From Mesorhizobium loti R88b (GTDB lineage: Bacteria; Pseudomonadota; Alphaproteobacteria; Rhizobiales; Rhizobiaceae): a stretch of 64,000 nucleotides of DNA. How positions within the stretch are numbered: the first letter of the stretch is position 1; the number at the start of each line of letters is the position of its first letter. The position numbers and the translations under genes were made by a program. Positions 1 through 64,000 of the stretch are shown here, piece by piece. The DNA is taken from the NCBI RefSeq assembly GCF_013170845.1, contig NZ_CP033367.1, positions 2,233,001 through 2,297,000 on the forward strand. Direction: 5' to 3'. The notes beneath the pieces are model-generated. The model made no database searches. It worked only from the letters and a program-made list of their open reading frames with translations, and had not been told where the DNA came from.

Positions 1-59
1 CCGTCCGTGGACCAGCCCGGATATCTCTCCTGGCGCTGCGATAATCAGGAGCCTGCTTC

Positions 60-362
60 ATGCACGACAAGCTGTTTCATTCACCGGTCGCACTCACCGT
101 CGGCCTGGGCTTCAAGCGCGAGATTGCCTCGCTGGCCGAAATGCACGATTTCCTGACCAATTGGACGACCGCGCGGCGTGGTCCGCTCTACCGCAACGCG
201 GTGAAGGCATGCGATCTCGCTATTCCGGGCTACGTCACGACAGAGCAAGCGCGCCAGGCGCTGGTCGAATTCGCGCAGGCTTCGGGCATCTTGTGGCCGG
301 ACCTCGAGCCGGCCGTGGGCGTCCACGCCGTTGCCCGTGGCTACGGCGGCTACGCCGCCTGA
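60..362 (+). CDS. DUF982 family protein
   Basis: A 100-residue protein that matches by eye the rhizobial DUF982 family: an N-terminal F-x-x-PV-x-(L/V) strand, a central NWTTARRGPLY segment and a C-terminal segment on pooling or recruiting residues (AFVEFA-like) before a Gly/Ala/Tyr-rich tail. The family is small, cytosolic, usually multi-copy in Mesorhizobium and Rhizobium, and has no established function. The ATG follows an AGGAG ribosome site by eight bases. A strong hairpin terminator lies about 55 bases after the stop, so it is probably a single-gene unit. Confidence 0.8.
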   Translation: MHDKLFHSPVALTVGLGFKREIASLAEMHDFLTNWTTARRGPLYRNAVKACDLAIPGYVTTEQARQALVEFAQASGILWPDLEPAVGVHAVARGYGGYAA

Positions 363-417
363 GAATTGATGCCTCCTCACCCCATCGTGATGACCAGCTC
401 TACAGCGGCCACCACAG

Positions 418-445
418 AAAGCCCGGCTCTCCCGAGCCGGGCTTT
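418..445 (+). terminator. Rho-independent terminator after the DUF982 gene
   Basis: A perfect 12-bp stem (AAAGCCCGGCTC paired with GAGCCGGGCTTT) with a four-base TCCC loop, ending in a short T-rich run. It lies downstream of the DUF982 stop and also upstream of the minus-strand gene that ends at 510, so it may terminate in both directions. Confidence 0.8.
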
Positions 446-509
446 CATCTTAAGCCACCTGCAAAAAATGCCCGGCGTTTCGGCCAAGGCGGATGACGTG
501 ATCAGTTGA

Positions 510-725
510 TCATCTGCTTTGCGGGCTGGCTCGAGCTGTCGAACGCTGGTTCCCGCGCAGCTTGCTGGAGTTCGCCGGGGCTTCATCGTTCGGTTGCGCG
601 GCGAGGCGCAGTGCTCTCAGCTTCGCTGTCTTTTCTTCGCGGGCCTTGCGCTCGGCATCAATCACGATCTGCGATTCACGCTTGGCGCGTTCGTCCCGGT
701 GCGTATCGACTTTCGCGCGGGTCAT
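510..725 (-). CDS. small charged hypothetical protein
   Basis: A 71-residue, very basic and acidic protein rich in Arg, Lys, Glu and Ala (start MTRAKVDTHRDERAKRESQ). The middle reads as one amphipathic helix, probably coiled coil. I recognise no catalytic motif and no membrane segment. The ATG at 725 is chosen over the longer frame start because a GGAG element sits at suitable spacing before it and the upstream extension is low-complexity. Similar short helical proteins occur in rhizobial genomes. No function is proposed. It could still be a chance frame in GC-rich DNA. Confidence 0.5.
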   Translation of the reverse strand: MTRAKVDTHRDERAKRESQIVIDAERKAREEKTAKLRALRLAAQPNDEAPANSSKLRGNQRSTARASPQSR

Positions 726-871
726 GGGCTTCACTCCATCTTTTGTCGCGCCGGTTTCACCAGCGCCCGCTTTGGCCTTCCTACCGCCGCGCAGGATGCA
801 GCGCGGGAGCAAGGCCTGCTATTACAAATGATGGTTCGGAAATCTTATCCGCGATGCCCCGTAGTGGATCG

Positions 872-1108
872 TCAGTCGCACCACCCCGAAGACACGACGA
901 GCGAGGCCTCAAAGATCTGGCGCCCGTCCTCGTCGCGTACCTTGACGGTGATCGCGGTGTGGTCGTTTTCGATGATCTCGTCGCGGACGATGTCGGGCAG
1001 GATGCGGATCGCTTCGCGCCGCATGCGTTCGCGCGTTTCGAAGACCTGGCCGTCATCATCGACCGTCAGACCGTCGCCATTGTAGAGGTCAAGAAAATAT
1101 CGAGGCAT
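872..1108 (-). CDS. DUF6894 family protein
   Basis: A 78-residue protein starting MPRYFLDLYNGDGLTVDDDG. The opening PRYFLD-(L/I)-x-(N/D)-G followed by a DD-x-G turn and a helix with E-A-x-R-x-L-P is the signature of DUF6894, a family found mostly in rhizobia and relatives and of unknown function. An in-frame ATG at 1150 would add 14 residues not typical of the family, so the start at 1108 is preferred; GAGG lies 11 bases before it. It is divergent from the Crp/Fnr gene and may share the regulatory region between them. Confidence 0.8.
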   Translation of the reverse strand: MPRYFLDLYNGDGLTVDDDGQVFETRERMRREAIRILPDIVRDEIIENDHTAITVKVRDEDGRQIFEASLVVSSGWCD

Positions 1109-1173
1109 GGTGGGCTGGACCTCAAACTGATGAAATGGCGAGATATTCAACCGACAATTCGCGGGCCGGGCAG

Positions 1174-1208
1174 TTGTTCCACCAACGGTGGCATTTGCCG
1201 TGGAACAA
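1174..1208. promoter_or_regulatory. inverted repeat between DUF6894 gene and Crp/Fnr gene
   Basis: TTGTTCCAC and GTGGAACAA form a perfect 9-bp inverted repeat with 17 bases between; an inner CGG/CCG pair extends the fold if CCAA bulges. It sits in the divergent intergenic region. It may be a regulator site or an RNA hairpin in the leader of the Crp/Fnr gene. It does not match the FNR or CRP consensus (TTGAT-N4-ATCAA or TGTGA-N6-TCACA). Confidence 0.4.
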
Positions 1209-1328
1209 GCGGGTCCAACAAATGTTAATGCCCATGAGCAGCCAAGGGCCTAGTTCATGCAAAGCCGCCTTGCTTCCGACAGAAACACTTGGGGGTCGGC
1301 CCCTGAAGCCCTTTCGCCGGAGGTTGCC

Positions 1329-2048
1329 GTGCTTGAATCGCTTTATCTGAACTTGGGTCAGCACGACGCGCTGTCCGACGCCGAGAAAGCGCTGCTGGCC
1401 GGCGCCATGACCTTCGAGCGGCATTTCGCCACCGGCCAGGACATCGTTGCATCGGGATCGCGGCCGACCTACTCGACATTGATTCTCGACGGACTGGCGG
1501 CGCGCTACAAGGTGCTGGAGAATGGCGGCCGGCAGTTCACTTCACTGCAGGTGCCCGGCGACTTCGTCGATCTCCACGCCTTCCTGCTGAAGACCATGGA
1601 TCACGGCATTGTCGCTTTGTCGCCCTGTCATGTCATGTTCGCCGATCACGGCCGGCTTCGCGCCATCACCGAGCAGGCGCCGCATCTGACCCGGCTGCTG
1701 TGGCTGGACACGCTGGTCGATGGCGCCATCCACCGCGAATGGATCGTCGCCATGGGGCGGCGCTCCAAGACCTCGCATCTGGCCCATCTCGTCTGTGAGC
1801 TTTTCGTGCGCTTGCAGGTGGTGCAGCGGACCAACGCCATGAGCTTCCATCTGCCGCTCTCGCAAGCCGAAATGGCCGACGTCCTCGGCCTGTCGGTGGT
1901 GCACATGAACCGTGTCATCGGCGCCTTGCGCAAGGTCGGCGTCGTCAGCTGGGCAAACCACACGGTGACAATTCTCGACTGGCACAAGCTCCAAGAGATA
2001 GCAGAGTTCGACCCAACCTATCTCAGCATGATGCGGGAGCCACGTTAG
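1329..2048 (+). CDS. Crp/Fnr family transcriptional regulator
   Basis: A regulator of about 239 residues. The N-terminal half is a cyclic-nucleotide-type beta-barrel (HFATGQDIVASGSRPTYSTL, then a GDFVDLHAFLL segment). The C-terminal half is a winged helix with the recognition region LSQAEMADVLGLSVVHMNRVIGALRK, typical of the Crp/Fnr superfamily. There is no N-terminal cysteine cluster, so it is not an oxygen-sensing Fe-S Fnr; the ligand is unknown. A GTG at 1329 with a perfect GGAGG five bases upstream is preferred. An in-frame ATG at 1257 would add 24 residues and is the alternative. Stop is certain. Confidence 0.88.
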   Translation: MLESLYLNLGQHDALSDAEKALLAGAMTFERHFATGQDIVASGSRPTYSTLILDGLAARYKVLENGGRQFTSLQVPGDFVDLHAFLLKTMDHGIVALSPCHVMFADHGRLRAITEQAPHLTRLLWLDTLVDGAIHREWIVAMGRRSKTSHLAHLVCELFVRLQVVQRTNAMSFHLPLSQAEMADVLGLSVVHMNRVIGALRKVGVVSWANHTVTILDWHKLQEIAEFDPTYLSMMREPR

Positions 2049-2087
2049 GTATTCCTGACGCGGCCCCCTGATCCCGTGCGTGAAGAC

Positions 2088-2585
2088 TTACGCCGCTTCG
2101 GCCGCGACGTTGACAGCCGACTCCGCGATCGTGGTCAGCGCCTGGTCCGTAGCTTTCTCTTCCTTCAGCGTGGCTTCGAGAAGTGCCACAGCCTCATTCA
2201 GGCCGAGTTCGCCGGCCCATGTCCTGAGCGTGCCGTACCGCGAGATTTCATAGTGTTCGACGGCTTGCGCGGCGGCGAGCAGGCCTGCATCGAGCGCGGG
2301 CGAACCCTTGTACTCTTCCATGATCTCGGCACCTTCCTCGGTGATGCCCATGATGGCCGCACAGGTCTTGCCCACCGGCTTCTTGCCGATGACGCCAAAA
2401 ACCTTCTCCAGTCTCGCGACATGGCCTTCGGTTTCGGTGCGGTGCTTTTCGAAAGCGGCCTTCAGCTCGGCGCTTTGCGCGGCCTTGGCCATTTTCGGCA
2501 GCGTCGCCAATATCTTCTTTTCGGCGAAATAGATGTCCTTCAGCGTGTCGTGAAACAGGTCGTCGAGCATTTTCTGTTTTGCCAT
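2088..2585 (-). CDS. DUF892 (YciE/YciF-like) ferritin-like protein
   Basis: About 165 residues, all-helical, starting MAKQKMLDDLFHDTLKDIYFAEKKI. The LFHDTLKDIY-AEK opening, the EHYEISRYGTLRTWA segment and the evenly spaced Glu/His residues are the DUF892/YciF pattern, a ferritin-like di-iron four-helix bundle linked to stress survival. The start at 2585 is chosen because AAGGAG sits six bases upstream; the longer in-frame ATG at 2657 lacks this. The C-terminus is Ala/Val-rich. It is transcribed away from the kdp operon and shares the roughly 300-base region between them. Confidence 0.85.
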   Translation of the reverse strand: MAKQKMLDDLFHDTLKDIYFAEKKILATLPKMAKAAQSAELKAAFEKHRTETEGHVARLEKVFGVIGKKPVGKTCAAIMGITEEGAEIMEEYKGSPALDAGLLAAAQAVEHYEISRYGTLRTWAGELGLNEAVALLEATLKEEKATDQALTTIAESAVNVAAEAA

Positions 2586-2690
2586 CGTCATCTCCTTTAG
2601 GTGGTCCCTCAGGTCGACAATCTCGCATGGAAAGATTTGTTCCGGTGGCTCGGCCAATGAGCGACCACCGAGGAGCCGTCCGGCAAAATC

Positions 2691-2721
2691 TTTATAAAAT
2701 TCCTATTTCTTTCCACCCCGC
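2691..2721 (+). promoter_or_regulatory. possible KdpE box upstream of kdp operon
   Basis: The stretch begins TTTATAAAATTCC, continues T-rich and ends CCACCCCGC. The Escherichia coli KdpE operator also has TTTATA, a T-rich centre and an ACACCCCGC end, but is shorter (about 23 bp). The likeness is by eye and the spacing differs, so this is only a candidate. The rest of the 2586-2884 gap holds AT-rich promoter-like sequence for the divergent genes and no further gene that I can support. Confidence 0.35.
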
Positions 2722-2884
2722 GCCGTCTCGAACCTTTATGGCGATCGGGTCCATATTCTCCAGGGAACAGGCAGCTCGGTTACGATGATCTATCGTGACG
2801 GAGTGGTTCCATATGGATTTCGGCCTGCTAACTGCAGGCTTGCAATGCAAAGCGCAAATAAAACGAAGATAAGGAACATGTACG

Positions 2885-2965
2885 ATGGATATCGTCGTTC
2901 TCGGGTTAGAGATTTTTTTTTTCGTCCTCTCTATCGCCTACATCAAAGTCTGCGACATTCTTTAA
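2885..2965 (+). CDS. 26-residue membrane microprotein upstream of kdpF
   Basis: A tiny ORF encoding a peptide that begins MDIVVLGLEIFFFVLSIAY and ends with KVCDIL: one hydrophobic helix with a charged C-terminal tail, so a likely single-pass inner-membrane peptide. AAGGA precedes the ATG at good spacing, and kdpF starts only 16 bases after its stop. From memory, short peptides with a similar layout (MD-x(3)-L-G-L, then F-x-L-x(2)-xY and C-(D/E)) sit before kdpF in several proteobacteria. A role as an accessory to the Kdp complex is inference. Confidence 0.6.
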   Translation: MDIVVLGLEIFFFVLSIAYIKVCDIL

Positions 2966-2981
2966 GCCGGAGGATCGCAAA

Positions 2982-3071
2982 ATGCTTCTCGACTATATCC
3001 TCGGCGGCGGCGTGACTCTGTTCCTGCTCGCCTACCTGACATACGCCCTCGTTCGCCCAGAACGCTTCTGA
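2982..3071 (+). CDS. kdpF: potassium-transporting ATPase subunit KdpF
   Basis: A 29-residue single-helix peptide ([19 protein letters not shown], ending RPERF). The L-x-Y-L-x-x-Y-A-L-x-RPE(R/K)F pattern is diagnostic of KdpF, which binds the KdpA-KdpB interface and stabilises the complex in the inner membrane. GGAGG is placed eight bases before the ATG. It lies 31 bases ahead of kdpA, in the same operon. Confidence 0.92.
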
Positions 3072-3102
3072 CGGCAACAGCAAGGCACGGAAAGCTACAG
3101 CC

Positions 3103-4806
3103 ATGACTCTCTACGGATGGATACAGATCCTCGCCTACTGCGTGGTCGTCGTTCTGCTGGTGAAGCCGCTCGGCGGCTATATGTACCGCGTTTTCAACGG
3201 CGATCGCACATTTCTCTCGCCAATCCTTGGGCCCGTCGAACGGGCCCTTTATCGCATTTCGGGAACCAGCGAGCGCGAGGAACAGCACTGGACCGCCTAT
3301 GCGGCAGGCATCATGTTCTTCAGCCTGGCCAGCTTCCTGGCGCTCTATACCTTGCAGCGCCTGCAGGGCGTCCTGCCCTACAATCCGGCCGGCATGCCCG
3401 CCGTTGAGCAGAACCTCGCCTTCAACACCGCCGTCAGCTTCGTGACCAACACCAACTGGCAGAACTATGGCGGCGAAAGCACGATGTCCTACCTCGTGCA
3501 GATGGCCGGTCTGACCGTGCAGAATTTCATGTCCGCAGCGGTCGGCGTCGCCATCGCGGTGGCGCTGATCCGCGGCTTCGCCCGGCATTCGGTCAAGTCG
3601 ATCGGCAATTTCTGGGTCGATATCACCCGCTGCACACTCTACATCGTGTTGCCGCTCTCCATCGTGCTCACGCTTGTCTATGTCTGGCTCGGCATGCCGC
3701 AGACGCTCGGCCCCTATGTCGACGCCACCACGCTCGAAGGCGCCAAGCAGACCATCGCTCTCGGCCCGGTCGCTTCGCAGGTCGCCATCAAGATGCTGGG
3801 CACCAATGGCGGCGGCTTCTTCAACGCCAATGCCGCGCATCCTTTCGAAAACCCCGACGCGATCTCCAACTTCATCCAGATGGTCACGATCTTCGCGCTC
3901 GGTGCTTCGCTGACCAACGTCTTCGGTCGCATGGTCGGCAACCAGCGCCAGGGCTGGGCGATCCTGGCCTCGATGGGCGTGCTGTTCATCGCCGGCGTCG
4001 CCATCTGTTACTGGTCGGAAGCATCAGGCAATCCGCTTGTCCACGCGCTCGGCATCGACGGCGGCAACATGGAAGGCAAGGAGACCCGCTTCGGCATCTC
4101 GCTCTCGGCATTGTTCGCGGTCATCACCACGGCTGCGTCGTGCGGCGCTGTCAACGCGATGCATGACTCGTTCACCGCGCTGGGCGGCCTGATCCCGATG
4201 GTCAACATGCAGCTTGGCGAAGTCATCGTCGGCGGCGTTGGCGCCGGCTTCTACGGCATCATCATGTTCATCGTCGTTGCCGTCTTTGTCGCCGGCCTGA
4301 TGGTTGGCCGCACGCCCGAATATCTCGGCAAGAAGATCGAGGCCAAGGAGGTCAAGATGGCGATGCTCGCCATCCTCTGCCTGCCGCTGGCGATGCTGAT
4401 CTTCACAGCGATCGCGGTCGTGCTGCCAAGCGCCGTGGCCTCGATGGCCAATGGCGGTCCGCACGGCTTCTCCGAAGTTCTCTATGCCTACACTTCGGCG
4501 GCGGCGAACAACGGCTCGGCCTTTGGTGGTCTTTCCGGCAACACGCCCTGGTACAACATCACGCTCGGTATCACCATGTGGATGGGTCGCTTCTTCGTTA
4601 TCATTCCAGCGCTTGCCATCGCCGGCTCGCTGGCGACGAAGAAGACGGTGCCTGCTTCCGCAGGTACCTTCCCGACCGATGGTCCGCTGTTCGTCGGCCT
4701 GCTGGTCGGCGTCATCCTGATCGTCGTCGGCCTGACCTTCTTCCCGGCGCTGGCGATCGGACCGATCGTCGAACACCTGGCCATGATCCATGGGCAGACC
4801 TTCTGA
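3103..4806 (+). CDS. kdpA: potassium-transporting ATPase subunit KdpA
   Basis: A 567-residue, ten-helix inner-membrane protein, the K+-binding and translocating subunit of the KdpFABC pump. It belongs to the SKT superfamily with four pseudo-repeats, each carrying a selectivity-filter loop. These are visible as [35 protein letters not shown] (near residue 230), [14 protein letters not shown] and [13 protein letters not shown]. Length matches the family. It is followed directly by a small membrane protein gene and kdpB. Transcription is expected to respond to KdpDE under K+ limitation. Confidence 0.98.
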
Positions 4807-4813
4807 TACCGCC

Positions 4814-5029
4814 ATGTCCTGGTTCAAAAACATGCGACGCAACGTTGAGCATCGGACCGACCGGGAGGGGGAGACAATCCCCCCTCCTTTCCCGACCGTA
4901 TCCACCTTCCTCGGCATTGCGGCAGTCATGATCGTGATCTGGCTGCTGGTCTATGGGCCGCCGCATCTTCCTTCGGCATCCGATCGATCGGTGCCTGCCA
5001 ACATTTCAGATACTGGAGCCAACAAATGA
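4814..5029 (+). CDS. small membrane protein inserted between kdpA and kdpB
   Basis: A 71-residue protein starting [20 protein letters not shown] basic N-terminal segment is followed by a Pro-rich turn, one hydrophobic helix ([19 protein letters not shown]) and a short polar tail. Positive-inside bias places the N-terminus in the cytoplasm. It starts eight bases after kdpA, and its TGA overlaps the kdpB ATG (ATGA), so it is translationally coupled to kdpB. An in-frame ATG at 4790 overlaps kdpA and is less likely. It is not one of the classical Kdp subunits; a role in assembly or regulation is inference. Confidence 0.7.
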
Positions 5030-7119
5030 GCCAGTCCAAATCCGCGAGCATCCTGGATGCCGCCATCTTGTGGCCCGCCATCGGCGGCGCCTTCAGGAAA
5101 TTGAATCCGCGCACCCTGATCAAGAACCCGGTGATGTTCGTCGTCGCCGTCGTCTCGGCGCTGACCACCGTCCTGTTTGTCAGGGATCTGATCACCGGTG
5201 GCGGCGATTTCAAGTTCACGCTGCAGATCATCATCTGGCTGTGGTTCACCGTGCTGTTCGCCAATTTCGCCGAAGCGGTCGCCGAAGGCCGTGGCAAGGC
5301 CCAGGCCGACTCGCTGCGCAAGGCGCGCACCGAGACCCAGGCCAAGCTTTTGGCCGGCGAGGACAGGACCAAGTTCAAGCTGGTGCCCGGCACCAGCCTG
5401 AAGGTCGGTGACATCGTGCTGGTCGAGGCCGGAGACATCATCCCGTCGGACGGCGAAGTGATCGAAGGCGTCGCCTCGGTCAACGAGGCGGCGATCACCG
5501 GTGAGTCGGCCCCCGTCATCCGCGAATCCGGCGGCGACCGCTCGGCTGTCACCGGCGGTACGCAGGTGCTGTCCGACTGGATCCGCGTGCGCATCACGGC
5601 CGCCTCCGGCCACACCTTCCTCGACCGCATGATCTCGCTGGTCGAAGGTGCCGAACGCCAGAAGACGCCGAACGAGATCGCGCTCAACATCCTGCTGGTC
5701 GGCATGACGCTGATCTTCGTGCTGGCCACGGCGACGATCCCGAGCTTTGCCTCCTATTCGGGCGGCTATATCTCGGTCACCGTGCTGGTCGCGCTGTTCG
5801 TCACCCTGATCCCGACCACGATCGGCGCACTGCTGTCGGCGATCGGCATTGCCGGCATGGACCGCCTGGTGCGCTTCAACGTGCTGGCCATGTCGGGCCG
5901 TGCCGTCGAGGCGGCCGGCGACGTCGACACGCTGCTGCTCGACAAGACCGGCACGATCACGCTCGGCAACCGCCAGGCGACGGAATTCCGTCCGGTCAAG
6001 GGCGTCACCGAACAGGAACTGGCCGACGCGGCGCAACTCGCCTCGCTCGCCGACGAAACGCCCGAAGGCCGCTCGATCGTCGTCCTGGCCAAGGAGAAAT
6101 ACGGTATCCGCGCCCGCGACATGGCAACTCTGCACGCAACGTTTGTTCCCTTCACCGCGCAGACCCGCATGAGTGGTGTCGACGTCGACGGCTCGTCGGT
6201 GCGCAAGGGCGCGGTCGATTCCGTGCTTGCCCATGTCAACCAGTCGACGGTTGCCGCCCACGGCACGCGTCCAAGCAGCGATTCCGTCAAGGATCTCCAG
6301 GCGGTCGCCGACGAGATCGCCAAGTCGGGCGGCACGCCGCTGGCAGTCGAGCGTGACGGGCGCCTGCTCGGCGTCGTCCATCTCAAGGACATCGTCAAGG
6401 GCGGCATCAGCGAGCGCTTCACGGAACTGCGCCGCATGGGCATCCGCACGGTGATGATCACCGGCGACAATCCGCTGACGGCGGCCGCGATCGCGGCGGA
6501 AGCCGGCGTCGACGACTTCCTCGCCCAGGCGACGCCCGAGGACAAGCTGAAGCTGATCCGCGACGAACAGGCCAAGGGCAAGCTGGTCGCCATGTGCGGC
6601 GATGGCACCAACGATGCGCCAGCCCTTGCGCAGGCCGATGTCGGCGTCGCCATGAACACCGGCACGGTTGCCGCGCGCGAAGCCGGCAACATGATCGATC
6701 TCGACAGCGATCCGACCAAGCTCATCGAGATCGTCGAGATCGGCAAGGCCCTGCTGATGACGCGCGGCTCGCTGACGACCTTCTCGATCGCCAACGACGT
6801 GGCCAAGTACTTCGCCATCATCCCGGCCATGTTCGCCGTCTTCTACGTCGCGCCGGGACAAACCACTGGCCCGCTGCAGGCGCTCAACATCATGCATCTG
6901 GCGACGCCGGAGAGCGCCATCCTGTCGGCCATCATCTTCAACGCGCTGATCATCATCGCGCTGATCCCGCTGTCGCTGAAAGGCGTCAAATATCGTGCGA
7001 TCGGCGCCGGCGCGCTGCTCAGCCGCAACCTGCTGGTCTACGGCCTCGGCGGCATCATCGTCCCCTTCGTCGGCATCAAGGCGATCGACATGGTCGTCAC
7101 CGCCCTCGGCCTCGCTTAA
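5026..7119 (+). CDS. kdpB: potassium-transporting P-type ATPase subunit KdpB
   Basis: A 697-residue P-type ATPase that hydrolyses ATP to drive K+ import through KdpA. Visible landmarks are the actuator motif TGES (residues 158-161), the phosphorylation motif DKTGT with Asp306, the nucleotide-binding region and the hinge [12 protein letters not shown] near residue 525. The TGES serine is the site that is phosphorylated for inhibition at high K+ in Escherichia coli; it is conserved here. Seven transmembrane helices are expected. It overlaps the preceding small gene by four bases and is followed by kdpC after 12 bases. Confidence 0.98.
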
Positions 7120-7131
7120 GGAAACAGATCC

Positions 7132-7695
7132 ATGCTCACCCAGATAAGACCCGCGATCATCATGATCGTCTTCTTCACGGTCCTGACCGGCCTGATCTAT
7201 CCGATCGGCATGACCGGCATCGCCCAGGCGCTGTTTCCGCACCAGGCCAATGGCAGCCTGATCGTGAAGGACAAAACCGTCATCGGCTCCGAGCTGATCG
7301 GCCAGGCCTTCGCCAGCGACAAGTATTTCCATGGTAGGCCTTCCGCGGCCGGCAATGGTTACGACTCCACGGCCTCCAGCGGCTCCAATCTCGGCCCGAC
7401 CAATCCGAAGCTGATCGACCGCATCAAGGGTGATGCCGAGAAGCTGAAGGCGGAGAACCCGAACGCAGCGGTGCCGATGGACATGGTGACAACGTCGGGC
7501 AGCGGCCTCGATCCGCATGTCAGCCCGGAAGCGGCTTATTTCCAGGTTCCGCGCGTCGCCAAGGCCAGGGGTATCGACGAAGCCAAGGTCAAGGCGCTTG
7601 TCGACGGCCAGGTCGAAGGCAGGGAGCTTGGCTTCATGGGAGAGCCGGTGGTCAACGTGCTGGCTCTCAACCTGGCGCTGGACGCCGCTAAATAG
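7132..7695 (+). CDS. kdpC: potassium-transporting ATPase subunit KdpC
   Basis: A 187-residue protein with one N-terminal transmembrane helix ([21 protein letters not shown]) and a periplasmic domain. It contains the family blocks [32 protein letters not shown] and [16 protein letters not shown], characteristic of KdpC, which raises the ATP affinity or stabilises the KdpFABC complex. Length is normal. It is the last structural gene. A strong stem-loop separates it from the sensor genes kdpDE. Confidence 0.97.
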
Positions 7696-7703
7696 TTGAT
7701 GGC

Positions 7704-7736
7704 GAGGACCGGGGATCGACAGTATCCCCGGACCTC
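7704..7736 (+). terminator. stem-loop between kdpC and kdpD
   Basis: GAGGACCGGGGAT and ATCCCCGGACCTC form a 13-bp stem with one mismatch and a seven-base loop. There is no U-run, so it is more likely a partial attenuator or mRNA-stabilising hairpin than a full terminator. It could set lower expression of kdpDE than of kdpFABC. Confidence 0.45.
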
Positions 7737-7752
7737 TCCATGATCGATCCTG

Positions 7753-10488
7753 ATGCCGGAAGACAGAAGCAACGAAAACAGGCCTTCCCCCGACGCGCTG
7801 CTCGAGCATGCCGAGCGGGAGGGGCGCGGCCGTCTGCGGATATTCCTTGGCGCGGCGCCCGGTGTCGGGAAGACCTACGAAATGCTGATGTCGGGCCGTG
7901 CCAGGCTGGCTGATGGCGTCGATGTGGTGATCGGCGTCGTCGAGACGCATGGGCGCAAGGAAACCCAGGCTCTGGTCGAGGGCTATGAAATCATTCCCCG
8001 CCGCAAGGTCGACTACAAGGGGCGCATGCTCGACGAGATGGATATCGACGCCATCATTGCCCGGTGCCCGGCGCTGGTCCTCGTCGACGAACTCGCCCAC
8101 ACCAACGCGCCCGGCAGCCGCCATCCCAAGCGCTACCTCGACGTCCAGGAAATCCTGACGCAAGGCATCGATGTCTATACGACGCTCAACGTCCAGCACG
8201 TCGAAAGCCTGAACGATGTCGTGGCCCAGATCACCAAGGTCAGGGTCCGCGAGACGGTTCCAGACTCCGTCATCGACCAGGCCGACGATGTCGAGATCAT
8301 CGATCTCACCCCCGACGACCTGATCAAGCGGCTAGAGGAAGGCAAGGTCTACTTCCCCAACACCGCGCAGCGCGCCATCGAGAATTATTTTTCGCCCGGC
8401 AACCTGACGGCGCTCAGGGAATTGGCGCTGCGCCGCACCGCGCAGCGCGTCGACGAGCAGTTGCTCAATCACATGCAGTCCCATGCCATCCAGGGCCCCT
8501 GGGCGGCTGGGGAAAGGGTCCTCGTCTGCCTCGATGCGCGCCCGGGCGGCGCGGCCCGCATCCGCTATGCGCGCAGGCTGGCCGACCGGCTGCGTGCCCC
8601 GTGGACGGCACTGCATGTCGACAGTCCCCGCTCGGCCAGCATGCCCGAGGAGGACAAGGACCGGCTCGCAAACAATCTGCGCCTCGCCCAGCAGCTTGGT
8701 GCCGAGGTGACGACCATTCCGGGTCAGAATGTGGCACAGGATATCGTGCGCTATGCGACGGCGAACAATTTCACTCATATCGTGGTCGGCCGGCCGACCC
8801 GCTCGCGCTGGCGCGAATTGATCGAGGGATCGCTGACCTATGATCTGATCCGCAACGCTGGCGACATCAGCGTCCATGTCATTTCGGGAACCGAACGCAG
8901 CACCGAGGCGACGTCGAGGAACGTCAGGACCGCGGACGAGCAGACGCCATTCCAGATCTGGCCCTATCTCCTGGCCACGGCCTATGTCGCCGGCTCGCTC
9001 GCCTTCGCCGTCCTGCTCGACCAGTTTCTCGATGTTCGCAACCTCGCGATCATCTTCCTTATCGGGGTGCTGGCGTCGGCGGTGACCGGTGGTCTATGGC
9101 CGGCTCTGTACGCCTGTCTCGCCAGCGCCCTTGCCTTCAACTATTTCTTCCTGGAGCCGCGCTACACGCTGACGATCCGGGATCCGGAGAGCATCGTCGC
9201 GCTCGGCGTGTTCCTGGTCGTCGCCGTCATCGCCAGCAATCTGACGGTGCGCGTGCAGCGCCAGGCCGTCGCTGCCCGCTCACGGGCAAGGGCCACGGAG
9301 GATATCTACCTCTTCTCCAAGAAGCTCGCCGGTGCCGGCACGCTCGACGACGTTTTGTGGGCCACCGCTTTCCAGATCGCCTCGATGCTGAAGCTGCGGG
9401 TGGTGTTGCTTCTGCCCGAAGACGGCACCATCACCGTCAAGGCCGGCTATCCGCCTGATGACACGCTGGCCGAGGCCGACATCGCCGCTGCCCGCTGGGC
9501 CTGGGAGCATAACCGCGCCGCGGGGCGCGGCGCAGACACGCTGCCTGGCGCCAAGCGCCTCTATCTTCCGTTGCGGACAGGGCGCACTGCAATCGGTGTC
9601 GTCGGCCTCGACAATGACAAGCAAGGCCCGCTGCTGACGCCGGAACAGCAGCGCCTGCTCGACGCGCTGGCCGACCAGGCAGCGGTCGCCATCGAACGCA
9701 TCCAGCTGGTAGCCGATGTCGACCGGGCCAAGCTCCTGGCCGAGGCGGACCGGCTGCGCTCGGCGCTGCTGACCTCCATCTCGCACGATCTGAAGACGCC
9801 GCTCGCCGCCATCATGGGCGCGGCCGGCACGCTGCGGGAATTCGCGCCGGCACTTCCCGAAGAGGACCGGGCGGAGCTGCTGACGACCGTGCTTGATGAA
9901 TCCGAGCGGCTGAACCGTTTCATCGCCAACCTGCTCGACATGACCAAGATCGAGTCCGGCGCAATGGAGCCGAATTTCGCTTTCCACTATGTCGGCGACA
10001 TCGTCGGCTCAGCCTTGCAGAGGGCCAGGAAAATCATCGGCGAGCACAAGACGGAGGTGGATATCCCCTCGGATTTGCCGATGTTGAAAGTCGATCCCGT
10101 CCTGTTCGAGCAGGCGCTGTTCAACCTCCTCGACAATGCCGCGAAATACGCGCCGGCAGGCTCGACGATCCGCGTGCAGGGCTGGACCGACAATGATTCC
10201 GTCATCCTGCAGATCATGGACGAGGGGCGGGGCATTCCCCCCGGTGACCTGGAACGGATTTTCGACACGTTCTACCGGGTGCGCAAGCGCGACCAGGTTC
10301 GCGCCGGCACCGGGCTCGGCCTGTCTATCTGCCGCGGTTTCATCGAGGCGATGGGCGGTACGATCACAGCGGCAAACCGAACAGACCGTTCGGGCGCGGT
10401 TTTCACCATCAAGATGCCGAAGCCGACGAACCCGCCCGATTTCGGCTCCACCACGACGGACGACAATGATGTGGGTGATTTGGCATGA
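7753..10488 (+). CDS. kdpD: sensor histidine kinase KdpD
   Basis: A 911-residue inner-membrane sensor that autophosphorylates and passes phosphate to KdpE when K+ is limiting. Domain order: KdpD domain with Walker A GAAPGVGKTYEM (from about residue 33), a universal-stress-type domain (about 250-370), a four-helix DUF4118 membrane region (about 400-500), a GAF domain (about 530-650), then HisKA with phospho-acceptor His678 in SISHDLKTPL, and HATPase with N, G1 and G2 boxes (FNLLDNAAKYAP, DEGRGIPP, GTGLGLSICRG). The ribosome site is weak, and the end overlaps kdpE by four bases. Confidence 0.97.
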   Translation: MPEDRSNENRPSPDALLEHAEREGRGRLRIFLGAAPGVGKTYEMLMSGRARLADGVDVVIGVVETHGRKETQALVEGYEIIPRRKVDYKGRMLDEMDIDAIIARCPALVLVDELAHTNAPGSRHPKRYLDVQEILTQGIDVYTTLNVQHVESLNDVVAQITKVRVRETVPDSVIDQADDVEIIDLTPDDLIKRLEEGKVYFPNTAQRAIENYFSPGNLTALRELALRRTAQRVDEQLLNHMQSHAIQGPWAAGERVLVCLDARPGGAARIRYARRLADRLRAPWTALHVDSPRSASMPEEDKDRLANNLRLAQQLGAEVTTIPGQNVAQDIVRYATANNFTHIVVGRPTRSRWRELIEGSLTYDLIRNAGDISVHVISGTERSTEATSRNVRTADEQTPFQIWPYLLATAYVAGSLAFAVLLDQFLDVRNLAIIFLIGVLASAVTGGLWPALYACLASALAFNYFFLEPRYTLTIRDPESIVALGVFLVVAVIASNLTVRVQRQAVAARSRARATEDIYLFSKKLAGAGTLDDVLWATAFQIASMLKLRVVLLLPEDGTITVKAGYPPDDTLAEADIAAARWAWEHNRAAGRGADTLPGAKRLYLPLRTGRTAIGVVGLDNDKQGPLLTPEQQRLLDALADQAAVAIERIQLVADVDRAKLLAEADRLRSALLTSISHDLKTPLAAIMGAAGTLREFAPALPEEDRAELLTTVLDESERLNRFIANLLDMTKIESGAMEPNFAFHYVGDIVGSALQRARKIIGEHKTEVDIPSDLPMLKVDPVLFEQALFNLLDNAAKYAPAGSTIRVQGWTDNDSVILQIMDEGRGIPPGDLERIFDTFYRVRKRDQVRAGTGLGLSICRGFIEAMGGTITAANRTDRSGAVFTIKMPKPTNPPDFGSTTTDDNDVGDLA

Positions 10489-11174
10489 CGAACGCGAATG
10501 TCAGGATACTGGTCGTCGATGACGAGCCACCGATCCGCAAACTGCTTCGGGTCGGCCTCGGCAGCCAGGGTTATGCGGTCAGCGAGGCGCCGAACGCCAA
10601 GGCGGCGATCGAGCTGATGGACGAGGAAAAGCCGGATCTGGTGCTGCTTGATCTCGGCCTGCCTGGCATGAGCGGCCATGAGCTTCTGCGCAAATGGCGT
10701 GACGACGGCCTCGACATTCCCGTCGTCATTCTCTCCAGCCGCACCGACGAGGCCGGCATTGTCCAGGCCCTGGAACTCGGTGCCGACGATTATGTCACCA
10801 AGCCGTTCGGTATGAACGAACTGGTGGCGCGCATCCGCGTGGCGCTGCGGCACAAGTTCCAGCAACAGGGCGAAAAGCCTGTATTCCAGAGCGGCGACCT
10901 CAGCGTCGATCTGGTCAAACGCATCGTCAAGGTCGAAGGCAAGGAGATAAAACTCTCGCCGAAGGAATACGACATATTGCGCATCCTGGTGCAGCATGCC
11001 GGCAAGGTGCTGACCCACCACTTCATCCTGAAGCAGATCTGGGGCGACTCGACCGATGTGCAGTATCTCAGGGTCTATGTGAGGCAGCTCAGGCAGAAGA
11101 TCGAGAAGACCCCCGACCAGCCGCACCACATCACCACCGAGACCGGTGTCGGCTATCGACTGCGGGTCGACTGA
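10485..11174 (+). CDS. kdpE: response regulator KdpE
   Basis: A 229-residue OmpR/PhoB-type regulator. The receiver domain shows the acidic pair in LVVDDEPP (residues 11-14), the phosphorylated Asp56 in LVLLDLGLPG and the conserved Lys in YVTKPFG. The C-terminal winged helix has the typical KLSPKEYDILRILVQHAGKVLTH start. It accepts phosphate from KdpD and activates the kdp operon. It is coupled to kdpD through an ATGA overlap. The next gene runs convergently. Confidence 0.97.
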   Translation: MTNANVRILVVDDEPPIRKLLRVGLGSQGYAVSEAPNAKAAIELMDEEKPDLVLLDLGLPGMSGHELLRKWRDDGLDIPVVILSSRTDEAGIVQALELGADDYVTKPFGMNELVARIRVALRHKFQQQGEKPVFQSGDLSVDLVKRIVKVEGKEIKLSPKEYDILRILVQHAGKVLTHHFILKQIWGDSTDVQYLRVYVRQLRQKIEKTPDQPHHITTETGVGYRLRVD

Positions 11175-11197
11175 GGCAACTCCTGACTGAACCTGTG

Positions 11198-12634
11198 TCA
11201 GCCAATGGCTTCCACGGGCCGGTTTGAAGCCGCGGATGCCCGTAAGGCCGCCAGGCAACCGAGGATGCCGAGCGGCACGAAGGCGAGGAACAGCCAGCTC
11301 GCGACATTGGCAGCCGCGTCGTGGTTCAACCCTTGCGAGAAACCGCTGGCATTGGCGACGATGCCGGCAAGCGCGGCACCCACGGCATAGCCGATGCGCT
11401 GCATGGTCGGCACCGCGGCCGAGGCGATGGTCTGTTCGTTGTCGGGCGCGGAGGCGACGATGACGCGCGCCAGGAACGGCCAGGCGATGCCGAAGCCGCC
11501 GCCCTGCAACAAGGCGCAGAACAGGATCAGCGGGATCGAGCCAAGGGGTATCGTATAAGCAAAGCCGGCAATGCCCGCCGCGATCATCAGCGCGCCGACG
11601 ACAATGATCAGCCGCTCACGCTGCGGCGGCGCGTTGGCGACGAGGATCGACAGGATCGACCAGGCGATCGATTCGGCGGCGATGATGTAGCCGGTGGTCA
11701 AAAGCGGAATGTCGTGGAGGCTGGTCAAAAGCAGCGGCCCGTAGACGCCGAAGGAGACGGTCGCAACCGAAAAGGCGGCGACCATGGTCATGCCGGCGCC
11801 GACTGGCGTGCGCCACGAGAACAGCCGCGACGGGAACAGCCGCGAGCGCGGCTTCAGCCCGTCGATGGCGAAGAACAGCGCCAGGCCGGCGAGGCCAAGC
11901 ACGATCAGCAGGGAGGAACGCAGCGGCGCGATATCGACGCCGGCCAAGGCGATCAGCACCACGGCGACCGCGAGGCAGGCAAGGGCTGCAAACGGGAAGG
12001 GCGGCACCTTGGCGGCGCTGGGGACCGGTCGCGTTGCCTCTGGCGTGTTGAGCACGATGAAGCTGGACAGCGCCATGGCCGTGCCGCCGAGAGTGAAGAC
12101 CCCGAAGGCCCAGCGCCATGACAAAAGCTCAGTCATGATCGCGCCCAGCATCGGGCCGCTGAAGGCGGCGACGCCCCAGATCGCCGACATGATGCCGAAA
12201 AGCTGCGGCCAGATGGCGCGCGAAAACAGCCGCTCGACCGAGACGTAGGCCAGCGACACCAGCGCGCCGCCGCCAAGCCCCTCGACCAGGCGGCCGGCAA
12301 GGAACAGTTGCATGGAGGGCGAGGTGGCGCAGATCAATGCCCCGGTGGCATAGAGCAGGGCGGCGACCACCATGTTGGTGCGCAGCGCCACGTAGCTCAC
12401 CAGCCGTCCGGCCGCCGCACCTGCGACGATGGCGCCGAGCTCATAGACCGCCAGAGACCAGCCGACGAGCTGCACCCCGGCCATTTCACCGACCATGGCC
12501 GGCATGACGGTCGCCACCATCGTCTCATTGGTGGCGTGCAGCAGGATGCCGAGGCTGATGAAGCAGAAGCGTGCCAGGTCGCCGCTCGCCCACAAAGCGC
12601 GCCAGTCGACCCTGTTTGTACCGATTTCAGACAT
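11198..12634 (-). CDS. MFS transporter, drug efflux type
   Basis: A 478-residue major facilitator with at least 12 hydrophobic segments. The N-terminal part (RFCFISLGILLHATNETMV, ATVMPAMVGEMAG) and the loop after helix 2 resemble DHA-type multidrug exporters that use the proton gradient. The start at 12634 (MSEIGTNRVDWRALWASGD) follows AGGGGTGG; the longer frame to 12760 runs through the predicted operator and is rejected. A SoxR-like dyad lies about 120 bases upstream, hinting at induction by redox-active compounds. Substrate unknown. Confidence 0.85.
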   Translation of the reverse strand: MSEIGTNRVDWRALWASGDLARFCFISLGILLHATNETMVATVMPAMVGEMAGVQLVGWSLAVYELGAIVAGAAAGRLVSYVALRTNMVVAALLYATGALICATSPSMQLFLAGRLVEGLGGGALVSLAYVSVERLFSRAIWPQLFGIMSAIWGVAAFSGPMLGAIMTELLSWRWAFGVFTLGGTAMALSSFIVLNTPEATRPVPSAAKVPPFPFAALACLAVAVVLIALAGVDIAPLRSSLLIVLGLAGLALFFAIDGLKPRSRLFPSRLFSWRTPVGAGMTMVAAFSVATVSFGVYGPLLLTSLHDIPLLTTGYIIAAESIAWSILSILVANAPPQRERLIIVVGALMIAAGIAGFAYTIPLGSIPLILFCALLQGGGFGIAWPFLARVIVASAPDNEQTIASAAVPTMQRIGYAVGAALAGIVANASGFSQGLNHDAAANVASWLFLAFVPLGILGCLAALRASAASNRPVEAIG

Positions 12635-12753
12635 GTCCACCCCTGCCTTGCATATCCCGACGCTGTCGCATGGCACCAGAAGCCAGCGAGGCTTTCCGGC
12701 AGGACCATGCGCGCCGAGATCAAGATGTTGCTTCAGTGGAGCAGGCTTGTAGG

Positions 12754-12773
12754 ACCTCAACCGCAGTTGAGCT
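12754..12773 (-). promoter_or_regulatory. SoxR-like operator for the MFS gene
   Basis: ACCTCAACCGCAGTTGAGCT is a dyad with one mismatch. It fits the MerR/SoxR pattern CCTCAA-N6-TTGAGG except for the last base. On the minus strand TTGAGC and CTACAA, 18 bases apart, flank it as possible -35 and -10 boxes, the position a MerR-type activator would need. SoxR controls such MFS pumps in several non-enteric bacteria (established knowledge). No soxR gene is in the window. Confidence 0.5.
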
Positions 12774-12834
12774 CAAGCGGTTTTTGACAATTTTTTACGG
12801 CCTTCAGCTGCGATTGGCCGTCGTCGTTACGCGA

Positions 12835-13317
12835 TCAGTTCTCGGTGCTGCGCAACTGGAACTGGCTGACGCCGATGGCGAGATTGATGCCGGTCTGCGT
12901 CTGCAGGCTGAGCGGCTGGAGCGTAAACGCCTGCGAGGAGCCGCCGACCAGGAGATTGGCGCCGGCGCCGACGGCCGCCGTCACTTCGGCGCTGGCGCCG
13001 ATATAGTCGCCCGCCAGTGCGCCCGGCGCGTAGATGTTCTTCAGCGGCGTCAGCACCAGCCACTGCATCACCGTCTGCTTGGTGGTGCCGATGTCGAGGC
13101 CATATTTGTTGACGGCGCCGAAATAGGCTTCGGGCGCGAAGCTCTTGTCGGCCGGGGTGAAGGTGCAGCTCAGATCCTTGCTCGAGCCGAAGATGAAGCC
13201 GGTGCCGCCTGCTATGGCGCATTCAAGCCTGCCGAGTTCGACACCCCGGTCCTGCGCCTGTGCTGCGCCGGAAAGCGCGGTTGCAATCACGGCAGCGGCA
13301 ATGGCTGTCTTCGGCAT
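12835..13317 (-). CDS. DUF992 secreted protein (copy 1)
   Basis: A 160-residue protein with a Sec signal peptide (MPKTAIAAAVIATALSGAAQA, cleavage expected after AQA). The mature part has the DUF992 blocks: GRLECAIAGGTGFIFGSSK, then C-x-F-x-P, a YFGAVNKYGLDIG segment and a terminal GANLLVGGSSQAFTLQPLSLQ repeat. The two cysteines probably form a disulfide in the periplasm. DUF992 is common in rhizobia, and its function is unknown. It is a tandem paralogue of the next gene, separated by a terminator. Confidence 0.88.
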   Translation of the reverse strand: MPKTAIAAAVIATALSGAAQAQDRGVELGRLECAIAGGTGFIFGSSKDLSCTFTPADKSFAPEAYFGAVNKYGLDIGTTKQTVMQWLVLTPLKNIYAPGALAGDYIGASAEVTAAVGAGANLLVGGSSQAFTLQPLSLQTQTGINLAIGVSQFQLRSTEN

Positions 13318-13333
13318 ACTGTTCCCCTCAAAA

Positions 13334-13371
13334 TCAAACGGCGCGGAACCAGTCTATCTGGTTCCGCGCCG
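13334..13371 (-). terminator. terminator between the two DUF992 genes
   Basis: A perfect 14-bp stem (CGGCGCGGAACCAG with CTGGTTCCGCGCCG) and a five-base loop, followed on the minus strand by TTTGATTTT. It ends the upstream DUF992 transcript and implies that the two paralogues are expressed separately. Confidence 0.8.
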
Positions 13372-13403
13372 CAGAGTAGAGGGGAGCGCATGGCTCCATG
13401 CAA

Positions 13404-13880
13404 TCACTTGAACGAGTGGATCAACTCAAGCGAGGTCACGGCCACGGCGAGGTTGACGCCGGTCTGCGCCTGGACGCTGAGCGGCTCCAGCATGAAGGCG
13501 CTGTCGAAGCCACCCACCAGCAGATTGGCGCCGCCGCCGGTGACGACGCTCGCCTCGGCGTTGACGCCATAATAACTGCCGGCGAGATCGCCTGCGTCAC
13601 GGTCGCGGGTCGCGGCAAAAACCGCCCAGATCAACTGGCCCTGATGCGTCTGGCCAACGTCGAGGCCGACCTTGGAGATGACGCCGGTGTAAACCTCGGA
13701 CGGTCCATGGTGATAGGGACGGAAGACGCAGGACACGCCCTTGTTGGAGGCAACGATGTAAGCAGTGCCGCCATCGATGGTGCAGTCGAGCGTGCCGAGC
13801 TGCAGCTTGCCGGCGCTGGCCGGAGCGACGGCGAATACCATCGTGGCGAGGGCAGCGGCACAGGCGAGTTTCTTGATCAT
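13404..13880 (-). CDS. DUF992 secreted protein (copy 2)
   Basis: A 158-residue paralogue of the neighbouring DUF992 protein. The signal peptide is MIKKLACAAALATMVFAVAPASA. The mature domain shows LGTLDCTIDGGTAYIVASNK, VSCVFRP, YTGVISKVGLDVG and GANLLVGGFDSAFMLEPLSVQAQTG in the same order as copy 1. The ATG at 13880 is chosen because AAAGGA precedes it and the signal peptide begins there; the longer upstream frame is unstructured. Periplasmic location is expected; function unknown. Confidence 0.9.
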   Translation of the reverse strand: MIKKLACAAALATMVFAVAPASAGKLQLGTLDCTIDGGTAYIVASNKGVSCVFRPYHHGPSEVYTGVISKVGLDVGQTHQGQLIWAVFAATRDRDAGDLAGSYYGVNAEASVVTGGGANLLVGGFDSAFMLEPLSVQAQTGVNLAVAVTSLELIHSFK

Positions 13881-14045
13881 GGGAGGGTCCTTTCGCAAAT
13901 AACTTCGAATAACGGTTCGAGTGCCCAGACCGTTCCGTCGAAAACTTGGCGTGAACAAGGCAAGCGTTAACAGCTTGTTGCTGGGGTTAACGCGCGGTAG
14001 CCGGACTGCGTCTTTTTGGACACGCAGAGGACGGCGCATTTGGAT

Positions 14046-14067
14046 GCCCCGCGCTTTTGCGCAGGGC
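14046..14067. other. GC-rich hairpin after the TPR gene
   Basis: GCCCCGCGC and GCGCAGGGC pair around a TTTT loop with one mismatch. It sits just past the minus-strand stop of the TPR lipoprotein gene. There is no U-run, so it is a stem-loop of uncertain role. The rest of 13881-14085 shows nothing else that I can support. Confidence 0.35.
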
Positions 14068-14085
14068 AGTTGGCGAAATCGGAGA

Positions 14086-14928
14086 TCAGCTGACGCGGGC
14101 GAGGCCATCCTTGGCCGGCTGGTAGCTGGGGTTGAGGCGCACGGCTTCGCGATAGGATTTCGCTGCCTTGGCCTTGTCGCCACGCCGCTCGTAGATCAGC
14201 GCCTGGTTGGCCCAGGCCTCGGCGTTCTGGCCGTCGAGCTTGATGGCCATATTGAAGTCGGAGAAGGCATTGTCCTCGTCGCCCGTCGCCAGGTAGGAGA
14301 GGCCACGGCCGTTGTAGGGCTCGGCCGCGTCCGGCGCCAGCGAGATGGCGGTCGAGAAATCCTCGATGGCGAATTTGTGCTGGCCCTGGCTCTGATAGAT
14401 CAGGCCGCGATTGTGGTAGGCGCGGGCGTCGGTCGTATCGAGCTGGATCGCCTTCTGGAAGTCGTTGAAGGCATCCTGGGTGCGGCCTGCCTTGCGGTAG
14501 AGATTACCACGGCCGATATAGGCAGCGTCATAATTGCCGTTGATCTGGATCGACTTGTTGTAGTCGTCGAGCGCGGCGGGCTGATTGCCGAGGAAGCGCT
14601 GGATGAGTGCGCGGTTGGAATAGGCCTGGTAGAAATTCGGATTGAGCTGGATGGCCTGGTTGAAATCCTTGAGCGCTGCCTGGTACTGGCCGCCCCGGCC
14701 ATAGGCCGAGCCGCGCACATTGTAGCCTTCGGGATCCTGGGGATTGCGCTGGATGACCGCCGACAGCGAGGAGATGTTCTCGCTCGACCCTTGCGCCTTG
14801 TCGATGTTGTTGAATTCGCCAGCCGGGCCTGATGTCTGGCAACCGGCAAGCACCAGTCCGGAAAGCAGGGCCGCTGCCAGGGCGAAACCACGCAATGCGG
14901 TCCCGCGCTCCACGCTTGTTGCGTTCAT
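14086..14928 (-). CDS. TPR-repeat lipoprotein
   Basis: A 280-residue lipoprotein. The signal sequence ends in the lipobox LVLAGC, so Cys30 would be lipidated and the protein held at a membrane facing the periplasm. About six tetratricopeptide repeats follow, each with the A-x(3)-Y-x(2)-A-(I/L)-x-L-(D/N)-P pattern, for example GQYQAALKDFNQAIQLNPN and GQHKFAIEDFSTAISLAPD. The layout is like NlpI, which scaffolds envelope hydrolases and proteases. Orthology to NlpI is not shown. No close operon partner: rpsU lies 138 bases upstream and has its own terminator. Confidence 0.88.
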   Translation of the reverse strand: MNATSVERGTALRGFALAAALLSGLVLAGCQTSGPAGEFNNIDKAQGSSENISSLSAVIQRNPQDPEGYNVRGSAYGRGGQYQAALKDFNQAIQLNPNFYQAYSNRALIQRFLGNQPAALDDYNKSIQINGNYDAAYIGRGNLYRKAGRTQDAFNDFQKAIQLDTTDARAYHNRGLIYQSQGQHKFAIEDFSTAISLAPDAAEPYNGRGLSYLATGDEDNAFSDFNMAIKLDGQNAEAWANQALIYERRGDKAKAAKSYREAVRLNPSYQPAKDGLARVS

Positions 14929-14995
14929 GTCTGCCCTGTCCTCACTTGCGCCGTCATTCGGGTCCGGATCCCCCCTCCGGGCCGGGTCACAATCA

Positions 14996-15033
14996 AAACA
15001 AAAAGGTGGCGGCGATTCCGCATCGCGCCACCT
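14996..15033 (-). terminator. Rho-independent terminator of rpsU
   Basis: On the minus strand AGGTGGCG pairs with CGCCACCT, and the loop can fold further. TTTTTGTTTTG follows. It lies about 35 bases past the rpsU stop. This is a textbook intrinsic terminator. Confidence 0.88.
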
Positions 15034-15066
15034 CTAATATCCTTCGAAAAGGACGAAAAATAGGCG

Positions 15067-15345
15067 TTAGAACCGCGGCGGACGCGGAGCACCACCAGGA
15101 CCACCGGCGGCGCCAGCAGCAACCGGGCGCGGCGTCATCGGCAGCAGGCCTTCGCGCTGGGCGCGCTTGCGGGCCAGCTTGCGGGCGCGGCGAACGGCCT
15201 CGGCCTTTTCACGGGCGCGCTTTTCGGAAGGCTTCTCGTAGTGACCGCGCATCTTCATTTCGCGGAAAATGCCTTCGCGCTGCATCTTCTTCTTGAGCGC
15301 GCGAAGCGCCTGATCAACGTTATTGTCGCGGACGAGTACCTGCAC
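15067..15345 (-). CDS. rpsU: 30S ribosomal protein S21
   Basis: A 92-residue ribosomal protein beginning [20 protein letters not shown], with the family core [25 protein letters not shown] and a basic helix ([15 protein letters not shown]). It sits at the 3' end of 16S rRNA, near the anti-Shine-Dalgarno region. The GTG start at 15345 is preferred because rhizobial S21 begins MQVLVRDNN and AGGA precedes it; a TTG two codons upstream is the alternative. The Ala/Gly/Pro-rich tail ending RPPRF is longer than in enteric S21. It is a monocistronic unit. Confidence 0.96.
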
Positions 15346-15521
15346 GGGCAATCCTGTCTTTCGGGTTTGATATCAACAGGCAAGCGACCATAGCCACTTG
15401 CCTCCGCGGCGGTCGACACCACGAATTGTGGCGGCTGATAGCAGAATCAAGCCGCGCTGTCCACAGTCGAAATGCAGGACAACAGCCAAATTGCCACGGT
15501 CACCCCGAGATAGGGCGCCAA

Positions 15522-15908
15522 CTAGGCCGTGGCCAGGTGCAGCCGTTCGAAATCCTCGAAGAACTCGCCGTAGTCGCAGGTGATCTCTTCACCGGCGGCG
15601 ATGTCGCGGGTCGCTGTTGCCCCACCATACTGCGAAAAATCGGTATTTGGCGTCGCCGAATGGTTCATGAAGCGGCCATTGTCGACCTCATAGACCATGA
15701 AACCCGGCCGATCGGGGCTCGGATAGGCATAGCGGTCGAGCAATTCCTTCAGAGGCTGGGGTGCGGCCTCATATTTGTCCTTCGGGATCAGCCGGTCGAA
15801 ATCCGGGTCAAGCCGCCAGATCGAGGCGCCTTTCTGGATTGGCTCGGCGGCGAACATGCCGACGCCCTCGATTGCGCTCTGGGCGACATAGGTTCGGATC
15901 AGCATCAT
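15522..15908 (-). CDS. SET domain-containing protein
   Basis: A 128-residue protein that is essentially one SET domain. Visible motifs: G-x-G near the start (SAIEGVGMFAAEPIQKG), the AdoMet/pseudoknot motif NGRFMNHSATPNT and the catalytic-loop motif EEITCDYGEFF. SET proteins transfer a methyl group from AdoMet to lysine; bacterial targets are mostly unknown. Length matches short bacterial SET proteins. It could also act on a ribosomal or chromatin-like protein. Neighbours do not suggest a substrate. Confidence 0.85.
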   Translation of the reverse strand: MMLIRTYVAQSAIEGVGMFAAEPIQKGASIWRLDPDFDRLIPKDKYEAAPQPLKELLDRYAYPSPDRPGFMVYEVDNGRFMNHSATPNTDFSQYGGATATRDIAAGEEITCDYGEFFEDFERLHLATA

Positions 15909-16034
15909 GGTTCCAGGACCTGTTTTGGCAAGAAGACCCGTTTCAACAAAACGGAATCGCCAAATCGCACCGAAAAAGCAAGTCCGGCAGGCTGCGTCAA
16001 AGCGACGAACCAGCCTGTTCGCCGCAAAAATTCT

Positions 16035-16220
16035 TCACGTCCGGTTGATCGAGACGCCGCCATCGGCAAACAGCGCGGTTCCGGTGGTGAAGCTCGAGGC
16101 GTCGGAGGCAAGATAAAGCGCCGAGCGGGCGATCTCTTCCGGCTGCGCCATGCGCTTCAAGGCATGGATGCCTTCGACGAAGGCGCGCGCTTCGGGCGTG
16201 GTCGTCGTCGCGCCGGGCGC
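16035..16220 (-). pseudogene. 3' remnant of a short-chain dehydrogenase gene
   Basis: Read on the minus strand, this stretch gives an SDR C-terminus: [16 protein letters not shown], then [37 protein letters not shown] and VSINRT before the stop. The PEEIA-x(2)-x-LYLASD-x-SS(F/Y)-TG-x-x(3)-DGG block is typical of SDRs. The Rossmann and catalytic Tyr-x3-Lys regions are missing. Upstream in the same frame lies the stop of the YrdB gene, so about three quarters of the SDR gene has been lost. No start or ribosome site is visible. Confidence 0.75.
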
Positions 16221-16244
16221 CTGCGAAGGCCGCTTCGATCCAGG

Positions 16245-16613
16245 CTATTGCCTCACCAGCCAACCGAGGCGATCGAGCGAAAATGCGTAGCTGATGGCGA
16301 TAAGCACGGCGATGATGACGCCCGTAGTAGAATGACCGGCCACATAGAATCCGGCCGCGCCGCCAAACAGGATGACGAGTTCGAGCACCAGACGCACTAT
16401 GCCGGGCACGGGAACTGGCGCACGACCCGAGCGGCTCGGGTCATTGAGCACAGCGAAGGTTCCCCAGAGTGCCGCCGCGATGAGTGGTACGGCCAGCGCG
16501 ACAATCCAGCGCCACACGCCACCGGAGAGACTCCAGCCGGCGACGCCGAGACCGAGCAAGGCGGCAAGTTCCAGCAGGAAGCGCAACGTCAGATTCCACC
16601 AGGCATTGCCCAT
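16245..16613 (-). CDS. YrdB family membrane protein (DUF2568)
   Basis: A 122-residue protein with four predicted transmembrane helices (start MGNAWWNLTLRFLLELAALLG). The RFLLELAAL opening, the ALWGTF-VLNDPSR-G-A-V-VPG-RLVLEL loop and the LELVIL-FGGAA-FY segment are typical of YrdB/DUF2568 inner-membrane proteins of unknown function. The start at 16613 is chosen over an in-frame upstream codon because of the family N-terminus. Its 3' end abuts the SDR remnant, so an insertion or deletion joined the two. Confidence 0.85.
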   Translation of the reverse strand: MGNAWWNLTLRFLLELAALLGLGVAGWSLSGGVWRWIVALAVPLIAAALWGTFAVLNDPSRSGRAPVPVPGIVRLVLELVILFGGAAGFYVAGHSTTGVIIAVLIAISYAFSLDRLGWLVRQ

Positions 16614-16831
16614 AGCCGTCCTCCAGAATTTCGCGACAGGCAATGTGGCTGAAGGCTCTCATGGGAGCCAGCCTAAGTGTGTCCTTTTCCACCGCGGCGC
16701 AAAACGGCAAGCGCCGTCGCAAACAGCGCAAGGGTGGAAGCGCTGTTTCGCTAGTGATACACCTCGCGCGCCGGGGCTGAGTGAACGCCCCGACGCCATT
16801 TGCGAGACCTTTTCGGCGAGAGGCCAGGACG

Positions 16832-18085
16832 TTGAAAAAATATTCGGTATTCGCCATCGCCCGGGAGGCCATGCGCGGCCATAAAGGCTGGGAGGAACAA
16901 TGGTCCTCACCTGAGCCCAAGAAGGAATATGACGTCATCATCGTCGGCGCCGGCGGCCATGGCCTGGCCACCGCCTATTATCTCGCCACGGTGCATGGCA
17001 TCACCAATGTCGCGGTGCTGGAAAAGGGTTGGCTCGGCGGCGGCAACACCGGCCGCAACACCACCATCATCCGTTCCAACTATCTCTATGACGAGAGCGC
17101 GGGCATCTATGACCATGCGCTGAAGCTGTGGGATGGGCTCTCCCAGGAGCTCAACTACAACGTCATGTATTCGGCGCGCGGCGTCATGATGCTGGCGCAC
17201 AATGTGCATGACATCCAGGTGCTGAAGCGCCACGTTCATGCCAACCGGCTGAACGGCATCGACAATGAATGGCTGTCGCCGGAACAGGCGAAGGAATTCT
17301 GCCCGCCGCTCAACATCTCTAAAGAAGCACGATATCCGGTCGTCGGTGCTGCCTTGCAGCGACGCGGCGGTACGGCGCGCCATGACGCGGTGGCCTGGGG
17401 CTATGCGCGTGGCGCTTCGGCGCGCGGCGTCCACATCATCCAGAATTGCGAGGTCACCGGCGTCAAGCGCGCACCGAACGGCGCCGTCATGGGCGTCGAC
17501 ACAACGCGTGGCTTCATCGGCGCCAAGAAGGTCGGCGTGGTGGCCGCCGGGCACTCCTCGGTCATCATGAACATGGCCGGCGTGCGCATGCCGCTGGAAA
17601 GCTATCCGCTGCAGGCGCTGGTGTCGGAGCCGGTCAAGCCGGTCGTGCCTTGTGTGGTGATGTCGAACACCGTGCACGCTTATATCTCGCAGTCCGACAA
17701 GGGCGAGCTGGTGATCGGCGCCGGCACCGACCAGTATGTCTCCTATTCGCAGACCGGCGGCCTGCACATATTGCAGCATACGCTGGACGCCATCTGCGAG
17801 ATGTTCCCGATCTTCACGCGTATGAAGATGCTGCGGTCCTGGGGCGGCATCGTCGACGTCACGCCGGACCGTTCGCCGATCCTGGCCAAGACGCCGGTGC
17901 CCGGCCTCTACGTCAATTGCGGCTGGGGCACGGGCGGCTTCAAGGCAACGCCCGGCTCGGGCCATGTCTTTGCCCATACGATTGCCAAAGACGATCCGCA
18001 TCCGATCAACGCACCCTTCACCATCGAGCGCTTCCGCACCGGCCGGCTCATCGACGAGGCGGCAGCGGCGGCGGTGGCGCACTGA
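16832..18085 (+). CDS. soxB: sarcosine oxidase subunit beta
   Basis: About 417 residues. It is the FAD/FMN subunit of the heterotetrameric sarcosine oxidase, which oxidises sarcosine to glycine, formaldehyde (or methylene-THF) and H2O2. It shows the dinucleotide fold [20 protein letters not shown] and [14 protein letters not shown], whose His (residue 184 here) is the covalent FMN anchor in characterised enzymes. The family start is (M/L)KKYSVFA, so TTG at 16832 with nearby AGG is chosen. An in-frame start at 16781 would add 17 atypical residues. It is the first gene of the sox operon. Confidence 0.96.
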
Positions 18086-18510
18086 TGATGATGGCGCAGA
18101 TGGCTGTCGCCATGCCGCTGGTGCTGGCGGGGGAACAGGGCATGTTCCATTTTCCTTCGGCGGACGAATTCCGCACGCAGCCGATCAGCCGCGCCGGAAA
18201 CGAGGCCAACTGGCCGTTTACCGTCGATGACGGCATCCTGGCCTGCGTGTGGAGCGGCGGCCAGAAAGTGGTCATGTTCGTAGAGAACCGGCCTGCTGAT
18301 CTCGACGAGGACGAATCATTCGAGCCACGTCGCGTCATCGTCACGACCGATCCGATGCAACTTACCATCGGCAACATGGCGTATCGCGATCTGTTTCGCC
18401 CGGCTGCAAGCGTTGAGGAGCGCATCCGGCTCGTTGCGCCTTTTGCGGCTATGGGCCAGCGGCTTTGCGACCAACCTGCCGGCGCTCACGTCGGCCACGG
18501 CGAATTGTAG
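18085..18510 (+). CDS. uncharacterised protein inside the sarcosine oxidase operon
   Basis: A 141-residue protein, coupled to soxB by an ATGA overlap and followed 11 bases later by soxD. After an N-terminal stretch (several ATGs at 18085-18112 are possible starts) come GMFHFPSADEFRTQP, NEANWPFTVDDGILACVW, a beta-strand-rich centre and IRLVAPFAAMGQRLCDQPAG. No known domain is recognised. It has no signal peptide, so is probably cytosolic. Canonical operons run soxB-soxD-soxA-soxG without it. A role as chaperone, assembly factor or auxiliary enzyme is inference. Confidence 0.75.
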   Translation: MMMAQMAVAMPLVLAGEQGMFHFPSADEFRTQPISRAGNEANWPFTVDDGILACVWSGGQKVVMFVENRPADLDEDESFEPRRVIVTTDPMQLTIGNMAYRDLFRPAASVEERIRLVAPFAAMGQRLCDQPAGAHVGHGEL

Positions 18511-18521
18511 GAACCAAGACG

Positions 18522-18818
18522 ATGCTTCTCATCCGCTGCCCCTATTGCGAGGAAGAGCGCCCGGAGCTCGAATTCCGCAACGCCGGCGAGGCGCATATTG
18601 CGCGCTCGGCCAACATGGCTGATGAGAGCGATGACGATTTCGAAAAGTTCTTCTTCATCCGCTCGAACCCCAAGGGCATCATCTATGAGCGCTGGCGGCA
18701 CATGCATGGCTGCGCGAGGTTCTTCAACGCTGTCCGCGACACCGTCACCGACAAGTTCGTGATGACCTACAAGGCCGGCGAGCCGAAACCCTCCAAGCTG
18801 CCGGGAGCTGCAAAATGA
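18522..18818 (+). CDS. soxD: sarcosine oxidase subunit delta
   Basis: A 98-residue zinc-binding small subunit (start MLLIRCPYCEEERPELEF). CPYC and the later H-x(3)-C in RWRHMHGCARFFNAVRDT supply the zinc ligands of the family. The segment FFIRSNPKGIIYERWRH is diagnostic. AGGAA is placed eight bases upstream of the ATG. It overlaps soxA by four bases. The longer in-frame start inside the preceding gene is rejected. Confidence 0.96.
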   Translation: MLLIRCPYCEEERPELEFRNAGEAHIARSANMADESDDDFEKFFFIRSNPKGIIYERWRHMHGCARFFNAVRDTVTDKFVMTYKAGEPKPSKLPGAAK

Positions 18819-21808
18819 GCGGCGCGTTCCGTATCCCGAGCGCTGGTCGCCTCAGCCAGGCCAAGACCGCGCGGTTTAGCTTCGACGGCCAGTCCCATAC
18901 CGGCATCGAGGGCGACACGCTGGCCTCGGCGCTGCTTGCCAATGGCGTGCATCTGGTCGGCCGCTCGTTCAAGTACCACCGGCCGCGCGGCTTCCTGTCG
19001 GCCGGCGCGGAAGAGCCCAACGCGCTGGTTCAGATCGTGCGTGACGATGCGCGCAAGACGCCGAATGTGCGCGCCACCGTGCAGGAGCTCTATGACGGGC
19101 TCGCCGCCAACTCGCAGAACCGCTGGCCATCGCTGGCCTTCGATGTCGGCGCGGTCAATGACATCGCATCGCCGATGTTCTCGGCCGGCTTCTACTACAA
19201 GACCTTCATGTGGCCGAAGGCGGCTTGGAAGAGTCTTTACGAGCCCAGGATCCGCGAAGCAGCCGGCCTTGGCGTTTCTCCGGACAACCCTGATCCCGAC
19301 CATTATTCCTCCCGCTACGCGCATTGCGACGTGCTGGTGCTGGGCGGCGGTGCCGCCGGCATCGCGGCGGCACTGGCGGCGGCTGAGACCGGCGTGCGTG
19401 TCATCCTCACTGACGAGCAGGCCGAGTTCGGCGGTAGCCTGCGTTTCGAGAGCGGCGCGAAAATCGACGGCCAGGACGGTTTTGGCTGGGCGCAGGCGGC
19501 GATCGCCAGGCTGAGCGCCATGGACAATGTCCGCGTGCTGTCGCGCACGACGGCGTTTGGCTACTATGCGCAGAATTTCGTCGGCCTGGTCGAGCGCGTC
19601 AGCGATCATCTGAAGGCCCCGGGCCATGACTTGCCGCGTGAGCGGCTGTGGCAGGTCCGCGCCAAGCGCGTGGTGCTGGCTTCCGGTGCCATCGAGCGCC
19701 ACATGGTGTTCGCCGACAATGACCGGCCGGGCATCATGCTGGCGGGTGCGGCGCGGACCTTCCTCAACCACTATGGTGTGGCGGTCGGCAAAAATGTCGG
19801 CGTCTACACCGCCAATGATTCCGCCTATGCCGCAGCGATCGACCTCAAGAAGGCCGGCGTCAATGTGGCGGCAATCGTCGACCTGCGCGACCATCCGACC
19901 GGACCGGTCATCGACGAGGCGAGGGCGCTCGGCATCGAGGTCAATTTCGGCCGCGCGGTGATCCGCGCCGGCGGCAAATTGCGGGTGTCGTCGATGACAG
20001 TGCAGCCGAAGAATGGCGGCGGCGAACGCACCATCCCGGTCGATGCGATCCTGATGTCGGCCGGCTGGACGCCGTCGGTGCATCTGTTCTCGCAGTCGCG
20101 CGGCAAGGTCGCCTTCAACGACGAGACCAAGCGCTTCGTGCCAGGCACCTATGCGCAGGATTGCGTCTCGGTTGGCGCCTGCAACGGCACTGACGGGCTG
20201 TCGGCATCGGTTGACGAGGCGTACGCCGCCGGCGCCAAGGCAGCCAGGGATGCCGGCGCAAAGCTTGCCAAGGGTTCCAAGCCGAAGGTCGATGCCTCGG
20301 AGAGCTGGTCGCGCGGCATGCTGGGTGCCGCCCCCGGCGCCGGACCGGACAAGACGGTCAAGGCCTTCGTCGATTTCCAGAACGATGTCACAGCCAAGGA
20401 CATCCGCCAGGCGGTGCATGAAGGCATGCGCTCGATCGAGCACGTCAAGCGCTTCACCACCAACGGGATGGCGACCGACCAGGGCAAGACGTCCAACATG
20501 CACGGCCTGGCGATTGCGGCCGAGACGCTGGGCAAGCCTATCCCGGAGGTCGGCCTGACGACGTTCCGCGCGCCCTATACGCCGGTCACCTTTGGCGCGA
20601 TCGTCAGCCATGCGCGCGGGCCGCTTTTCGACCCGACGCGCAAGACGGCGATCCATCCCTGGGCCGAGGCACAAGGTGCCGTGTTCGAGGATGTCGGCCA
20701 GTGGAAACGTGCCTGGTATTTCCCCAAGGGCGGCGAAGACATGCATGCCGCGGTCGACCGCGAATGCGTCGGGGTTCGCACCAAGGCTGGCCTGTTCGAT
20801 GCTTCGACGCTGGGCAAGATCGAAGTGGTCGGGCCGGACGCCGCCAAATTCATGGAGCTGCTCTACACCAATCCGTGGGAGAAGCTGGAGCCTGGCCGTT
20901 GCCGCTATGGCATCATGCTGCGCGAGGACGGCTTCATCTATGATGACGGCGTCGTCGGCAGGCTGGCGCCGGACCGTTTCCATGTGACGACGACGACGGG
21001 CGGTGCGCCGCGCGTCATGAACCACATGGAGGATTACCTCCAGACCGAGTTCCCGCATCTCAATGTCTGGTTGACCTCAATCACCGAGCAATGGGCTGTC
21101 ATCGCCGTACAGGGGCCAAAATCACGCGACATCATCGCGCCGCTGGTCGAAGGCATCGATTTGTCCGATGAGGGTCTGCCGCACATGTCGGTACGCGAGG
21201 GCAAGATCTGCGGTGTGCCGACACGGCTGTTCCGCATGTCGTTCACCGGCGAGCGCGGCTTCGAAGTCAACGTCCCGGCCGACTATGGTCAGGCCGTCTG
21301 GGAAGCGCTGTGGGCGGAGGGCCAGAAGCACGGTGCTGTTGCCTACGGCACCGAGGCGATGCACGTGCTGCGCGCCGAAAAGGGCTACATCATCGTCGGC
21401 CAGGATACGGACGGCACGGTGACGCCGAACGACGCTGGCCTAGACTGGGCGGTCGGCAAGAAGAAGACCGATTTCGTCGGCATCAGGGGCATGGCGCGGC
21501 CGGATCTGGTCGCCAAGGGGCGCAAGCAGCTGGTTGGTCTCAAGACCAAGGATCCGAAGGTCGTGCTGGAAGAGGGCGCGCAGATCGTCGAGGATCCGAA
21601 ACAGGCGATCCCGATGAAGATGATCGGCCATGTCACATCAAGCTACTGGTCGGAAAATTGCGGCCGTTCGATCGCGCTGGCGCTGGTCGCCGGCGGCCGC
21701 GACCGGATGGGCGACACGCTCTACGTGCCGATGCCGAACGGGGTGATCGAAGTGGAGGTTACCGGCATGGTGTTCTTCGACGAGACAGGAGGGCGCCTCA
21801 ATGGCTAA
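18815..21808 (+). CDS. soxA: sarcosine oxidase subunit alpha
   Basis: A 997-residue large subunit. The N-terminal part has the SFKYHRPRG block; then comes an NAD-binding Rossmann fold (DVLVLGGGAAGIAAALAAAETG, about residue 170), a second dinucleotide region, and a C-terminal aminomethyltransferase (GCV_T) half that binds tetrahydrofolate. The folate half takes the methyl group from the imine formed at SoxB and makes 5,10-methylene-THF. Length is normal. It is coupled at both ends: ATGA with soxD and an eight-base overlap with soxG. Confidence 0.97.
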   Translation: MSGAFRIPSAGRLSQAKTARFSFDGQSHTGIEGDTLASALLANGVHLVGRSFKYHRPRGFLSAGAEEPNALVQIVRDDARKTPNVRATVQELYDGLAANSQNRWPSLAFDVGAVNDIASPMFSAGFYYKTFMWPKAAWKSLYEPRIREAAGLGVSPDNPDPDHYSSRYAHCDVLVLGGGAAGIAAALAAAETGVRVILTDEQAEFGGSLRFESGAKIDGQDGFGWAQAAIARLSAMDNVRVLSRTTAFGYYAQNFVGLVERVSDHLKAPGHDLPRERLWQVRAKRVVLASGAIERHMVFADNDRPGIMLAGAARTFLNHYGVAVGKNVGVYTANDSAYAAAIDLKKAGVNVAAIVDLRDHPTGPVIDEARALGIEVNFGRAVIRAGGKLRVSSMTVQPKNGGGERTIPVDAILMSAGWTPSVHLFSQSRGKVAFNDETKRFVPGTYAQDCVSVGACNGTDGLSASVDEAYAAGAKAARDAGAKLAKGSKPKVDASESWSRGMLGAAPGAGPDKTVKAFVDFQNDVTAKDIRQAVHEGMRSIEHVKRFTTNGMATDQGKTSNMHGLAIAAETLGKPIPEVGLTTFRAPYTPVTFGAIVSHARGPLFDPTRKTAIHPWAEAQGAVFEDVGQWKRAWYFPKGGEDMHAAVDRECVGVRTKAGLFDASTLGKIEVVGPDAAKFMELLYTNPWEKLEPGRCRYGIMLREDGFIYDDGVVGRLAPDRFHVTTTTGGAPRVMNHMEDYLQTEFPHLNVWLTSITEQWAVIAVQGPKSRDIIAPLVEGIDLSDEGLPHMSVREGKICGVPTRLFRMSFTGERGFEVNVPADYGQAVWEALWAEGQKHGAVAYGTEAMHVLRAEKGYIIVGQDTDGTVTPNDAGLDWAVGKKKTDFVGIRGMARPDLVAKGRKQLVGLKTKDPKVVLEEGAQIVEDPKQAIPMKMIGHVTSSYWSENCGRSIALALVAGGRDRMGDTLYVPMPNGVIEVEVTGMVFFDETGGRLNG

Positions 21809-22385
21809 GGCTGGTGCAAAGAAGTCGGCTGCGGCCGCAACGCCTTCGGTCGAACGCCGTCCGGCCCTGGCTGGTCGCAGCACAACGGCGCCGAGCGTCA
21901 AGGTCGAGATCCTGCCGCCGGCGGAGCGCATCTCGCTGCGCGTGCCGGAGGCTTCGGTTGCTGCATTGTCAAAGGCGCTCGACCTGACCTTGCCGAAGAA
22001 GCCGAAAACCTCGGCGTCAAAGGCAGGGCGCACTGCTTTGTGGCTCGGCCCCGACGAATGGCTGGTCATCGATGAGGCTGGAAACGATCCGCTCGCCGAT
22101 TGCACAGGGGTTTCCGCCCTGCATTCGGCGGTTGGCATCTCGCATCGCAACATCGCGATATCAGTTACTGGTGCCGGGGCTGCCGCAACGATCAATTCAG
22201 GGTGCCCGCAGGACCTGTCGCTCGAAGCCTTCCCGGTGGGCGCGGCCTCGCGCACCATCCTCGGCAAGACCGAGATCGTGTTGTTGCGCACGGCCGATGA
22301 CGCCTTCCGGGTCGAGTGCTGGCGTTCCTTCTCAGACTATGTCTTTACTTTCCTCTCCGAGGGAGCACGCGACGCGGCGGTCTGA
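21801..22385 (+). CDS. soxG: sarcosine oxidase subunit gamma
   Basis: A 194-residue subunit of sarcosine oxidase. It carries the family blocks ALWLGPDEWLVIDE, DCTGVSALHSAVGISHRNIAISVTGAGA, SGCPQDLSLEAFP and a C-terminal FRVECWRSFSDYVFTFL. It resembles a truncated aminomethyltransferase fold and packs against SoxA. The N-terminal 45 residues are Lys/Ala-rich and less typical. It is the last gene of the operon. Confidence 0.94.
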   Translation: MAKAGAKKSAAAATPSVERRPALAGRSTTAPSVKVEILPPAERISLRVPEASVAALSKALDLTLPKKPKTSASKAGRTALWLGPDEWLVIDEAGNDPLADCTGVSALHSAVGISHRNIAISVTGAGAAATINSGCPQDLSLEAFPVGAASRTILGKTEIVLLRTADDAFRVECWRSFSDYVFTFLSEGARDAAV

Positions 22386-22676
<291 letters not shown>

Positions 22677-22752
22677 TTTTCCGCAATTTTGTCGGAGGTA
22701 TCTTCCCAAGACCTCCGTGGATGCGATATTCAAAGCGCTTTGGAGAGGAAAA

Positions 22753-23538
22753 ATGCCTATTAAAGCTGTCGTCTGGGGCGAGAACGTCCATGAGCAGACC
22801 AATGCCGCCGTGCGCGACCTCTATCCCCTGACCATGCATGGCACGATTGCGGCCGCGCTCAATCAGGACAAGGGCATCGAGGCGAGCACCGCCACCTTGC
22901 AGGAACCGGAGCACGGCCTGAGCGAGAAGCGCCTTGCCGCTACCGATGTGCTTCTGTGGTGGGGTCACGCGGCGCATGGCGAGGTCAAGGACGAGATCGT
23001 CGAGCGCGTGCAGAAGCGGGTCTGGGAAGGCATGGGGCTGATCGTGCTCCACTCCGGCCACTATTCGAAGATCTTCAAGCGGCTGATGGGCACGCCCTGT
23101 TCGCTGAAATGGCGCGAGGCGGGTGAGCGCGAGCGTGTCTGGGCGATCAACCGCGGCCACCCGATCGCGCAAGGCATCGGCGAATGCCTGGAGATCGGCG
23201 AGACGGAAATGTATGGCGAGCCGTTCGCGGTGCCGGAGCCGCTGGAGACGGTGTTCGTCTCCTGGTACGAGGGCGGCGAGGTGTTCCGCTCCGGGCTGAC
23301 CTACCAGCGCGGTGCCGGCCGCATCTTCTATTTCTCGCCCGGCCACGAGACCTATCCGATCTATCACAATGAGGGCGTGCAGCAGGTGCTGCGCAATGCC
23401 GTGCACTGGGCGCACAACCCGGCGCCCGCATGGTCCGGCATTACCAATGCGCCGAACGTGCCGACGAACAAGGCCAAGGAGAAGATCGTGCAGAAGGGCC
23501 TGCGCCTGCATGCCGACGGCGACAAGGGCCTGAACTGA
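22753..23538 (+). CDS. ThuA-like trehalose/disaccharide utilisation protein
   Basis: A 261-residue protein of the ThuA family (class I glutamine-amidotransferase-like fold). Visible: [10 protein letters not shown] at the start, [30 protein letters not shown] and [17 protein letters not shown] near the end. In Sinorhizobium and Agrobacterium ThuA acts with ThuB in oxidation or isomerisation of trehalose and related disaccharides to 3-keto sugars. Here the next gene is a Gfo/Idh/MocA dehydrogenase in the ThuB position, but no sugar transporter is adjacent. The start at 22753 follows GAGAGGAA; the longer frame overlaps the previous gene. Confidence 0.85.
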
Positions 23539-23574
23539 TGGGGGGCCTGAGCTGATGGGGGACCTGATCTGATG
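23535..23574 (+). repeat. 17-bp tandem repeat between thuA-like gene and dehydrogenase
   Basis: The unit CTGATGGGGGGCCTGAG (23535-23551) is repeated as CTGATGGGGGACCTGAT (23552-23568), then the first six bases recur and contain the ATG of the next gene. Each unit carries TGATG, a stop-start overlap. It may be slippage copying the translation-coupling signal. Confidence 0.7.
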
Positions 23575-24621
23575 CATCGCTTGCTCTTGCTCGGTACCGG
23601 CTGGATCGCCGGACATCATATCGAAGAGTTCGCAAAGGTTCCCGGCTGCAGCATTGTCGCCTGTGTCGACCAGCTGCCCGGCCGCGCGGCGGCGTTTGCC
23701 GCTGCCAACGAGATCGGCGTTTCTTTCGAGAGCCTTGAATCGGCGATCGCCTGGGGCGATTTCGACGCCGCCATCAACGCGACGCCGGACGGCGTGCACA
23801 AGGCAACGACCCTGGCGCTGCTTGCCGCGGGAAAACATGTCTTTTGCGAAAAGCCACTGGCGCCGAACCAGGCCGACGCGCTTGCCATGACCGAAGCGGC
23901 CGAGGCCGCCGGCCTCGTCAACATGGTCAACCTGACCTATCGCAATTCACCGGCGATCCAGGAAGCACGGCGTCTGGTGTTGGCCGGCGCGATCGGCGAA
24001 CTGCGCCATGTCGAGGCGAGCTACAAGCAGAGCTGGCTGGTCAGCAAGTCCTGGGGCGACTGGCGCGTCGAGGACAAATGGCTGTGGCGCCTGTCGACCC
24101 GGCATGGTTCCACGGGGGTTCTGGGCGATGTCGGCATCCATATACTGGACTTCGCCACCTATGGCGCGGCCCAGGATATTGTCAGCCTGCACGCTGATCT
24201 GGTGACGTTTCCGAAGGCCGAGGGCGAACGGATCGGCGACTACGTGCTCGACGCCAATGACAGTGTGGCGATGACGGCACGGCTGACATCCGGCGCGCTG
24301 GCGACAATCATGGCGAGCCGCTACACAACCGGCCATGGCAATGACCTGTCGCTGGCGTTGCACGGCACCAAAGGAGCGCTCAAGGTCGAGACCGATGGCA
24401 AGGCTGCGCGGCTGTCGGCGTGCCTGGGAGAGGACGTCGATGTTCAGCTCTGGCGAGAGCTGGGCCTGCCGGATGCCAAGCGCAACGCCCAGCGTTTTGT
24501 CGACGCGCTTGATGCCGGGCAGAACGGCGACCCGTCCTTCCGGCGCGCCGCCGACATGCAGAAGCTGATCGACGCCGCCTTCGAGAGCTCGGCGACGAAG
24601 CTGCCGATCTCGATAGGCTGA
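23572..24621 (+). CDS. Gfo/Idh/MocA family oxidoreductase (ThuB-like position)
   Basis: A 349-residue NAD(P)-dependent sugar dehydrogenase. The Rossmann fold begins LLLLGTGWIAGHHIEEFAKV. The family motif is present as GKHVFCEKPLA (about residues 85-95), where the Lys of EKP binds substrate. The C-terminal alpha/beta domain has GDVGIHILDFATYGA with the catalytic-type Asp and His. It overlaps the ThuA region through the tandem repeat and probably oxidises a sugar hydroxyl together with the ThuA-like protein. Substrate not known. Confidence 0.88.
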   Translation: MHRLLLLGTGWIAGHHIEEFAKVPGCSIVACVDQLPGRAAAFAAANEIGVSFESLESAIAWGDFDAAINATPDGVHKATTLALLAAGKHVFCEKPLAPNQADALAMTEAAEAAGLVNMVNLTYRNSPAIQEARRLVLAGAIGELRHVEASYKQSWLVSKSWGDWRVEDKWLWRLSTRHGSTGVLGDVGIHILDFATYGAAQDIVSLHADLVTFPKAEGERIGDYVLDANDSVAMTARLTSGALATIMASRYTTGHGNDLSLALHGTKGALKVETDGKAARLSACLGEDVDVQLWRELGLPDAKRNAQRFVDALDAGQNGDPSFRRAADMQKLIDAAFESSATKLPISIG

Positions 24622-24632
24622 CATACTCACCT

Positions 24633-24730
24633 AGAGCACTTCACCGTTTCACGGAAACGGCGAATTGCTCTAACTCTTTTTCTTGACGCAATTCCAGACG
24701 CAAAACCGTCCACACTTTTCCTGGAATTGC
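24633..24730. repeat. rhizobial palindromic intergenic repeat (AGAGCA/CAATTCC type)
   Basis: Two linked hairpins: AGAGCA-CTTCACCGTTTC with GAAACGGCGAATTGCTCT (24633-24671), and GCAATTCCAG (24688-24697) with CTGGAATTGC (24721-24730). The combination of CACTTTTCCTGGAATTGC and AGAGCA arms is the layout of abundant extragenic palindromes in rhizobial genomes. It lies between convergent genes and may terminate both transcripts. Confidence 0.75.
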
Positions 24731-24770
24731 TTTGCCGGCTTGTGCCGGCCAGAAGCGTCTGGCGAAAATA

Positions 24771-25019
24771 TTAGAATACGCTCGGCACGATCCACGGGTT
24801 GATGCTGATGCCAAGGCGCGGGCCCTTGCTGTCAACGGTGTTTTCCGTGGTGCCCTTCTTCTCGACCGAGCCGGTCGAGGCGCAATCGAGCTTCACATTG
24901 GTCTTGGTGTCGACGCAGGTCGCAGCCGGCACCTGCTTGACCCGGTGGGTGGTGTTGGCGGCGAAAGCCGAGCCCGAAAGAGCCAGAACGGCTGCGAGGG
25001 TGAGGACAATCTTTTTCAT
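24771..25019 (-). CDS. small secreted protein, Mesorhizobium-type
   Basis: An 82-residue protein with a Sec signal peptide (MKKIVLTLAAVLALSGSAFA). The mature part is polar, with Cys residues in PAATCVDTKTNVKLDC that could form a disulfide, and ends with a short hydrophobic LGISINPWIVPSVF segment. It resembles small secreted proteins abundant in Mesorhizobium (DUF680-like); this assignment is tentative. The start at 25019 is fixed by the signal peptide. Its promoter region holds three CGTAC dyads, so it is probably controlled by the TetR protein encoded just upstream. Confidence 0.7.
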   Translation of the reverse strand: MKKIVLTLAAVLALSGSAFAANTTHRVKQVPAATCVDTKTNVKLDCASTGSVEKKGTTENTVDSKGPRLGISINPWIVPSVF

Positions 25020-25051
25020 GGTCGGTCTCCAGTTTAGCGCTTGAATCTTTT

Positions 25052-25124
25052 CCGTACATGTACGGTAAAACGTACAGATACGTCTGGAGACGCCGATCTT
25101 CAAGTCAGAAAACGTACACGTACG
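25052..25124. promoter_or_regulatory. cluster of CGTAC-N2-GTACG dyads (candidate TetR operators)
   Basis: Three sites share the arms CGTAC/GTACG around a two-base centre: CCGTACATGTACGG (25052-25065, perfect palindrome), CGTACAGATACG (25071-25082, one arm base changed) and CGTACACGTACG (25113-25124). They lie just before the small secreted protein gene. A related sequence with CTGTACGG is before the tetR gene at 25910-25917. Spacing and clustering suit a TetR-type dimer. Confidence 0.6.
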
Positions 25125-25211
25125 ACAAATTTTTTTGAATGACGAAAATAGCGACGTACTGACACAGCAGCGCGTCACGATCCGATCGGGTCAGATGTCA
25201 GAATTACCCGC

Positions 25212-25856
25212 TCAGCAGTTGACCGGTGTTTCGGTCAGCGGCGGCACGTTTTGCGTGCTGAGCGAGGCGAGGGTGGAATCGCACATCCGCTTCACGAAAG
25301 CCTGCGGGTCGCCGAAGGGATAGAACGGAAAAGTGATCAGCAGCGATATGGTGCCGTGGCCCACCGCCCACAGCATGGTGGCGATGGCGCGCGCATCACC
25401 GTGCAATTTGCCCGCGGCGATGCAGGCCTCGACCCGCTTGATGAGCGCTTTCATCGCCGGGTTGCCCTCTTCCATGTCTTCATAGCTCCTGCCTTCCGGC
25501 AGCTTGGTCTTTTCGGTCATGAAGACGGTGCGGTATTCGTTGGGATTGCCGAGCCCGAAGGCGGCATATTCGGTCATGACGACCTTCAAGGCCTCGATCG
25601 GATCGTCGGACGGATGCTCCTCGATGCGGCGGGCAAGCGTTTCGAAGGCATCTTCGGCCAGCGCGAACAGGATGTCCTGCTTGTCGGCGAAATAGGAATA
25701 GACCGACATCGGCGCGTAGCCGACCCGCTTGGCCAGCTTGCGGATGGTCAGGCCATCATAGCCTTCTTCCTGGACGAGCTTATGCGCGGCTTCGACCAGT
25801 TCGGAGCGCAGTTCGGCCTTTTGTTTCTCGCGGCGTGTCTGGACGCTTTGCGGCAC
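25212..25856 (-). CDS. TetR/AcrR family transcriptional regulator
   Basis: A 214-residue regulator. The N-terminal helix-turn-helix is clear: LVEAAHKLVQEEGYDGLTIRKLAKRVGYAPMSVYSYFADKQDILFALAEDAF (positions about 15-70). The all-helical C-terminal half would bind a ligand, unknown, and form the dimer. It precedes the small secreted protein and follows an SDR in the catabolic cluster, on the same strand. CGTAC dyads downstream and a half-site before it suggest autoregulation plus control of the secreted protein, possibly also the acyl-CoA cluster. Confidence 0.93.
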   Translation of the reverse strand: MPQSVQTRREKQKAELRSELVEAAHKLVQEEGYDGLTIRKLAKRVGYAPMSVYSYFADKQDILFALAEDAFETLARRIEEHPSDDPIEALKVVMTEYAAFGLGNPNEYRTVFMTEKTKLPEGRSYEDMEEGNPAMKALIKRVEACIAAGKLHGDARAIATMLWAVGHGTISLLITFPFYPFGDPQAFVKRMCDSTLASLSTQNVPPLTETPVNC

Positions 25857-25972
25857 GTCTGGTGCCTTTCTTCGGTGTCTGGGGTTGGTGCCTGGCTAAA
25901 TTATATACGCTGTACGGGAACGGACAAGGGCGCGGGAAGTTCCCACGCGGCATCTGGCTGGATCGCCAGGGG

Positions 25973-26752
25973 TCAGATCGCGCCGACGCCGCCGTCGATG
26001 GCCAGTGCATGGCCGGTCATGAAGGAGTTGGCCGGGTCGGCGGCGAACAGGATCGCGGTGATGATCTCGTCGACTTCCGCTACCCGCTTCATCGGCATGC
26101 CACGTGTCAGTTCCGCCAGCGCTTCAGCCTCCGGCGCGCCGGAAACGCGGACAAACCCGTCCACCATGGCGGTTCTCGTGTGAGCGGGGCAAATGGCGTT
26201 GATCCGCACACCCTTGGTCGCGTATTCGGCGGCCGCCGATTTGGTCAACCCGACAACGCCATGCTTGGCGGCGGCATAGACCGAAAGTTTTGGCGCGCCA
26301 ACCAGGCCTGCAACCGAGGCGATGTTGACGATGGCGCCCCCCTTGGCCGTGGCCTTGAACTGCCGCTCCATCTGCGGGATCTGGTGCTTCATGGCGTAGA
26401 AGACGCCGAACAGGTCAATTTCCAGCACGCGGCGGGCTTCGTCTGACGGGACCTGCGGCAGGCGCACGAAACTCTGGACGATGCCGGCATTGTTGATGGC
26501 GACATCCAAGCGGCCGAATTTTTCGACCGCCAGCCTGACCAGATCCTCGGACAGTTTCTCATCCGCTATGTTGCCGGCAAGGATCGCTGTCTCGGCCGGC
26601 AAGGAAGCAGCAAGATCGGCGAGCGCCTTTTCATCGATATCCGACAGCACCAGCCGCGCGCCCTCGGCGGCAAAGCCTTTCGCGGCACCCCGGCCGAGCC
26701 CGCCGGCGGCACCCGTGATCAGCACCGTTGCTCCGTCAAAACGGGCCATCAC
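25973..26752 (-). CDS. SDR family NAD(P)-dependent oxidoreductase
   Basis: A 259-residue classical SDR. It shows the cofactor motif TGAAGGLGRGAAKG, NNAG (AINNAGI), the catalytic Ser then Y-x3-K (SVYAAAKHG) and the C-terminal DGG (AIDGGVGAI). It oxidises a hydroxy group or reduces a ketone using NAD(P). It overlaps the phosphotransferase gene by four bases and belongs to the 26-29 kb minus-strand operon, where it probably works as a hydroxyacyl-CoA dehydrogenase. Confidence 0.9.
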   Translation of the reverse strand: MMARFDGATVLITGAAGGLGRGAAKGFAAEGARLVLSDIDEKALADLAASLPAETAILAGNIADEKLSEDLVRLAVEKFGRLDVAINNAGIVQSFVRLPQVPSDEARRVLEIDLFGVFYAMKHQIPQMERQFKATAKGGAIVNIASVAGLVGAPKLSVYAAAKHGVVGLTKSAAAEYATKGVRINAICPAHTRTAMVDGFVRVSGAPEAEALAELTRGMPMKRVAEVDEIITAILFAADPANSFMTGHALAIDGGVGAI

Positions 26753-27783
26753 GTCTCCTTATCGATCAGTCTTGCGGCAAGATGCGAAAGCAGCTTCACC
26801 GCTTCGCCATAGGTTCTGGCCTTTTCGGGATTGGAGGCATTGCCGTCCAGCGCGCGCTTGTAGACGCCCTGGCAGATTGCCGCCAACCGGAAGAAGCAGA
26901 AAGCGAGGAAGAAGGTCCAGTTGTCGATGCCAGTGAGCCCGCGCCGCCGGCAATAGGCGGCGACATACTCTTCTTCGGTGGGCAGGCCGATTGCGGCGCG
27001 GTCAACGCCGCCCAGGCCGCGAAAGCCCGATGCGTGCGGCAGGCGCCATTGCATGCATTGATAGGCGATGTCGGCGAACGGATGGCCAAGCGTCGACAGC
27101 TCCCAGTCGAGCACCGCGATGACCCTTGGCTGGTCCGGCGCAAAGATCAGATTGTCCAGCCGGTAGTCGCCATGGACCAGCGATACCAGGCCGTCATCGG
27201 CGGGCCTGTGCGTTTCCAGCCAGGCAATCAGCCGGTCCATGTCGGCTATGGCGCCGGTCTCCGAGGCGCGATACTGGCTGGTCCAGCGCGCCAGCTGTCG
27301 CTCGAAATAATTGCCCGGCCGGCCGAAATCCGAGAGGCCCACGGCCTCGACATCGATATCGTGCAGGGCCGCGAGCGTGCTGTTCATGGCGTCGTAGATC
27401 GCGGCGCGTTCATTGTTGTCGCGCGCCTCAGGCAGTGCCGGATCCCAGAAGATGCGGCCGTCGAGGAAGTCCATGACATAGAACATGCGACCGATCGGCG
27501 AGTCTTCGGCCGACAGATGCAGCATTGCCGGCACCGGCACCGCGGTGCCGGCAAGCGCCTTCATCACGGTGAACTCGCGGTCGACCTGATGCGCCGATTT
27601 CAGCAACTGGCCCGGCGGCTTGGCGCGCAGCACATAGCGGCCACTGGCCGCCGTGATGAGATAGGTCGGGTTCGACTGGCCGGATTTGAACTTTTCGATT
27701 GCAGCAAGCTCGGAAAAGCCCGGGATTTCCGCCTCGAGATAAGGCGCAAGTGCCGCCTGGTCGAGCGCGTTCGGGTCGCTCAT
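26749..27783 (-). CDS. APH-fold phosphotransferase, ACAD10/11 kinase-like
   Basis: A 344-residue kinase-fold protein. The ATP-binding part begins FKSGQSNPTYLI and YVLRAKPPGQLLKSAH; the catalytic loop is HGDYRLDN and the metal motif DWELSTLGHP. These features match the aminoglycoside-phosphotransferase-like family that forms the N-terminal half of ACAD10 and ACAD11 and of LvaA, which phosphorylates 4-hydroxyacyl-CoA. An ACAD10/11-type dehydrogenase is encoded nearby at 29242. An antibiotic target is unlikely. Four-base overlap on both sides. Confidence 0.88.
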   Translation of the reverse strand: MSDPNALDQAALAPYLEAEIPGFSELAAIEKFKSGQSNPTYLITAASGRYVLRAKPPGQLLKSAHQVDREFTVMKALAGTAVPVPAMLHLSAEDSPIGRMFYVMDFLDGRIFWDPALPEARDNNERAAIYDAMNSTLAALHDIDVEAVGLSDFGRPGNYFERQLARWTSQYRASETGAIADMDRLIAWLETHRPADDGLVSLVHGDYRLDNLIFAPDQPRVIAVLDWELSTLGHPFADIAYQCMQWRLPHASGFRGLGGVDRAAIGLPTEEEYVAAYCRRRGLTGIDNWTFFLAFCFFRLAAICQGVYKRALDGNASNPEKARTYGEAVKLLSHLAARLIDKET

Positions 27784-28265
27784 GCGGTCTCGGGCTGGCG
27801 TTCGATCAAGGTGAGCGTCAGCCAGCGGGCGGTCAGCGCCGGCTTCTTCGAACCCTCGATCTCGATCGTCACGTCATGCGCCGTCTGCACCCAGCCCGAC
27901 GGCCTGACCTTGACGTCGGCCAGCACGAAATGGGTGCGGATGCGCGCGCCGGTCTTTACCGGCGCCAGGAAGCGCAGCGAATCGAAACCATGGTTGACGC
28001 CCATCTTGCCGTTTTCCAGCGGCGGCATGGTTTCGAACGTCATTGCCGAGAGCAGCGACAGCGACAGAAAGCCATGCGCGATGGTGCCGCCGAACGGCGT
28101 CTCGCGCTTGGCCCGCTCCGGGTCACAGTGGATGAACTGGTGGTCGTCGGTGGCGTCGGCGAACTGGTCGATCATGCGCTGCGTCACCACCCGCCATGGC
28201 GAGATGCCAACCTCCTTGCCGACACTGGCCAGAAGCACATCGAGACTGATTGGTTCCACGCGCAT
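27780..28265 (-). CDS. MaoC family dehydratase
   Basis: A 161-residue hot-dog-fold hydratase. The conserved ADATDDHQFIHCDPERA segment (family Asp and His), then FGGTIAHGFLSLSLL is the MaoC/(R)-specific enoyl-CoA hydratase signature. It adds or removes water from 2-enoyl-CoA. It is the third gene of the operon, overlapping the kinase gene by four bases, consistent with a beta-oxidation-like step downstream of the dehydrogenase. Confidence 0.92.
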   Translation of the reverse strand: MRVEPISLDVLLASVGKEVGISPWRVVTQRMIDQFADATDDHQFIHCDPERAKRETPFGGTIAHGFLSLSLLSAMTFETMPPLENGKMGVNHGFDSLRFLAPVKTGARIRTHFVLADVKVRPSGWVQTAHDVTIEIEGSKKPALTARWLTLTLIERQPETA

Positions 28266-28304
28266 GTCCTCCAGTTCACCACCGGCTTCTGCGGCCGGAA
28301 AATG

Positions 28305-29120
28305 TCATTCCTTGAACAAGGTCAACCCATGCTGCACCGACTGCCCGCCGTCGATCGGCAGGATGGCGCCGGTGACATAGCTGCCCGCACGGCTGCACAA
28401 ATAGAGCGTTGCGCCGGCAATGTCATCCGCTGTGCCGATACGGCCGATCGGAACATGGCTGCCGACATGTTTGGCCTGTTCATCCGTACCGGTGGCAAAC
28501 GCCGTCATGCGGCTCTGGAAGGGCCCGGGAGCGAAGGCATTGACGGTGATGCGGCGGGCCGCGAATTCGAGCGCAAGCGTGCGCGTCAGATGATGCACCG
28601 CGGCCTTCGAGGCGGTATAGGAATAGGCGTCGTCGGCCAGCGGCTGCGTGCCCATCACCGAACCCAGATTGATCACACGGGCCGGATCGGCATCGCTGGC
28701 GGCGGCTTCGAGCAGCGGCAGCAATTCGCGCGTCAGATGGAAAACGGCGGTGACATTGACGCCAAAGACTTTCGCCCATGCCGAATAAGGGAAGCTTTCC
28801 AGCGGCGCGCCCCAGGAAACGCCGGCATTGTTGACCAGAATATCAAGCCTGTCGGTGCGTGCCTTGACCTCGGCAACGAGCGCGGCAATGCCGGCCTCAC
28901 TGGAGACATCGCCGGCGAAGCCATCGGCCCGGCCTGACGCGCCAAGCCCGTTCAGCTCGGCGGCGACCTTGATACAATCCTCGCCCTTGCGCGAAGCGAT
29001 AATGACGCTGGCGCCGGCTTTGACCAGCGCGGTCGCCGCCATGCGGCCGATGCCGGTCGCCGCGCCCGTCACCAGCGCTGTCTTGCCGGTCACCGAAAAC
29101 AGCTCGTCGAGATAGGCCAT
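28305..29120 (-). CDS. SDR family oxidoreductase
   Basis: A 271-residue SDR. Motifs: TGAATGIGRMAA for the cofactor, LVNNAG, the catalytic Ser and YSYTASKAAVHH (Y-x3-K), PGPF and DGGQSVQHG. The start at 29120 (MAYLDELFSVTGKTALVTG) follows GGAGG by six bases; the longer in-frame start lacks this. It is the first gene of the minus-strand catabolic operon, divergent from the acyl-CoA dehydrogenase. Likely a hydroxyacyl-CoA or alcohol dehydrogenase. Confidence 0.92.
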   Translation of the reverse strand: MAYLDELFSVTGKTALVTGAATGIGRMAATALVKAGASVIIASRKGEDCIKVAAELNGLGASGRADGFAGDVSSEAGIAALVAEVKARTDRLDILVNNAGVSWGAPLESFPYSAWAKVFGVNVTAVFHLTRELLPLLEAAASDADPARVINLGSVMGTQPLADDAYSYTASKAAVHHLTRTLALEFAARRITVNAFAPGPFQSRMTAFATGTDEQAKHVGSHVPIGRIGTADDIAGATLYLCSRAGSYVTGAILPIDGGQSVQHGLTLFKE

Positions 29121-29241
29121 ACCAATCCTCCGCGCTTCGCCGCGGTATCTGGGCAAAGAGTTCGCGTTGACAAGGCTATCCGAAGTACGGTCATCCTTGC
29201 CACTGACAAAATGCCTGGCCTCTATGAAGGGTTAGCGACCG

Positions 29242-30483
29242 ATGACAGAGATGAATCTCGGCATGACCGAGCGGCTGAAGCCGATCCACGCCCGCGTCGC
29301 GGCCATGGTGCGCGACGAGATCATGCCGCTCGACCATGAGTTCCTGAGCGAAGTCGGCAAGGCAGGCGACCGCTGGATCTACAGCGCGCGCCAGAGCGAA
29401 ATCCTCGAAGGGCTGAAGAAGACCGCAAGGGAGCGCGGCCTGTGGAATTTCTGGCTGACCGGCTCGGAACGCGGCTACGGCCTGTCCACAGTCGAATATG
29501 CCTATCTCGCCGAGGAAATGGGCAAGGCGCATCTCGGCGCCGAAACCTTCAACTGCTCGGCGCCCGACACCGGCAATATGGAGGTGCTGGAGCGCTATGG
29601 CTCGGACGAGCACAAGAAAACGTGGCTTGAACCGCTTCTGGACGGAAGAATCCGCTCGGCCTATCTGATGACCGAGCCGGACGTCGCCTCGTCCGACGCC
29701 ACCAACATTGCGATGCGTTGCGAGCGCCAGGGCGACGACTATGTGCTCAATGGCGAGAAATGGTGGGCGTCCGGCGCCGGCGATCCGCGCTGCGCCATCT
29801 ACATCGTCATGGTGCGGACCGGCGGCGCGGAAGAAGCGCAGCACCGGCGGCACTCGATGATCCTGGTGCCGTCGGATGCAAAAGGCGTCACCAAGGTCCG
29901 GGCCATGCAGGTCTATGGCGATGACGACGCGCCGCATGGCCACATGCACCTTCGCTTCGACAATGTCCTGATACCCGCATCGAACCTGATCCTTGGCGAG
30001 GGCAAGGGGTTCGAGATCGCGCAAGGCCGGCTTGGTCCCGGTCGCATCCATCACTGCATGCGCGCCATCGGCCAGGCCGAGATGGCGCTGGAGTTGCTGT
30101 GCCAACGTTCGGTGCGCCGCGAAGCCTTCGGCAATAAGCTGGCAAAACTCGGCGCCAATTTCGACATCATCGCCGAATGCCGCATGGAGATCGAGATGGC
30201 TCGCCTGCTCTGCATCAAGGCGGCGTGGATGATCGACCAGGGCGATGCGCGCGCCGCTGCCCCTTGGATCAGCCAGATCAAGGTGATCGCGCCGCGCGTC
30301 GCGCTCAAGGTCACAGACGAGGCCGTGCAGATGTTCGGCGCGCAAGGCATCAGCCAGGACACGCCGCTGGCGCGCTCGTGGACGCATCTGAGGACATTGC
30401 GTCTCGCCGACGGGCCAGACGCCGTGCACCGCCGGCAGGTGGCGCGGACGGAGCTGAAAAAATACACGCAGGAGAAGATCTGA
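29242..30483 (+). CDS. acyl-CoA dehydrogenase, ACAD10/11 type
   Basis: A 413-residue FAD flavoprotein. FAD and substrate blocks: SAYLMTEPDVASSDATNI, LNGEKWWASGAGDPRC and, diagnostic of the ACAD10/11 branch, GRLGPGRIHHCMRAIGQAEMALEL and RLADGPDAVHRRQVAR. In this branch the enzyme can remove phosphate from a 4-phosphoacyl-CoA made by a kinase domain rather than simply oxidise. Here the kinase is a separate protein encoded on the opposite strand at 26749-27783. It precedes a zinc-type dehydrogenase. Confidence 0.93.
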   Translation: MTEMNLGMTERLKPIHARVAAMVRDEIMPLDHEFLSEVGKAGDRWIYSARQSEILEGLKKTARERGLWNFWLTGSERGYGLSTVEYAYLAEEMGKAHLGAETFNCSAPDTGNMEVLERYGSDEHKKTWLEPLLDGRIRSAYLMTEPDVASSDATNIAMRCERQGDDYVLNGEKWWASGAGDPRCAIYIVMVRTGGAEEAQHRRHSMILVPSDAKGVTKVRAMQVYGDDDAPHGHMHLRFDNVLIPASNLILGEGKGFEIAQGRLGPGRIHHCMRAIGQAEMALELLCQRSVRREAFGNKLAKLGANFDIIAECRMEIEMARLLCIKAAWMIDQGDARAAAPWISQIKVIAPRVALKVTDEAVQMFGAQGISQDTPLARSWTHLRTLRLADGPDAVHRRQVARTELKKYTQEKI

Positions 30484-30538
30484 GCCGCAGATCGGGCTGC
30501 GGCCGCGGTTTTCCGCTGACAACCAAGGAGTGTCACCC

Positions 30539-31576
30539 ATGACGATCCCCTCCGAAATGAAAGCGCTGCTGCTTGTCGGCGACGGCTATACCAGAACGCC
30601 GAGCGGCAGCGCGCTGGAAGCGATGGAGCCTTATCTGGGGCCGGGCAGCATCGCGGTGCCGGCGCCCGGACCGAGCCAGGTGCTGATCAAGGTCAGCCTC
30701 GCTTCGATCAATCCGTCCGATGTCGCCTTCATCAAGGGCCAGTATGGCCAGCCACGCGCCAAGGGCCGGCCGGCCGGCTTCGAGGGGGTCGGCACCGTCG
30801 TCGCCAGCGGCGACGAGCCCTATCCCAAAAGCCTCGTCGGCAAGCGCGTCGCCTTTGCCACCGGCGTCACCAACTGGGGTTCATGGGCCGACTATGCCGT
30901 TGCCGAGGCGGCGGCCTGCATACCGCTGCTTGACACGGTGCGCGACGAGGATGGCGCGGCGATGATCGTCAATCCGCTCACCGCGATCGCCATGTTCGAT
31001 ATCGTCAAACAGGAGGGCGAAAAGGCCTTCGTCATGACCGCCGGCGCCAGCCAGCTCTGCAAGCTGATCATCGGCCTGGCCAAGGAAGAGGGCTTTCGAC
31101 CAATCGTCACCGTGCGCCGCGATGAGCAGATCGGGCTTCTGAAAGAGATCGGCGCTGCCCATGTGCTCAACGAGAAAGCGCCGGATTTCGAGGCCACGCT
31201 GCGCGAGGTGATGAAGGCCGAACAGCCGCGCATCTTCCTCGATGCGGTCACCGGGCCGCTGGCCTCGGCCATCTTCCATGCGATGCCGAAACGGGCGCGC
31301 TGGATCATCTATGGCCGGCTCGACACGGACGCCACCATCATCCGCGAACCCGGCCAGCTGATCTTCCAGCACAAGCATATCGAGGGTTTCTGGCTGAGCG
31401 AATGGATGCGGCAGTCTAGAGATCGGCGCGGTCCGGCGATCATGGAAGCGCAAAAGCGTTTCTCCGACGGGCGCTGGTCGACCGATGTGACGGCGATCGT
31501 GCCGCTCGCCGAGGCGATCGCGCGGGTGCCGGCGGAACTGGCCAAGCCCAACGGCAAGGTGTTCATCAAACCCTAA
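30539..31576 (+). CDS. zinc-binding/quinone-oxidoreductase-like dehydrogenase
   Basis: A 345-residue MDR-superfamily protein. It has a GroES-like N-terminal part (VLIKVSLASINPSDVAFIKGQYG, GFEGVGTVVASG) and a Rossmann domain (KAFVMTAGASQLCKLIIGLA). The zinc-ligand cysteines and histidine of alcohol dehydrogenases are not apparent, so it is nearer quinone or enoyl reductases that use NADPH. AAGGAG before the ATG at 30539 decides the start. It is co-transcribed with the acyl-CoA dehydrogenase and probably reduces an unsaturated intermediate. Confidence 0.85.
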   Translation: MTIPSEMKALLLVGDGYTRTPSGSALEAMEPYLGPGSIAVPAPGPSQVLIKVSLASINPSDVAFIKGQYGQPRAKGRPAGFEGVGTVVASGDEPYPKSLVGKRVAFATGVTNWGSWADYAVAEAAACIPLLDTVRDEDGAAMIVNPLTAIAMFDIVKQEGEKAFVMTAGASQLCKLIIGLAKEEGFRPIVTVRRDEQIGLLKEIGAAHVLNEKAPDFEATLREVMKAEQPRIFLDAVTGPLASAIFHAMPKRARWIIYGRLDTDATIIREPGQLIFQHKHIEGFWLSEWMRQSRDRRGPAIMEAQKRFSDGRWSTDVTAIVPLAEAIARVPAELAKPNGKVFIKP

Positions 31577-31757
31577 AAACGCGAGATACGCAGCTTTCAG
31601 CAGGCTCGTGACGATCAACGGAAGGACACGTTCCGCGTGGCCATCAGGGCCAAGGCAAAGGTATAAGCGTCTTTCAGCCCCCTATGCCGCGCCGCTTTGT
31701 CCGTGATATGCCGCCGCCATCGAATACCGGGACAGTGCTGGACTGAGCCTGTTCCGG

Positions 31758-32957
31758 ATGTTGTGGGGTGTCTTGATGACGATGTCCAAGCCGGTTTTCG
31801 ACCGTTTGGGACTTGGCCTTTGGATCGCAGCGTTCCTGGTCGTTCTGGTGCTTGTCCTGCTGGCACCCGACACACGCACCGTGCTGCTGGCTTACAGATA
31901 CGGAAGCCAGGAATTCCTGGCAGGCCAGCCGCTCTACAATATCCGATCCGAGATGGGGTATCTCTACGCGCCGGCCTTTGCCGCGCTTTATGTTCCGATA
32001 CTCAAGCTGGGGCCGCAACTGGGCGGCCTGGTCTGGCATGCGATTGGCTTCGCGGTGCTGACCTTTGCCGCGATGCGGCAGGTGCGTAAGCTCGGCGGCG
32101 GCGAATTGCCCTGGCTGCTTTCCTTCGGTCTCTTTCTTGCCTTGCCGATGGCGGCAGGCGCGATCCGCAACGGCCAGGCGACGATCCTCCTGACTGGCGC
32201 CTGCTGGCTTCTCACTTTGTCGGGGCTCGAAGGACGGCGCGCCGAGACCTTCTTCTGGGCCTCGGTTGCCATCATTGCCAAGCCGACCGCGATCATCATG
32301 CTGCTGTTGGTCGGAGCCCTGCGTTTCCGGCTGATACCGGTGCTCGTGCTGGCGGTGCTGTTCGTGATCGCTCTGCCCTATGCTTTCGCTCCGGCCGGCT
32401 ACCTGAATGACCAGTATCGCGTTTTCGCCGGGATGCTGACCTCGATGGCTGTCGACAACACCAACCATTTTGTCCCTACCGACTTCACGGCGCCCTTTAC
32501 CAGAATGGGGCTGCCCATTCCGGAATTCGGGGCCACGATCGTGCGCATCGTCATGGCCCTGTTCACGCTTTCCATGGTCCTCCGGTTCGACCGCAAGCTC
32601 GAACGTGGGACGGCCGGGCTCGCCATCTTCCTGACGGCGACGTTCTACATGTGCGTCTTCAACCCGCGCGTCGAGCCCAACACCTATGCCATGATCGCCG
32701 TGCCCGCCGGTCTCGCTATTGCCTTGTTGTGGCGCGAGGAACGAGGCGGCGTTCTGGCCTCGGTGCTGTCCGTGATGCTGTTTTTGACCGGATTGACGGG
32801 CGTCGAGCGCCATATCCAGGATTTGACATACCCCTGGTTCCGGCCGGTCGCGGTCACCATTATCGCCGGTTTCCTGATCTGGTGGTTCTGGGCCAGGCCG
32901 AGAGACAAGATGGCGAGAGACAAGGTGATGAATGAAAGGCCCGTCGCAAATGGCTGA
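31758..32957 (+). CDS. GT87-like (DUF2029) polytopic glycosyltransferase
   Basis: A 399-residue protein with about ten transmembrane helices. It begins in a short cytosolic leader and has a large loop after helix 1 with GQPLYNIR-SEMGYLYAPAFA, typical of DUF2029/GT87 enzymes of the GT-C fold. These use polyprenyl-phosphate sugars on the outer face of the membrane to glycosylate lipids; the catalytic acidic residue is usually in the first loop. ATG at 31758 or 31776 are possible. The next gene starts within its last 26 bases, so the four genes form one operon. Confidence 0.82.
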   Translation: MLWGVLMTMSKPVFDRLGLGLWIAAFLVVLVLVLLAPDTRTVLLAYRYGSQEFLAGQPLYNIRSEMGYLYAPAFAALYVPILKLGPQLGGLVWHAIGFAVLTFAAMRQVRKLGGGELPWLLSFGLFLALPMAAGAIRNGQATILLTGACWLLTLSGLEGRRAETFFWASVAIIAKPTAIIMLLLVGALRFRLIPVLVLAVLFVIALPYAFAPAGYLNDQYRVFAGMLTSMAVDNTNHFVPTDFTAPFTRMGLPIPEFGATIVRIVMALFTLSMVLRFDRKLERGTAGLAIFLTATFYMCVFNPRVEPNTYAMIAVPAGLAIALLWREERGGVLASVLSVMLFLTGLTGVERHIQDLTYPWFRPVAVTIIAGFLIWWFWARPRDKMARDKVMNERPVANG

Positions 32958-33933
32958 GTCGCGACCTGTTCTCGACATCGTGGCGCCGTTCTTCAACGAG
33001 GCGCAATCGGCTTCGGCTTTTGCCGCATTGCTCGACAAGCTCGAGGCTGCGGTGGCGCAGCGTTTCGGCATGGAAGTCCACAAGATCCTGGTCGATGATG
33101 GCAGTCGCGACGATGGCGCCGAGCGGTTTTCCCAGGCGCTGTCGGGTTCTTGGGAAATCGTGCGGCTCAGCCGCAATTTCGGCAAGGAGGTCGCGGTACT
33201 CGCCGGCCTCGACCAGTCGCGCGGCGACATGGCGTTGATCATGGACGCCGACCTGCAGCATTCGATGGACACCAGCCTGAAGATGATCGCCGAGCTGGTG
33301 GAACACCCGGACATCGATGTCGTCTACGCGCAGAACGACCGCCGCGAGGCCAGTTGGCGGCGCAGCCAGCTGGCGCGGCTTTTCTACAGTCTGATCAACA
33401 GCAGCCAGCGTTTCGACATTCCCGAGAACGCGGGCGATTTTCGCGTCATGCGGGGTGCCGTGGTGCGCGCGCTGACCAGCCTGCGCGATAAGCGGCGCTT
33501 CAACAAGGGTCTGTTCGCCTGGGCCGGCTTTCGCCAGAAGGCGATACAATATTCGCCGGAAAACCGTGTCACCGGCACGTCGAAATGGAGCCGGCTCAAC
33601 CTGATCGCCTTCTCGCTGGAGGGTTTTACCTCCTTCTCCGTCATCCCGCTGCGCATCATCAGCCTGAGCGGAATGCTGGCGGCGCTGGCGGGCCTCGTTT
33701 ATGGAGCCAAAGTGTTCTTCGAGGTGATGTTCTACGGCATCGCCGTCCCCGGCTATCCCAGCCTTATGGTCGCCGTCGTCCTGCTTGGCGGCCTCAACCT
33801 TACCTTGCTCGGCCTGATCGGCGAATATGTCTGGGTCACGCTCTCGGAGAGTAAGGAAAGGCCGGTCTATATCGTGCGCGATGTCTTGCGCGGCAACATT
33901 TCGGACAGGCCACCGGGCATACCCGGCGCATGA
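32932..33933 (+). CDS. GT2 polyprenyl-phosphate sugar transferase
   Basis: A 333-residue protein with a GT-A domain (DIVAPFFNEAQSA, VDDGSRDDG, LSRNFGKEVAVLAGLDQSRGD, MDADLQH; about residues 10-240), followed by two C-terminal transmembrane helices. This is the GtrB/dolichol-phosphate-mannose-synthase-like family, which makes undecaprenyl-phosphate sugars on the cytosolic face. The start at 32932 overlaps the previous gene; ATG at 32950 is the alternative. It ends in an ATGA overlap with the deacetylase. Confidence 0.92.
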   Translation: MKGPSQMAESRPVLDIVAPFFNEAQSASAFAALLDKLEAAVAQRFGMEVHKILVDDGSRDDGAERFSQALSGSWEIVRLSRNFGKEVAVLAGLDQSRGDMALIMDADLQHSMDTSLKMIAELVEHPDIDVVYAQNDRREASWRRSQLARLFYSLINSSQRFDIPENAGDFRVMRGAVVRALTSLRDKRRFNKGLFAWAGFRQKAIQYSPENRVTGTSKWSRLNLIAFSLEGFTSFSVIPLRIISLSGMLAALAGLVYGAKVFFEVMFYGIAVPGYPSLMVAVVLLGGLNLTLLGLIGEYVWVTLSESKERPVYIVRDVLRGNISDRPPGIPGA

Positions 33934-34748
33934 CGCGGCGCATCCGCCTCATCGCCGATGATTACGGCCTCGCGCCCGGCGTCTCCGCCGCGATCCTGGA
34001 TCTGCTCGGTCGCGGACGTCTGACCGGCACCAGCTGCATGACGGGCTTTCCGGAATGGGCTGACGAGGCGAAGCGCATCAAGCCGTTGTGCGGCCGCGCC
34101 GCGATCGGGCTGCATCTTACCTTGACTGACCAGCCGGCCCTCACCGGCCGGTCGAGCCTGGCGCCGGAAGGCCGGCTGCCGCCGCTGCGTTCGCTGGCAC
34201 TGCCGGTCCTGCGCGGTCAGATCGAGGCTCGCGATGTCGATGCCGAGCTCGACGCTCAGTATGGCCGCTTCATCGAGGCGCTGGATCGCCCGCCCGTCTT
34301 CGTTGACGGGCACCAACATGTGCATTTCCTGCCCGTCGTGCGCAATTGGCTGCTCGCGCGTTTTACGGACGCTGCCAGCAGGCCGGCGCTGCGTGGTGCT
34401 CCGTCGCTTGGCAATGCCGTCGTGGCGCCGAAAGTCGCGGCAATCGCTGCCGTGGCCGCCGGTTTCAACCGGTCGATGGCAAGTGCCGGCTTCTCCCTTT
34501 TCGCGCCGCTTGCCGGTATCTATGACTGGCGGCAACCCGAACGGTTCGCACCGGTTCTGCAAGCCGCGGTCGAAGCGCTGCCCGAACGGGGCCTGTTCAT
34601 GTGCCATCCCGGCCATGTCGACGAGACGCTGCGGTCGCGCGACCCGATGCAAGGCGTGCGCGAGGTGGAATTCGCGGTCCTGGCCTCGGACGCGTTCGGC
34701 GCGAGCCTCGCCCGTGCCGGTGTCGAGATCATGGGCGGCCAGGAATGA
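33930..34748 (+). CDS. YdjC/ChbG-family carbohydrate deacetylase (NaxD-like)
   Basis: A 272-residue protein starting MTRRIRLIADDYGLAPGVSA. ADDYG is the metal-binding and catalytic opening of the ChbG/HpnK/YdjC family; GLHLTLTDQPAL and DGHQHVHFLP supply the other His and Asp residues, and MCHPGHVDE the final His. These enzymes remove N-acetyl groups from sugars. Sitting between a GtrB-like transferase and GtrA points to deacetylation of a lipid-linked N-acetylhexosamine, as NaxD does in Francisella. No transmembrane helix is needed. Confidence 0.9.
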   Translation: MTRRIRLIADDYGLAPGVSAAILDLLGRGRLTGTSCMTGFPEWADEAKRIKPLCGRAAIGLHLTLTDQPALTGRSSLAPEGRLPPLRSLALPVLRGQIEARDVDAELDAQYGRFIEALDRPPVFVDGHQHVHFLPVVRNWLLARFTDAASRPALRGAPSLGNAVVAPKVAAIAAVAAGFNRSMASAGFSLFAPLAGIYDWRQPERFAPVLQAAVEALPERGLFMCHPGHVDETLRSRDPMQGVREVEFAVLASDAFGASLARAGVEIMGGQE

Positions 34749-35149
34749 GCGGCGAGCCCAAGCGTTCGACCGGCAGCAAGATCGTGCGCTTTGCCATGGT
34801 CGGGCTGGTGAACACGGCCATCGACCTTGCCGGCTTTTTCCTGCTGCTCAAGCTGCATGTCCCGCCACTGCCGGCCAACATCGTCTCCTGGTCGATCGCC
34901 GTCATCTTCTCTTTCGTGGCCAATGGCTTCTGGTCGTTCGAGCGCAATCGAGCCATCCCGCTGCGAGACGCCTTCCTGCGCTTCGTCTCGCTTGGGGCGC
35001 TGATTTCGCTCAGCGTCTCCACCCTGTCGATCGCGCTGTTCGCCGGCATCGCCGGCGTGTGGCCGGCAAAGATCGGTGGCGTCGTGGTGGCGGCGGCGTT
35101 GAATTTCGTCGCCGCGCGCTGGTCGATCGAAGGCCGGCTGCTGAAGTAG
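34745..35149 (+). CDS. GtrA family membrane protein
   Basis: A 134-residue protein with four transmembrane helices, beginning MSGEPKRSTGSKIVRFAMVG. (L/I)VRF-x-(L/M)VG-x-(V/L)NTAIDL is the GtrA opening; ANIVSWSIAVIFSFVANGFWSF is the second family block. GtrA-type proteins are thought to flip polyprenyl-phosphate sugars across the inner membrane. The ATGA overlap with the deacetylase gene makes it the last member of the four-gene operon. Confidence 0.93.
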   Translation: MSGEPKRSTGSKIVRFAMVGLVNTAIDLAGFFLLLKLHVPPLPANIVSWSIAVIFSFVANGFWSFERNRAIPLRDAFLRFVSLGALISLSVSTLSIALFAGIAGVWPAKIGGVVVAAALNFVAARWSIEGRLLK

Positions 35150-35169
35150 GCTTGTTCCGGAATTTCGCC

Positions 35170-38100
35170 CTACTCTGCCGGTTCCACGTTGGTGTAGGCG
35201 GCTTCCTCCAGCTCGCGCTTCAGGCGTGCTTCCTCATGCGTCTTCGGCGTGACGAAGCGGCCGAGCAGGAGATAGGCGACCGGGGTCAGGAACAGTGTCG
35301 AGATGGTGGCCAGGCCCAGCCCGCCGACGATCACCCAGCCGAGCGCCACGCGTGCCTCGGCGCCGGCGCCGGCGGCCAGCACCAATGGCAGGCCGCCAAG
35401 CACGGTGCAGATCATCGTCATCATCACCGGCCGCACGCGGATGATCGAGGCTTGCTCGATCGCCTCGCGCACATCAAGCCCGCGATCGCGCAGCTGGTTG
35501 GCGAATTCGACGATCAGGATGCCGTTCTTGGCCATGACGCCGACCAGCAGCACCAGGCCGATCTGGCTGTAGGCGTTGAGGCTGGTGCCGCTCAGAAGCA
35601 GTGCGAAGATGGCGCAGGCGAGCCCGAGTGGCACTGTCGCCATGATAATGACGGCGCTGACGAAGCTTTCGAACTGGGCGGCCAGCACCAAAAGGATGAT
35701 GACCAGAGCGAAGCCGAAGATGGTGACCATCGCGCTGTTGGTTTCGCCCAGCGTCGCGGCCTCGGCCAGGGGCAGGATGCGGCTGCCCGGCGGCAGCAGC
35801 GGCGTGGCGATTTGCTCGGCTTGGTTCAGTGCATCGCCAAGCGCGAAATTGCCTGAGAGGTTGGAGGTGATGGCCACCGATGGCTGCTGCTGTTCACGCG
35901 ACAGCGATGGCGGCACGGCGCGTTCGGTCAGCGAGGCAATGGTCGACATCGGCACAAAGCGACCATCGGCTGTCTTGAGGAAGACGTTTTCCAGATCGGT
36001 CGGATCGTTGATCGGGTTGGTGGTCGAGACCAGCTTCACGCCATAGCTGCGGTCGGCGATGTAGACATCGACGACGTCATTGCCGTCGAGCATGGCCTGC
36101 ATGGTGTTGGCGAGCCCCGTAATATCGATGCCGAGGTCGGAGGCGCGCTCGCGGTCGATGGCGACGGCCAGTTGCGGTTGCGTTGGGTCGATCGACAGGC
36201 GCGGTGTTTGGAAGCGCGGGTCCTTCTGCATCTCGGCGATGATCTTCACCGCCGCGTCGCCAAGCGCCTTGCGGTCGTTGCCGACGAGCGCAAACTGCAG
36301 GCCGTTGCCGGCGCCGCGGATACCGAGGCTGTTGGGCTGCACCGGGAAGATGCGCACGCTCGGCACCTGCTTGGTCAGCTGGCTGATCTCGGCCATGATC
36401 TCCTGCTGGCTGCGGCTGCGCTCGTTCCAAGGTGCGAGGGTCATCACCATGAATCCGGAGTTATAGGAGCCGTTCTGGCCGGCATTCTCGAAGGTTGAGC
36501 GGATCTCGCCGGAATCGCGCATCGGCTGGATCAGTTTCTCGATCTTCTGCATCTGCTGCGTCGTGTAGTCGAGACTGACGCCTTGCGGGGCGCTGATGCG
36601 CAACAGCACGGCCGCGCGGTCCTCGGTCGGCGTCAGTTCCTGGCGGATGGTGCCGAACAGCGCGAAGGCGGTGCCGGCAAACAGCACCGCGACCAGAACC
36701 ACGATCCAGGGCGCATCGAGGCAAGCGTGCAGGGCTCGCTTGTAGGCGGCATTCAGCGCGCCGCCGATACGGGCGCCGATGCCGTGGCCGCCTTCATGGT
36801 GAAGCGAGGCGCTGGTCAGCATGCGGGAGGCGAGCATCGGGCAAAGTGTGAGCGCCACCACGCAGGACAGCAGCACCGACATGGCAAGCACGAAGCCGAA
36901 TTCGCGAAACAGGCCGCCGGTCTGGCCGGGCAGGAACGAGATCGGCACGAAGACGGCGACCAGCGTCAGCGTCGTGGCAATGACGGCGAAGAACACTTCC
37001 TGCGCGCCAAGGACGGCGGCCGCACGCGGCCCCATGCCTTCATTGCGTCGTCGCACGATGTTTTCCAGCACCACGATGGCGTCATCGACGACGAGGCCCG
37101 TGGCCAGCACCAGGGCAAGCAAGGTGAGAATGTTGACGGAGAAGCCGGCCAGATAGATGGCGGCGATGGTGCCGATCATGGCGACCGGCATCGACAGGCC
37201 CGGAATGAGTGTCGCGCGCCAGTCGAGCAGGAAGACATAGATGACGATCAGCACCATGGTCACCGACAGGCCGAGTGCGATCTCGACCTCGTGCACGGCG
37301 CCCTTGACGAAGACGGCGTCGTCGCTGGTGATCTTGATCGCCATGCCCTTGGGCAGGTTCTCCTGCAGTTTGGCGACAGCGGCCTGGACGCCGGTCGAGA
37401 TGTCCAGCGTGTTGGATTCCGCCTGACGGATGATGCCGATGCCGATGCCGGTCTTGCCATCCGAGCGCAGCGTCGTCTGGCCGACATCGGGGCCGAGCGT
37501 GACGGTGGCGACATCGCGGATGCGCGTCGTGCCGCCGATGATGATGTTTTCGAATTCCTCGGGTGTCGTCACGTCGGCCGTCGTGCGGACGATCAGGTCC
37601 TGGTTGGTGGTGGTGATCGAACCCGCCGGCGAATCGAAGGCGACGGAAGCAAGGGCTGCTCTCAGGTCGGCCACCGTGAAGCCAAGGCTGGCGAGCTTGT
37701 TTTGGTCGACATCGATGCGGAAGATCTTGTCACGGTCGCCATAGACCTGGACATCGGCAACGCCGGGCACGGCGGCCAGTTCATCCTCGATCTGGTCCTG
37801 GACCACGACCGTCATGTCCTGGATCGACATGTTTTCGGAGGTCACCGCCAGCCGCATCACCGCGTCGGAATTGGCATCGGCCTTGACGATGCGCGGCGGA
37901 TCGGCGGTGTCCGGCATCTGGTTGGCGACGCGGCCGACGGCATCGCGCACGTCGGAGGCGGCGACGTTGAGATCGACGCCATCATTGAATTCGATGGTGA
38001 CGCGGCTCGAGCCGAAGGAGGAGGAGGACGAGATCGACTTGACGCCGGAGACGCGGGCGACCGCGCCTTCGATCGTGTCGGTCAGTTCGCGGTCGACGGT

Positions 38101-38301
38101 TTCGGCCGCCGCGCCTTCGAAAGTGGTCGAGACCGTGACCACGGCACGGTCGACGTCAGGCAGTTCACGGATCTCGACGCCGTAGAAGGCGGCGAGGCCG
38201 GCAACCGCGATGAGGACGTTGAGCACGAAGGCCATGACTGGCCTGTGGATGAAGAGCGCGGTGAAGCCGGTATCGCTGGCGGGGTTGACAGGTCCGGTCA
38301 T
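35170..38301 (-). CDS. RND efflux pump inner-membrane permease
   Basis: A 1043-residue AcrB/MexB-type RND pump. The N-terminal helix is followed by a large periplasmic domain, then helices 2-6, a second periplasmic domain and helices 8-12. The proton-relay helix contains VVDDAIVVLENIVRR; GLVLLVGVMAKNGILIVEFANQ is the equivalent C-terminal block. It exports drugs or other amphipathic compounds with the adaptor encoded before it. The start at 38301 makes an ATGA overlap with the adaptor's stop. The outer-membrane partner is not encoded nearby. Confidence 0.95.
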   Translation of the reverse strand: MTGPVNPASDTGFTALFIHRPVMAFVLNVLIAVAGLAAFYGVEIRELPDVDRAVVTVSTTFEGAAAETVDRELTDTIEGAVARVSGVKSISSSSSFGSSRVTIEFNDGVDLNVAASDVRDAVGRVANQMPDTADPPRIVKADANSDAVMRLAVTSENMSIQDMTVVVQDQIEDELAAVPGVADVQVYGDRDKIFRIDVDQNKLASLGFTVADLRAALASVAFDSPAGSITTTNQDLIVRTTADVTTPEEFENIIIGGTTRIRDVATVTLGPDVGQTTLRSDGKTGIGIGIIRQAESNTLDISTGVQAAVAKLQENLPKGMAIKITSDDAVFVKGAVHEVEIALGLSVTMVLIVIYVFLLDWRATLIPGLSMPVAMIGTIAAIYLAGFSVNILTLLALVLATGLVVDDAIVVLENIVRRRNEGMGPRAAAVLGAQEVFFAVIATTLTLVAVFVPISFLPGQTGGLFREFGFVLAMSVLLSCVVALTLCPMLASRMLTSASLHHEGGHGIGARIGGALNAAYKRALHACLDAPWIVVLVAVLFAGTAFALFGTIRQELTPTEDRAAVLLRISAPQGVSLDYTTQQMQKIEKLIQPMRDSGEIRSTFENAGQNGSYNSGFMVMTLAPWNERSRSQQEIMAEISQLTKQVPSVRIFPVQPNSLGIRGAGNGLQFALVGNDRKALGDAAVKIIAEMQKDPRFQTPRLSIDPTQPQLAVAIDRERASDLGIDITGLANTMQAMLDGNDVVDVYIADRSYGVKLVSTTNPINDPTDLENVFLKTADGRFVPMSTIASLTERAVPPSLSREQQQPSVAITSNLSGNFALGDALNQAEQIATPLLPPGSRILPLAEAATLGETNSAMVTIFGFALVIILLVLAAQFESFVSAVIIMATVPLGLACAIFALLLSGTSLNAYSQIGLVLLVGVMAKNGILIVEFANQLRDRGLDVREAIEQASIIRVRPVMMTMICTVLGGLPLVLAAGAGAEARVALGWVIVGGLGLATISTLFLTPVAYLLLGRFVTPKTHEEARLKRELEEAAYTNVEPAE

Positions 38302-39458
38302 GAGCCTTCGGCGGTGTTGGGGGCGCGCTGGTCCTGGCCGGCGATGCGGACCTCGCCGCCTTCGCTGACACTCTGCGTGCCTTCGGTGACCACCATGTCG
38401 CCATTGTCGATCTCGGCGTCGATCAGCACGGTCTCGGTGTTGCGCTGGATGATGCGCACCTGCACGCGCTTGGCCTTGCCGTCCTCGATTTGCCAGACAT
38501 AGGCGCCGTCCGAGCCCCACAGGATCGCCAGCGGGCTGACGGAAGGATAGGTTTCGCCGGGGAATTTCATGGTGATGGAGAACGACATGCCGGCGCGCAG
38601 TGAATCGGCTGGGTTGGCGATCTTGGCCTTTACCAGGAGCGTGCGGCTCTTCTCGTCGATGTGGTTGTCGATGGCGGATACCGTGCCGGTATAGGCGTTG
38701 CTCGGATTGGCGATCGGCGTCGCCGTCAGTTGCGCACCCACCTTGATGGCGGCGGCAAAGCGCTCCGGCACCTGGAAATCGACCAGGATCGAGGAGCGGT
38801 CATCAAGCGTGGCGATCGCCGACTGGTTTGTCACGTAATTGCCGGCTGAGATCGGCAGGATGCCGACGGTGCCTGCGATCGGCGCCAGAATGGAGCGGCG
38901 CTGCAGCGCAAGCTCGGCATCCTGAAGCGCCAGCTTGGCGCCTGCCAGCACGACTTCCGCGTCGGCAACGGCGACAGGCGTCGCGGCGTTGGAGGCGCGC
39001 AGCGACTTGACGCGATCGAGTTTGGATTGCGCATCCTGCAAAGCGAGCTTGGCCCGGTCCTGAGAGATGATCTCGGTCTCGGAATCGAGCGTGGCGATGA
39101 TCTGTCCCTTGTCGACATGCGTACCGGATTCGACCAGCAGCTCGGCAAGGCGGCCGGAGCTGTAGGGATTGACGGTCACCGAGGCGTTGGCGCGGCCGGT
39201 GCCGATCGCCTGCAAGCGGTCGTTGATAACAGCGGACGCGACTGGCGATGCAACGATGGTGGCTATCTGGGTGCCGTTGCGCCCAGCCTGCCTGGAGCCT
39301 CCAGCCGCCGTTTCTTTCGTTGGAGGCGTCGCGCCATAGGCCCAGTCGATCCCCCAGCGCGCCAGCACTTGCGGAGCGCCGGGGTAGAAGCGAGCCCACG
39401 CGGCCGCGGCGGCGACCACGACGACAAGCGCAAGGACAATCTGTTTCCAACCCGACAT
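38298..39458 (-). CDS. RND efflux periplasmic adaptor (MFP)
   Basis: A 386-residue membrane-fusion protein with an N-terminal signal anchor (GWKQIVLALVVVVAAAAAW). Then comes a biotinyl-lipoyl-like half-motif (GRLAELLVESGTHVDKGQIIATLD), a helical hairpin (about residues 125-180), the second lipoyl half (ILAPIAGTVGILPIS) and beta-barrel and membrane-proximal domains. It links the RND pump to an outer-membrane channel. GGAG lies seven bases before the ATG at 39458; the longer frame is not supported. Confidence 0.94.
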   Translation of the reverse strand: MSGWKQIVLALVVVVAAAAAWARFYPGAPQVLARWGIDWAYGATPPTKETAAGGSRQAGRNGTQIATIVASPVASAVINDRLQAIGTGRANASVTVNPYSSGRLAELLVESGTHVDKGQIIATLDSETEIISQDRAKLALQDAQSKLDRVKSLRASNAATPVAVADAEVVLAGAKLALQDAELALQRRSILAPIAGTVGILPISAGNYVTNQSAIATLDDRSSILVDFQVPERFAAAIKVGAQLTATPIANPSNAYTGTVSAIDNHIDEKSRTLLVKAKIANPADSLRAGMSFSITMKFPGETYPSVSPLAILWGSDGAYVWQIEDGKAKRVQVRIIQRNTETVLIDAEIDNGDMVVTEGTQSVSEGGEVRIAGQDQRAPNTAEGS

Positions 39459-39659
39459 CGATACTCCAGCAGCAAGAATCGTCTGCCGGTTCCAAGTGGA
39501 AGCGGATGCAGCGACGACAAGGGCTGGCGGCACAAACCGGCCACCACAGCCCCGATATCACCGGTTTATGGCAATTATCACGCAATCGTGCACATTAAAT
39601 CTCGGTAACGTGATCGCGAAGTGATCTTGGGGCGACCGTGGAAAACTTTGCGGAGTTGC

Positions 39660-40487
39660 TTACCGAAGGCCTTCCATTTCCCGGATGCGCCGGGCGCCGT
39701 CGGCCTCGAGTTGCCTGGTGACGGCGCCGATCAGCGTTTCGGCGACGACGAAAAGTGCCGCCGAGGAATCCCATGCCGACGGCACGGCGGTTCGCCCGGC
39801 GATGACGTGGCGGGCAAAACGGGCGATGGGCGACAGCCACTGATCGGTGAAGAGCACGATCTGAACCCCGCGCTGATGCGCCTTCTCGGCGAAGCGGACG
39901 AGGCTGTCCTGGTAGCGCCTGATGTCGAAGATCACCAGCACGTCGCGCTTGCCCATGTCGATCAGCCTGTCGCGCCACATGCTCTCCTGGCCGGCTAGGT
40001 GAAAGACATCGGGCTGTATGACGGCGAGATGGGCGGCCATGTAACGCGCCAGCGGGTCGGTGAAGCGGCCGCCGATCAGGAACGTCTTGCCGCGCCGGTC
40101 GGCAAGCCGTGCCGCGATATCGGCAAGCTGCTTGTCGGACAGATGCCGAAAGGTCTCTCGCATATTGTCGAGCGTCGCTTCCAGCATCGGCGAGACCGTG
40201 CCGCCACCGGGCGAGGGCGGGTTGAGCGTCCGTATCGCCGGCGACTGCAACTGTGCCGCCAGTTCGTCCTGCAGGCTCGACTGGAATTCCGGATAGTTCT
40301 GGAAGCCGAGCCGGGCCACGAAGCGCAGGATCGTCGGCGAAGAAACGCCGGCCGCGGTCGAGAATTCGGCGACCGTCTTGAGGCCGATCATCGGATAGCT
40401 GGCAATCAGCGTCTGCGCCGCGCGCCTTTCGCTGGCCGGCATCGTGCCGATGCGGTCTGCGATCAGTTCGGCAATGCTGGAAATCAT
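39660..40487 (-). CDS. MurR/RpiR family transcriptional regulator
   Basis: About 275 residues. The N-terminal RpiR helix-turn-helix is visible as LKTVAEFSTAAGVSSPTILRFVARLGFQNYPEFQ. The C-terminal SIS domain (KTFLIGGRFTDPLARYMAAHL, VLVIFDIRRYQDSLVRFAEKAHQRG) binds a sugar phosphate in relatives. It is divergent from the amidohydrolase gene at 40624 and therefore is the prime candidate regulator of the amine cluster. Start is set at ATG 40487 after GGGGG; an in-frame start at 40526 is possible. Confidence 0.9.
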   Translation of the reverse strand: MISSIAELIADRIGTMPASERRAAQTLIASYPMIGLKTVAEFSTAAGVSSPTILRFVARLGFQNYPEFQSSLQDELAAQLQSPAIRTLNPPSPGGGTVSPMLEATLDNMRETFRHLSDKQLADIAARLADRRGKTFLIGGRFTDPLARYMAAHLAVIQPDVFHLAGQESMWRDRLIDMGKRDVLVIFDIRRYQDSLVRFAEKAHQRGVQIVLFTDQWLSPIARFARHVIAGRTAVPSAWDSSAALFVVAETLIGAVTRQLEADGARRIREMEGLR

Positions 40488-40623
40488 CTTTTCCCCCACC
40501 CCTTGGCCCGCCCCATGAGATCGCATTTGACAAAGCCGGGTAAACTGTATGAAATCATCCATAGGGACGCAATGAGGCAAAATACGTAACATACGATACA
40601 GCGCTCCCCGGGGACGGCAGACT
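40488..40623. promoter_or_regulatory. divergent promoter region of rpiR-like gene and amine cluster
   Basis: 136 bases between two diverging genes. It contains CTGTAT (40545-40550) and ATACAG (40596-40601) as a distant inverted repeat and an AT-rich centre with AATACGTAACATACG. No exact operator can be assigned by eye. Confidence 0.35.
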
Positions 40624-41448
40624 ATGGAGAAAGCACGGCCCGCCAGCCTTGCATCGTCTGATTCCGTGAGGGTGACCAACCCTGGCGGATCGAGCCCTTT
40701 CGTGCTGACCTGCGATCACGCTTCCAATTTTCTGCCCGCCGAATTCGGCACGCTCGGCCTTGCCGCCGACGATTTGTCGCGCCACATCGCCTGGGATCCG
40801 GGTGCGCTGCCGGTTGCGCTGCGCATGGCGCAGGCGCTCGATGCGGCGCTGGTCGAAACCCGCATTTCGCGTCTCGTCATCGACTGCAACCGGCCGCTCG
40901 ACGCGCCGGACCTCATCTTGAGTGTCAGCGTCAGCGAGAAAACCGTGGTTCCGGCAAATCAGGGACTCTCCGCCGAAGAGCGGGAGGCGCGTGTCGCGCT
41001 TGCGTGGCGTCCATTCCATGACACGATCGAGAAGATCATCGAGGATCGGCTGGCAGCGGGGCGAGAGACGCGACTGGTGTCGATCCATTCCTTCACCCCG
41101 GTCTTCAAGGGAAAGAACCGGCCTTGGCATATCGGCATCATCCACGATGACGATCAGCGGCTGGCATCGCCGCTGGTATCGGCGCTCAAGCGGCTTGCCG
41201 GCGTCACAGTCGGTGTCAACGAACCCTATTCGCCAGCCGACCGCGTCTATTTCACGCTGGAACGGCATGCGCGCTCGCGTGGGCTGCCATGCGCGATGAT
41301 CGAAATCCGCAACGATGAAATCGCCGGCGAGACCGGGCAGCGGAAATGGGCGGATCTGCTAACAGGCATTTTTTCGGATCTGGAGCCAGAGGAGGTCAGG
41401 GGCTCTCAACGAAGCGCAGTCGGAAAGTCAGTTCAATCGGCCAGCTAA
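40624..41448 (+). CDS. N-formylglutamate amidohydrolase family protein
   Basis: A 274-residue protein of the FGase family. The N-terminal FVLTCDHASNFLP block has the metal-binding Asp-His, and later GLEGADDLSRHIAWDPGA-like and YFTLERHARSRGLPCAMIEIRND blocks are typical. Classical members hydrolyse N-formylglutamate in histidine breakdown. There is no hut gene in this window; the neighbours are a gamma-glutamyl ligase and alcohol/aldehyde dehydrogenases, so hydrolysis of a gamma-glutamyl amide is an attractive alternative role. First gene of the cluster. Confidence 0.88.
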   Translation: MEKARPASLASSDSVRVTNPGGSSPFVLTCDHASNFLPAEFGTLGLAADDLSRHIAWDPGALPVALRMAQALDAALVETRISRLVIDCNRPLDAPDLILSVSVSEKTVVPANQGLSAEEREARVALAWRPFHDTIEKIIEDRLAAGRETRLVSIHSFTPVFKGKNRPWHIGIIHDDDQRLASPLVSALKRLAGVTVGVNEPYSPADRVYFTLERHARSRGLPCAMIEIRNDEIAGETGQRKWADLLTGIFSDLEPEEVRGSQRSAVGKSVQSAS

Positions 41449-41470
41449 GAACCAACAGGGGAATTCTGAC

Positions 41471-43012
41471 ATGACAACACCTGATCACTCTGACAAGTCG
41501 GAGGACACAAAAATCCTTCACAGTATGGGCTACGCCCAGGAATTGGCTCGCCGCATGAGCGGCTTCTCCAACTTCGCCATTTCCTTCTCGATCATCTGCA
41601 TTCTGGCCGGCGGCATCACGTCATTCCCGCTGGCCATGGGCACCGGCAGCGGTTTCGAGGCAACCATCGGCTGGGTAATCGGTGGCGTCTTTGCGCTCGT
41701 GGTCGCGGCTTCTCTGGGACAGATTGGATCAGCCTATCCGACAGCCGGCGGCCTCTATCATTGGTCCTCAATCCTGGGCGGACGCGGCTGGGGCTGGGCC
41801 ACGGCCTGGATCAACCTGCTCGGCCTGATCTTCGTCGTCGCCTCGGTCAATGTCGGCGTCTACTTGCTGTTTCAGGGGCTCGTCGCGGGTCCGATCTTCG
41901 GTTGGGACACATCGGCATGGGGCTTCTGGCAGCAGACGGTGGCAGTCGTCCTGATTACCGTCACCCAAGGCCTCTTCAATCATCTCGGCATCAAGACGAC
42001 GACGATGTTGACCGACTTTTCCGGCTACCTCATCCTCGTTGTTGCGGTCATCCTGACGCTGACCTTCCTGATCTGGGGCGCGCATGGCTTTGATCTCGCG
42101 CGGCTGACGACTTTCGTCAACACGACCGGCGATCCCGGTGGTGCCTACGTTCCGACGGCCCGCACCGCACTTGTGGCCTTCCTCATCGGCCTTCTCTACC
42201 CGCTCTATACCATCACCGGCTTCGACGCTTCGGCGCATACCGCCGAGGAAACCCACAATGCCCGCGTCGCCGTGCCAAGAGGCATGATCCACGCGGTCCT
42301 GTGGTCTCTCGTCTTCGGCTTCATCATGGCGGTCTCCTTCGTCCTTGCCAGTCCCGATCTCGTGGCGACTGCCAAGGACGGCGGCAATGCCTGGTTCAAC
42401 CTGTTCAACAATCTGCCGGCGCCAACCTGGCTCAAGGCTCTGCTCGGCATCGCCATCGTGCTGTCGAACTATCTGTGCGCGCTGGCCGGGCTCACTTCGA
42501 CCTCGCGCATGATCTTTGCCTTTTCGCGTGACGGAGGTCTGCCTGGGTCATCTCTGTGGAAGCAGGTTTCGCCGACCTGGCGCACGCCTGTCCCGGCCAT
42601 CTGGCTGGGCGTCGTGCTGTCGATCGCCGCCACGCTCTATTCGCCGGCCTTCGCGGCACTGGCGGCTGGCTGCGCTCTCTTCCTCTATGTCTCCTACGCC
42701 ATGCCGATCGCAGCCGGACTTCTTGCGGAAGGAAAGAGCTGGACCGAATTCGGGCCGTTCCGGCTCGGCATCTGGTCAAAGCCGTTCGCCGTCATCACGG
42801 TGCTTGGTGTTCTGGTGTTGATGTATGCCGGCATTCAGCCGCCCTTCGACATCCTGATCAACTATGCGATCGGCTTGATCGTTCTGCTCGTCGTTTTGTG
42901 GTTCGCCGTTGAAAACCGGCGCTTCCAGGGGCCGCCCATCGGCGAGGCGGCAATCGCCAAGCGCAGGGCGACCATTGCCGATGCCGAAAAGGCTGTAGGC
43001 GAATCTGCTTAA
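41471..43012 (+). CDS. APC family amino acid/amine permease
   Basis: A 513-residue transporter with 12 predicted transmembrane helices. The segment MGYAQELARRMSGFSNFAISFSIICILAGGITSF and the GWVIGGVFAL helix match APC-superfamily GABA/amine permeases. It probably imports the amine or amino alcohol used by the downstream enzymes. A strong terminator follows the stop at 43024. AGGGGAA precedes the ATG. Confidence 0.92.
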   Translation: MTTPDHSDKSEDTKILHSMGYAQELARRMSGFSNFAISFSIICILAGGITSFPLAMGTGSGFEATIGWVIGGVFALVVAASLGQIGSAYPTAGGLYHWSSILGGRGWGWATAWINLLGLIFVVASVNVGVYLLFQGLVAGPIFGWDTSAWGFWQQTVAVVLITVTQGLFNHLGIKTTTMLTDFSGYLILVVAVILTLTFLIWGAHGFDLARLTTFVNTTGDPGGAYVPTARTALVAFLIGLLYPLYTITGFDASAHTAEETHNARVAVPRGMIHAVLWSLVFGFIMAVSFVLASPDLVATAKDGGNAWFNLFNNLPAPTWLKALLGIAIVLSNYLCALAGLTSTSRMIFAFSRDGGLPGSSLWKQVSPTWRTPVPAIWLGVVLSIAATLYSPAFAALAAGCALFLYVSYAMPIAAGLLAEGKSWTEFGPFRLGIWSKPFAVITVLGVLVLMYAGIQPPFDILINYAIGLIVLLVVLWFAVENRRFQGPPIGEAAIAKRRATIADAEKAVGESA

Positions 43013-43023
43013 GCTGCAAGCCG

Positions 43024-43057
43024 AAGCCGTGGCGGGCCCGCTCGCCACGGCTTTTTT
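43024..43057 (+). terminator. Rho-independent terminator after the permease
   Basis: AAGCCGTGGCG and CGCCACGGCTT form an 11-bp stem with an eight-base loop followed by TTTT. It should end or attenuate transcription between the permease and the glutamine-synthetase-like gene, so the latter may also have its own promoter in the short gap. Confidence 0.85.
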
Positions 43058-43110
43058 GTTCCTGTTCAATTTTGACAGTCTGAAACGACCAGCGCTGGAG
43101 TGCAAAAGGA

Positions 43111-44481
43111 ATGGCCGGAAATTTCTCGTTCGATCAGTTGAAGAAAGCGGTCTCCAGCGGTGAGATCGACACGGTGCTGGCTTGTATCGTCGACATGCAG
43201 GGGCGGCTCGCGGGAAAACGCTTCCTGGCGCAGTACTTCGTCGATTCCGCGCATGATGAAACGCATGGCTGCAACTATCTGCTGGCCGCCGACATCGATA
43301 TGGAGCCGGTGCCGGGCTACAAGGCGGCGAGCTGGTCGAAGGGCTATGGCGACTTCGTCATGAAGCCGGACCTGGCGACGCTGCGTCGCATTCCGTGGCT
43401 GGAGAAGACGGCGCTGGTGATCTGCGACGTGCTCGACCACCACACCCATGACGACCTGCCGCATTCGCCGCGCGCGATCCTGAAGAAGCAGGTCAAGCGG
43501 CTGAGCGAGCGTGGCTATATTGGTTATTTCGCTTCCGAGCTCGAATTCTACCTGTTCAACGAGACCTACGATTCCGCCCGCAAGAAGCACTGGCAGGGGC
43601 TTGAGACCGCTTCGCCCTATATCGGCGACTACCAGATCGGTATCACCACCAAGGAAGAAGGCGTCATGCGCCGGCTTCGCAACGAGATGGAAGCGGCCGG
43701 TATTCCGATCGAGAACTCCAAGGGCGAATGGGGTCCGGGCCAGGAAGAGATCAATGTGCGCTATGCCGAAGCGCTCGACATGGCCGACCGCCACGTGATC
43801 CTGAAGAACGGCGCCAAGGAGATCGCCGAGTCCGAAGGCAAGGCGATTTCGTTCATGTCGAAATACAATTACGGGCTCGCCGGCAATTCCAGCCACATCC
43901 ACAATTCGCTGTGGAGCGCCGACGGCAAGACGGCGCTGTTCTTCGACAAGAAGGCGGACTGGACACTGTCGACGCTCGGCCAGCAATGGGGGGCAGGTCA
44001 GTTGAAATACGCCAAGGAGTTCACCTGGTTCCTGGCGCCCTACATCAACTCCTACAAGCGCTTCCAGGCCGGCACTTTCGCGCCGACCAAGATCATGTGG
44101 AGCGAGGACAACCGCACCGCCGGCTTCCGCCTGTGCGGCGAGGGCACCAAGGGCATCCGCATGGAATGCCGCATCGGCGGCGCCGACTTGAACCCCTATC
44201 TTGCCTTTGCGGCGCTGATCGCCGCCGGCCTTGCCGGCATCGATGAGAAGCTGGAACTGCAAAAGCCTTTCGTCGGCGATGCCTATCAGGCCTCGCGCCT
44301 GCCGGAGATTCCGAAGACGCTGCGCGATGCGGCCGAGACGCTGGCCAAGTCGAAGATGCTGAAAGAGGCACTCGGCGAGGACGTACTCGAACACTACGTC
44401 CACACCGCCAAGTGGGAGCAGTTCGAATACGACCGCCGCATTACGGATTGGGAACTGCACAGAGGGTTCGAGCGGTATTAG
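43111..44481 (+). CDS. glutamine synthetase family gamma-glutamyl ligase
   Basis: A 456-residue GS-fold enzyme. It shows the beta-grasp N-terminus (IVDMQGRLAGKRF) and the catalytic domain blocks ELEFYLFN, GPGQEEINVRYA, FMSKYNYGLAGNSSHIHNSL and a C-terminal ECRIGGADLNPYLAFAA. It lacks the adenylylation loop typical of GlnA-I. It resembles gamma-glutamylpolyamine/alkylamide synthetases (PuuA/IpuC type) that ligate glutamate to an amine using ATP. Context (amine transporter, aldehyde and alcohol dehydrogenases) favours that over ammonia assimilation. Confidence 0.88.
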   Translation: MAGNFSFDQLKKAVSSGEIDTVLACIVDMQGRLAGKRFLAQYFVDSAHDETHGCNYLLAADIDMEPVPGYKAASWSKGYGDFVMKPDLATLRRIPWLEKTALVICDVLDHHTHDDLPHSPRAILKKQVKRLSERGYIGYFASELEFYLFNETYDSARKKHWQGLETASPYIGDYQIGITTKEEGVMRRLRNEMEAAGIPIENSKGEWGPGQEEINVRYAEALDMADRHVILKNGAKEIAESEGKAISFMSKYNYGLAGNSSHIHNSLWSADGKTALFFDKKADWTLSTLGQQWGAGQLKYAKEFTWFLAPYINSYKRFQAGTFAPTKIMWSEDNRTAGFRLCGEGTKGIRMECRIGGADLNPYLAFAALIAAGLAGIDEKLELQKPFVGDAYQASRLPEIPKTLRDAAETLAKSKMLKEALGEDVLEHYVHTAKWEQFEYDRRITDWELHRGFERY

Positions 44482-44483
44482 AG

Positions 44484-44846
44484 ATGGATTGGAACAAGCG
44501 CCATCGCGGCTACGACATGTCGGCGGCAGACTGGGTTGCGCTTGCTCCAAACGAACTGGATAGCGATGCCGTCGGTCTATGGCAGATTATTCCTGTAGGC
44601 AGGCACGAATTCGGTCTCGACGGTGAAGACCTTGCGACGTTCACCAGGACGGTTCTGAGAACTCTCCTGGCAAAGGGAGCAATTCCGATAACCGGTCGGG
44701 ACAAGACCTGGGTCGCGGAGCACAAGTATGGGACAGGACCGGAAGAGATAATCGAGACTGTCGCGAAGGTTTGGCTGTCGAAAGGTATGCGCGATCCAGA
44801 CGTTAGAGACGTTTGGTTCGGCACGTCAGCTGTCTTGGAAGAATGA
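44484..44846 (+). CDS. uncharacterised protein in the gamma-glutamylation cluster
   Basis: A 120-residue protein starting MDWNKRHRGYDMSAADWVAL and ending with VWFGTSAVLEE. It begins three bases after the ligase stop and ends 17 bases before the aldehyde dehydrogenase. No known motif is recognised; a repeated Trp/Asp-rich pattern suggests a small alpha/beta protein. Hand counting gives about 55 percent G+C, visibly below its neighbours, and more AT-ended codons, hinting at later insertion into the operon. No function proposed. Confidence 0.7.
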   Translation: MDWNKRHRGYDMSAADWVALAPNELDSDAVGLWQIIPVGRHEFGLDGEDLATFTRTVLRTLLAKGAIPITGRDKTWVAEHKYGTGPEEIIETVAKVWLSKGMRDPDVRDVWFGTSAVLEE

Positions 44847-44863
44847 AATTCAGGAGCGTTTAA

Positions 44864-46249
44864 TTGGAAACTGTGAAACTCATTACCCCCATCGATGGCT
44901 CAATATACGCCGAGCGGCCGATCGCGACCGACCAGGCGGTCAATGCCGCGGTCGAGCGCGCCAAGGCAGCGCAGGAGAAGTGGGCGCAGGTGCCGATCGT
45001 CGAGCGTGGCAAGTACATGCTGGCGATGCTCGAAGCGCTGGTCGCGATATCAGACGAGATCGTGCCGGAGATCGCCTGGCAGATGGGCCGGCCGGTGCGT
45101 TATGGCGGCGAATTCGGCGGCGTCAGGGAACGCACCACCTACATGGTCGAGATCGCTGAAGCCGCGCTGAAGTCCGTGCCGGCCTCCAACCCGAAGGACG
45201 GCTTCCGCCGCTATGTGAAGAAGGACCCGCTCGGCGTCGTCATGGTGATCGCGCCGTGGAACTACCCCTATCTCACGGCCGTCAACACCATCGTGCCGGC
45301 GCTGATGGCCGGCAATGCCGTCATCCTGAAGCATGCGGCGCAGACGCTGCTGGTCGGCGAGCGGTTTCAACAGGCTTTCGACAAGGTCGGCCTGCCCAAG
45401 GGCGTGTTCCAGAATGTCGTGCTCAACCACGCCCAGACCGAGAAGCTGCTCGGCTCGGGCAAGATCGACCATGTCAATTTCACCGGTTCTGTCGGCGGCG
45501 GCCGCGCCATCGAAAAGGCGGCGGCCGGCACCTTCATGACGCTCGGCCTGGAGCTTGGCGGCAAGGACCCGGCGTATGTGCTGCCCGACGCCAAGCTGGA
45601 TCACGCGGTCGCCAATCTGGTCGACGGCGCCTTCTACAATTCCGGCCAGTGCTGCTGCGGCATCGAGCGCGTCTATGTGCATGAGAAGGTCTATGACGAG
45701 TTCGTCGAGGGCTTCATCGCCGAGACGAAGAATTATGTCGTCGGCAATCCGCTGGACCAGGCGACGACGATGGGACCGATGGCGCAGGCGCGCTTTGCCG
45801 ACCTGATCCGCGAGCAGAAGGCCGAAGCGTTGCGCAAGGGTGCGGTGGCGCATATCAACATGAAGGTGGCTAACGATAAGGCCGGCTCGCCCTACCTGGC
45901 GCCTGAGGTGCTGACCAGCGTCGATCACCAGATGAGCGTCATGCGCGAGGAAAGCTTTGGCCCGATCGTCGGCATCATGAAGGTGCGCAATGACGAAGAG
46001 GCGATCGCGCTGATGAACGACAGCCAATACGGTCTGACGGCCTCGATCTGGACCCGCGATACCGAACACGCGGTGGCGATCGGCAATCGCATCGAGACCG
46101 GCACGGTGTTCATGAACCGCTGCGACTATCTCGATCCGGCGCTGGTCTGGACCGGCGTCAAAGACACCGGCAAGGGCGCGGGGCTGTCGGCCATCGGCTA
46201 CGATAATCTGACCCGGCCAAAATCCTTCCACCTGCGCGAAGCCATCTGA
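44864..46249 (+). CDS. aldehyde dehydrogenase
   Basis: A 461-residue NAD(P)-dependent aldehyde dehydrogenase. The catalytic Cys is in FYNSGQCCCGIERVY and the general-base Glu in LGLELGGKDPAYV; the NAD-binding VMVIAPWNYPYL and TGSVGGGRAI blocks are present. It starts at TTG after AGGAG (44852-44856), seven bases away. It would oxidise a gamma-glutamyl or free amino aldehyde formed by the adjacent alcohol dehydrogenase. Confidence 0.93.
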   Translation: METVKLITPIDGSIYAERPIATDQAVNAAVERAKAAQEKWAQVPIVERGKYMLAMLEALVAISDEIVPEIAWQMGRPVRYGGEFGGVRERTTYMVEIAEAALKSVPASNPKDGFRRYVKKDPLGVVMVIAPWNYPYLTAVNTIVPALMAGNAVILKHAAQTLLVGERFQQAFDKVGLPKGVFQNVVLNHAQTEKLLGSGKIDHVNFTGSVGGGRAIEKAAAGTFMTLGLELGGKDPAYVLPDAKLDHAVANLVDGAFYNSGQCCCGIERVYVHEKVYDEFVEGFIAETKNYVVGNPLDQATTMGPMAQARFADLIREQKAEALRKGAVAHINMKVANDKAGSPYLAPEVLTSVDHQMSVMREESFGPIVGIMKVRNDEEAIALMNDSQYGLTASIWTRDTEHAVAIGNRIETGTVFMNRCDYLDPALVWTGVKDTGKGAGLSAIGYDNLTRPKSFHLREAI

Positions 46250-46266
46250 TTTATTGAAAGACAAAA

Positions 46267-47439
46267 ATGTCCAAGCTGATCTCTAAATGGAACTACCCCA
46301 CCACCGTCCGCTTCGGCGCCGGTCGCATCAAGGAATTGCCCGAGGTGCTGGCGGCTACCGGCATCAAGCGGCCTTTGTTCGTCACCGATCCGGGCCTGGC
46401 GAAACTGCCGGTCGTCGCTTCAACGCTGAAAATACTCGACGATGCCAAGGTGCCCTATGGCGTGTTCTCCGAGGTGAAGCCGAACCCCGTGGATTCCAAT
46501 CTCACGGCCGGCATCGCGGTGTTTAAGAAGGGCAAGCATGACGGCGTCATCGCTTTCGGTGGTGGCTCGGCGCTCGATCTGGGCAAGCTGATCGCCTTCC
46601 AGGCCGGGCAGACGCGGCCGGTCTGGGATTTCGAGGATGTCGACGACTGGTGGACGCGCGCCAATCCCGATGCGATCGCGCCGATCATCGCCGTGCCGAC
46701 CACGGCCGGCACCGGATCGGAAGTCGGCCGCGCCGGCGTTATCACCAATGAAGCGACCCACACCAAGAAGGTCATCTTTCATCCCAAGCTGCTGCCGGCG
46801 ATCGTTATCGCGGACCCGGAACTGTCGGTCGGCATGCCAAGCTTCATCACCGCCGGCACCGGCATGGACGCGCTTGCCCATTGTCTCGAAGCCTATTGCG
46901 CGCCGGGCTATCACCCGATGGCTGACGGCATTGCGGTGGAAGGTGTCCGTCTGGTGTTCGAGAACCTGCCGAAGGCTTATGCCAACGGCAAGGACCTCGT
47001 CGCGCGTGCTCATATGATGAGCGCGGCGGCGATGGGGGCGGCCGCCTTCCAGAAGGGGCTCGGCGCCATCCACTCGCTGTCGCATCCGATCGGCGCTCTC
47101 TATGACACCCATCACGGCATGACCAATGCGGTGTTCATGCCCTATGTGCTGGCCTTCAATCGTGACTCCATCGAGGAGCGCATTGCCCGGCTCGCCGCCT
47201 ATTGCGGCATCAAGGGTGGCTTCGACGGCTTCGCGAAGGCGATCATCAAGCTGCGCAAGGATTTGAAGGTGCCGCACGCCCTGCCGGGCCTGATCAAGGG
47301 GCTCGACATGGACAAGAAGCGCAAGGCGCTGATCGCCGACATGGCGGTGGTCGATCCGACCGCTGGCGGCAATCCGGTCAAGCTGACCAAGAAGGCAGCG
47401 CTGACCTTGCTCGAAAACGCCATCGCCGGCACGGTGTGA
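46267..47439 (+). CDS. iron-containing alcohol dehydrogenase
   Basis: A 390-residue group III alcohol dehydrogenase. N-terminal NAD-binding GGGSALDLGKLIA and PTTAGTGSEVGRAGVI are followed by the metal-binding blocks GMDALAHCLEAY (Asp and His) and IHSLSHPIGALYDTHHGMTN (two His). It oxidises a primary alcohol to the aldehyde. It lies 18 bases after the aldehyde dehydrogenase, so the two enzymes can pass an aldehyde on. This pair supports an alcohol or amino alcohol as substrate. Confidence 0.93.
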   Translation: MSKLISKWNYPTTVRFGAGRIKELPEVLAATGIKRPLFVTDPGLAKLPVVASTLKILDDAKVPYGVFSEVKPNPVDSNLTAGIAVFKKGKHDGVIAFGGGSALDLGKLIAFQAGQTRPVWDFEDVDDWWTRANPDAIAPIIAVPTTAGTGSEVGRAGVITNEATHTKKVIFHPKLLPAIVIADPELSVGMPSFITAGTGMDALAHCLEAYCAPGYHPMADGIAVEGVRLVFENLPKAYANGKDLVARAHMMSAAAMGAAAFQKGLGAIHSLSHPIGALYDTHHGMTNAVFMPYVLAFNRDSIEERIARLAAYCGIKGGFDGFAKAIIKLRKDLKVPHALPGLIKGLDMDKKRKALIADMAVVDPTAGGNPVKLTKKAALTLLENAIAGTV

Positions 47440-47494
47440 GGCGTTTTCACAGCTGAAAATTGATCTAGAAAATCAGGGTAAACCAGGGGGAAGG

Positions 47495-47577
47495 ATGAAA
47501 TGCAAGGCAGAAAGTGATTAGCCGGAAAAATAAGTGACGGCTAATTGCTACAGCCCGTTAAAAAGAGTTAACTTTTT
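47495..47577 (+). promoter_or_regulatory. short ORF and inverted repeats in the leader of the ABC importer
   Basis: An 8-codon frame (MKCKAESD, 47495-47521) follows GGGGGAAGG. Its stop overlaps the first arm of TTAGCCG (47518-47524) and CGGCTAA (47538-47544). Further on AAAAAG (47560-47565) and CTTTTT (47572-47577) form another dyad. The arrangement is like a leader peptide with attenuation, but could be chance. The rest of 47440-47679 is AT-richer promoter-like DNA. Confidence 0.3.
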
Positions 47578-47679
47578 CTGCTGCCGGCCAATGGTTTCAC
47601 AAAGCTTTCATCTGGCTGTCACATGAAAACGATACCGCATCGCAGGCGTCCAACGGCGCCAGTTCAACGGAGAGAACAC

Positions 47680-48786
47680 ATGTTCAAATTCACGGGGAAA
47701 GTACTTTCCCTTTCGGCCGCGACCCTGATGGTGTCGTCGGTGATTTCGTCCGCGGCTTCGCTGGATGATCTCGTCAAGGCCGCCAAGGCCGAAGGCCAGC
47801 TCACCACCATCGCGCTTCCGCATGACTGGTGCGGCTACGGCGACGTCATCGCCGGCTTCAAGGCGAAGTATCCGGAAATCGCCATCAACGAGCTGAACCC
47901 CGATGCCGGTTCCGGCGACGAGGTCGAGGCGATCAAGGCCAACAAGGACAATAAGGGCCCGCAGGCCCCCGACGTCATCGACGTTGGCCTGTCGTTTGGC
48001 CCGACCGCCAAGGCCGCTGGCTTGCTGATGCCTTACAAGGTGTCGACCTGGGACTCGATCCCGGACAGCGCCAAGGATGCCGATGGCGCCTGGTACGGCG
48101 ACTATTACGGCGTTCTGTCGTTCATGGTGAACAAGGACCTGATCAAGGAATCGCCGAAGGACTGGGCTGATCTCCTGAAGCCGGAATTCGCCAACGCTGT
48201 CGCCGTCGCCGGTGACCCGCGCGCTTCGAACCAAGCCATCCAGGCGGTCTACGCCTCCGGTCTGTCGACGGGCGCCGCTGCCGGTGAAGCCGCCGGCACC
48301 GCTGGCCTCGACTTCTTCAAGAAGCTCAACGCCGCTGGCAATTTCGTGCCGGTCGTCGGCAAGCCCGCGACGCTGGCCCAGGGCCAGACCCCGATCCTGA
48401 TCAACTGGGATTACAACGCGCTTGCTGGCCGCGACACGCTGAAGGGCAACCCGCCCGTCGACGTGATCGTGCCGAAGACGGGCGTCGTCGCCGGTGTCTA
48501 CGTGCAGGCCATCAGCGCCTTCGCGCCGCATCCGAACGCAGCCAAGCTCTGGATGGAATACCTCTATTCCGACGAAGGCCAGATCGGCTGGCTGAAGGGC
48601 TATTGCCACCCGATCCGCTTCAACGATCTCGCCAAGAACGGCAAGATCCCGGCGGATGTGCTGGCCAAGCTGCCTCCGGCTGAATCCTATGCCTCGGCCG
48701 CGTTCCCGACGCTCGACGAGCAGGGCAAGGCCAAGGAAGCCATCAGCAAGAACTGGGACGCCGTTGTCGGCGCCAACGTCAAGTAA
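47680..48786 (+). CDS. ABC transporter solute-binding protein
   Basis: A 368-residue periplasmic protein with a Sec signal peptide (MFKFTGKVLSLSAATLMVSS, cleavage near SAAS). The mature fold is the type 2 periplasmic-binding type, with EAIKANKDNKGPQAPDVIDVG and GDYYGVLSFMVNKDL. It resembles the binding proteins of iron/polyamine/2-aminoethylphosphonate importers. The three following genes encode the two permeases and the ATPase. It may bind the amine used by the upstream enzymes. GGAGAG precedes the start at 47680. Confidence 0.9.
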   Translation: MFKFTGKVLSLSAATLMVSSVISSAASLDDLVKAAKAEGQLTTIALPHDWCGYGDVIAGFKAKYPEIAINELNPDAGSGDEVEAIKANKDNKGPQAPDVIDVGLSFGPTAKAAGLLMPYKVSTWDSIPDSAKDADGAWYGDYYGVLSFMVNKDLIKESPKDWADLLKPEFANAVAVAGDPRASNQAIQAVYASGLSTGAAAGEAAGTAGLDFFKKLNAAGNFVPVVGKPATLAQGQTPILINWDYNALAGRDTLKGNPPVDVIVPKTGVVAGVYVQAISAFAPHPNAAKLWMEYLYSDEGQIGWLKGYCHPIRFNDLAKNGKIPADVLAKLPPAESYASAAFPTLDEQGKAKEAISKNWDAVVGANVK

Positions 48787-48800
48787 GATTTGAAAATCCA

Positions 48801-48824
48801 CCGGGCGGTCGCGAGGCCGCCCGG
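48801..48824 (+). terminator. stem-loop between binding protein and permease
   Basis: CCGGGCGG and CCGCCCGG form an eight-base stem around TCGCGAGG. There is no U-run. Such hairpins after solute-binding-protein genes usually protect or partly terminate the mRNA so the binding protein is made in excess. Confidence 0.55.
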
Positions 48825-48851
48825 CCCTCCCTCGAAGACGGTAGCCGGCGC

Positions 48852-49769
48852 ATGACCGATCTCTCGCTTTCAAATCGAACGATTGCCTCCAAGCCCGCGC
48901 CGCCAAACGCGGCAACCGCATTCCGTTTCCCGACGCAATGGATCGGTGTGGCGCCGTTCTTCATTTTCACCATCATGTTCCTGATCCTGCCGACGCTTTA
49001 TCTTGTCGTTGGCGCCTTTCAGGACGGGAACGGCCACCTGACGCTGGACAACCTCCTGCAGCTCGTGAGCGACCCGTCCATCAGCAACGCCTACTGGGTT
49101 TCGATCAAGATCAGTTTCTGGTCGGCCATCATCGGGGCATTTGCCGGACTCGCGCTGGCTATCGCCATCGTGCGCGGCGGCCTGCCCAACTGGATACGGT
49201 CGGCGACCCTGACATTCTCTGGCGTGGCCTCTAACTTCGCCGGCTTGCCGCTCGCCTTCGCGTTCATAGCCACGCTCGGTCGCGTCGGTATTGTGACGGC
49301 GCTGCTGCGCGATGTGTTCAACCTCAATATCTATGCGATGGGGTTCAATTTCCTGACCACAGCCGGGCTGATCGTGGTTTACCTGTTCTTCCAGATTCCG
49401 CTGATGGTGGTCATCATCGTGCCGGCAATCGACGGTTTGAAGAAGGAATGGGGCGAGGCGGCTGCCACACTCGGCGCCACCCAGGCGCAGTACTGGCGCA
49501 TGGTGGTCGTACCGGTGTTGTGGCCAAGCTTTCTTGGCACGGTCATCCTGCTGTTCGCCAATTCCTTCGGCGCCATTGCCACGGCTTATGCGTTTGCCGG
49601 CCCGGCGCTCAACATCGTGCCCATCAAGCTGTATTCCCAGATCAATGGCGACGTGCTGCACAACCCGCAACTCGGCTATGCCATCGCCTTCGGCATGATC
49701 GTCATCACGGGCTTGGCCAACGTCTTCTACATCTGGTTCCGGACGCGTTCCGAGAGGTGGCTCAAATGA
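48852..49769 (+). CDS. ABC transporter permease (1)
   Basis: A 305-residue inner-membrane permease with six predicted transmembrane helices. The EAA-type coupling loop is visible in EWGEAAATLGATQAQYWRMVVVPVLWPSF. It pairs with the next permease (PotB/PotC or FbpB-like type) and binds the ATPase. ATGA overlap with the next gene. Confidence 0.93.
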   Translation: MTDLSLSNRTIASKPAPPNAATAFRFPTQWIGVAPFFIFTIMFLILPTLYLVVGAFQDGNGHLTLDNLLQLVSDPSISNAYWVSIKISFWSAIIGAFAGLALAIAIVRGGLPNWIRSATLTFSGVASNFAGLPLAFAFIATLGRVGIVTALLRDVFNLNIYAMGFNFLTTAGLIVVYLFFQIPLMVVIIVPAIDGLKKEWGEAAATLGATQAQYWRMVVVPVLWPSFLGTVILLFANSFGAIATAYAFAGPALNIVPIKLYSQINGDVLHNPQLGYAIAFGMIVITGLANVFYIWFRTRSERWLK

Positions 49770-50557
49770 AGTCGGGAAAATTCTGGGCTTGGGTCGTTTT
49801 CGCGCTTAGCGCCGCCTATTTCTTCATTCCTCTGCTCGCGACGTTCGAGTTCTCGCTGCGCCTGCGGCGCGGCGTCCATTCCTTCGATGCCTATCAGATC
49901 GTGCTGGGCGACCCACGGTTCCAGGCAACGTTCATGTATTCGGTGATTGCCGCGATCTTCACCATCATCCTGGGTGTGCTGGTCGTGGTGCCGGCGGCCT
50001 ACTGGATCAGGCTGCGGCTGCCGCAGTTGCGGCCAATCGTGGAATTCATCACGCTGCTGCCGCTGGTCATCCCGGCCATCGTTATCGTCTTCGGCTACAT
50101 CAGGATGTACGGCTCGAATTCGCCGTTGCCGTTCCTTGCCAGCGATCTGGGCGCCAGTGCCTTGCTGGTGATCGGCTATGCGACGCTGTCGCTGCCCTAT
50201 ATGTACCGCGCGGTCGATACCGGACTTCGCACCATCGACGTGCGCACGTTGACCGAAGCGGCGCAGATACTCGGTGCCGGCTGGTCGACGATCATCACAA
50301 GGGTTATCCTGCCCAACGTGCTGATCGCGGTGTTGTCGGGTGCGTTTCTGACCTTCGCGATCGTTATTGGCGAGTTCACCATGGCAAGCCTGCTCAACCG
50401 GCCGGCCTTTGGGCCCTACCTGCAGAACATCGGCGCCAACCGCGCTTATGAGCCGGCGGCGCTTGCCATCATCGCCTTCGCCATCACCTGGGGCTGCATG
50501 TCGCTGATCCAGATCCTGTCCCGCTTCGCGCCGAAATCGGCGAACCGCCCGAATTGA
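49766..50557 (+). CDS. ABC transporter permease (2)
   Basis: A 263-residue permease starting MKSGKFWAWVVFALSAAYF. The EAA loop is in LTEAAQILGAGWSTIITRVILPNVL. Six transmembrane helices are expected. The start at 49766 is fixed by the ATGA overlap with the first permease. It is a partner subunit of the same importer. Confidence 0.93.
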   Translation: MKSGKFWAWVVFALSAAYFFIPLLATFEFSLRLRRGVHSFDAYQIVLGDPRFQATFMYSVIAAIFTIILGVLVVVPAAYWIRLRLPQLRPIVEFITLLPLVIPAIVIVFGYIRMYGSNSPLPFLASDLGASALLVIGYATLSLPYMYRAVDTGLRTIDVRTLTEAAQILGAGWSTIITRVILPNVLIAVLSGAFLTFAIVIGEFTMASLLNRPAFGPYLQNIGANRAYEPAALAIIAFAITWGCMSLIQILSRFAPKSANRPN

Positions 50558-50571
50558 TCGAGAGAAAAGCC

Positions 50572-51636
50572 ATGGTCGAGCCATTCCTGTCCATCCAGCA
50601 TGTGCGAAAATCCTACGGCACCAACACCGTGGTCCAGGATTTCAGCCTCGATGTCGCGCCGGGCGAGTTCGTCTCGTTCCTCGGACCATCCGGTTGCGGC
50701 AAGACGACGGTGCTGCGCATGGTCGCCGGGTTCGAGGAGCCATCGGCCGGCAAGATCGTCGTCGCCGGCAAGGACATCACTAGGCTGAAGCCCAACCAGC
50801 GCAATGTCGGCATGGTGTTCCAGGCCTATGCGCTGTTTCCGAACCTGACGGTGGCGCAGAACATCGCCTTCGGGCTGAAGGTTGGCGGCATGAACAAGGC
50901 CGACGCCGACCGCCGCGTCGCCGAGATGCTCGACATCATCAAGCTGCCGCAGATGGCTGACCGCTATCCCTACCAGCTCTCGGGCGGCCAGCAGCAGCGC
51001 ATCGCGCTCGCCCGCGCCATTGCGCCGAAGCCGAAGCTGCTTCTGCTCGACGAACCGCTGTCGGCGCTCGATGCAAAGGTGCGCGTTTCTTTGCGTGAGG
51101 AAATCCGTTCGATCCAGAAGAAGCTCGGCATCACCACCATCTTCGTCACGCACGATCAGGAAGAAGCGCTGTCGATCTCCGACCGCATCGCCGTCATGTA
51201 TGGCGGCAAGGCGGAGCAGGTTGGCACGCCGTTCGAGATCTACAACCGGCCGTCGACCAAATTCGTCGCCAATTTCGTCGGTACGCTGAATGTGCTGGAA
51301 GGCACTGTCACCGACGCGGCGGCGGGCACGGTGCGGGTCAATTCCGAACAGGTCTCGCTGAAGGGCAAGCTCAACGGTTCGAAGTCGGGCGATACTTTGT
51401 CGCTGGCGCTGCGTCCGGAAGCCATTTCGCTCGGTCGCCAGCCCGGCCGCGATTCCAGCCTGTCCGGCGAAATCTCGGAAGTGCATTTCCTCGGCTCGGT
51501 CATCCGCGTTCGCGTCGGCATCGGCGGCAACACGGTCTCGCTCGACACGTTCAACAGCCCAGCTACGCCGCCACCGGCTGTCGGCGAAAAGGCCGAGATT
51601 TCGTTCTCGTCCGACGACATGCTGGTGCTGCATTAG
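50572..51636 (+). CDS. ABC transporter ATP-binding protein
   Basis: A 354-residue ATPase. Walker A FLGPSGCGKTTVLR, Q-loop VFQAYALFP, signature LSGGQQQRIALARA, Walker B LLLDEPLSALDA and the switch His (VTHDQEEAL) are all present. A C-terminal TOBE-type domain starts about residue 240, as in PotA/FbpC/UgpC. It energises uptake through the two permeases. AGAG precedes ATG 50572; the earlier in-frame start is unlikely. Confidence 0.95.
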   Translation: MVEPFLSIQHVRKSYGTNTVVQDFSLDVAPGEFVSFLGPSGCGKTTVLRMVAGFEEPSAGKIVVAGKDITRLKPNQRNVGMVFQAYALFPNLTVAQNIAFGLKVGGMNKADADRRVAEMLDIIKLPQMADRYPYQLSGGQQQRIALARAIAPKPKLLLLDEPLSALDAKVRVSLREEIRSIQKKLGITTIFVTHDQEEALSISDRIAVMYGGKAEQVGTPFEIYNRPSTKFVANFVGTLNVLEGTVTDAAAGTVRVNSEQVSLKGKLNGSKSGDTLSLALRPEAISLGRQPGRDSSLSGEISEVHFLGSVIRVRVGIGGNTVSLDTFNSPATPPPAVGEKAEISFSSDDMLVLH

Positions 51637-51719
51637 GGGTTGCCACAGGGCGTCACGTAACTGCTGATCATCGTGACTTTGGCACTGCCAATCGGCTTGT
51701 TCCGTCGCTACGATGAGCC

Positions 51720-53273
51720 ATGGCTCTTTTCGAACTTACCCTTGTCCTGCTTCTGGCTGCCGTCGCGCTGACGGCGCTGTCGCGGCGGCTTGAGATACCT
51801 TATCCGTCCCTGCTGGCTTTGGCCGGGGTGGCGATTGCCTTTGTGCCTGGCGCGCCGACGATCGAGATCGATCCGGAACTGGCGCTTGCCCTGTTCATCG
51901 CGCCGGTGCTTCTCGATGCCGCCTATGACACGTCGCTGCGCGATCTCAAGCGCTATCGGCTGGCGCTGCTGCTGCTGGCGCTTGGCGCCGTGGTCTTCAC
52001 CACCGCGGTGGTTGCCTTCGTTGGCTGGAAGATGGCCGGTCTGCCGATCGCGGCGGCGATCGCGCTCGGTGCCATCGTCGCGCCGCCGGATGCGGTGGCG
52101 GCAAGTGCCGTGCTTGGGCAATTCAAAGTGCCGCACCGCATCACCGCCATCCTGCAGGGCGAGAGCCTGCTCAACGATGCCACCGCGCTCCTGATCTACC
52201 GGCTGGCGGTTTCGGCGGCTCTCGGCACGATCATGCTGAGCAACGCCATTCCGACGATCCTGCTGGCAACGATCGGCAGCCTGGTCGCGGGTTATCTGTT
52301 TGGCCGCTTGTCGCTGCTGACGCTCACCCGGATCGAAGATGCGGCGAGCAGCACGGTGGTGCAGTTCGCGGGAACATTCGCGGTCTGGATCATCGCCGAC
52401 AAGCTCGGCCTTTCGGCCATCATCACCATTGTCGTCTATGCCATGACGATCGCGCGCAGGGCGCCGCGCCGCATGTCGGCAAGGCGCCGCGTCAGCACCT
52501 ATTCGGTGTGGGAATCTGTTGTTTTCGTGCTCAACGTGCTGGCCTTTGTGCTGATGGGCCTGCAGGCGCGATCGATCGTCGGCCGGCTTGCCGGGGAAGG
52601 GCAAGGCCAGGCCTTTCTCTTCGCCACGACAGTGCTGGTCGTCGTCATCGTGGCACGCCTTGTCTGGGTGGCAAGTTACGTTGCGATCATACGGTGGTTT
52701 GCCTGCTTCGGCAGCGAAGACAGAAGGCAGGACGTGCCGACGTTTGGCGGCGCCGTGCTGGTCGGTTGGTGCGGCATGCGGGGGCTGGTGACGCTGGTGG
52801 TGGCCATCGCCCTGCCTGCCGGCTTTCCCGGCCGCGATCCGATCGTGCTTGCCGCCTTCGCGGTGGTTCTGGGCACGCTGGTGCTGCAAGGGATGACGCT
52901 GAAGCCTTTGCTGCGGATACTGAACTTCCCGCGGGACACGACCATCGATCGCGAGGTGGCGCAGGCACGCGTGGCCATCATGCAGGCAGCACTCGACGTG
53001 CTGAGCCGCAAGACGTCCGCGGCGGCTTCTGTCGTGCGCGAGCAGTATGAGGCTCAGCGCGTGATTGCTGAAAACCCGGAGGACGCTCAGGCCGCAACTG
53101 AATACGACCGGCTGCGGCTCTACGCCATCAACCGCCAGCGCGACACGCTGGAGGAACTGCGCCGCAACGGCACGATCGGCGACGAGGCTTATCACCGGCT
53201 GGAGGAAGAGATCGACTGGTCGGAGCTGGCGGCGTCGCCGGCCGGGAGCTTTCAGCCGCTGACGACCTATTAG
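51720..53273 (+). CDS. Na+/H+ antiporter, CPA1 family
   Basis: A 517-residue antiporter with about 12 transmembrane helices. The ion-binding motif is APPDAVAASAVL (the CPA1 Asp pair region), and QGESLLNDATALLIY is the second conserved helix (Asn-Asp). The C-terminal 100 residues are cytosolic and helical. It exchanges Na+ or K+ for H+ for pH and salt homeostasis. No clear operon partner. Confidence 0.92.
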   Translation: MALFELTLVLLLAAVALTALSRRLEIPYPSLLALAGVAIAFVPGAPTIEIDPELALALFIAPVLLDAAYDTSLRDLKRYRLALLLLALGAVVFTTAVVAFVGWKMAGLPIAAAIALGAIVAPPDAVAASAVLGQFKVPHRITAILQGESLLNDATALLIYRLAVSAALGTIMLSNAIPTILLATIGSLVAGYLFGRLSLLTLTRIEDAASSTVVQFAGTFAVWIIADKLGLSAIITIVVYAMTIARRAPRRMSARRRVSTYSVWESVVFVLNVLAFVLMGLQARSIVGRLAGEGQGQAFLFATTVLVVVIVARLVWVASYVAIIRWFACFGSEDRRQDVPTFGGAVLVGWCGMRGLVTLVVAIALPAGFPGRDPIVLAAFAVVLGTLVLQGMTLKPLLRILNFPRDTTIDREVAQARVAIMQAALDVLSRKTSAAASVVREQYEAQRVIAENPEDAQAATEYDRLRLYAINRQRDTLEELRRNGTIGDEAYHRLEEEIDWSELAASPAGSFQPLTTY

Positions 53274-53480
53274 GACCGTTCATCGTCATAGTTGAGCCGC
53301 CAGCGCTCATGAGACGCCTCGCGGCGTTTTCCGGCGCGCGGAGGATACCGATGCGGTCCGGAATCGATGCATGATCGCGCAGCAAGGGCGCTTCTGGCAC
53401 AAGCCGCTTCCATTCTCCTGCACATTGCAAGCAATCCACCGAACCGCTACTGCCATCACCGAAAGTGAGCCGGATAAGCA

Positions 53481-54389
53481 ATGAAGCTGGTCAGCTACAA
53501 CATCCAGTACGGGTTCGGCAGCGATGGCCGCTACGATCTTTCGCGCGCGGCGCGCATCGTTGGCGGCGCCGATATCATCGCGCTGCAGGAAGTCGAGCGG
53601 AACTGGCAGCGCAGCAATTTCGACGACCAGCCGGAACTGCTTTCGGGCCTGCTGCCCGACTATCATTGGGTCTACGGCCCGGCCTTCGACATGGATGCCA
53701 GCGAGCGGCGGGACGACCGCCTGGTCAATCGGCGCCAGCAGTTCGGCACCATGGTTTTGTCGAAATCACCGATCGTCTGGTCGCGGCTGCATGCGCTGCC
53801 GATGCGCCGCACCCTGCGGCCGCTCAACACCCGCAATGCCGCACTGGAATGCATGATCCGCACGCCGGCCGGCCCGGTGCGGTTCGTCTCGCTGCATCTC
53901 GCCCACATCGCGGCCGAGGAGCGGCTGGAACAGATCGACTATCTCCTTGCTGAGCATCGCCGTGCGCCTTCCGACGGCGGGCCGTGGAGCGGCATCGATG
54001 ACGAGCCTTCGCGCAACTGGACCAGCGGCGAAGCCGAGCCGGAAAATCCGCTGGCGGCGATCTGGATGGGCGATTTCAACATGGAGCCGGGCAGCGCCGA
54101 ATATGGCCGCATCACCGGCAGCACGCCCTATCATCGCGGTGCTGCCTATCTCGAAGGCTTCGTCGATGCTGCCGCCGTTGCCAGCGAACCGTTGGATGAC
54201 TTCCACACGCATGAGAAGATCATCGATGGCAGACTGGCAAAGCGCCGGCTTGACCACTGCTTCGTCGGCGGCATGTTTGCGGGCCGCGTGCGCTCGGTCG
54301 GATCCGATATAGGCGAGGTGGCGTCCGATCACTTCCCGGTCCGGGTCGACATCGATCTCGAAACGCCGCTTGGCTTGGGAGGTCGATAA
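53481..54389 (+). CDS. endonuclease/exonuclease/phosphatase (EEP) family protein
   Basis: A 302-residue EEP-fold metal-dependent hydrolase. Motifs: SYNIQYG, IALQEVERN (catalytic Glu), LHLAHI, WMGDFNMEP (Asp-Phe-Asn), RRLDHCFV and SDHFPV (Asp-His) in family order. It cleaves phosphodiesters or phosphomonoesters; substrate unknown. No signal peptide. The gap before it (53274-53480) shows nothing I can support. Confidence 0.92.
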   Translation: MKLVSYNIQYGFGSDGRYDLSRAARIVGGADIIALQEVERNWQRSNFDDQPELLSGLLPDYHWVYGPAFDMDASERRDDRLVNRRQQFGTMVLSKSPIVWSRLHALPMRRTLRPLNTRNAALECMIRTPAGPVRFVSLHLAHIAAEERLEQIDYLLAEHRRAPSDGGPWSGIDDEPSRNWTSGEAEPENPLAAIWMGDFNMEPGSAEYGRITGSTPYHRGAAYLEGFVDAAAVASEPLDDFHTHEKIIDGRLAKRRLDHCFVGGMFAGRVRSVGSDIGEVASDHFPVRVDIDLETPLGLGGR

Positions 54390-54396
54390 GCCTGAA

Positions 54397-55242
54397 ATGA
54401 CGCTTTTCGTCTTCTTCGCGGTGCTTGCCGCCGCTGCCATGCACGCGATCTGGAACGCGCTGGTCAAGGTGCATCTCGACCGTTTCATGTCGATCACGCT
54501 GATGACGCTCGGCATGGGGTTCGCCGCGCTTTTTGCCTTGCCGTTCGTCGAAGTGCCCAGGGCCGAGGTGTGGCCCTACATCATCGCCTCGGTGATCTTC
54601 CACATAGGCTACAGGACATTCCTGATCGGTGCCTATAAGGCCGGCGATTTCGCGCAGACCTATCCGCTGGCGCGTGGCACCGCTCCGCTGCTTGCGGCAC
54701 TGGGTGGCATATTCGTTGTTGCCGAGGTCCCAGGGCCGTTTGCCATCCTCGGCATTCTCTTGCTGTCAGCCGGCACGCTGGTGATGTCGTTTCGCGGCGG
54801 CGCGCATTTGGAGAAGCTCAATCTGCGCGCGGTCGGCTTTGCCTTCGGCACCTCTGTCTTCATCGCCAGCTACACGCTGTCTGACGGCAGCGGCGCCAGG
54901 CTTGCCGCTACTGCCCAGAGCTACGCGGCATGGCTGTTCGTCTGCGACGCCATGGGAGCCCTGGTGCTGTGCCTGATCTTCCGGGGGCCAAAAGCGCTGC
55001 CGGTGCTGGCCAGCAGTTGGAAGACCGGCATATTCACCGGCGTGCTCAGCGGTGCCGCCTACTGGATCGTGATGTGGGCGATGACCAAGGCGCCGGTCGC
55101 CTCGGTCGCCTCGCTGCGCGAGACCTCGATCCTGTTTGCCATGATGATCTCGGTCTACGCGCTTGGCGAGAAGATGACGGGCTGGCGCGGTGCGGCCGCG
55201 CTCAGCATTGTTGCGGGTGTCATCGCGCTCCGGATGGGTTAA
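54397..55242 (+). CDS. EamA/DMT family transporter
   Basis: A 281-residue protein with ten predicted transmembrane helices in two EamA halves. The opening TLFVFFAVLAAAAMHAIWNALVK and the second-half SGAAYWIVMWAMTKAPVASVASLRE are typical of DMT exporters of metabolites. Start at 54397 because the upstream frame start lacks family sequence and lies within the previous gene's end. Followed by a palindromic repeat. Confidence 0.9.
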   Translation: MTLFVFFAVLAAAAMHAIWNALVKVHLDRFMSITLMTLGMGFAALFALPFVEVPRAEVWPYIIASVIFHIGYRTFLIGAYKAGDFAQTYPLARGTAPLLAALGGIFVVAEVPGPFAILGILLLSAGTLVMSFRGGAHLEKLNLRAVGFAFGTSVFIASYTLSDGSGARLAATAQSYAAWLFVCDAMGALVLCLIFRGPKALPVLASSWKTGIFTGVLSGAAYWIVMWAMTKAPVASVASLRETSILFAMMISVYALGEKMTGWRGAAALSIVAGVIALRMG

Positions 55243-55288
55243 AGCACGATCCCGAAAAGTTGCAGACTTTTCGGACAAAGATCATGCT
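55243..55288. repeat. rhizobial palindromic intergenic repeat (AGCACGATCCCGAAAAGT type)
   Basis: AGCACGATCCCGAAAAGT pairs with ACTTTTCGG-acaaa-GATCATGCT around TGCAG. The sequence GATCCCGAAAAGT...TTTTCGG...GATCATGCT is of the kind repeated many times in Mesorhizobium and related genomes. It sits between convergent genes. Confidence 0.75.
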
Positions 55289-55301
55289 CGAAAAAGGGCG
55301 C

Positions 55302-56519
55302 TCAACTCAGTACAGTCATCACTTGGCCGCGCCGTTCCGGACTGAAGCGGATGACGACGATGATGCAGACGGCGACCACGCCGGCAAAAAGCGCCAGCGC
55401 GTAGCCGTAGCTGCCCCCGGGCGCCTCCGCGATTCCCGCCTGATACGGACCGCCATAGGATGCTGCGAGATTACCGGCCTGATAGATGAAGCCGGGCAAC
55501 GTCGCGCGCACCGCACCGGGCGAGAGTTCGTTGAGGTGCACGGGGATGACGCCCCAGGCGCCCTGCACCGCAACCTGCATGACGAAGGCGCCGATGGCGA
55601 GCATGAATGGCGTGGAGCTGTAGGCCCACAGCGGAATCGCCGGCAGGGCGATAATGCACGCCAGGGTGATCGCGTTGACGCGGCCGATCTTCTCGGACAG
55701 TGCGCCAAAGGTCAGGCCTCCCGCGATGGCGCCGAGATTGGCAACGATGGTGATCCAGCTCACCGTGTGCGGATCGAAGCCGTGCTGCTTCTTCAGGAAG
55801 GTCGGGTAGAGGTCCTGCGTGCCGTGGCTGAAGAAATTGAAGAACATCATCAGCACGACGGCATAGAGCGCGACGCCCCAGTTCTTCTGCAGCGTTTCCA
55901 GCAGGCCAGGCCTGGGTGCCTTCTGCGCCTCGACGAAGGCGGGTGATTCCGGCACGTGCGAGCGGATGAAGAGCACGATCAGCGCCGGCACGAAGGAAAG
56001 CAGGAACATGGCGCGCCAGCCGACCGTGTAGCCGCCGATCGTCTGCTGATAGAGCAGGCCATAGACCACCGCCGCCAGGAGATAGCCGGCGGGATAGCCG
56101 CATTGCAGGATGCCTGAGACCAGGCCGCGCGCGCTGGGCGGGACGGATTCCATGGCCAGCGAACTGCCGAGCCCCCATTCGCCGCCCATGGCGATACCGA
56201 ACAACGCGCGCAGCGCCAGGAAGATGCCGAGATTGGGGGAGAAGGCGGCAAGCGCCCCGATCACCGAATAGCTGACGATGTTGAGCATCAGGATCGGCTT
56301 GCGCCCATATTTGTCGGCGAGCATGCCAAAGAAGAACGCGCCGATGAAGCGCGTTGCCAAGGTCAGGAACAGCGCCTTGGACACTGCGGGGACGTCTGTT
56401 CCAAACTCAGTCGCAATATCCGTGAGCAGGAATGTCAGAAGGAAGAAATCAAAAGCATCGAGTGTCCAGCCGAGAAATGAGGCCAGAACGGTTTTCTTCT
56501 GCTCTGAAGTGAGATTCAA
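55302..56519 (-). CDS. MFS transporter, sialate/lactate (SHS) type
   Basis: A 405-residue MFS carrier with 12 helices. The opening ASFLGWTLDAFDFFLLTFLLTDIA and the loop GRKPILMLNIVSYSVIG followed by GIAMGGEWGLGSSLAMESVP resemble proton symporters for carboxylates or sialic acid. TTG at 56519 with GGAGG five bases upstream is the likely start; the longer frame start at 56570 has none. It runs with the operon downstream on the minus strand and may take up an acidic product or substrate. Confidence 0.88.
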   Translation of the reverse strand: MNLTSEQKKTVLASFLGWTLDAFDFFLLTFLLTDIATEFGTDVPAVSKALFLTLATRFIGAFFFGMLADKYGRKPILMLNIVSYSVIGALAAFSPNLGIFLALRALFGIAMGGEWGLGSSLAMESVPPSARGLVSGILQCGYPAGYLLAAVVYGLLYQQTIGGYTVGWRAMFLLSFVPALIVLFIRSHVPESPAFVEAQKAPRPGLLETLQKNWGVALYAVVLMMFFNFFSHGTQDLYPTFLKKQHGFDPHTVSWITIVANLGAIAGGLTFGALSEKIGRVNAITLACIIALPAIPLWAYSSTPFMLAIGAFVMQVAVQGAWGVIPVHLNELSPGAVRATLPGFIYQAGNLAASYGGPYQAGIAEAPGGSYGYALALFAGVVAVCIIVVIRFSPERRGQVMTVLS

Positions 56520-56609
56520 GGCGTCCTCCTTTGGTTCCCCCAAAGGAACGATATGTCGCCCTATTGGCAAAAGAGAACAGTTATCAGTCGGCTTTCGAAA
56601 GACCAGCGG

Positions 56610-56933
56610 TCACTTTTTCGTAAGATCGAGGTCGAAGACCATCAATCCGTCTGTGCCGCCTTCGAGTGCGGCGACCAGCCGGGCCCCAGCGCGCTGGTGC
56701 GCTTCATGCACGAGATAGGCATCACGGGCGGCGGCGTCGCGGAAATCGATGGTGAAGCCATGTGTGAAGCCACGTGCGAACGGCTCGGGACTGGCATTGT
56801 CGCTGAAGTGGACGGTGTCCATGCCGTCGATCACCTGTCGCAGCGCCTCGAGGTCGGCATGGATCGCCTTGCGTTCTCCGGTGCCGACATCGTTACGGAA
56901 TTTAACGAACACACAGTGCCTGATCATCTTCAT
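56610..56933 (-). CDS. Dabb (stress-responsive A/B barrel) family protein
   Basis: A 107-residue protein starting MKMIRHCVFVKFRNDVG. The H-(C/V)-x-F-(V/I)-KF opening, then F-T-H-G-F-T-I-D-F-R-D and YLVHEAHQRA pattern match the Dabb ferredoxin-like fold. Function in the operon is unknown; Dabb proteins have been linked to dimeric small-molecule binding and some lyases. Start ATG 56933 or the next in-frame ATG at 56927. Seven bases separate it from the GMC gene stop. Confidence 0.85.
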   Translation of the reverse strand: MKMIRHCVFVKFRNDVGTGERKAIHADLEALRQVIDGMDTVHFSDNASPEPFARGFTHGFTIDFRDAAARDAYLVHEAHQRAGARLVAALEGGTDGLMVFDLDLTKK

Positions 56934-56940
56934 AGTCCCT

Positions 56941-58569
56941 TCAAGCGGCCCGGTTTCCCGAAAACACCGCCGGTGGCAGCGGCTCCCTGCCCAGAATGAT
57001 GTCTGCACCCTTTTCACCAACCATGATGGTCGGTGCATTGGTGTTGGAGGAGGGCACACGCGGCATCACCGAAGCGTCGCAGACCCGCAGACCTTCGATG
57101 CCACGCAGGCGCAGATCCGGTGTCACGACGGCCATGTCGTCATGGCCCATGCGGCAGGTGCCGACCGGGTGATGATCGGTCTTGGAGGTACGGCAGGCAT
57201 AGTCGAACAGCTCGTCGTCGCTTTGCAGGGCGGGGCCAGGCAGCACTTCCCTCAGCACATAAGGGGCGAGCGCCTTCTGCCGCATGATCTCGCGCGCCAG
57301 CCGCAGCCCCTTGATCGACATGGCGCGATCGTAAGGATCGGACCAGTAGTTCGGGTCGATCAGCGGGTGGTCGGCCGGGTCGGCGCTCTTCAGCCGCACC
57401 GTGCCGCGCGAGCGCGGCCGCAGGAAGGCCGAGTTCAAGGTGACGCCCGGATTGTTCAGCTTCTCGACGCCGGCCTCGATGCCGGAGCCGAGACCGAGAT
57501 GGAACTGGATGTCGGGCGAGGCGGCGGTCGGATCGGCGTACCAGAAGCCGCCGGTCTCGAACAGGCTGGAGGCCACCGGCCCCTTCTTCAAAAGCAGATA
57601 TTGCAGGCCGGCCCATGCCGTGCGGTGCAGCTTCGCGTAATTGTCGTAAGTGTGGTCGCCGGTGCATTCGGCGATGACGAACAGGTCGAGATGGTCCTGC
57701 ATGTTGGAGCCGACACCGGGCAGGTCAAGCACTGGTGTGACGCCGACCGATTTCAGGTGGTCGGCCGGGCCGATGCCCGACTGCATCAGCAGCTTCGGCG
57801 AGCCGATGGCGCCGGACGAGACGATCACCTCGCGCTCGGCACGCAGGATAGTCTTCTGGCCACCCGGCCTGTCGACGATCTCGACGCCGATGGCGCGGCC
57901 CTTTTCGACGACGATGCGGGTTACCAGCACATCGGTTCTGACCGTCAGGTTCTTGCGGGCACGGATCGGCTTGAGATAGGCGACCGAAGCGGAGGATCGC
58001 CGGGCATCCTTCTGCGTCAACTGGTAGTAGCCGACGCCTTCCTGGGCTGCGCCGTTGAAGTCCGGGTTGAAGGGAATGCCCATCTCCTGGCCGGCGCGGA
58101 AATAGGCCTCGCAGATCGGCAGCGGCGAAATCGGGTTCGACACGCCAAGCGGACCCTGGTCGCCGTGAAAGTCGTTGGCGTAGCGCTGGTTGTTCTCGGC
58201 CCGTTTGAAATAGGGCAGCACGTCGCGATAGCCCCAGCCGGTCAGGCCCTCTTCCTTCTCCCAGGCATCGTAGTCACGGGCATTGCCGCGCGTGTAGATC
58301 TGGGCGTTGATGGAGGAGCCGCCGCCGACCACCTTGGCCTGCGTGTACCAGAAGACACGGTCCTTCATGTTCCTCTGCGGCACGGTCGACCAGCCCCACG
58401 ACGCAATGCCCTTGGTCATCTTGGCGAAGCCCGCCGGCATGTGGATGTAGGGATGCCAGTCCTTGCCGCCGGCTTCCAGCAGCAGCACTGAATTGCCGGG
58501 ATCCTCGCTTAGCCGGTTGGCCAGAACACAGCCGGCCGGGCCGGCGCCCACGATGATGTAGTCAGTCAT
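56941..58569 (-). CDS. GMC family FAD-dependent oxidoreductase (choline-dehydrogenase-like)
   Basis: A 542-residue GMC flavoprotein. The FAD-binding fold is at the N-terminus (YIIVGAGPAGCVLANRLSED), the second FAD motif is VVGGGSSINAQIYTRG, and the catalytic His region is KTDHHPVGTCRMG with SSNTNAPTIMVGEKGAD at the end. It resembles AlkJ/choline dehydrogenase-type alcohol oxidoreductases. It lacks a Tat signal, so is cytosolic. It is 12 bases before the SDR in the reverse-strand operon and probably oxidises an alcohol or sugar hydroxyl. Confidence 0.95.
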   Translation of the reverse strand: MTDYIIVGAGPAGCVLANRLSEDPGNSVLLLEAGGKDWHPYIHMPAGFAKMTKGIASWGWSTVPQRNMKDRVFWYTQAKVVGGGSSINAQIYTRGNARDYDAWEKEEGLTGWGYRDVLPYFKRAENNQRYANDFHGDQGPLGVSNPISPLPICEAYFRAGQEMGIPFNPDFNGAAQEGVGYYQLTQKDARRSSASVAYLKPIRARKNLTVRTDVLVTRIVVEKGRAIGVEIVDRPGGQKTILRAEREVIVSSGAIGSPKLLMQSGIGPADHLKSVGVTPVLDLPGVGSNMQDHLDLFVIAECTGDHTYDNYAKLHRTAWAGLQYLLLKKGPVASSLFETGGFWYADPTAASPDIQFHLGLGSGIEAGVEKLNNPGVTLNSAFLRPRSRGTVRLKSADPADHPLIDPNYWSDPYDRAMSIKGLRLAREIMRQKALAPYVLREVLPGPALQSDDELFDYACRTSKTDHHPVGTCRMGHDDMAVVTPDLRLRGIEGLRVCDASVMPRVPSSNTNAPTIMVGEKGADIILGREPLPPAVFSGNRAA

Positions 58570-58581
58570 TTTTTCATCCGT

Positions 58582-59343
58582 TCAGAGCCGTGGCACGGAA
58601 AGCGCGCCGTCGACATTGATGATCGAGCCGGTCGAAAAGCCGAGCTTGCCGGAAGCGAGCGTCGCCACCATCGCGCCGATGTCGGAGGCCTCGCCCCAGC
58701 GTTTGGCCGGCACCAGGCCGCTGTCGATCAAGGCATCGTATTTGGCTGATATACCTGCCGTCATGTCGGTGCGGATAATGCCCGGCCGCAGCTCGAACAC
58801 GCCGATGTTTTCCGGAGCGAGGCGCAGCGCCAGGTTCTTCACCCACATGGAAAGCCCGGCCTTCGAGATGCAATATTCGGAGCGCTCCGGCGAGGCCATC
58901 TCGGCGCTGACCGAGGTGACGGTGATGATCGATCTTGGGTGGTTGCCCGGCGTGGCCAGCATCGCCTTGGCGACAGCCTGGCTGAGAAACACGGTGCCGC
59001 GCAGGTTGATATCAAGCGTGCGGTCGAAATTTTCCGGTTTCAGTTCCAGCAGGTCGCCGCGCAGGACGGCGCCGACGCCGGCATTGTTGACGAGGCAGTC
59101 GATGCGGCCGAAGGCGCGCATGGCGGTGTCGACAAGAGCCGGATGGCCGTCGAGATTGGCAATGTCACATCTGATGTAGGCAAGCTTTGCACCACGCCTG
59201 GTGATGTTGGCAGAAAGCCCATGCGGTGCTTGTTCGGCAAGGTCGGCGACCAGGATGTCGAAGCCGGCATCGGCCAGCGCCTCGGCGCAGGCAAGGCCGA
59301 TACCGCGCGCGCCGCCGGTGACAATGGCTGCGGGACGGGTCAT
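58582..59343 (-). CDS. SDR family oxidoreductase (3-ketoacyl-ACP-reductase-like)
   Basis: A 253-residue SDR. Motifs: TGGARGIGLACAEALA, CLVNNAG, catalytic Ser plus YCISKAGLSMWV (Y-x3-K) and NVDGALSV at the C-terminus. It is coupled by an ATGA overlap to the GMC gene at 59340 and is bracketed by two GMC enzymes. It probably reduces or oxidises a keto sugar or alcohol intermediate. Cytosolic. Confidence 0.93.
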   Translation of the reverse strand: MTRPAAIVTGGARGIGLACAEALADAGFDILVADLAEQAPHGLSANITRRGAKLAYIRCDIANLDGHPALVDTAMRAFGRIDCLVNNAGVGAVLRGDLLELKPENFDRTLDINLRGTVFLSQAVAKAMLATPGNHPRSIITVTSVSAEMASPERSEYCISKAGLSMWVKNLALRLAPENIGVFELRPGIIRTDMTAGISAKYDALIDSGLVPAKRWGEASDIGAMVATLASGKLGFSTGSIINVDGALSVPRL

Positions 59344-60842
59344 GCTGCAAGCTCGGTCTTGCGGATATGGTCGGCAACTCGCAATGCCTGAGCCGCAATC
59401 GACAGTGCCGGGTTCACGGCAGCTGAGTTCGGCAAAAAGCTGCCGTCGACGACGAACAGGTTCTGGTGGTCGAACGCCCGGCAGAACGGATCGAGCGGCG
59501 CGGTCGCGGGGTCGTCACCCATCTTGATCGTGCCGCACTGGTGCGAGGGGGTGCGCTTGTCGAAGGGGCGTGACAGCACGATGGGATAGCCGCAGGCGCG
59601 GAAGTTTTCGCGCATCACCTTGGTCAGCCCGTCGAGCGACTGCATGTTGGAGCGCCGCCACTGCATGACGATGTCCTTGCCGTCGACCATGATGCGGCTT
59701 TCGGGATCGGGCAGATCCTCGCACATCAGATACCAGTCGACGGCGTGGCCGGCCATGTAATCGAGCGCGAATTTCGGCACCGACTTCACATTGGCCTTGA
59801 GCATGTTGCCGTCGATCTTGCCGAGCAGCTGGACATTGCCGAGCGGTTTTCCGCCTCTGCCGTCAGAGAGATAATAATCGTTCAGCATCAGCGTCTTCTG
59901 GTAGACGGAGGTGTTCCTGCGGCGCGGATCGATCGCCAGCATGGCGCTGGAATTGTGGTTCATGAAATTGCGGCCGACCTGGTCGGAGCGATTGGCGAGG
60001 CCTTTGCCATCAGCGGAGGGCGAGCGCAGCAGGATGACAGCGGAGTTGACCGCGCCGGCCGACAGGATGACCAGCTTCGGCGTGACTTTCTTCGCCTCGC
60101 CATCCTGCCGGTAGTGGATGGCTGATATGGTTTTGCCGTCGGGCGCCGTCTCCAGATATTCGACATAGCAGCCGGTCTCGAGCCGGATGTTGTTGTCCTT
60201 CAGCGCCGCCGCCAGCGGTGCTGTCTGGGCGTCCATCTTGCCCTGACCGGTGTTGGGGAAAGCGTCCCAGCCGGTCTTGCCTTCTTTCAGCCAGGTGTCG
60301 ATGTCGACCCCGAGCGGCAATGAGGCCGGATGCAAGCCGAGGCCTTTCAGCTCGGCGCGGGCGCGGGCGATCGGGGCTTCGTCCGGCACCGGCTTGAAGG
60401 CATAAGGAATCGAGTGGAACGGTTCGGTCGGATCCTCGCCCAGCGCGCCGCGCACGCGAAACAGCTGCTCCGCCCTGGAATACCAGGGCTCGAACTCATC
60501 GTAGGAAAACGGCCATGCCGGCGAGACGCCGCCGAAGTGCTCCATGGCGGCAAAATCTTCCTTGCGGTAGCGGATCAGCACGGCGCCAAAGAATTTCGAA
60601 TTGCCGCCGACATAGTAGTAGTTGCCGGGGTTGAAGGCAGCACCCCCGGCCTCGCGCCACATCTCCTTTGGCCGGTAGTGGCCGTCGACGAAGATGGAGC
60701 GCGTGTCGCGGGCATGCGGCGTTGCCGGCAAGGGCTCGCCCCGCTCCAGCATCAGGATCGAAGCACCGCTGCCGGCCAGACCGGAGGCGATCGTGGCGCC
60801 GCCAATGCCGGAGCCGATGATGACGATGTCCGGATTTGCCAT
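59340..60842 (-). CDS. GMC family sugar oxidoreductase
   Basis: A 500-residue GMC enzyme distinct from the other one. FAD fold: IVIIGSGIGGATIASGLAGSG; then YYVGGNSKFFGAVLIRYR; and the catalytic region KRTPSHQCGTIKMGDD with AAVNPALSIAAQALRVADHI. This branch includes pyranose and glucoside dehydrogenases and similar FAD sugar enzymes. It lies directly after the sugar ABC ATPase gene, so sugar oxidation is likely. There is no Tat signal; electron acceptor is unknown. Confidence 0.93.
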   Translation of the reverse strand: MANPDIVIIGSGIGGATIASGLAGSGASILMLERGEPLPATPHARDTRSIFVDGHYRPKEMWREAGGAAFNPGNYYYVGGNSKFFGAVLIRYRKEDFAAMEHFGGVSPAWPFSYDEFEPWYSRAEQLFRVRGALGEDPTEPFHSIPYAFKPVPDEAPIARARAELKGLGLHPASLPLGVDIDTWLKEGKTGWDAFPNTGQGKMDAQTAPLAAALKDNNIRLETGCYVEYLETAPDGKTISAIHYRQDGEAKKVTPKLVILSAGAVNSAVILLRSPSADGKGLANRSDQVGRNFMNHNSSAMLAIDPRRRNTSVYQKTLMLNDYYLSDGRGGKPLGNVQLLGKIDGNMLKANVKSVPKFALDYMAGHAVDWYLMCEDLPDPESRIMVDGKDIVMQWRRSNMQSLDGLTKVMRENFRACGYPIVLSRPFDKRTPSHQCGTIKMGDDPATAPLDPFCRAFDHQNLFVVDGSFLPNSAAVNPALSIAAQALRVADHIRKTELAA

Positions 60843-60847
60843 AGCCG

Positions 60848-61963
60848 TCAGCGGATACGGTTTTCTGTCGCCGGATCGAAGAACACCGCCTTGGTCAGGT
60901 TGAAGGCGAGCGGCGTGTTGGTGCCCGGCTGGATGTTGGCGTCGGCGCGCAGCCGCGCCACCACGCCCTTGCCGCCGAGATTGGTGACTGCGAAGGTGTC
61001 GGAACCGGCCGGCTCGACGACTTCGATGTGCAGGTCGGCGGTGGCGATGTTGGAGGCGTTGCGTTCAGCACCTTCCGGATCGGTCAGCGCTTCCGGCCGC
61101 ACGCCGAAGATAATCGGCTTGCCCTGGAAGGCCGAGAGACCCGCCGGCGCATTGGCCATCGGCAGCGTGATCGGCTCGCGTGCCTCTCGCTGCAGCACGA
61201 CGGACAGCGCATTGCCCGACGTGGCGATGGTCGCCGGGATGAGGTTCATGGCCGGCGAACCCATGAAGTCGGCGACGAACAAATTGGTGGGGTTGTTGTA
61301 GATCTCGGCCGGCGTGCCGAATTGCTGCACCTCGCCGTCGCGCATGACGGCGATCTTGGTCGCCAGCGTCATCGCCTCGATCTGGTCGTGGGTGACGTAG
61401 ACGATGGTGGTGCCTGTCGTGGCATGCAGGCGCTTGATCTCGATGCGCATGTCGACGCGCAGCTTGGCGTCGAGGTTGGACAAAGGCTCGTCGAACAGGA
61501 ACAGTTTGGGGTCGCGCACCAGCGCCCGGCCCATGGCGACGCGCTGGCGCTGGCCGCCGGAGAGCTGGCTTGGCTTGCGCTGCAGCAGATGGCCGATCTG
61601 CAGCACCTTGGCCACCTTGTCGATCGCCCTCTGGCGCTCGTCGGCCGGCACACCGCGCATCTCCATGCCGAAGGAAATGTTTCCGGCCACCGTCATGTTC
61701 GGATAGAGCGCATAGCTCTGGAACACCATGGCGATGTCGCGCTTGGAAGGGTGCAGATCATTGATGGCGCGACCGTCGACGCGGATCTCGCCCTCGGTGA
61801 TCTGCTCCAGGCCGGCGATGGTGTTGAGAAGCGTGGACTTGCCGCAGCCGGACGGGCCGACCAGCACCAGGAAGCCGCCCTTTTCGAGCTCGACATCGAT
61901 GCCCTTCAGGATCTCGACATTCCCGAAGCGCTTCTTGAGCCCATCAATTTCCAGAAAAGCCAT
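60848..61963 (-). CDS. carbohydrate ABC transporter ATP-binding protein (UgpC/MalK type)
   Basis: A 371-residue ATPase. Walker A LVGPSGCGKSTLLN, Q-loop VFQSYALYPN, signature LSGGQRQRVAMGRALV, Walker B LFLFDEPLSNLDA and VTHDQIEAMTL are clear. The C-terminal TOBE domain is of MalK type. It energises the two permeases encoded just before it on the same strand. Five bases lie between its stop and the GMC gene start. Confidence 0.96.
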   Translation of the reverse strand: MAFLEIDGLKKRFGNVEILKGIDVELEKGGFLVLVGPSGCGKSTLLNTIAGLEQITEGEIRVDGRAINDLHPSKRDIAMVFQSYALYPNMTVAGNISFGMEMRGVPADERQRAIDKVAKVLQIGHLLQRKPSQLSGGQRQRVAMGRALVRDPKLFLFDEPLSNLDAKLRVDMRIEIKRLHATTGTTIVYVTHDQIEAMTLATKIAVMRDGEVQQFGTPAEIYNNPTNLFVADFMGSPAMNLIPATIATSGNALSVVLQREAREPITLPMANAPAGLSAFQGKPIIFGVRPEALTDPEGAERNASNIATADLHIEVVEPAGSDTFAVTNLGGKGVVARLRADANIQPGTNTPLAFNLTKAVFFDPATENRIR

Positions 61964-61984
61964 GGTCGTTCCTTCCGAATTTGG

Positions 61985-62944
61985 TCAGCCCTTGACCGCG
62001 CCCGCCATCAGCCCGCGCACGAAATAGCGGCCGGCGACGACATAGACGATCAGGGTGGGGAGAGCCGCGATCATCGCGGCCGCCATGTTGACGTTGTATT
62101 CGACGACGCCGGTCGAGGTGTTGACGACGTTGTTGAGCGCCACGGTCATCGGCATGGCGTCGCCGGTACCGGCATAGGCCGATGCGAACAGGAAGTCGTT
62201 CCAGATGTTGGTGAACTGGTAGATGACGGTGACGACGAAGATCGGCATCGAGTTCGGCAGCATGATGCGGCGGAAGATCTGGAAGAAAGAGGCACCGTCG
62301 ACTTGTGCGGCCTTGATCAGCTCGGTCGGGAACGCTTCGTAATAGTTACGGAAGAACAGCGTGGTGAAGCCGAGGCCGTAGACGACGTGGACGAAGACGA
62401 GATTGACCGTCGGATTGCCAAGGCCGAAGCTGGTTCCCACGTCGTTCTGCAGGGTCACGCCGAAACGGCCAAGGCTGCCGAGGATGGTGGCCATCGGCAG
62501 CAGCACCGACTGGAACGGAATGAAGCAGGCAAACAGCATCAGCCCGAACACCAGCGTAGCACCCCGGAAACGCCATTTGGTCAGCACGTAGCCATTGAGC
62601 GCGCCGAGCATGGTCGAGATCAACACGGCCGGAACCACCATCTTGATGGAGTTCCAGAAATAGCCCTTGATGCCGGCGCAGGTGAGGCCGACGCAGGTCT
62701 CGCCCCAGGCCTTCAGCCACGGCTCGAAGGTCGGCGCCTTGGGCAGGGACAGCATGTTGCCGTTCTGGATCTCGTCCATGGTCTTGAACGAGGTGACCAG
62801 CATGACGAACAGCGGCATCAGGTAGAAGATCGCAAACAGCGCCAGCAACCCGTAGATGACGATGCGGTTGACGATCCTGGTGTTGATGCCGCTTGAGTTT
62901 TGCCGGGAAGCAGTGGGGCGGGCAGGGGTGGCGACAGCGCTCAT
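61985..62944 (-). CDS. carbohydrate ABC transporter permease (MalG-like)
   Basis: A 319-residue permease with six transmembrane helices. The EAA loop reads PTELIKAAQVDGASFFQIFRRIMLP; GLTCAGIKGYFWNSIKMVVPA and NIWNDFLFASAYAG are reminiscent of GtsC-type glucose/mannose and glucoside importers. ATGA overlap with the other permease. Confidence 0.94.
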   Translation of the reverse strand: MSAVATPARPTASRQNSSGINTRIVNRIVIYGLLALFAIFYLMPLFVMLVTSFKTMDEIQNGNMLSLPKAPTFEPWLKAWGETCVGLTCAGIKGYFWNSIKMVVPAVLISTMLGALNGYVLTKWRFRGATLVFGLMLFACFIPFQSVLLPMATILGSLGRFGVTLQNDVGTSFGLGNPTVNLVFVHVVYGLGFTTLFFRNYYEAFPTELIKAAQVDGASFFQIFRRIMLPNSMPIFVVTVIYQFTNIWNDFLFASAYAGTGDAMPMTVALNNVVNTSTGVVEYNVNMAAAMIAALPTLIVYVVAGRYFVRGLMAGAVKG

Positions 62945-63891
62945 CGCGGCTTCTCCCGCAGTTCCGAATAGAGATAGGGCACGATGATGGCGACGATGGT
63001 CATCAGCATGATCACAGCGCTTGCCGAGCCGACGGCCATTTCGTTGCGCTTGAAGGTGTACTCATACATGAAGTTGGACGGCAGCCAGGCCGAGCCGCCG
63101 GGGCCGCCGCTGGTCAACGCAACCACCAGATCGTACGACTTGATGGCGAGGTGGGCGAGCACGATGAAGGCCGACAGGAAGATAGGTCGCAGCAGCGGGA
63201 TGACGATGCGGCGATAGAGCTGGAAGGTGGTGGCGCCGTCGATCTGCGCCGCCTTCATGATCTCGCCGTCAATGCCGCGCAGGCCGGCCAGGAACATCGC
63301 CATGATGAAGCCGGAGGCTTGCCAGACGCCGGCGATGACCACCGTGTAGATGACGAAATCCTTGTTCTTGATCCAGTCGAAATGGAAGCTCGTCCAACCC
63401 CACTGATGCAAGGTCTGCTCGAGGCCGAGGCCGGGATCGAGGAACCATTTCCAGGCGACGCCGGTGACGATGAAGGACAGCGCCATCGGGTAGAGATAGA
63501 TCGGCCGCAGCACGCCTTCGCCGCGGATCTTCTGGTCGAGCAGGATGGCCAGGAACAGGCCGAGCGCCAGGCAGATGCCGATGTAGAGAAAGCCGAATAT
63601 GCCCATGTTGGTGATCGACGTGTACCAGCTCGAAGGTGGGTCACTGTCGAAGGTCCAGCCCCACAGCCGCTGATAGGCGCGCGAGCCGGTGATGACATAG
63701 GATGGGAAAGTCTTGGAATTGGTGAAGGACAGATAGATCGTCCACAGGATGAAGCCGTAGACAAAGACGATGGTGATGGCGAAGCTCGGCGCCAGCACGA
63801 TCTTCGGCAAGGCATCCTGCAGGCGCGAGCGCATCGAAGCGCGCGGCCGCTCCGGCGTCAGCTTGATCTGTGTTGTCGCTACACTGCTCAT
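62941..63891 (-). CDS. carbohydrate ABC transporter permease (MalF-like)
   Basis: A 316-residue permease with six transmembrane helices (start MSSVATTQIKLTPERPRA). EAA loop: DGEIMKAAQIDGATTFQLYRRIVIP. It is the first gene of the set inside the window. GGGAGGAG precedes the ATG at 63891; the longer frame to 63972 lacks a ribosome site. The solute-binding protein gene is expected upstream, beyond base 64000. Confidence 0.94.
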   Translation of the reverse strand: MSSVATTQIKLTPERPRASMRSRLQDALPKIVLAPSFAITIVFVYGFILWTIYLSFTNSKTFPSYVITGSRAYQRLWGWTFDSDPPSSWYTSITNMGIFGFLYIGICLALGLFLAILLDQKIRGEGVLRPIYLYPMALSFIVTGVAWKWFLDPGLGLEQTLHQWGWTSFHFDWIKNKDFVIYTVVIAGVWQASGFIMAMFLAGLRGIDGEIMKAAQIDGATTFQLYRRIVIPLLRPIFLSAFIVLAHLAIKSYDLVVALTSGGPGGSAWLPSNFMYEYTFKRNEMAVGSASAVIMLMTIVAIIVPYLYSELREKPR

Positions 63892-63923
63892 GAGGCTCCT
63901 CCCGTTCCGGGTCGTCCGTGCTC

Positions 63924-63958
63924 TGCCGTCAGGCGGCAAGGCGGCCCGTGCATACGGG
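63924..63958 (-). other. paired hairpins upstream of the first permease
   Basis: TGCCG-TCAGG-CGGCA (63924-63938) and CCCGT-GCAT-ACGGG (63945-63958) lie in 63892-64000. Such hairpins commonly separate a solute-binding-protein gene from permeases, which fits the expected gene just beyond the window edge. Nothing else is supported here. Confidence 0.4.
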
Positions 63959-64000
63959 TCCTTGGTCGGCATGGTGTTCAGCCGGCCAATCGTGGGATGG

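Follow-up and report, generated by a model that had tools for sequence, protein, structure and literature searches.

How four overlapping genes of Mesorhizobium loti R88b might place an amino sugar on the cell envelope, and on which molecule, is the question raised by this locus. It lies in a stretch of 64,000 nucleotides, hereafter the window. The four genes were found at the positions and on the strand given by the initial annotation, and all four Pfam assignments exceed their cut-offs:

31758..32957, + strand: GT87 (DUF2029) polytopic GT-C protein of 399 aa, putative last-step glycosyltransferase (Pfam GT87)
32932..33933, + strand: GtrB/ArnC-like GT2, putative polyprenyl-phosphate HexNAc synthase (Pfam GT2, PDB; alternative start 32950)
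33930..34748, + strand: predicted YdjC/ChbG-family deacetylase of 272 aa (Pfam YdjC; model without visible signal peptide)
34745..35149, + strand: GtrA-family small membrane protein of 134 aa, putative flippase of a lipid-linked sugar (Pfam)

We consider it likely that together they encode a periplasmic glycosylation system of the three-component type, with a deacetylase built in. They had been read as one pathway, with lipid A as a candidate acceptor. The pathway logic stood, given a constant GT2-YdjC core, a GT-C partner nearly throughout, an intact YdjC site and a PimE-like GT87; lipid A as acceptor found no support.

Layout and conservation of the module

The genes overlap by 26 (GT87/GT2), 4 (GT2/YdjC) and 4 bases (YdjC/GtrA), as the annotated range of 4 to 26 bases had it. 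With the ATG at 32950 as GT2 start, the first overlap shrinks to 8 bases. In the GtrA frame the longest ORF opens at GTG 34601, and the ATG at 34745 agrees with relatives. Among these relatives, with starts picked by a script near the expected one, a 4-base overlap is seen at the GT2/YdjC junction in 79 of 91 pairs; for YdjC/GtrA the figure is 73 of 74.

Relatives' loci were located with YdjC peptides; of 101 obtained, the best 80 were retained, which biases all tallies to close relatives; L001 and L082, which are the window itself, were excluded from the counts. The survey of gene order proposed as a check shows the four-gene arrangement preserved in 62 of these best 80 loci, with GT87 identity as low as 52%. 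GT2 adjoins YdjC in all 80, and GtrA was found in every one of the 62 GT87-type loci. Pairwise dN/dS of the four genes against nine loci ranges from 0.07 to 0.37, well below 1: all four are under purifying selection. The kept order and the low dN/dS take the module beyond chance. YdjC was found as a single copy in the 7.2 Mb single-contig genome, and of 146 genomes from the genus, 82 carry a module-type YdjC, at a threshold of at least 65% identity that excludes four extra matches at 25-27%. This provides a defined four-gene target in nitrogen-fixing symbionts for a predicted cationic decoration of the envelope, surface charge being a factor in how such bacteria withstand plant antimicrobial peptides.

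Donor synthesis and deacetylation

GT2 (Pfam Glycos_transf_2, 78.3 bits, 8.3e-22, above cut-off) has GtrB sll0501 (1.6e-60) and ArnC (1.3e-26) as its nearest PDB entries, and by this resemblance would be the GtrB-like polyprenyl-phosphate sugar synthase of Gtr-type systems. GtrA (GtrA_DPMS_TM, 69.1 bits, 4.9e-19, above cut-off) is the putative small flippase, and a transferase of predicted GT-C fold, GT87, sits in the same cluster. The YdjC protein (155.9 bits, 2.3e-45, above cut-off) has a predicted model with a pLDDT of 92.5, without signal peptide, matching PDB 2i5i and ChbG 7vi8. Its residues D10, D11, H62, H128, H132 and H226, which we take to have metal and catalytic roles, are invariant in 19 of 19 proteins, so that the YdjC fold comes with an intact candidate site.

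We infer the enzymatic steps, the sugar, the membrane side and the flipping as follows. GT2 would load HexNAc onto polyprenyl phosphate at the cytoplasmic face, UDP-GlcNAc being the likeliest donor. At the same face YdjC, devoid of an export signal, would strip the acetyl group. GtrA would then carry the polyprenyl-P-hexosamine across the membrane and GT87 would pass the amino sugar, with its positive charge, to an acceptor in the envelope.

That YdjC acts on soluble chito-oligosaccharides or amino sugars, the cluster then not being one pathway, is in our judgement highly improbable. Among solved structures and NCBIfam models the closest are of ChbG type, chitin disaccharide deacetylase ranking first in NCBIfam. 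However, NCBIfam scores are far under their cut-offs (81.5 bits against 227 for that model), and YdjC is coupled to a GtrB-like GT2 throughout the 80 loci, in most cases by a 4-base overlap, which argues against it. The YdjC structures listed include none described as a lipid-linked-sugar enzyme, so that a closer relative of such kind could not show. NaxD, another YdjC protein, is reported in the available part of PMC11279074 to deacetylate undecaprenyl-P-GalNAc. Of the linkage expected of a NaxD type, GT2 is present in all of the best 80 of 101 loci and an ArnT-like PMT_2 in 16; the window itself has GT87. A hopanoid route was discarded: the HpnK model gives YdjC no more than 47.3 bits, with a cut-off of 232.6, and the two scanned neighbours are not hopanoid genes.

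Several known systems resemble the module. In Francisella, FlmF2 and FlmK serve the lipid A galactosamine route. FlmF2/NaxD/FlmK likewise combines an UndP-HexNAc synthase, a YdjC-family deacetylase working, by the accessible description, on a lipid-linked sugar, and a GT-C transferase, whereas our module ends with GT87 in place of an ArnT/PMT_2-like enzyme, includes GtrA in its operon and is not known to alter lipid A. The Bordetella Lgm system (lipid A glucosamine) also puts an amino sugar onto an envelope molecule, LgmB being called a glycosyltransferase in the text available; the module uses GT87. GtrA/GtrB/Gtr O-antigen glucosylation, in the excerpts at hand, shares the GtrB-like synthase and GtrA flippase and has a serotype-specific GT-C. 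The module differs in its added deacetylase, its GT87 as GT-C and its chromosomal location, widespread in one genus. Finally, Pseudomonas GpgSDF is also a glycosyltransferase-deacetylase-flippase operon making a cationic amino-sugar lipid but, according to the portion of its description available, it uses GT4, COG3233 and UPF0104 proteins and sets the sugar directly on a phospholipid without GT-C. On account of these differing protein families a glucosaminyl-phosphatidylglycerol operon type was rejected. A search of titles and abstracts found no GT87 partner of a YdjC system, which does not prove absence.

Two GT-C families and a missing acid

A GT-C protein, either GT87 or an ArnT-like PMT_2, lies near the GT2-YdjC core in 78 of the best 80 of 101 loci; in the other two (L071 and L077) GT2 and YdjC are present and no GT-C was found. 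Both partner families belong to the GT-C class using polyprenyl-P-sugars. A scan of ten proteins classed those of L062, L071, L080 and one of L064 as not GT-C; the PMT_2 of L062 and L080 were detected later by profile. Among the 16 PMT_2 loci of the best 80, PMT_2 lies on the strand opposite to GT2 in 10, and no GtrA was found in eight. That GT87 stands in here for an ArnT-type enzyme, as had been suggested, is borne out: the exchange falls on one branch of a tree built with 24 of the 62 GT87-type loci, a tree that does not tell which way it went.

Class-wide, 40 of 43 places besides the window's were analysed. A GtrB-like GT2 occurs near 12 of 16 YdjC resembling that of the window versus two of 24 dissimilar ones (p 2e-5, at a similarity cut set after the scores were seen). 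It shares the YdjC strand in one of the 12 regions (L216). Partial scanning of these 12 revealed PMT or PMT_2 in L195, L206 and L216, with L199 under the cut-off, and the GT87 profile matched none of the 40.

GT87 scores 39.7 bits with Pfam (cut-off 25) and its predicted model matches PimE, suggesting a PimE-like GT-C fold. Neither the profile of A3 nor the single GT87 sequence had a match among PDB sequences, and hhalign of the GT87 clade against 10 other GT87 proteins gives a probability of only 0.8%, not significant. PimE, a GT87 mannosyltransferase, needs Asp58, D58A and D58N being inactive, and K195, Q163 and Y62 are also essential. No mannose pathway is known for the module. Two sites of its GT87 are relevant here:

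31881..31883, + strand: codon of Val42, which one of three alignments pairs with the catalytic Asp of other GT87 proteins
32661..32675, + strand: motif N-P-R-V-E of the GT87 clade (residues 302-306), with Glu306 as a possible substitute base

At the site matching PimE Asp58 in MAFFT L-INS-i, all 63 clade members have Val (Val42 here) and all 17 other GT87 rows Asp, although three of these rows (L119, L120 and L129) come from uncertain ORF picks. MAFFT default and hhalign set this Asp against a gap. Because the alignments disagree on the pairing, our claim is limited to the absence of the acid. The first periplasmic loop of the clade (proteins of 340 aa or less omitted) contains no counterpart of the PimE Asp and no invariant acid; among 42 proteins the share with an acidic residue stays at or below 56% at each of the positions 36 to 71. 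In a narrower set, 53 of 63 members have an acid in column 51, where the window protein has Gln; judging from this column, part of the clade may have a shifted acid. The initial annotation had overlooked the missing Asp.

Since the acid essential in PimE is absent from this clade, it is not safe to assume transfer by GT87. GT87 may rely on a different acid (Glu306 or Asp242) in place of the usual Asp, or else its acceptor may need no base, as for a phosphate or a carboxylate. N302, P303, R304 and E306 are invariant in 42 of 42 proteins, and other GT87 rows carry a different motif there. The same set keeps D242 as well as K175, Q140 and Y46, which resemble K195, Q163 and Y62 of PimE (paired by eye). 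Alternatively, GT87 would be a GT-C pseudoenzyme or adaptor, transfer being ensured by another GT-C of the genome, which holds three PMT_2 and one further GT87. The loop without invariant acid would agree with this, as would the presence among the top model matches of a GPI-transamidase chain, PIG-U, presumably non-catalytic. Yet K175, Q140 and Y46, the candidates for a donor site, are fully conserved along with D242 and E306, relatives carry an ArnT-like enzyme in the place of GT87, and its gene is under purifying selection, so we regard an adaptor as distinctly unlikely. One donor-making core with two GT-C families amounts to a natural experiment. PMT_2 partners keep D-x-x-E in 16 of 16, versus a GT87 clade without such an acid, and the need for this acid in GT-C enzymes thereby becomes directly testable.

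The envelope acceptor

The nearest described systems, Francisella NaxD/FlmK and Bordetella Lgm, put hexosamine on lipid A, in Bordetella on its phosphates, as far as their accessible accounts tell. The same route to lipid A, on a phosphate or a sugar, could be envisaged here: Mesorhizobium lipid A bears a phosphate at position 4', which in M. loti is methylated in part according to the text available, and a phosphate acceptor, needing no catalytic base, would fit the missing Asp of GT87. Against this, the M. huakuii type strain NBRC 15243 (L014), presumably the same strain as IFO 15243, carries an intact module. The part of the literature available describes the lipid A of IFO 15243 as a disaccharide of GlcN3N carrying GalA and phosphate, without mention of hexosamine decorating it; PMC4103559, in its accessible portion, gives the strain as IFO1254. 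A phosphate-linked sugar could escape detection if acid hydrolysis removes it or if the cells make it only in certain conditions. Because of this carrier strain we reject lipid A as the settled acceptor, and hold it to be rather unlikely.

Another envelope molecule, whether a membrane lipid, LPS core or O-chain, exopolysaccharide or protein, has in our view about an even chance. From the available descriptions, classical three-component systems modify O-chains, glucosaminyl-phosphatidylglycerol is a precedent for amino sugars on phospholipids and lipid A appears bare in M. huakuii. On the other side, the operon of this precedent differs from the module in its protein families, and the two scanned upstream proteins indicate no particular acceptor.

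Tentatively, and with more doubt than belief, we propose that an ancestor of the Mesorhizobium clade swapped PMT_2 for a GT87 without the GT-C acid, which would now be a base-free or re-based (Glu306) enzyme placing a cationic amino sugar on its envelope acceptor. The acceptor of such an enzyme would already be a nucleophile, phosphate or carboxylate, unless Glu306 serves. If this holds, these symbionts would carry a decoration of the envelope that chemical analysis has yet to reveal.

The upstream pair, the only neighbours scanned, encodes by protein scan an acyl-CoA dehydrogenase and a quinone oxidoreductase (QOR). Although they lie upstream in 58 of the 62 GT87-type loci (best 80 of 101), their spacing or absence varies and they were rejected as pathway members. 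L021 showed no QOR, and in L010, L012, L019, L026 and L028 the distance between QOR and GT87 exceeds 600 bases, for which reasons we treat both genes as mere neighbours.

Module organization and its GT-C partner

The genes under study occupy one interval of the window:

31758-35149, + strand: four-gene module encoding GT87, GT2, YdjC and GtrA proteins in this order, each above its Pfam cut-off

They overlap successively by 26 (or 8), 4 and 4 bases (GT87/GT2, GT2/YdjC and YdjC/GtrA), and their dN/dS values against nine loci are 0.07 to 0.37. Upstream and co-directional are genes for an acyl-CoA dehydrogenase and a zinc-type quinone oxidoreductase (29242-31576), found likewise in 58 of the 62 GT87-type loci described below. 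Convergent with the module, a long ORF similar to RND efflux pumps and an adjoining membrane-fusion-like ORF were recognized by eye (35170-39533, - strand).

Genome contigs were scanned with the YdjC protein and the best 80 of 101 loci were retained, most from relatives named Mesorhizobium. In all 80, GT2 lies immediately 5′ of YdjC on the same strand. In a profile search of these best 80 of 101 loci, the GT-C partner, the putative last-step transferase, was GT87 with GtrA in 62 and the ArnT-like PMT_2 in 16, accompanied by GtrA in 8 of these but not in the other 8; for L071 and L077 no partner was found. PMT_2 and GT2 are on opposite strands in 10 of the 16 PMT_2 loci. Ten flanking proteins taken across nine GT87-less loci were compared with Pfam, which detected PMT_2 in six of these loci (L064, L067, L069, L073, L074 and L075). 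Around the Agrobacterium and Rhizobium GT2-YdjC pairs L071 and L077, the profile search detected neither GT-C nor GtrA in about 10 kb. Among the same best 80, the records with a GT87 partner all bear the name Mesorhizobium except for one Oryzicola (L060) and two that give no genus (L017, L043).

A tree of 47 YdjC proteins, where 24 of the 62 GT87-type loci are represented, separates the GT87-associated proteins, which make up one side of a branch supported at 100/96, from the PMT_2-associated ones, which fall outside. By this topology, the transferase was exchanged a single time in this sample, the donor-making GT2-YdjC core being retained. We infer that PMT_2 came first and GT87 second, the deep forks of the tree being unresolved. 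Within the genus, 82 of 146 genomes encode a module-type YdjC; at the family level, a relative at E 0.001 or less exists in 20 of 121 genomes, and one of at least 40% identity in 11.

The catalytic acid of GT87

According to the excerpted account of the GT87 mannosyltransferase PimE, Asp58 at the tip of the first juxtamembrane helix is essential, D58A and D58N being inactive, and Y62, K195, Q163 and W319 are likewise required (PMC12041525). Residue 42 of the module's GT87 clade is Val in 63/63 proteins, and in 41/42 of a wider set overlapping these 63. In one alignment, other GT87 rows carry Asp in the Val42 column (17/17, with three doubtful picks), whereas in two further alignments their Asp stands opposite a gap. 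In the wider set of 42, acidic residues make up at most 56% of rows at any position between 36 and 71; position 51 is acidic in 53/63 clade rows, and is Gln in the window GT87. Y46, Q140 and K175 are retained in the clade, which also displays invariant residues of its own (D242, R304 and E306). The PMT_2 partners keep D-x-x-E (16/16) ahead of an H-P-P motif, in what is assumed to be the same loop.

G125, another genome of the genus with a full module (L140), also encodes two stand-alone GT87 of the same Asp-less clade, L138:3404-4669 and L139 ~3827-4990 (46% and 42% identical to the module's), around which neither GT2, YdjC nor GtrA was found within the 9 kb fetched. The Asp-less feature therefore extends beyond the operon. 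This leaves three readings of the Asp-less clade: the base lies elsewhere in the protein, the acceptor does not need one, or these GT87 proteins have no catalytic role.

Relation to known systems and the acceptor

In its predicted mechanism the module parallels NaxD/FlmK and Lgm as well as the Gtr three-component systems. What makes it a new variant is that its GT-C belongs to GT87, that GtrA is part of the operon, and that this GT87 is devoid of a defining residue. The amino-sugar chemistry proposed in the initial annotation is plausible and its support now stronger; this does not extend to lipid A, which had been named as a possible acceptor.

M. huakuii NBRC 15243 (L014) carries all four module genes intact, and we take it to be the strain formerly numbered IFO 15243. 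In the excerpted descriptions, M. huakuii IFO 15243 and M. loti MAFF 303099 have a lipid A built on a GlcN3N disaccharide that bears GalA and a 4′-phosphate, partly methylated in M. loti, and hexosamine decoration is not mentioned (PMC4103559, PMC5644692). The M. loti work, as excerpted, had at first an unidentified amino sugar, the backbone then being assigned to GlcN3N by NMR. As far as these excerpts go, a carrier strain whose lipid A is described without hexosamine decoration speaks against lipid A as constitutive acceptor; an acid-labile or conditional decoration is still conceivable.

YdjC across the class and a second GT2-GtrA pair

Across the class, 38 of 240 genomes encode a PF04794 protein. 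From 43 places outside the window's genome, 40 regions, some of them short, were fetched, and 16 of the 40 YdjC genes score at least 170 bits against the profile of the module's YdjC family, a cut chosen after the scores were seen. A GtrB-like GT2 (>100 bits) is found in the region of 12 of these 16, versus 2 of the 24 others, so the module's YdjC subfamily tends to accompany polyprenyl-phosphate sugar synthases. Of these GT2 genes in the 12 regions, just one shares its strand with YdjC; PMT-type proteins were detected in 4 of the 12 regions (one below cut-off), and the GT87 profile matched none of the 40. In two GT2-YdjC regions, a MurJ-family flippase gene directly adjoins GT2 (L198:3623-5173, L211:3323-4858).

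The window genome, a single 7.2 Mb contig in which no second YdjC was found, also encodes one further GT87, three PMT_2 and two further GtrA proteins. It harbors a second GT2-GtrA pair (L146:2978-6029, contig ~7127477-7130528), whose GT2 is 32% identical to the module's, followed by a 496-aa protein without Pfam match and adjacent to a histidine kinase gene; the pair and this protein are perhaps another three-component system.
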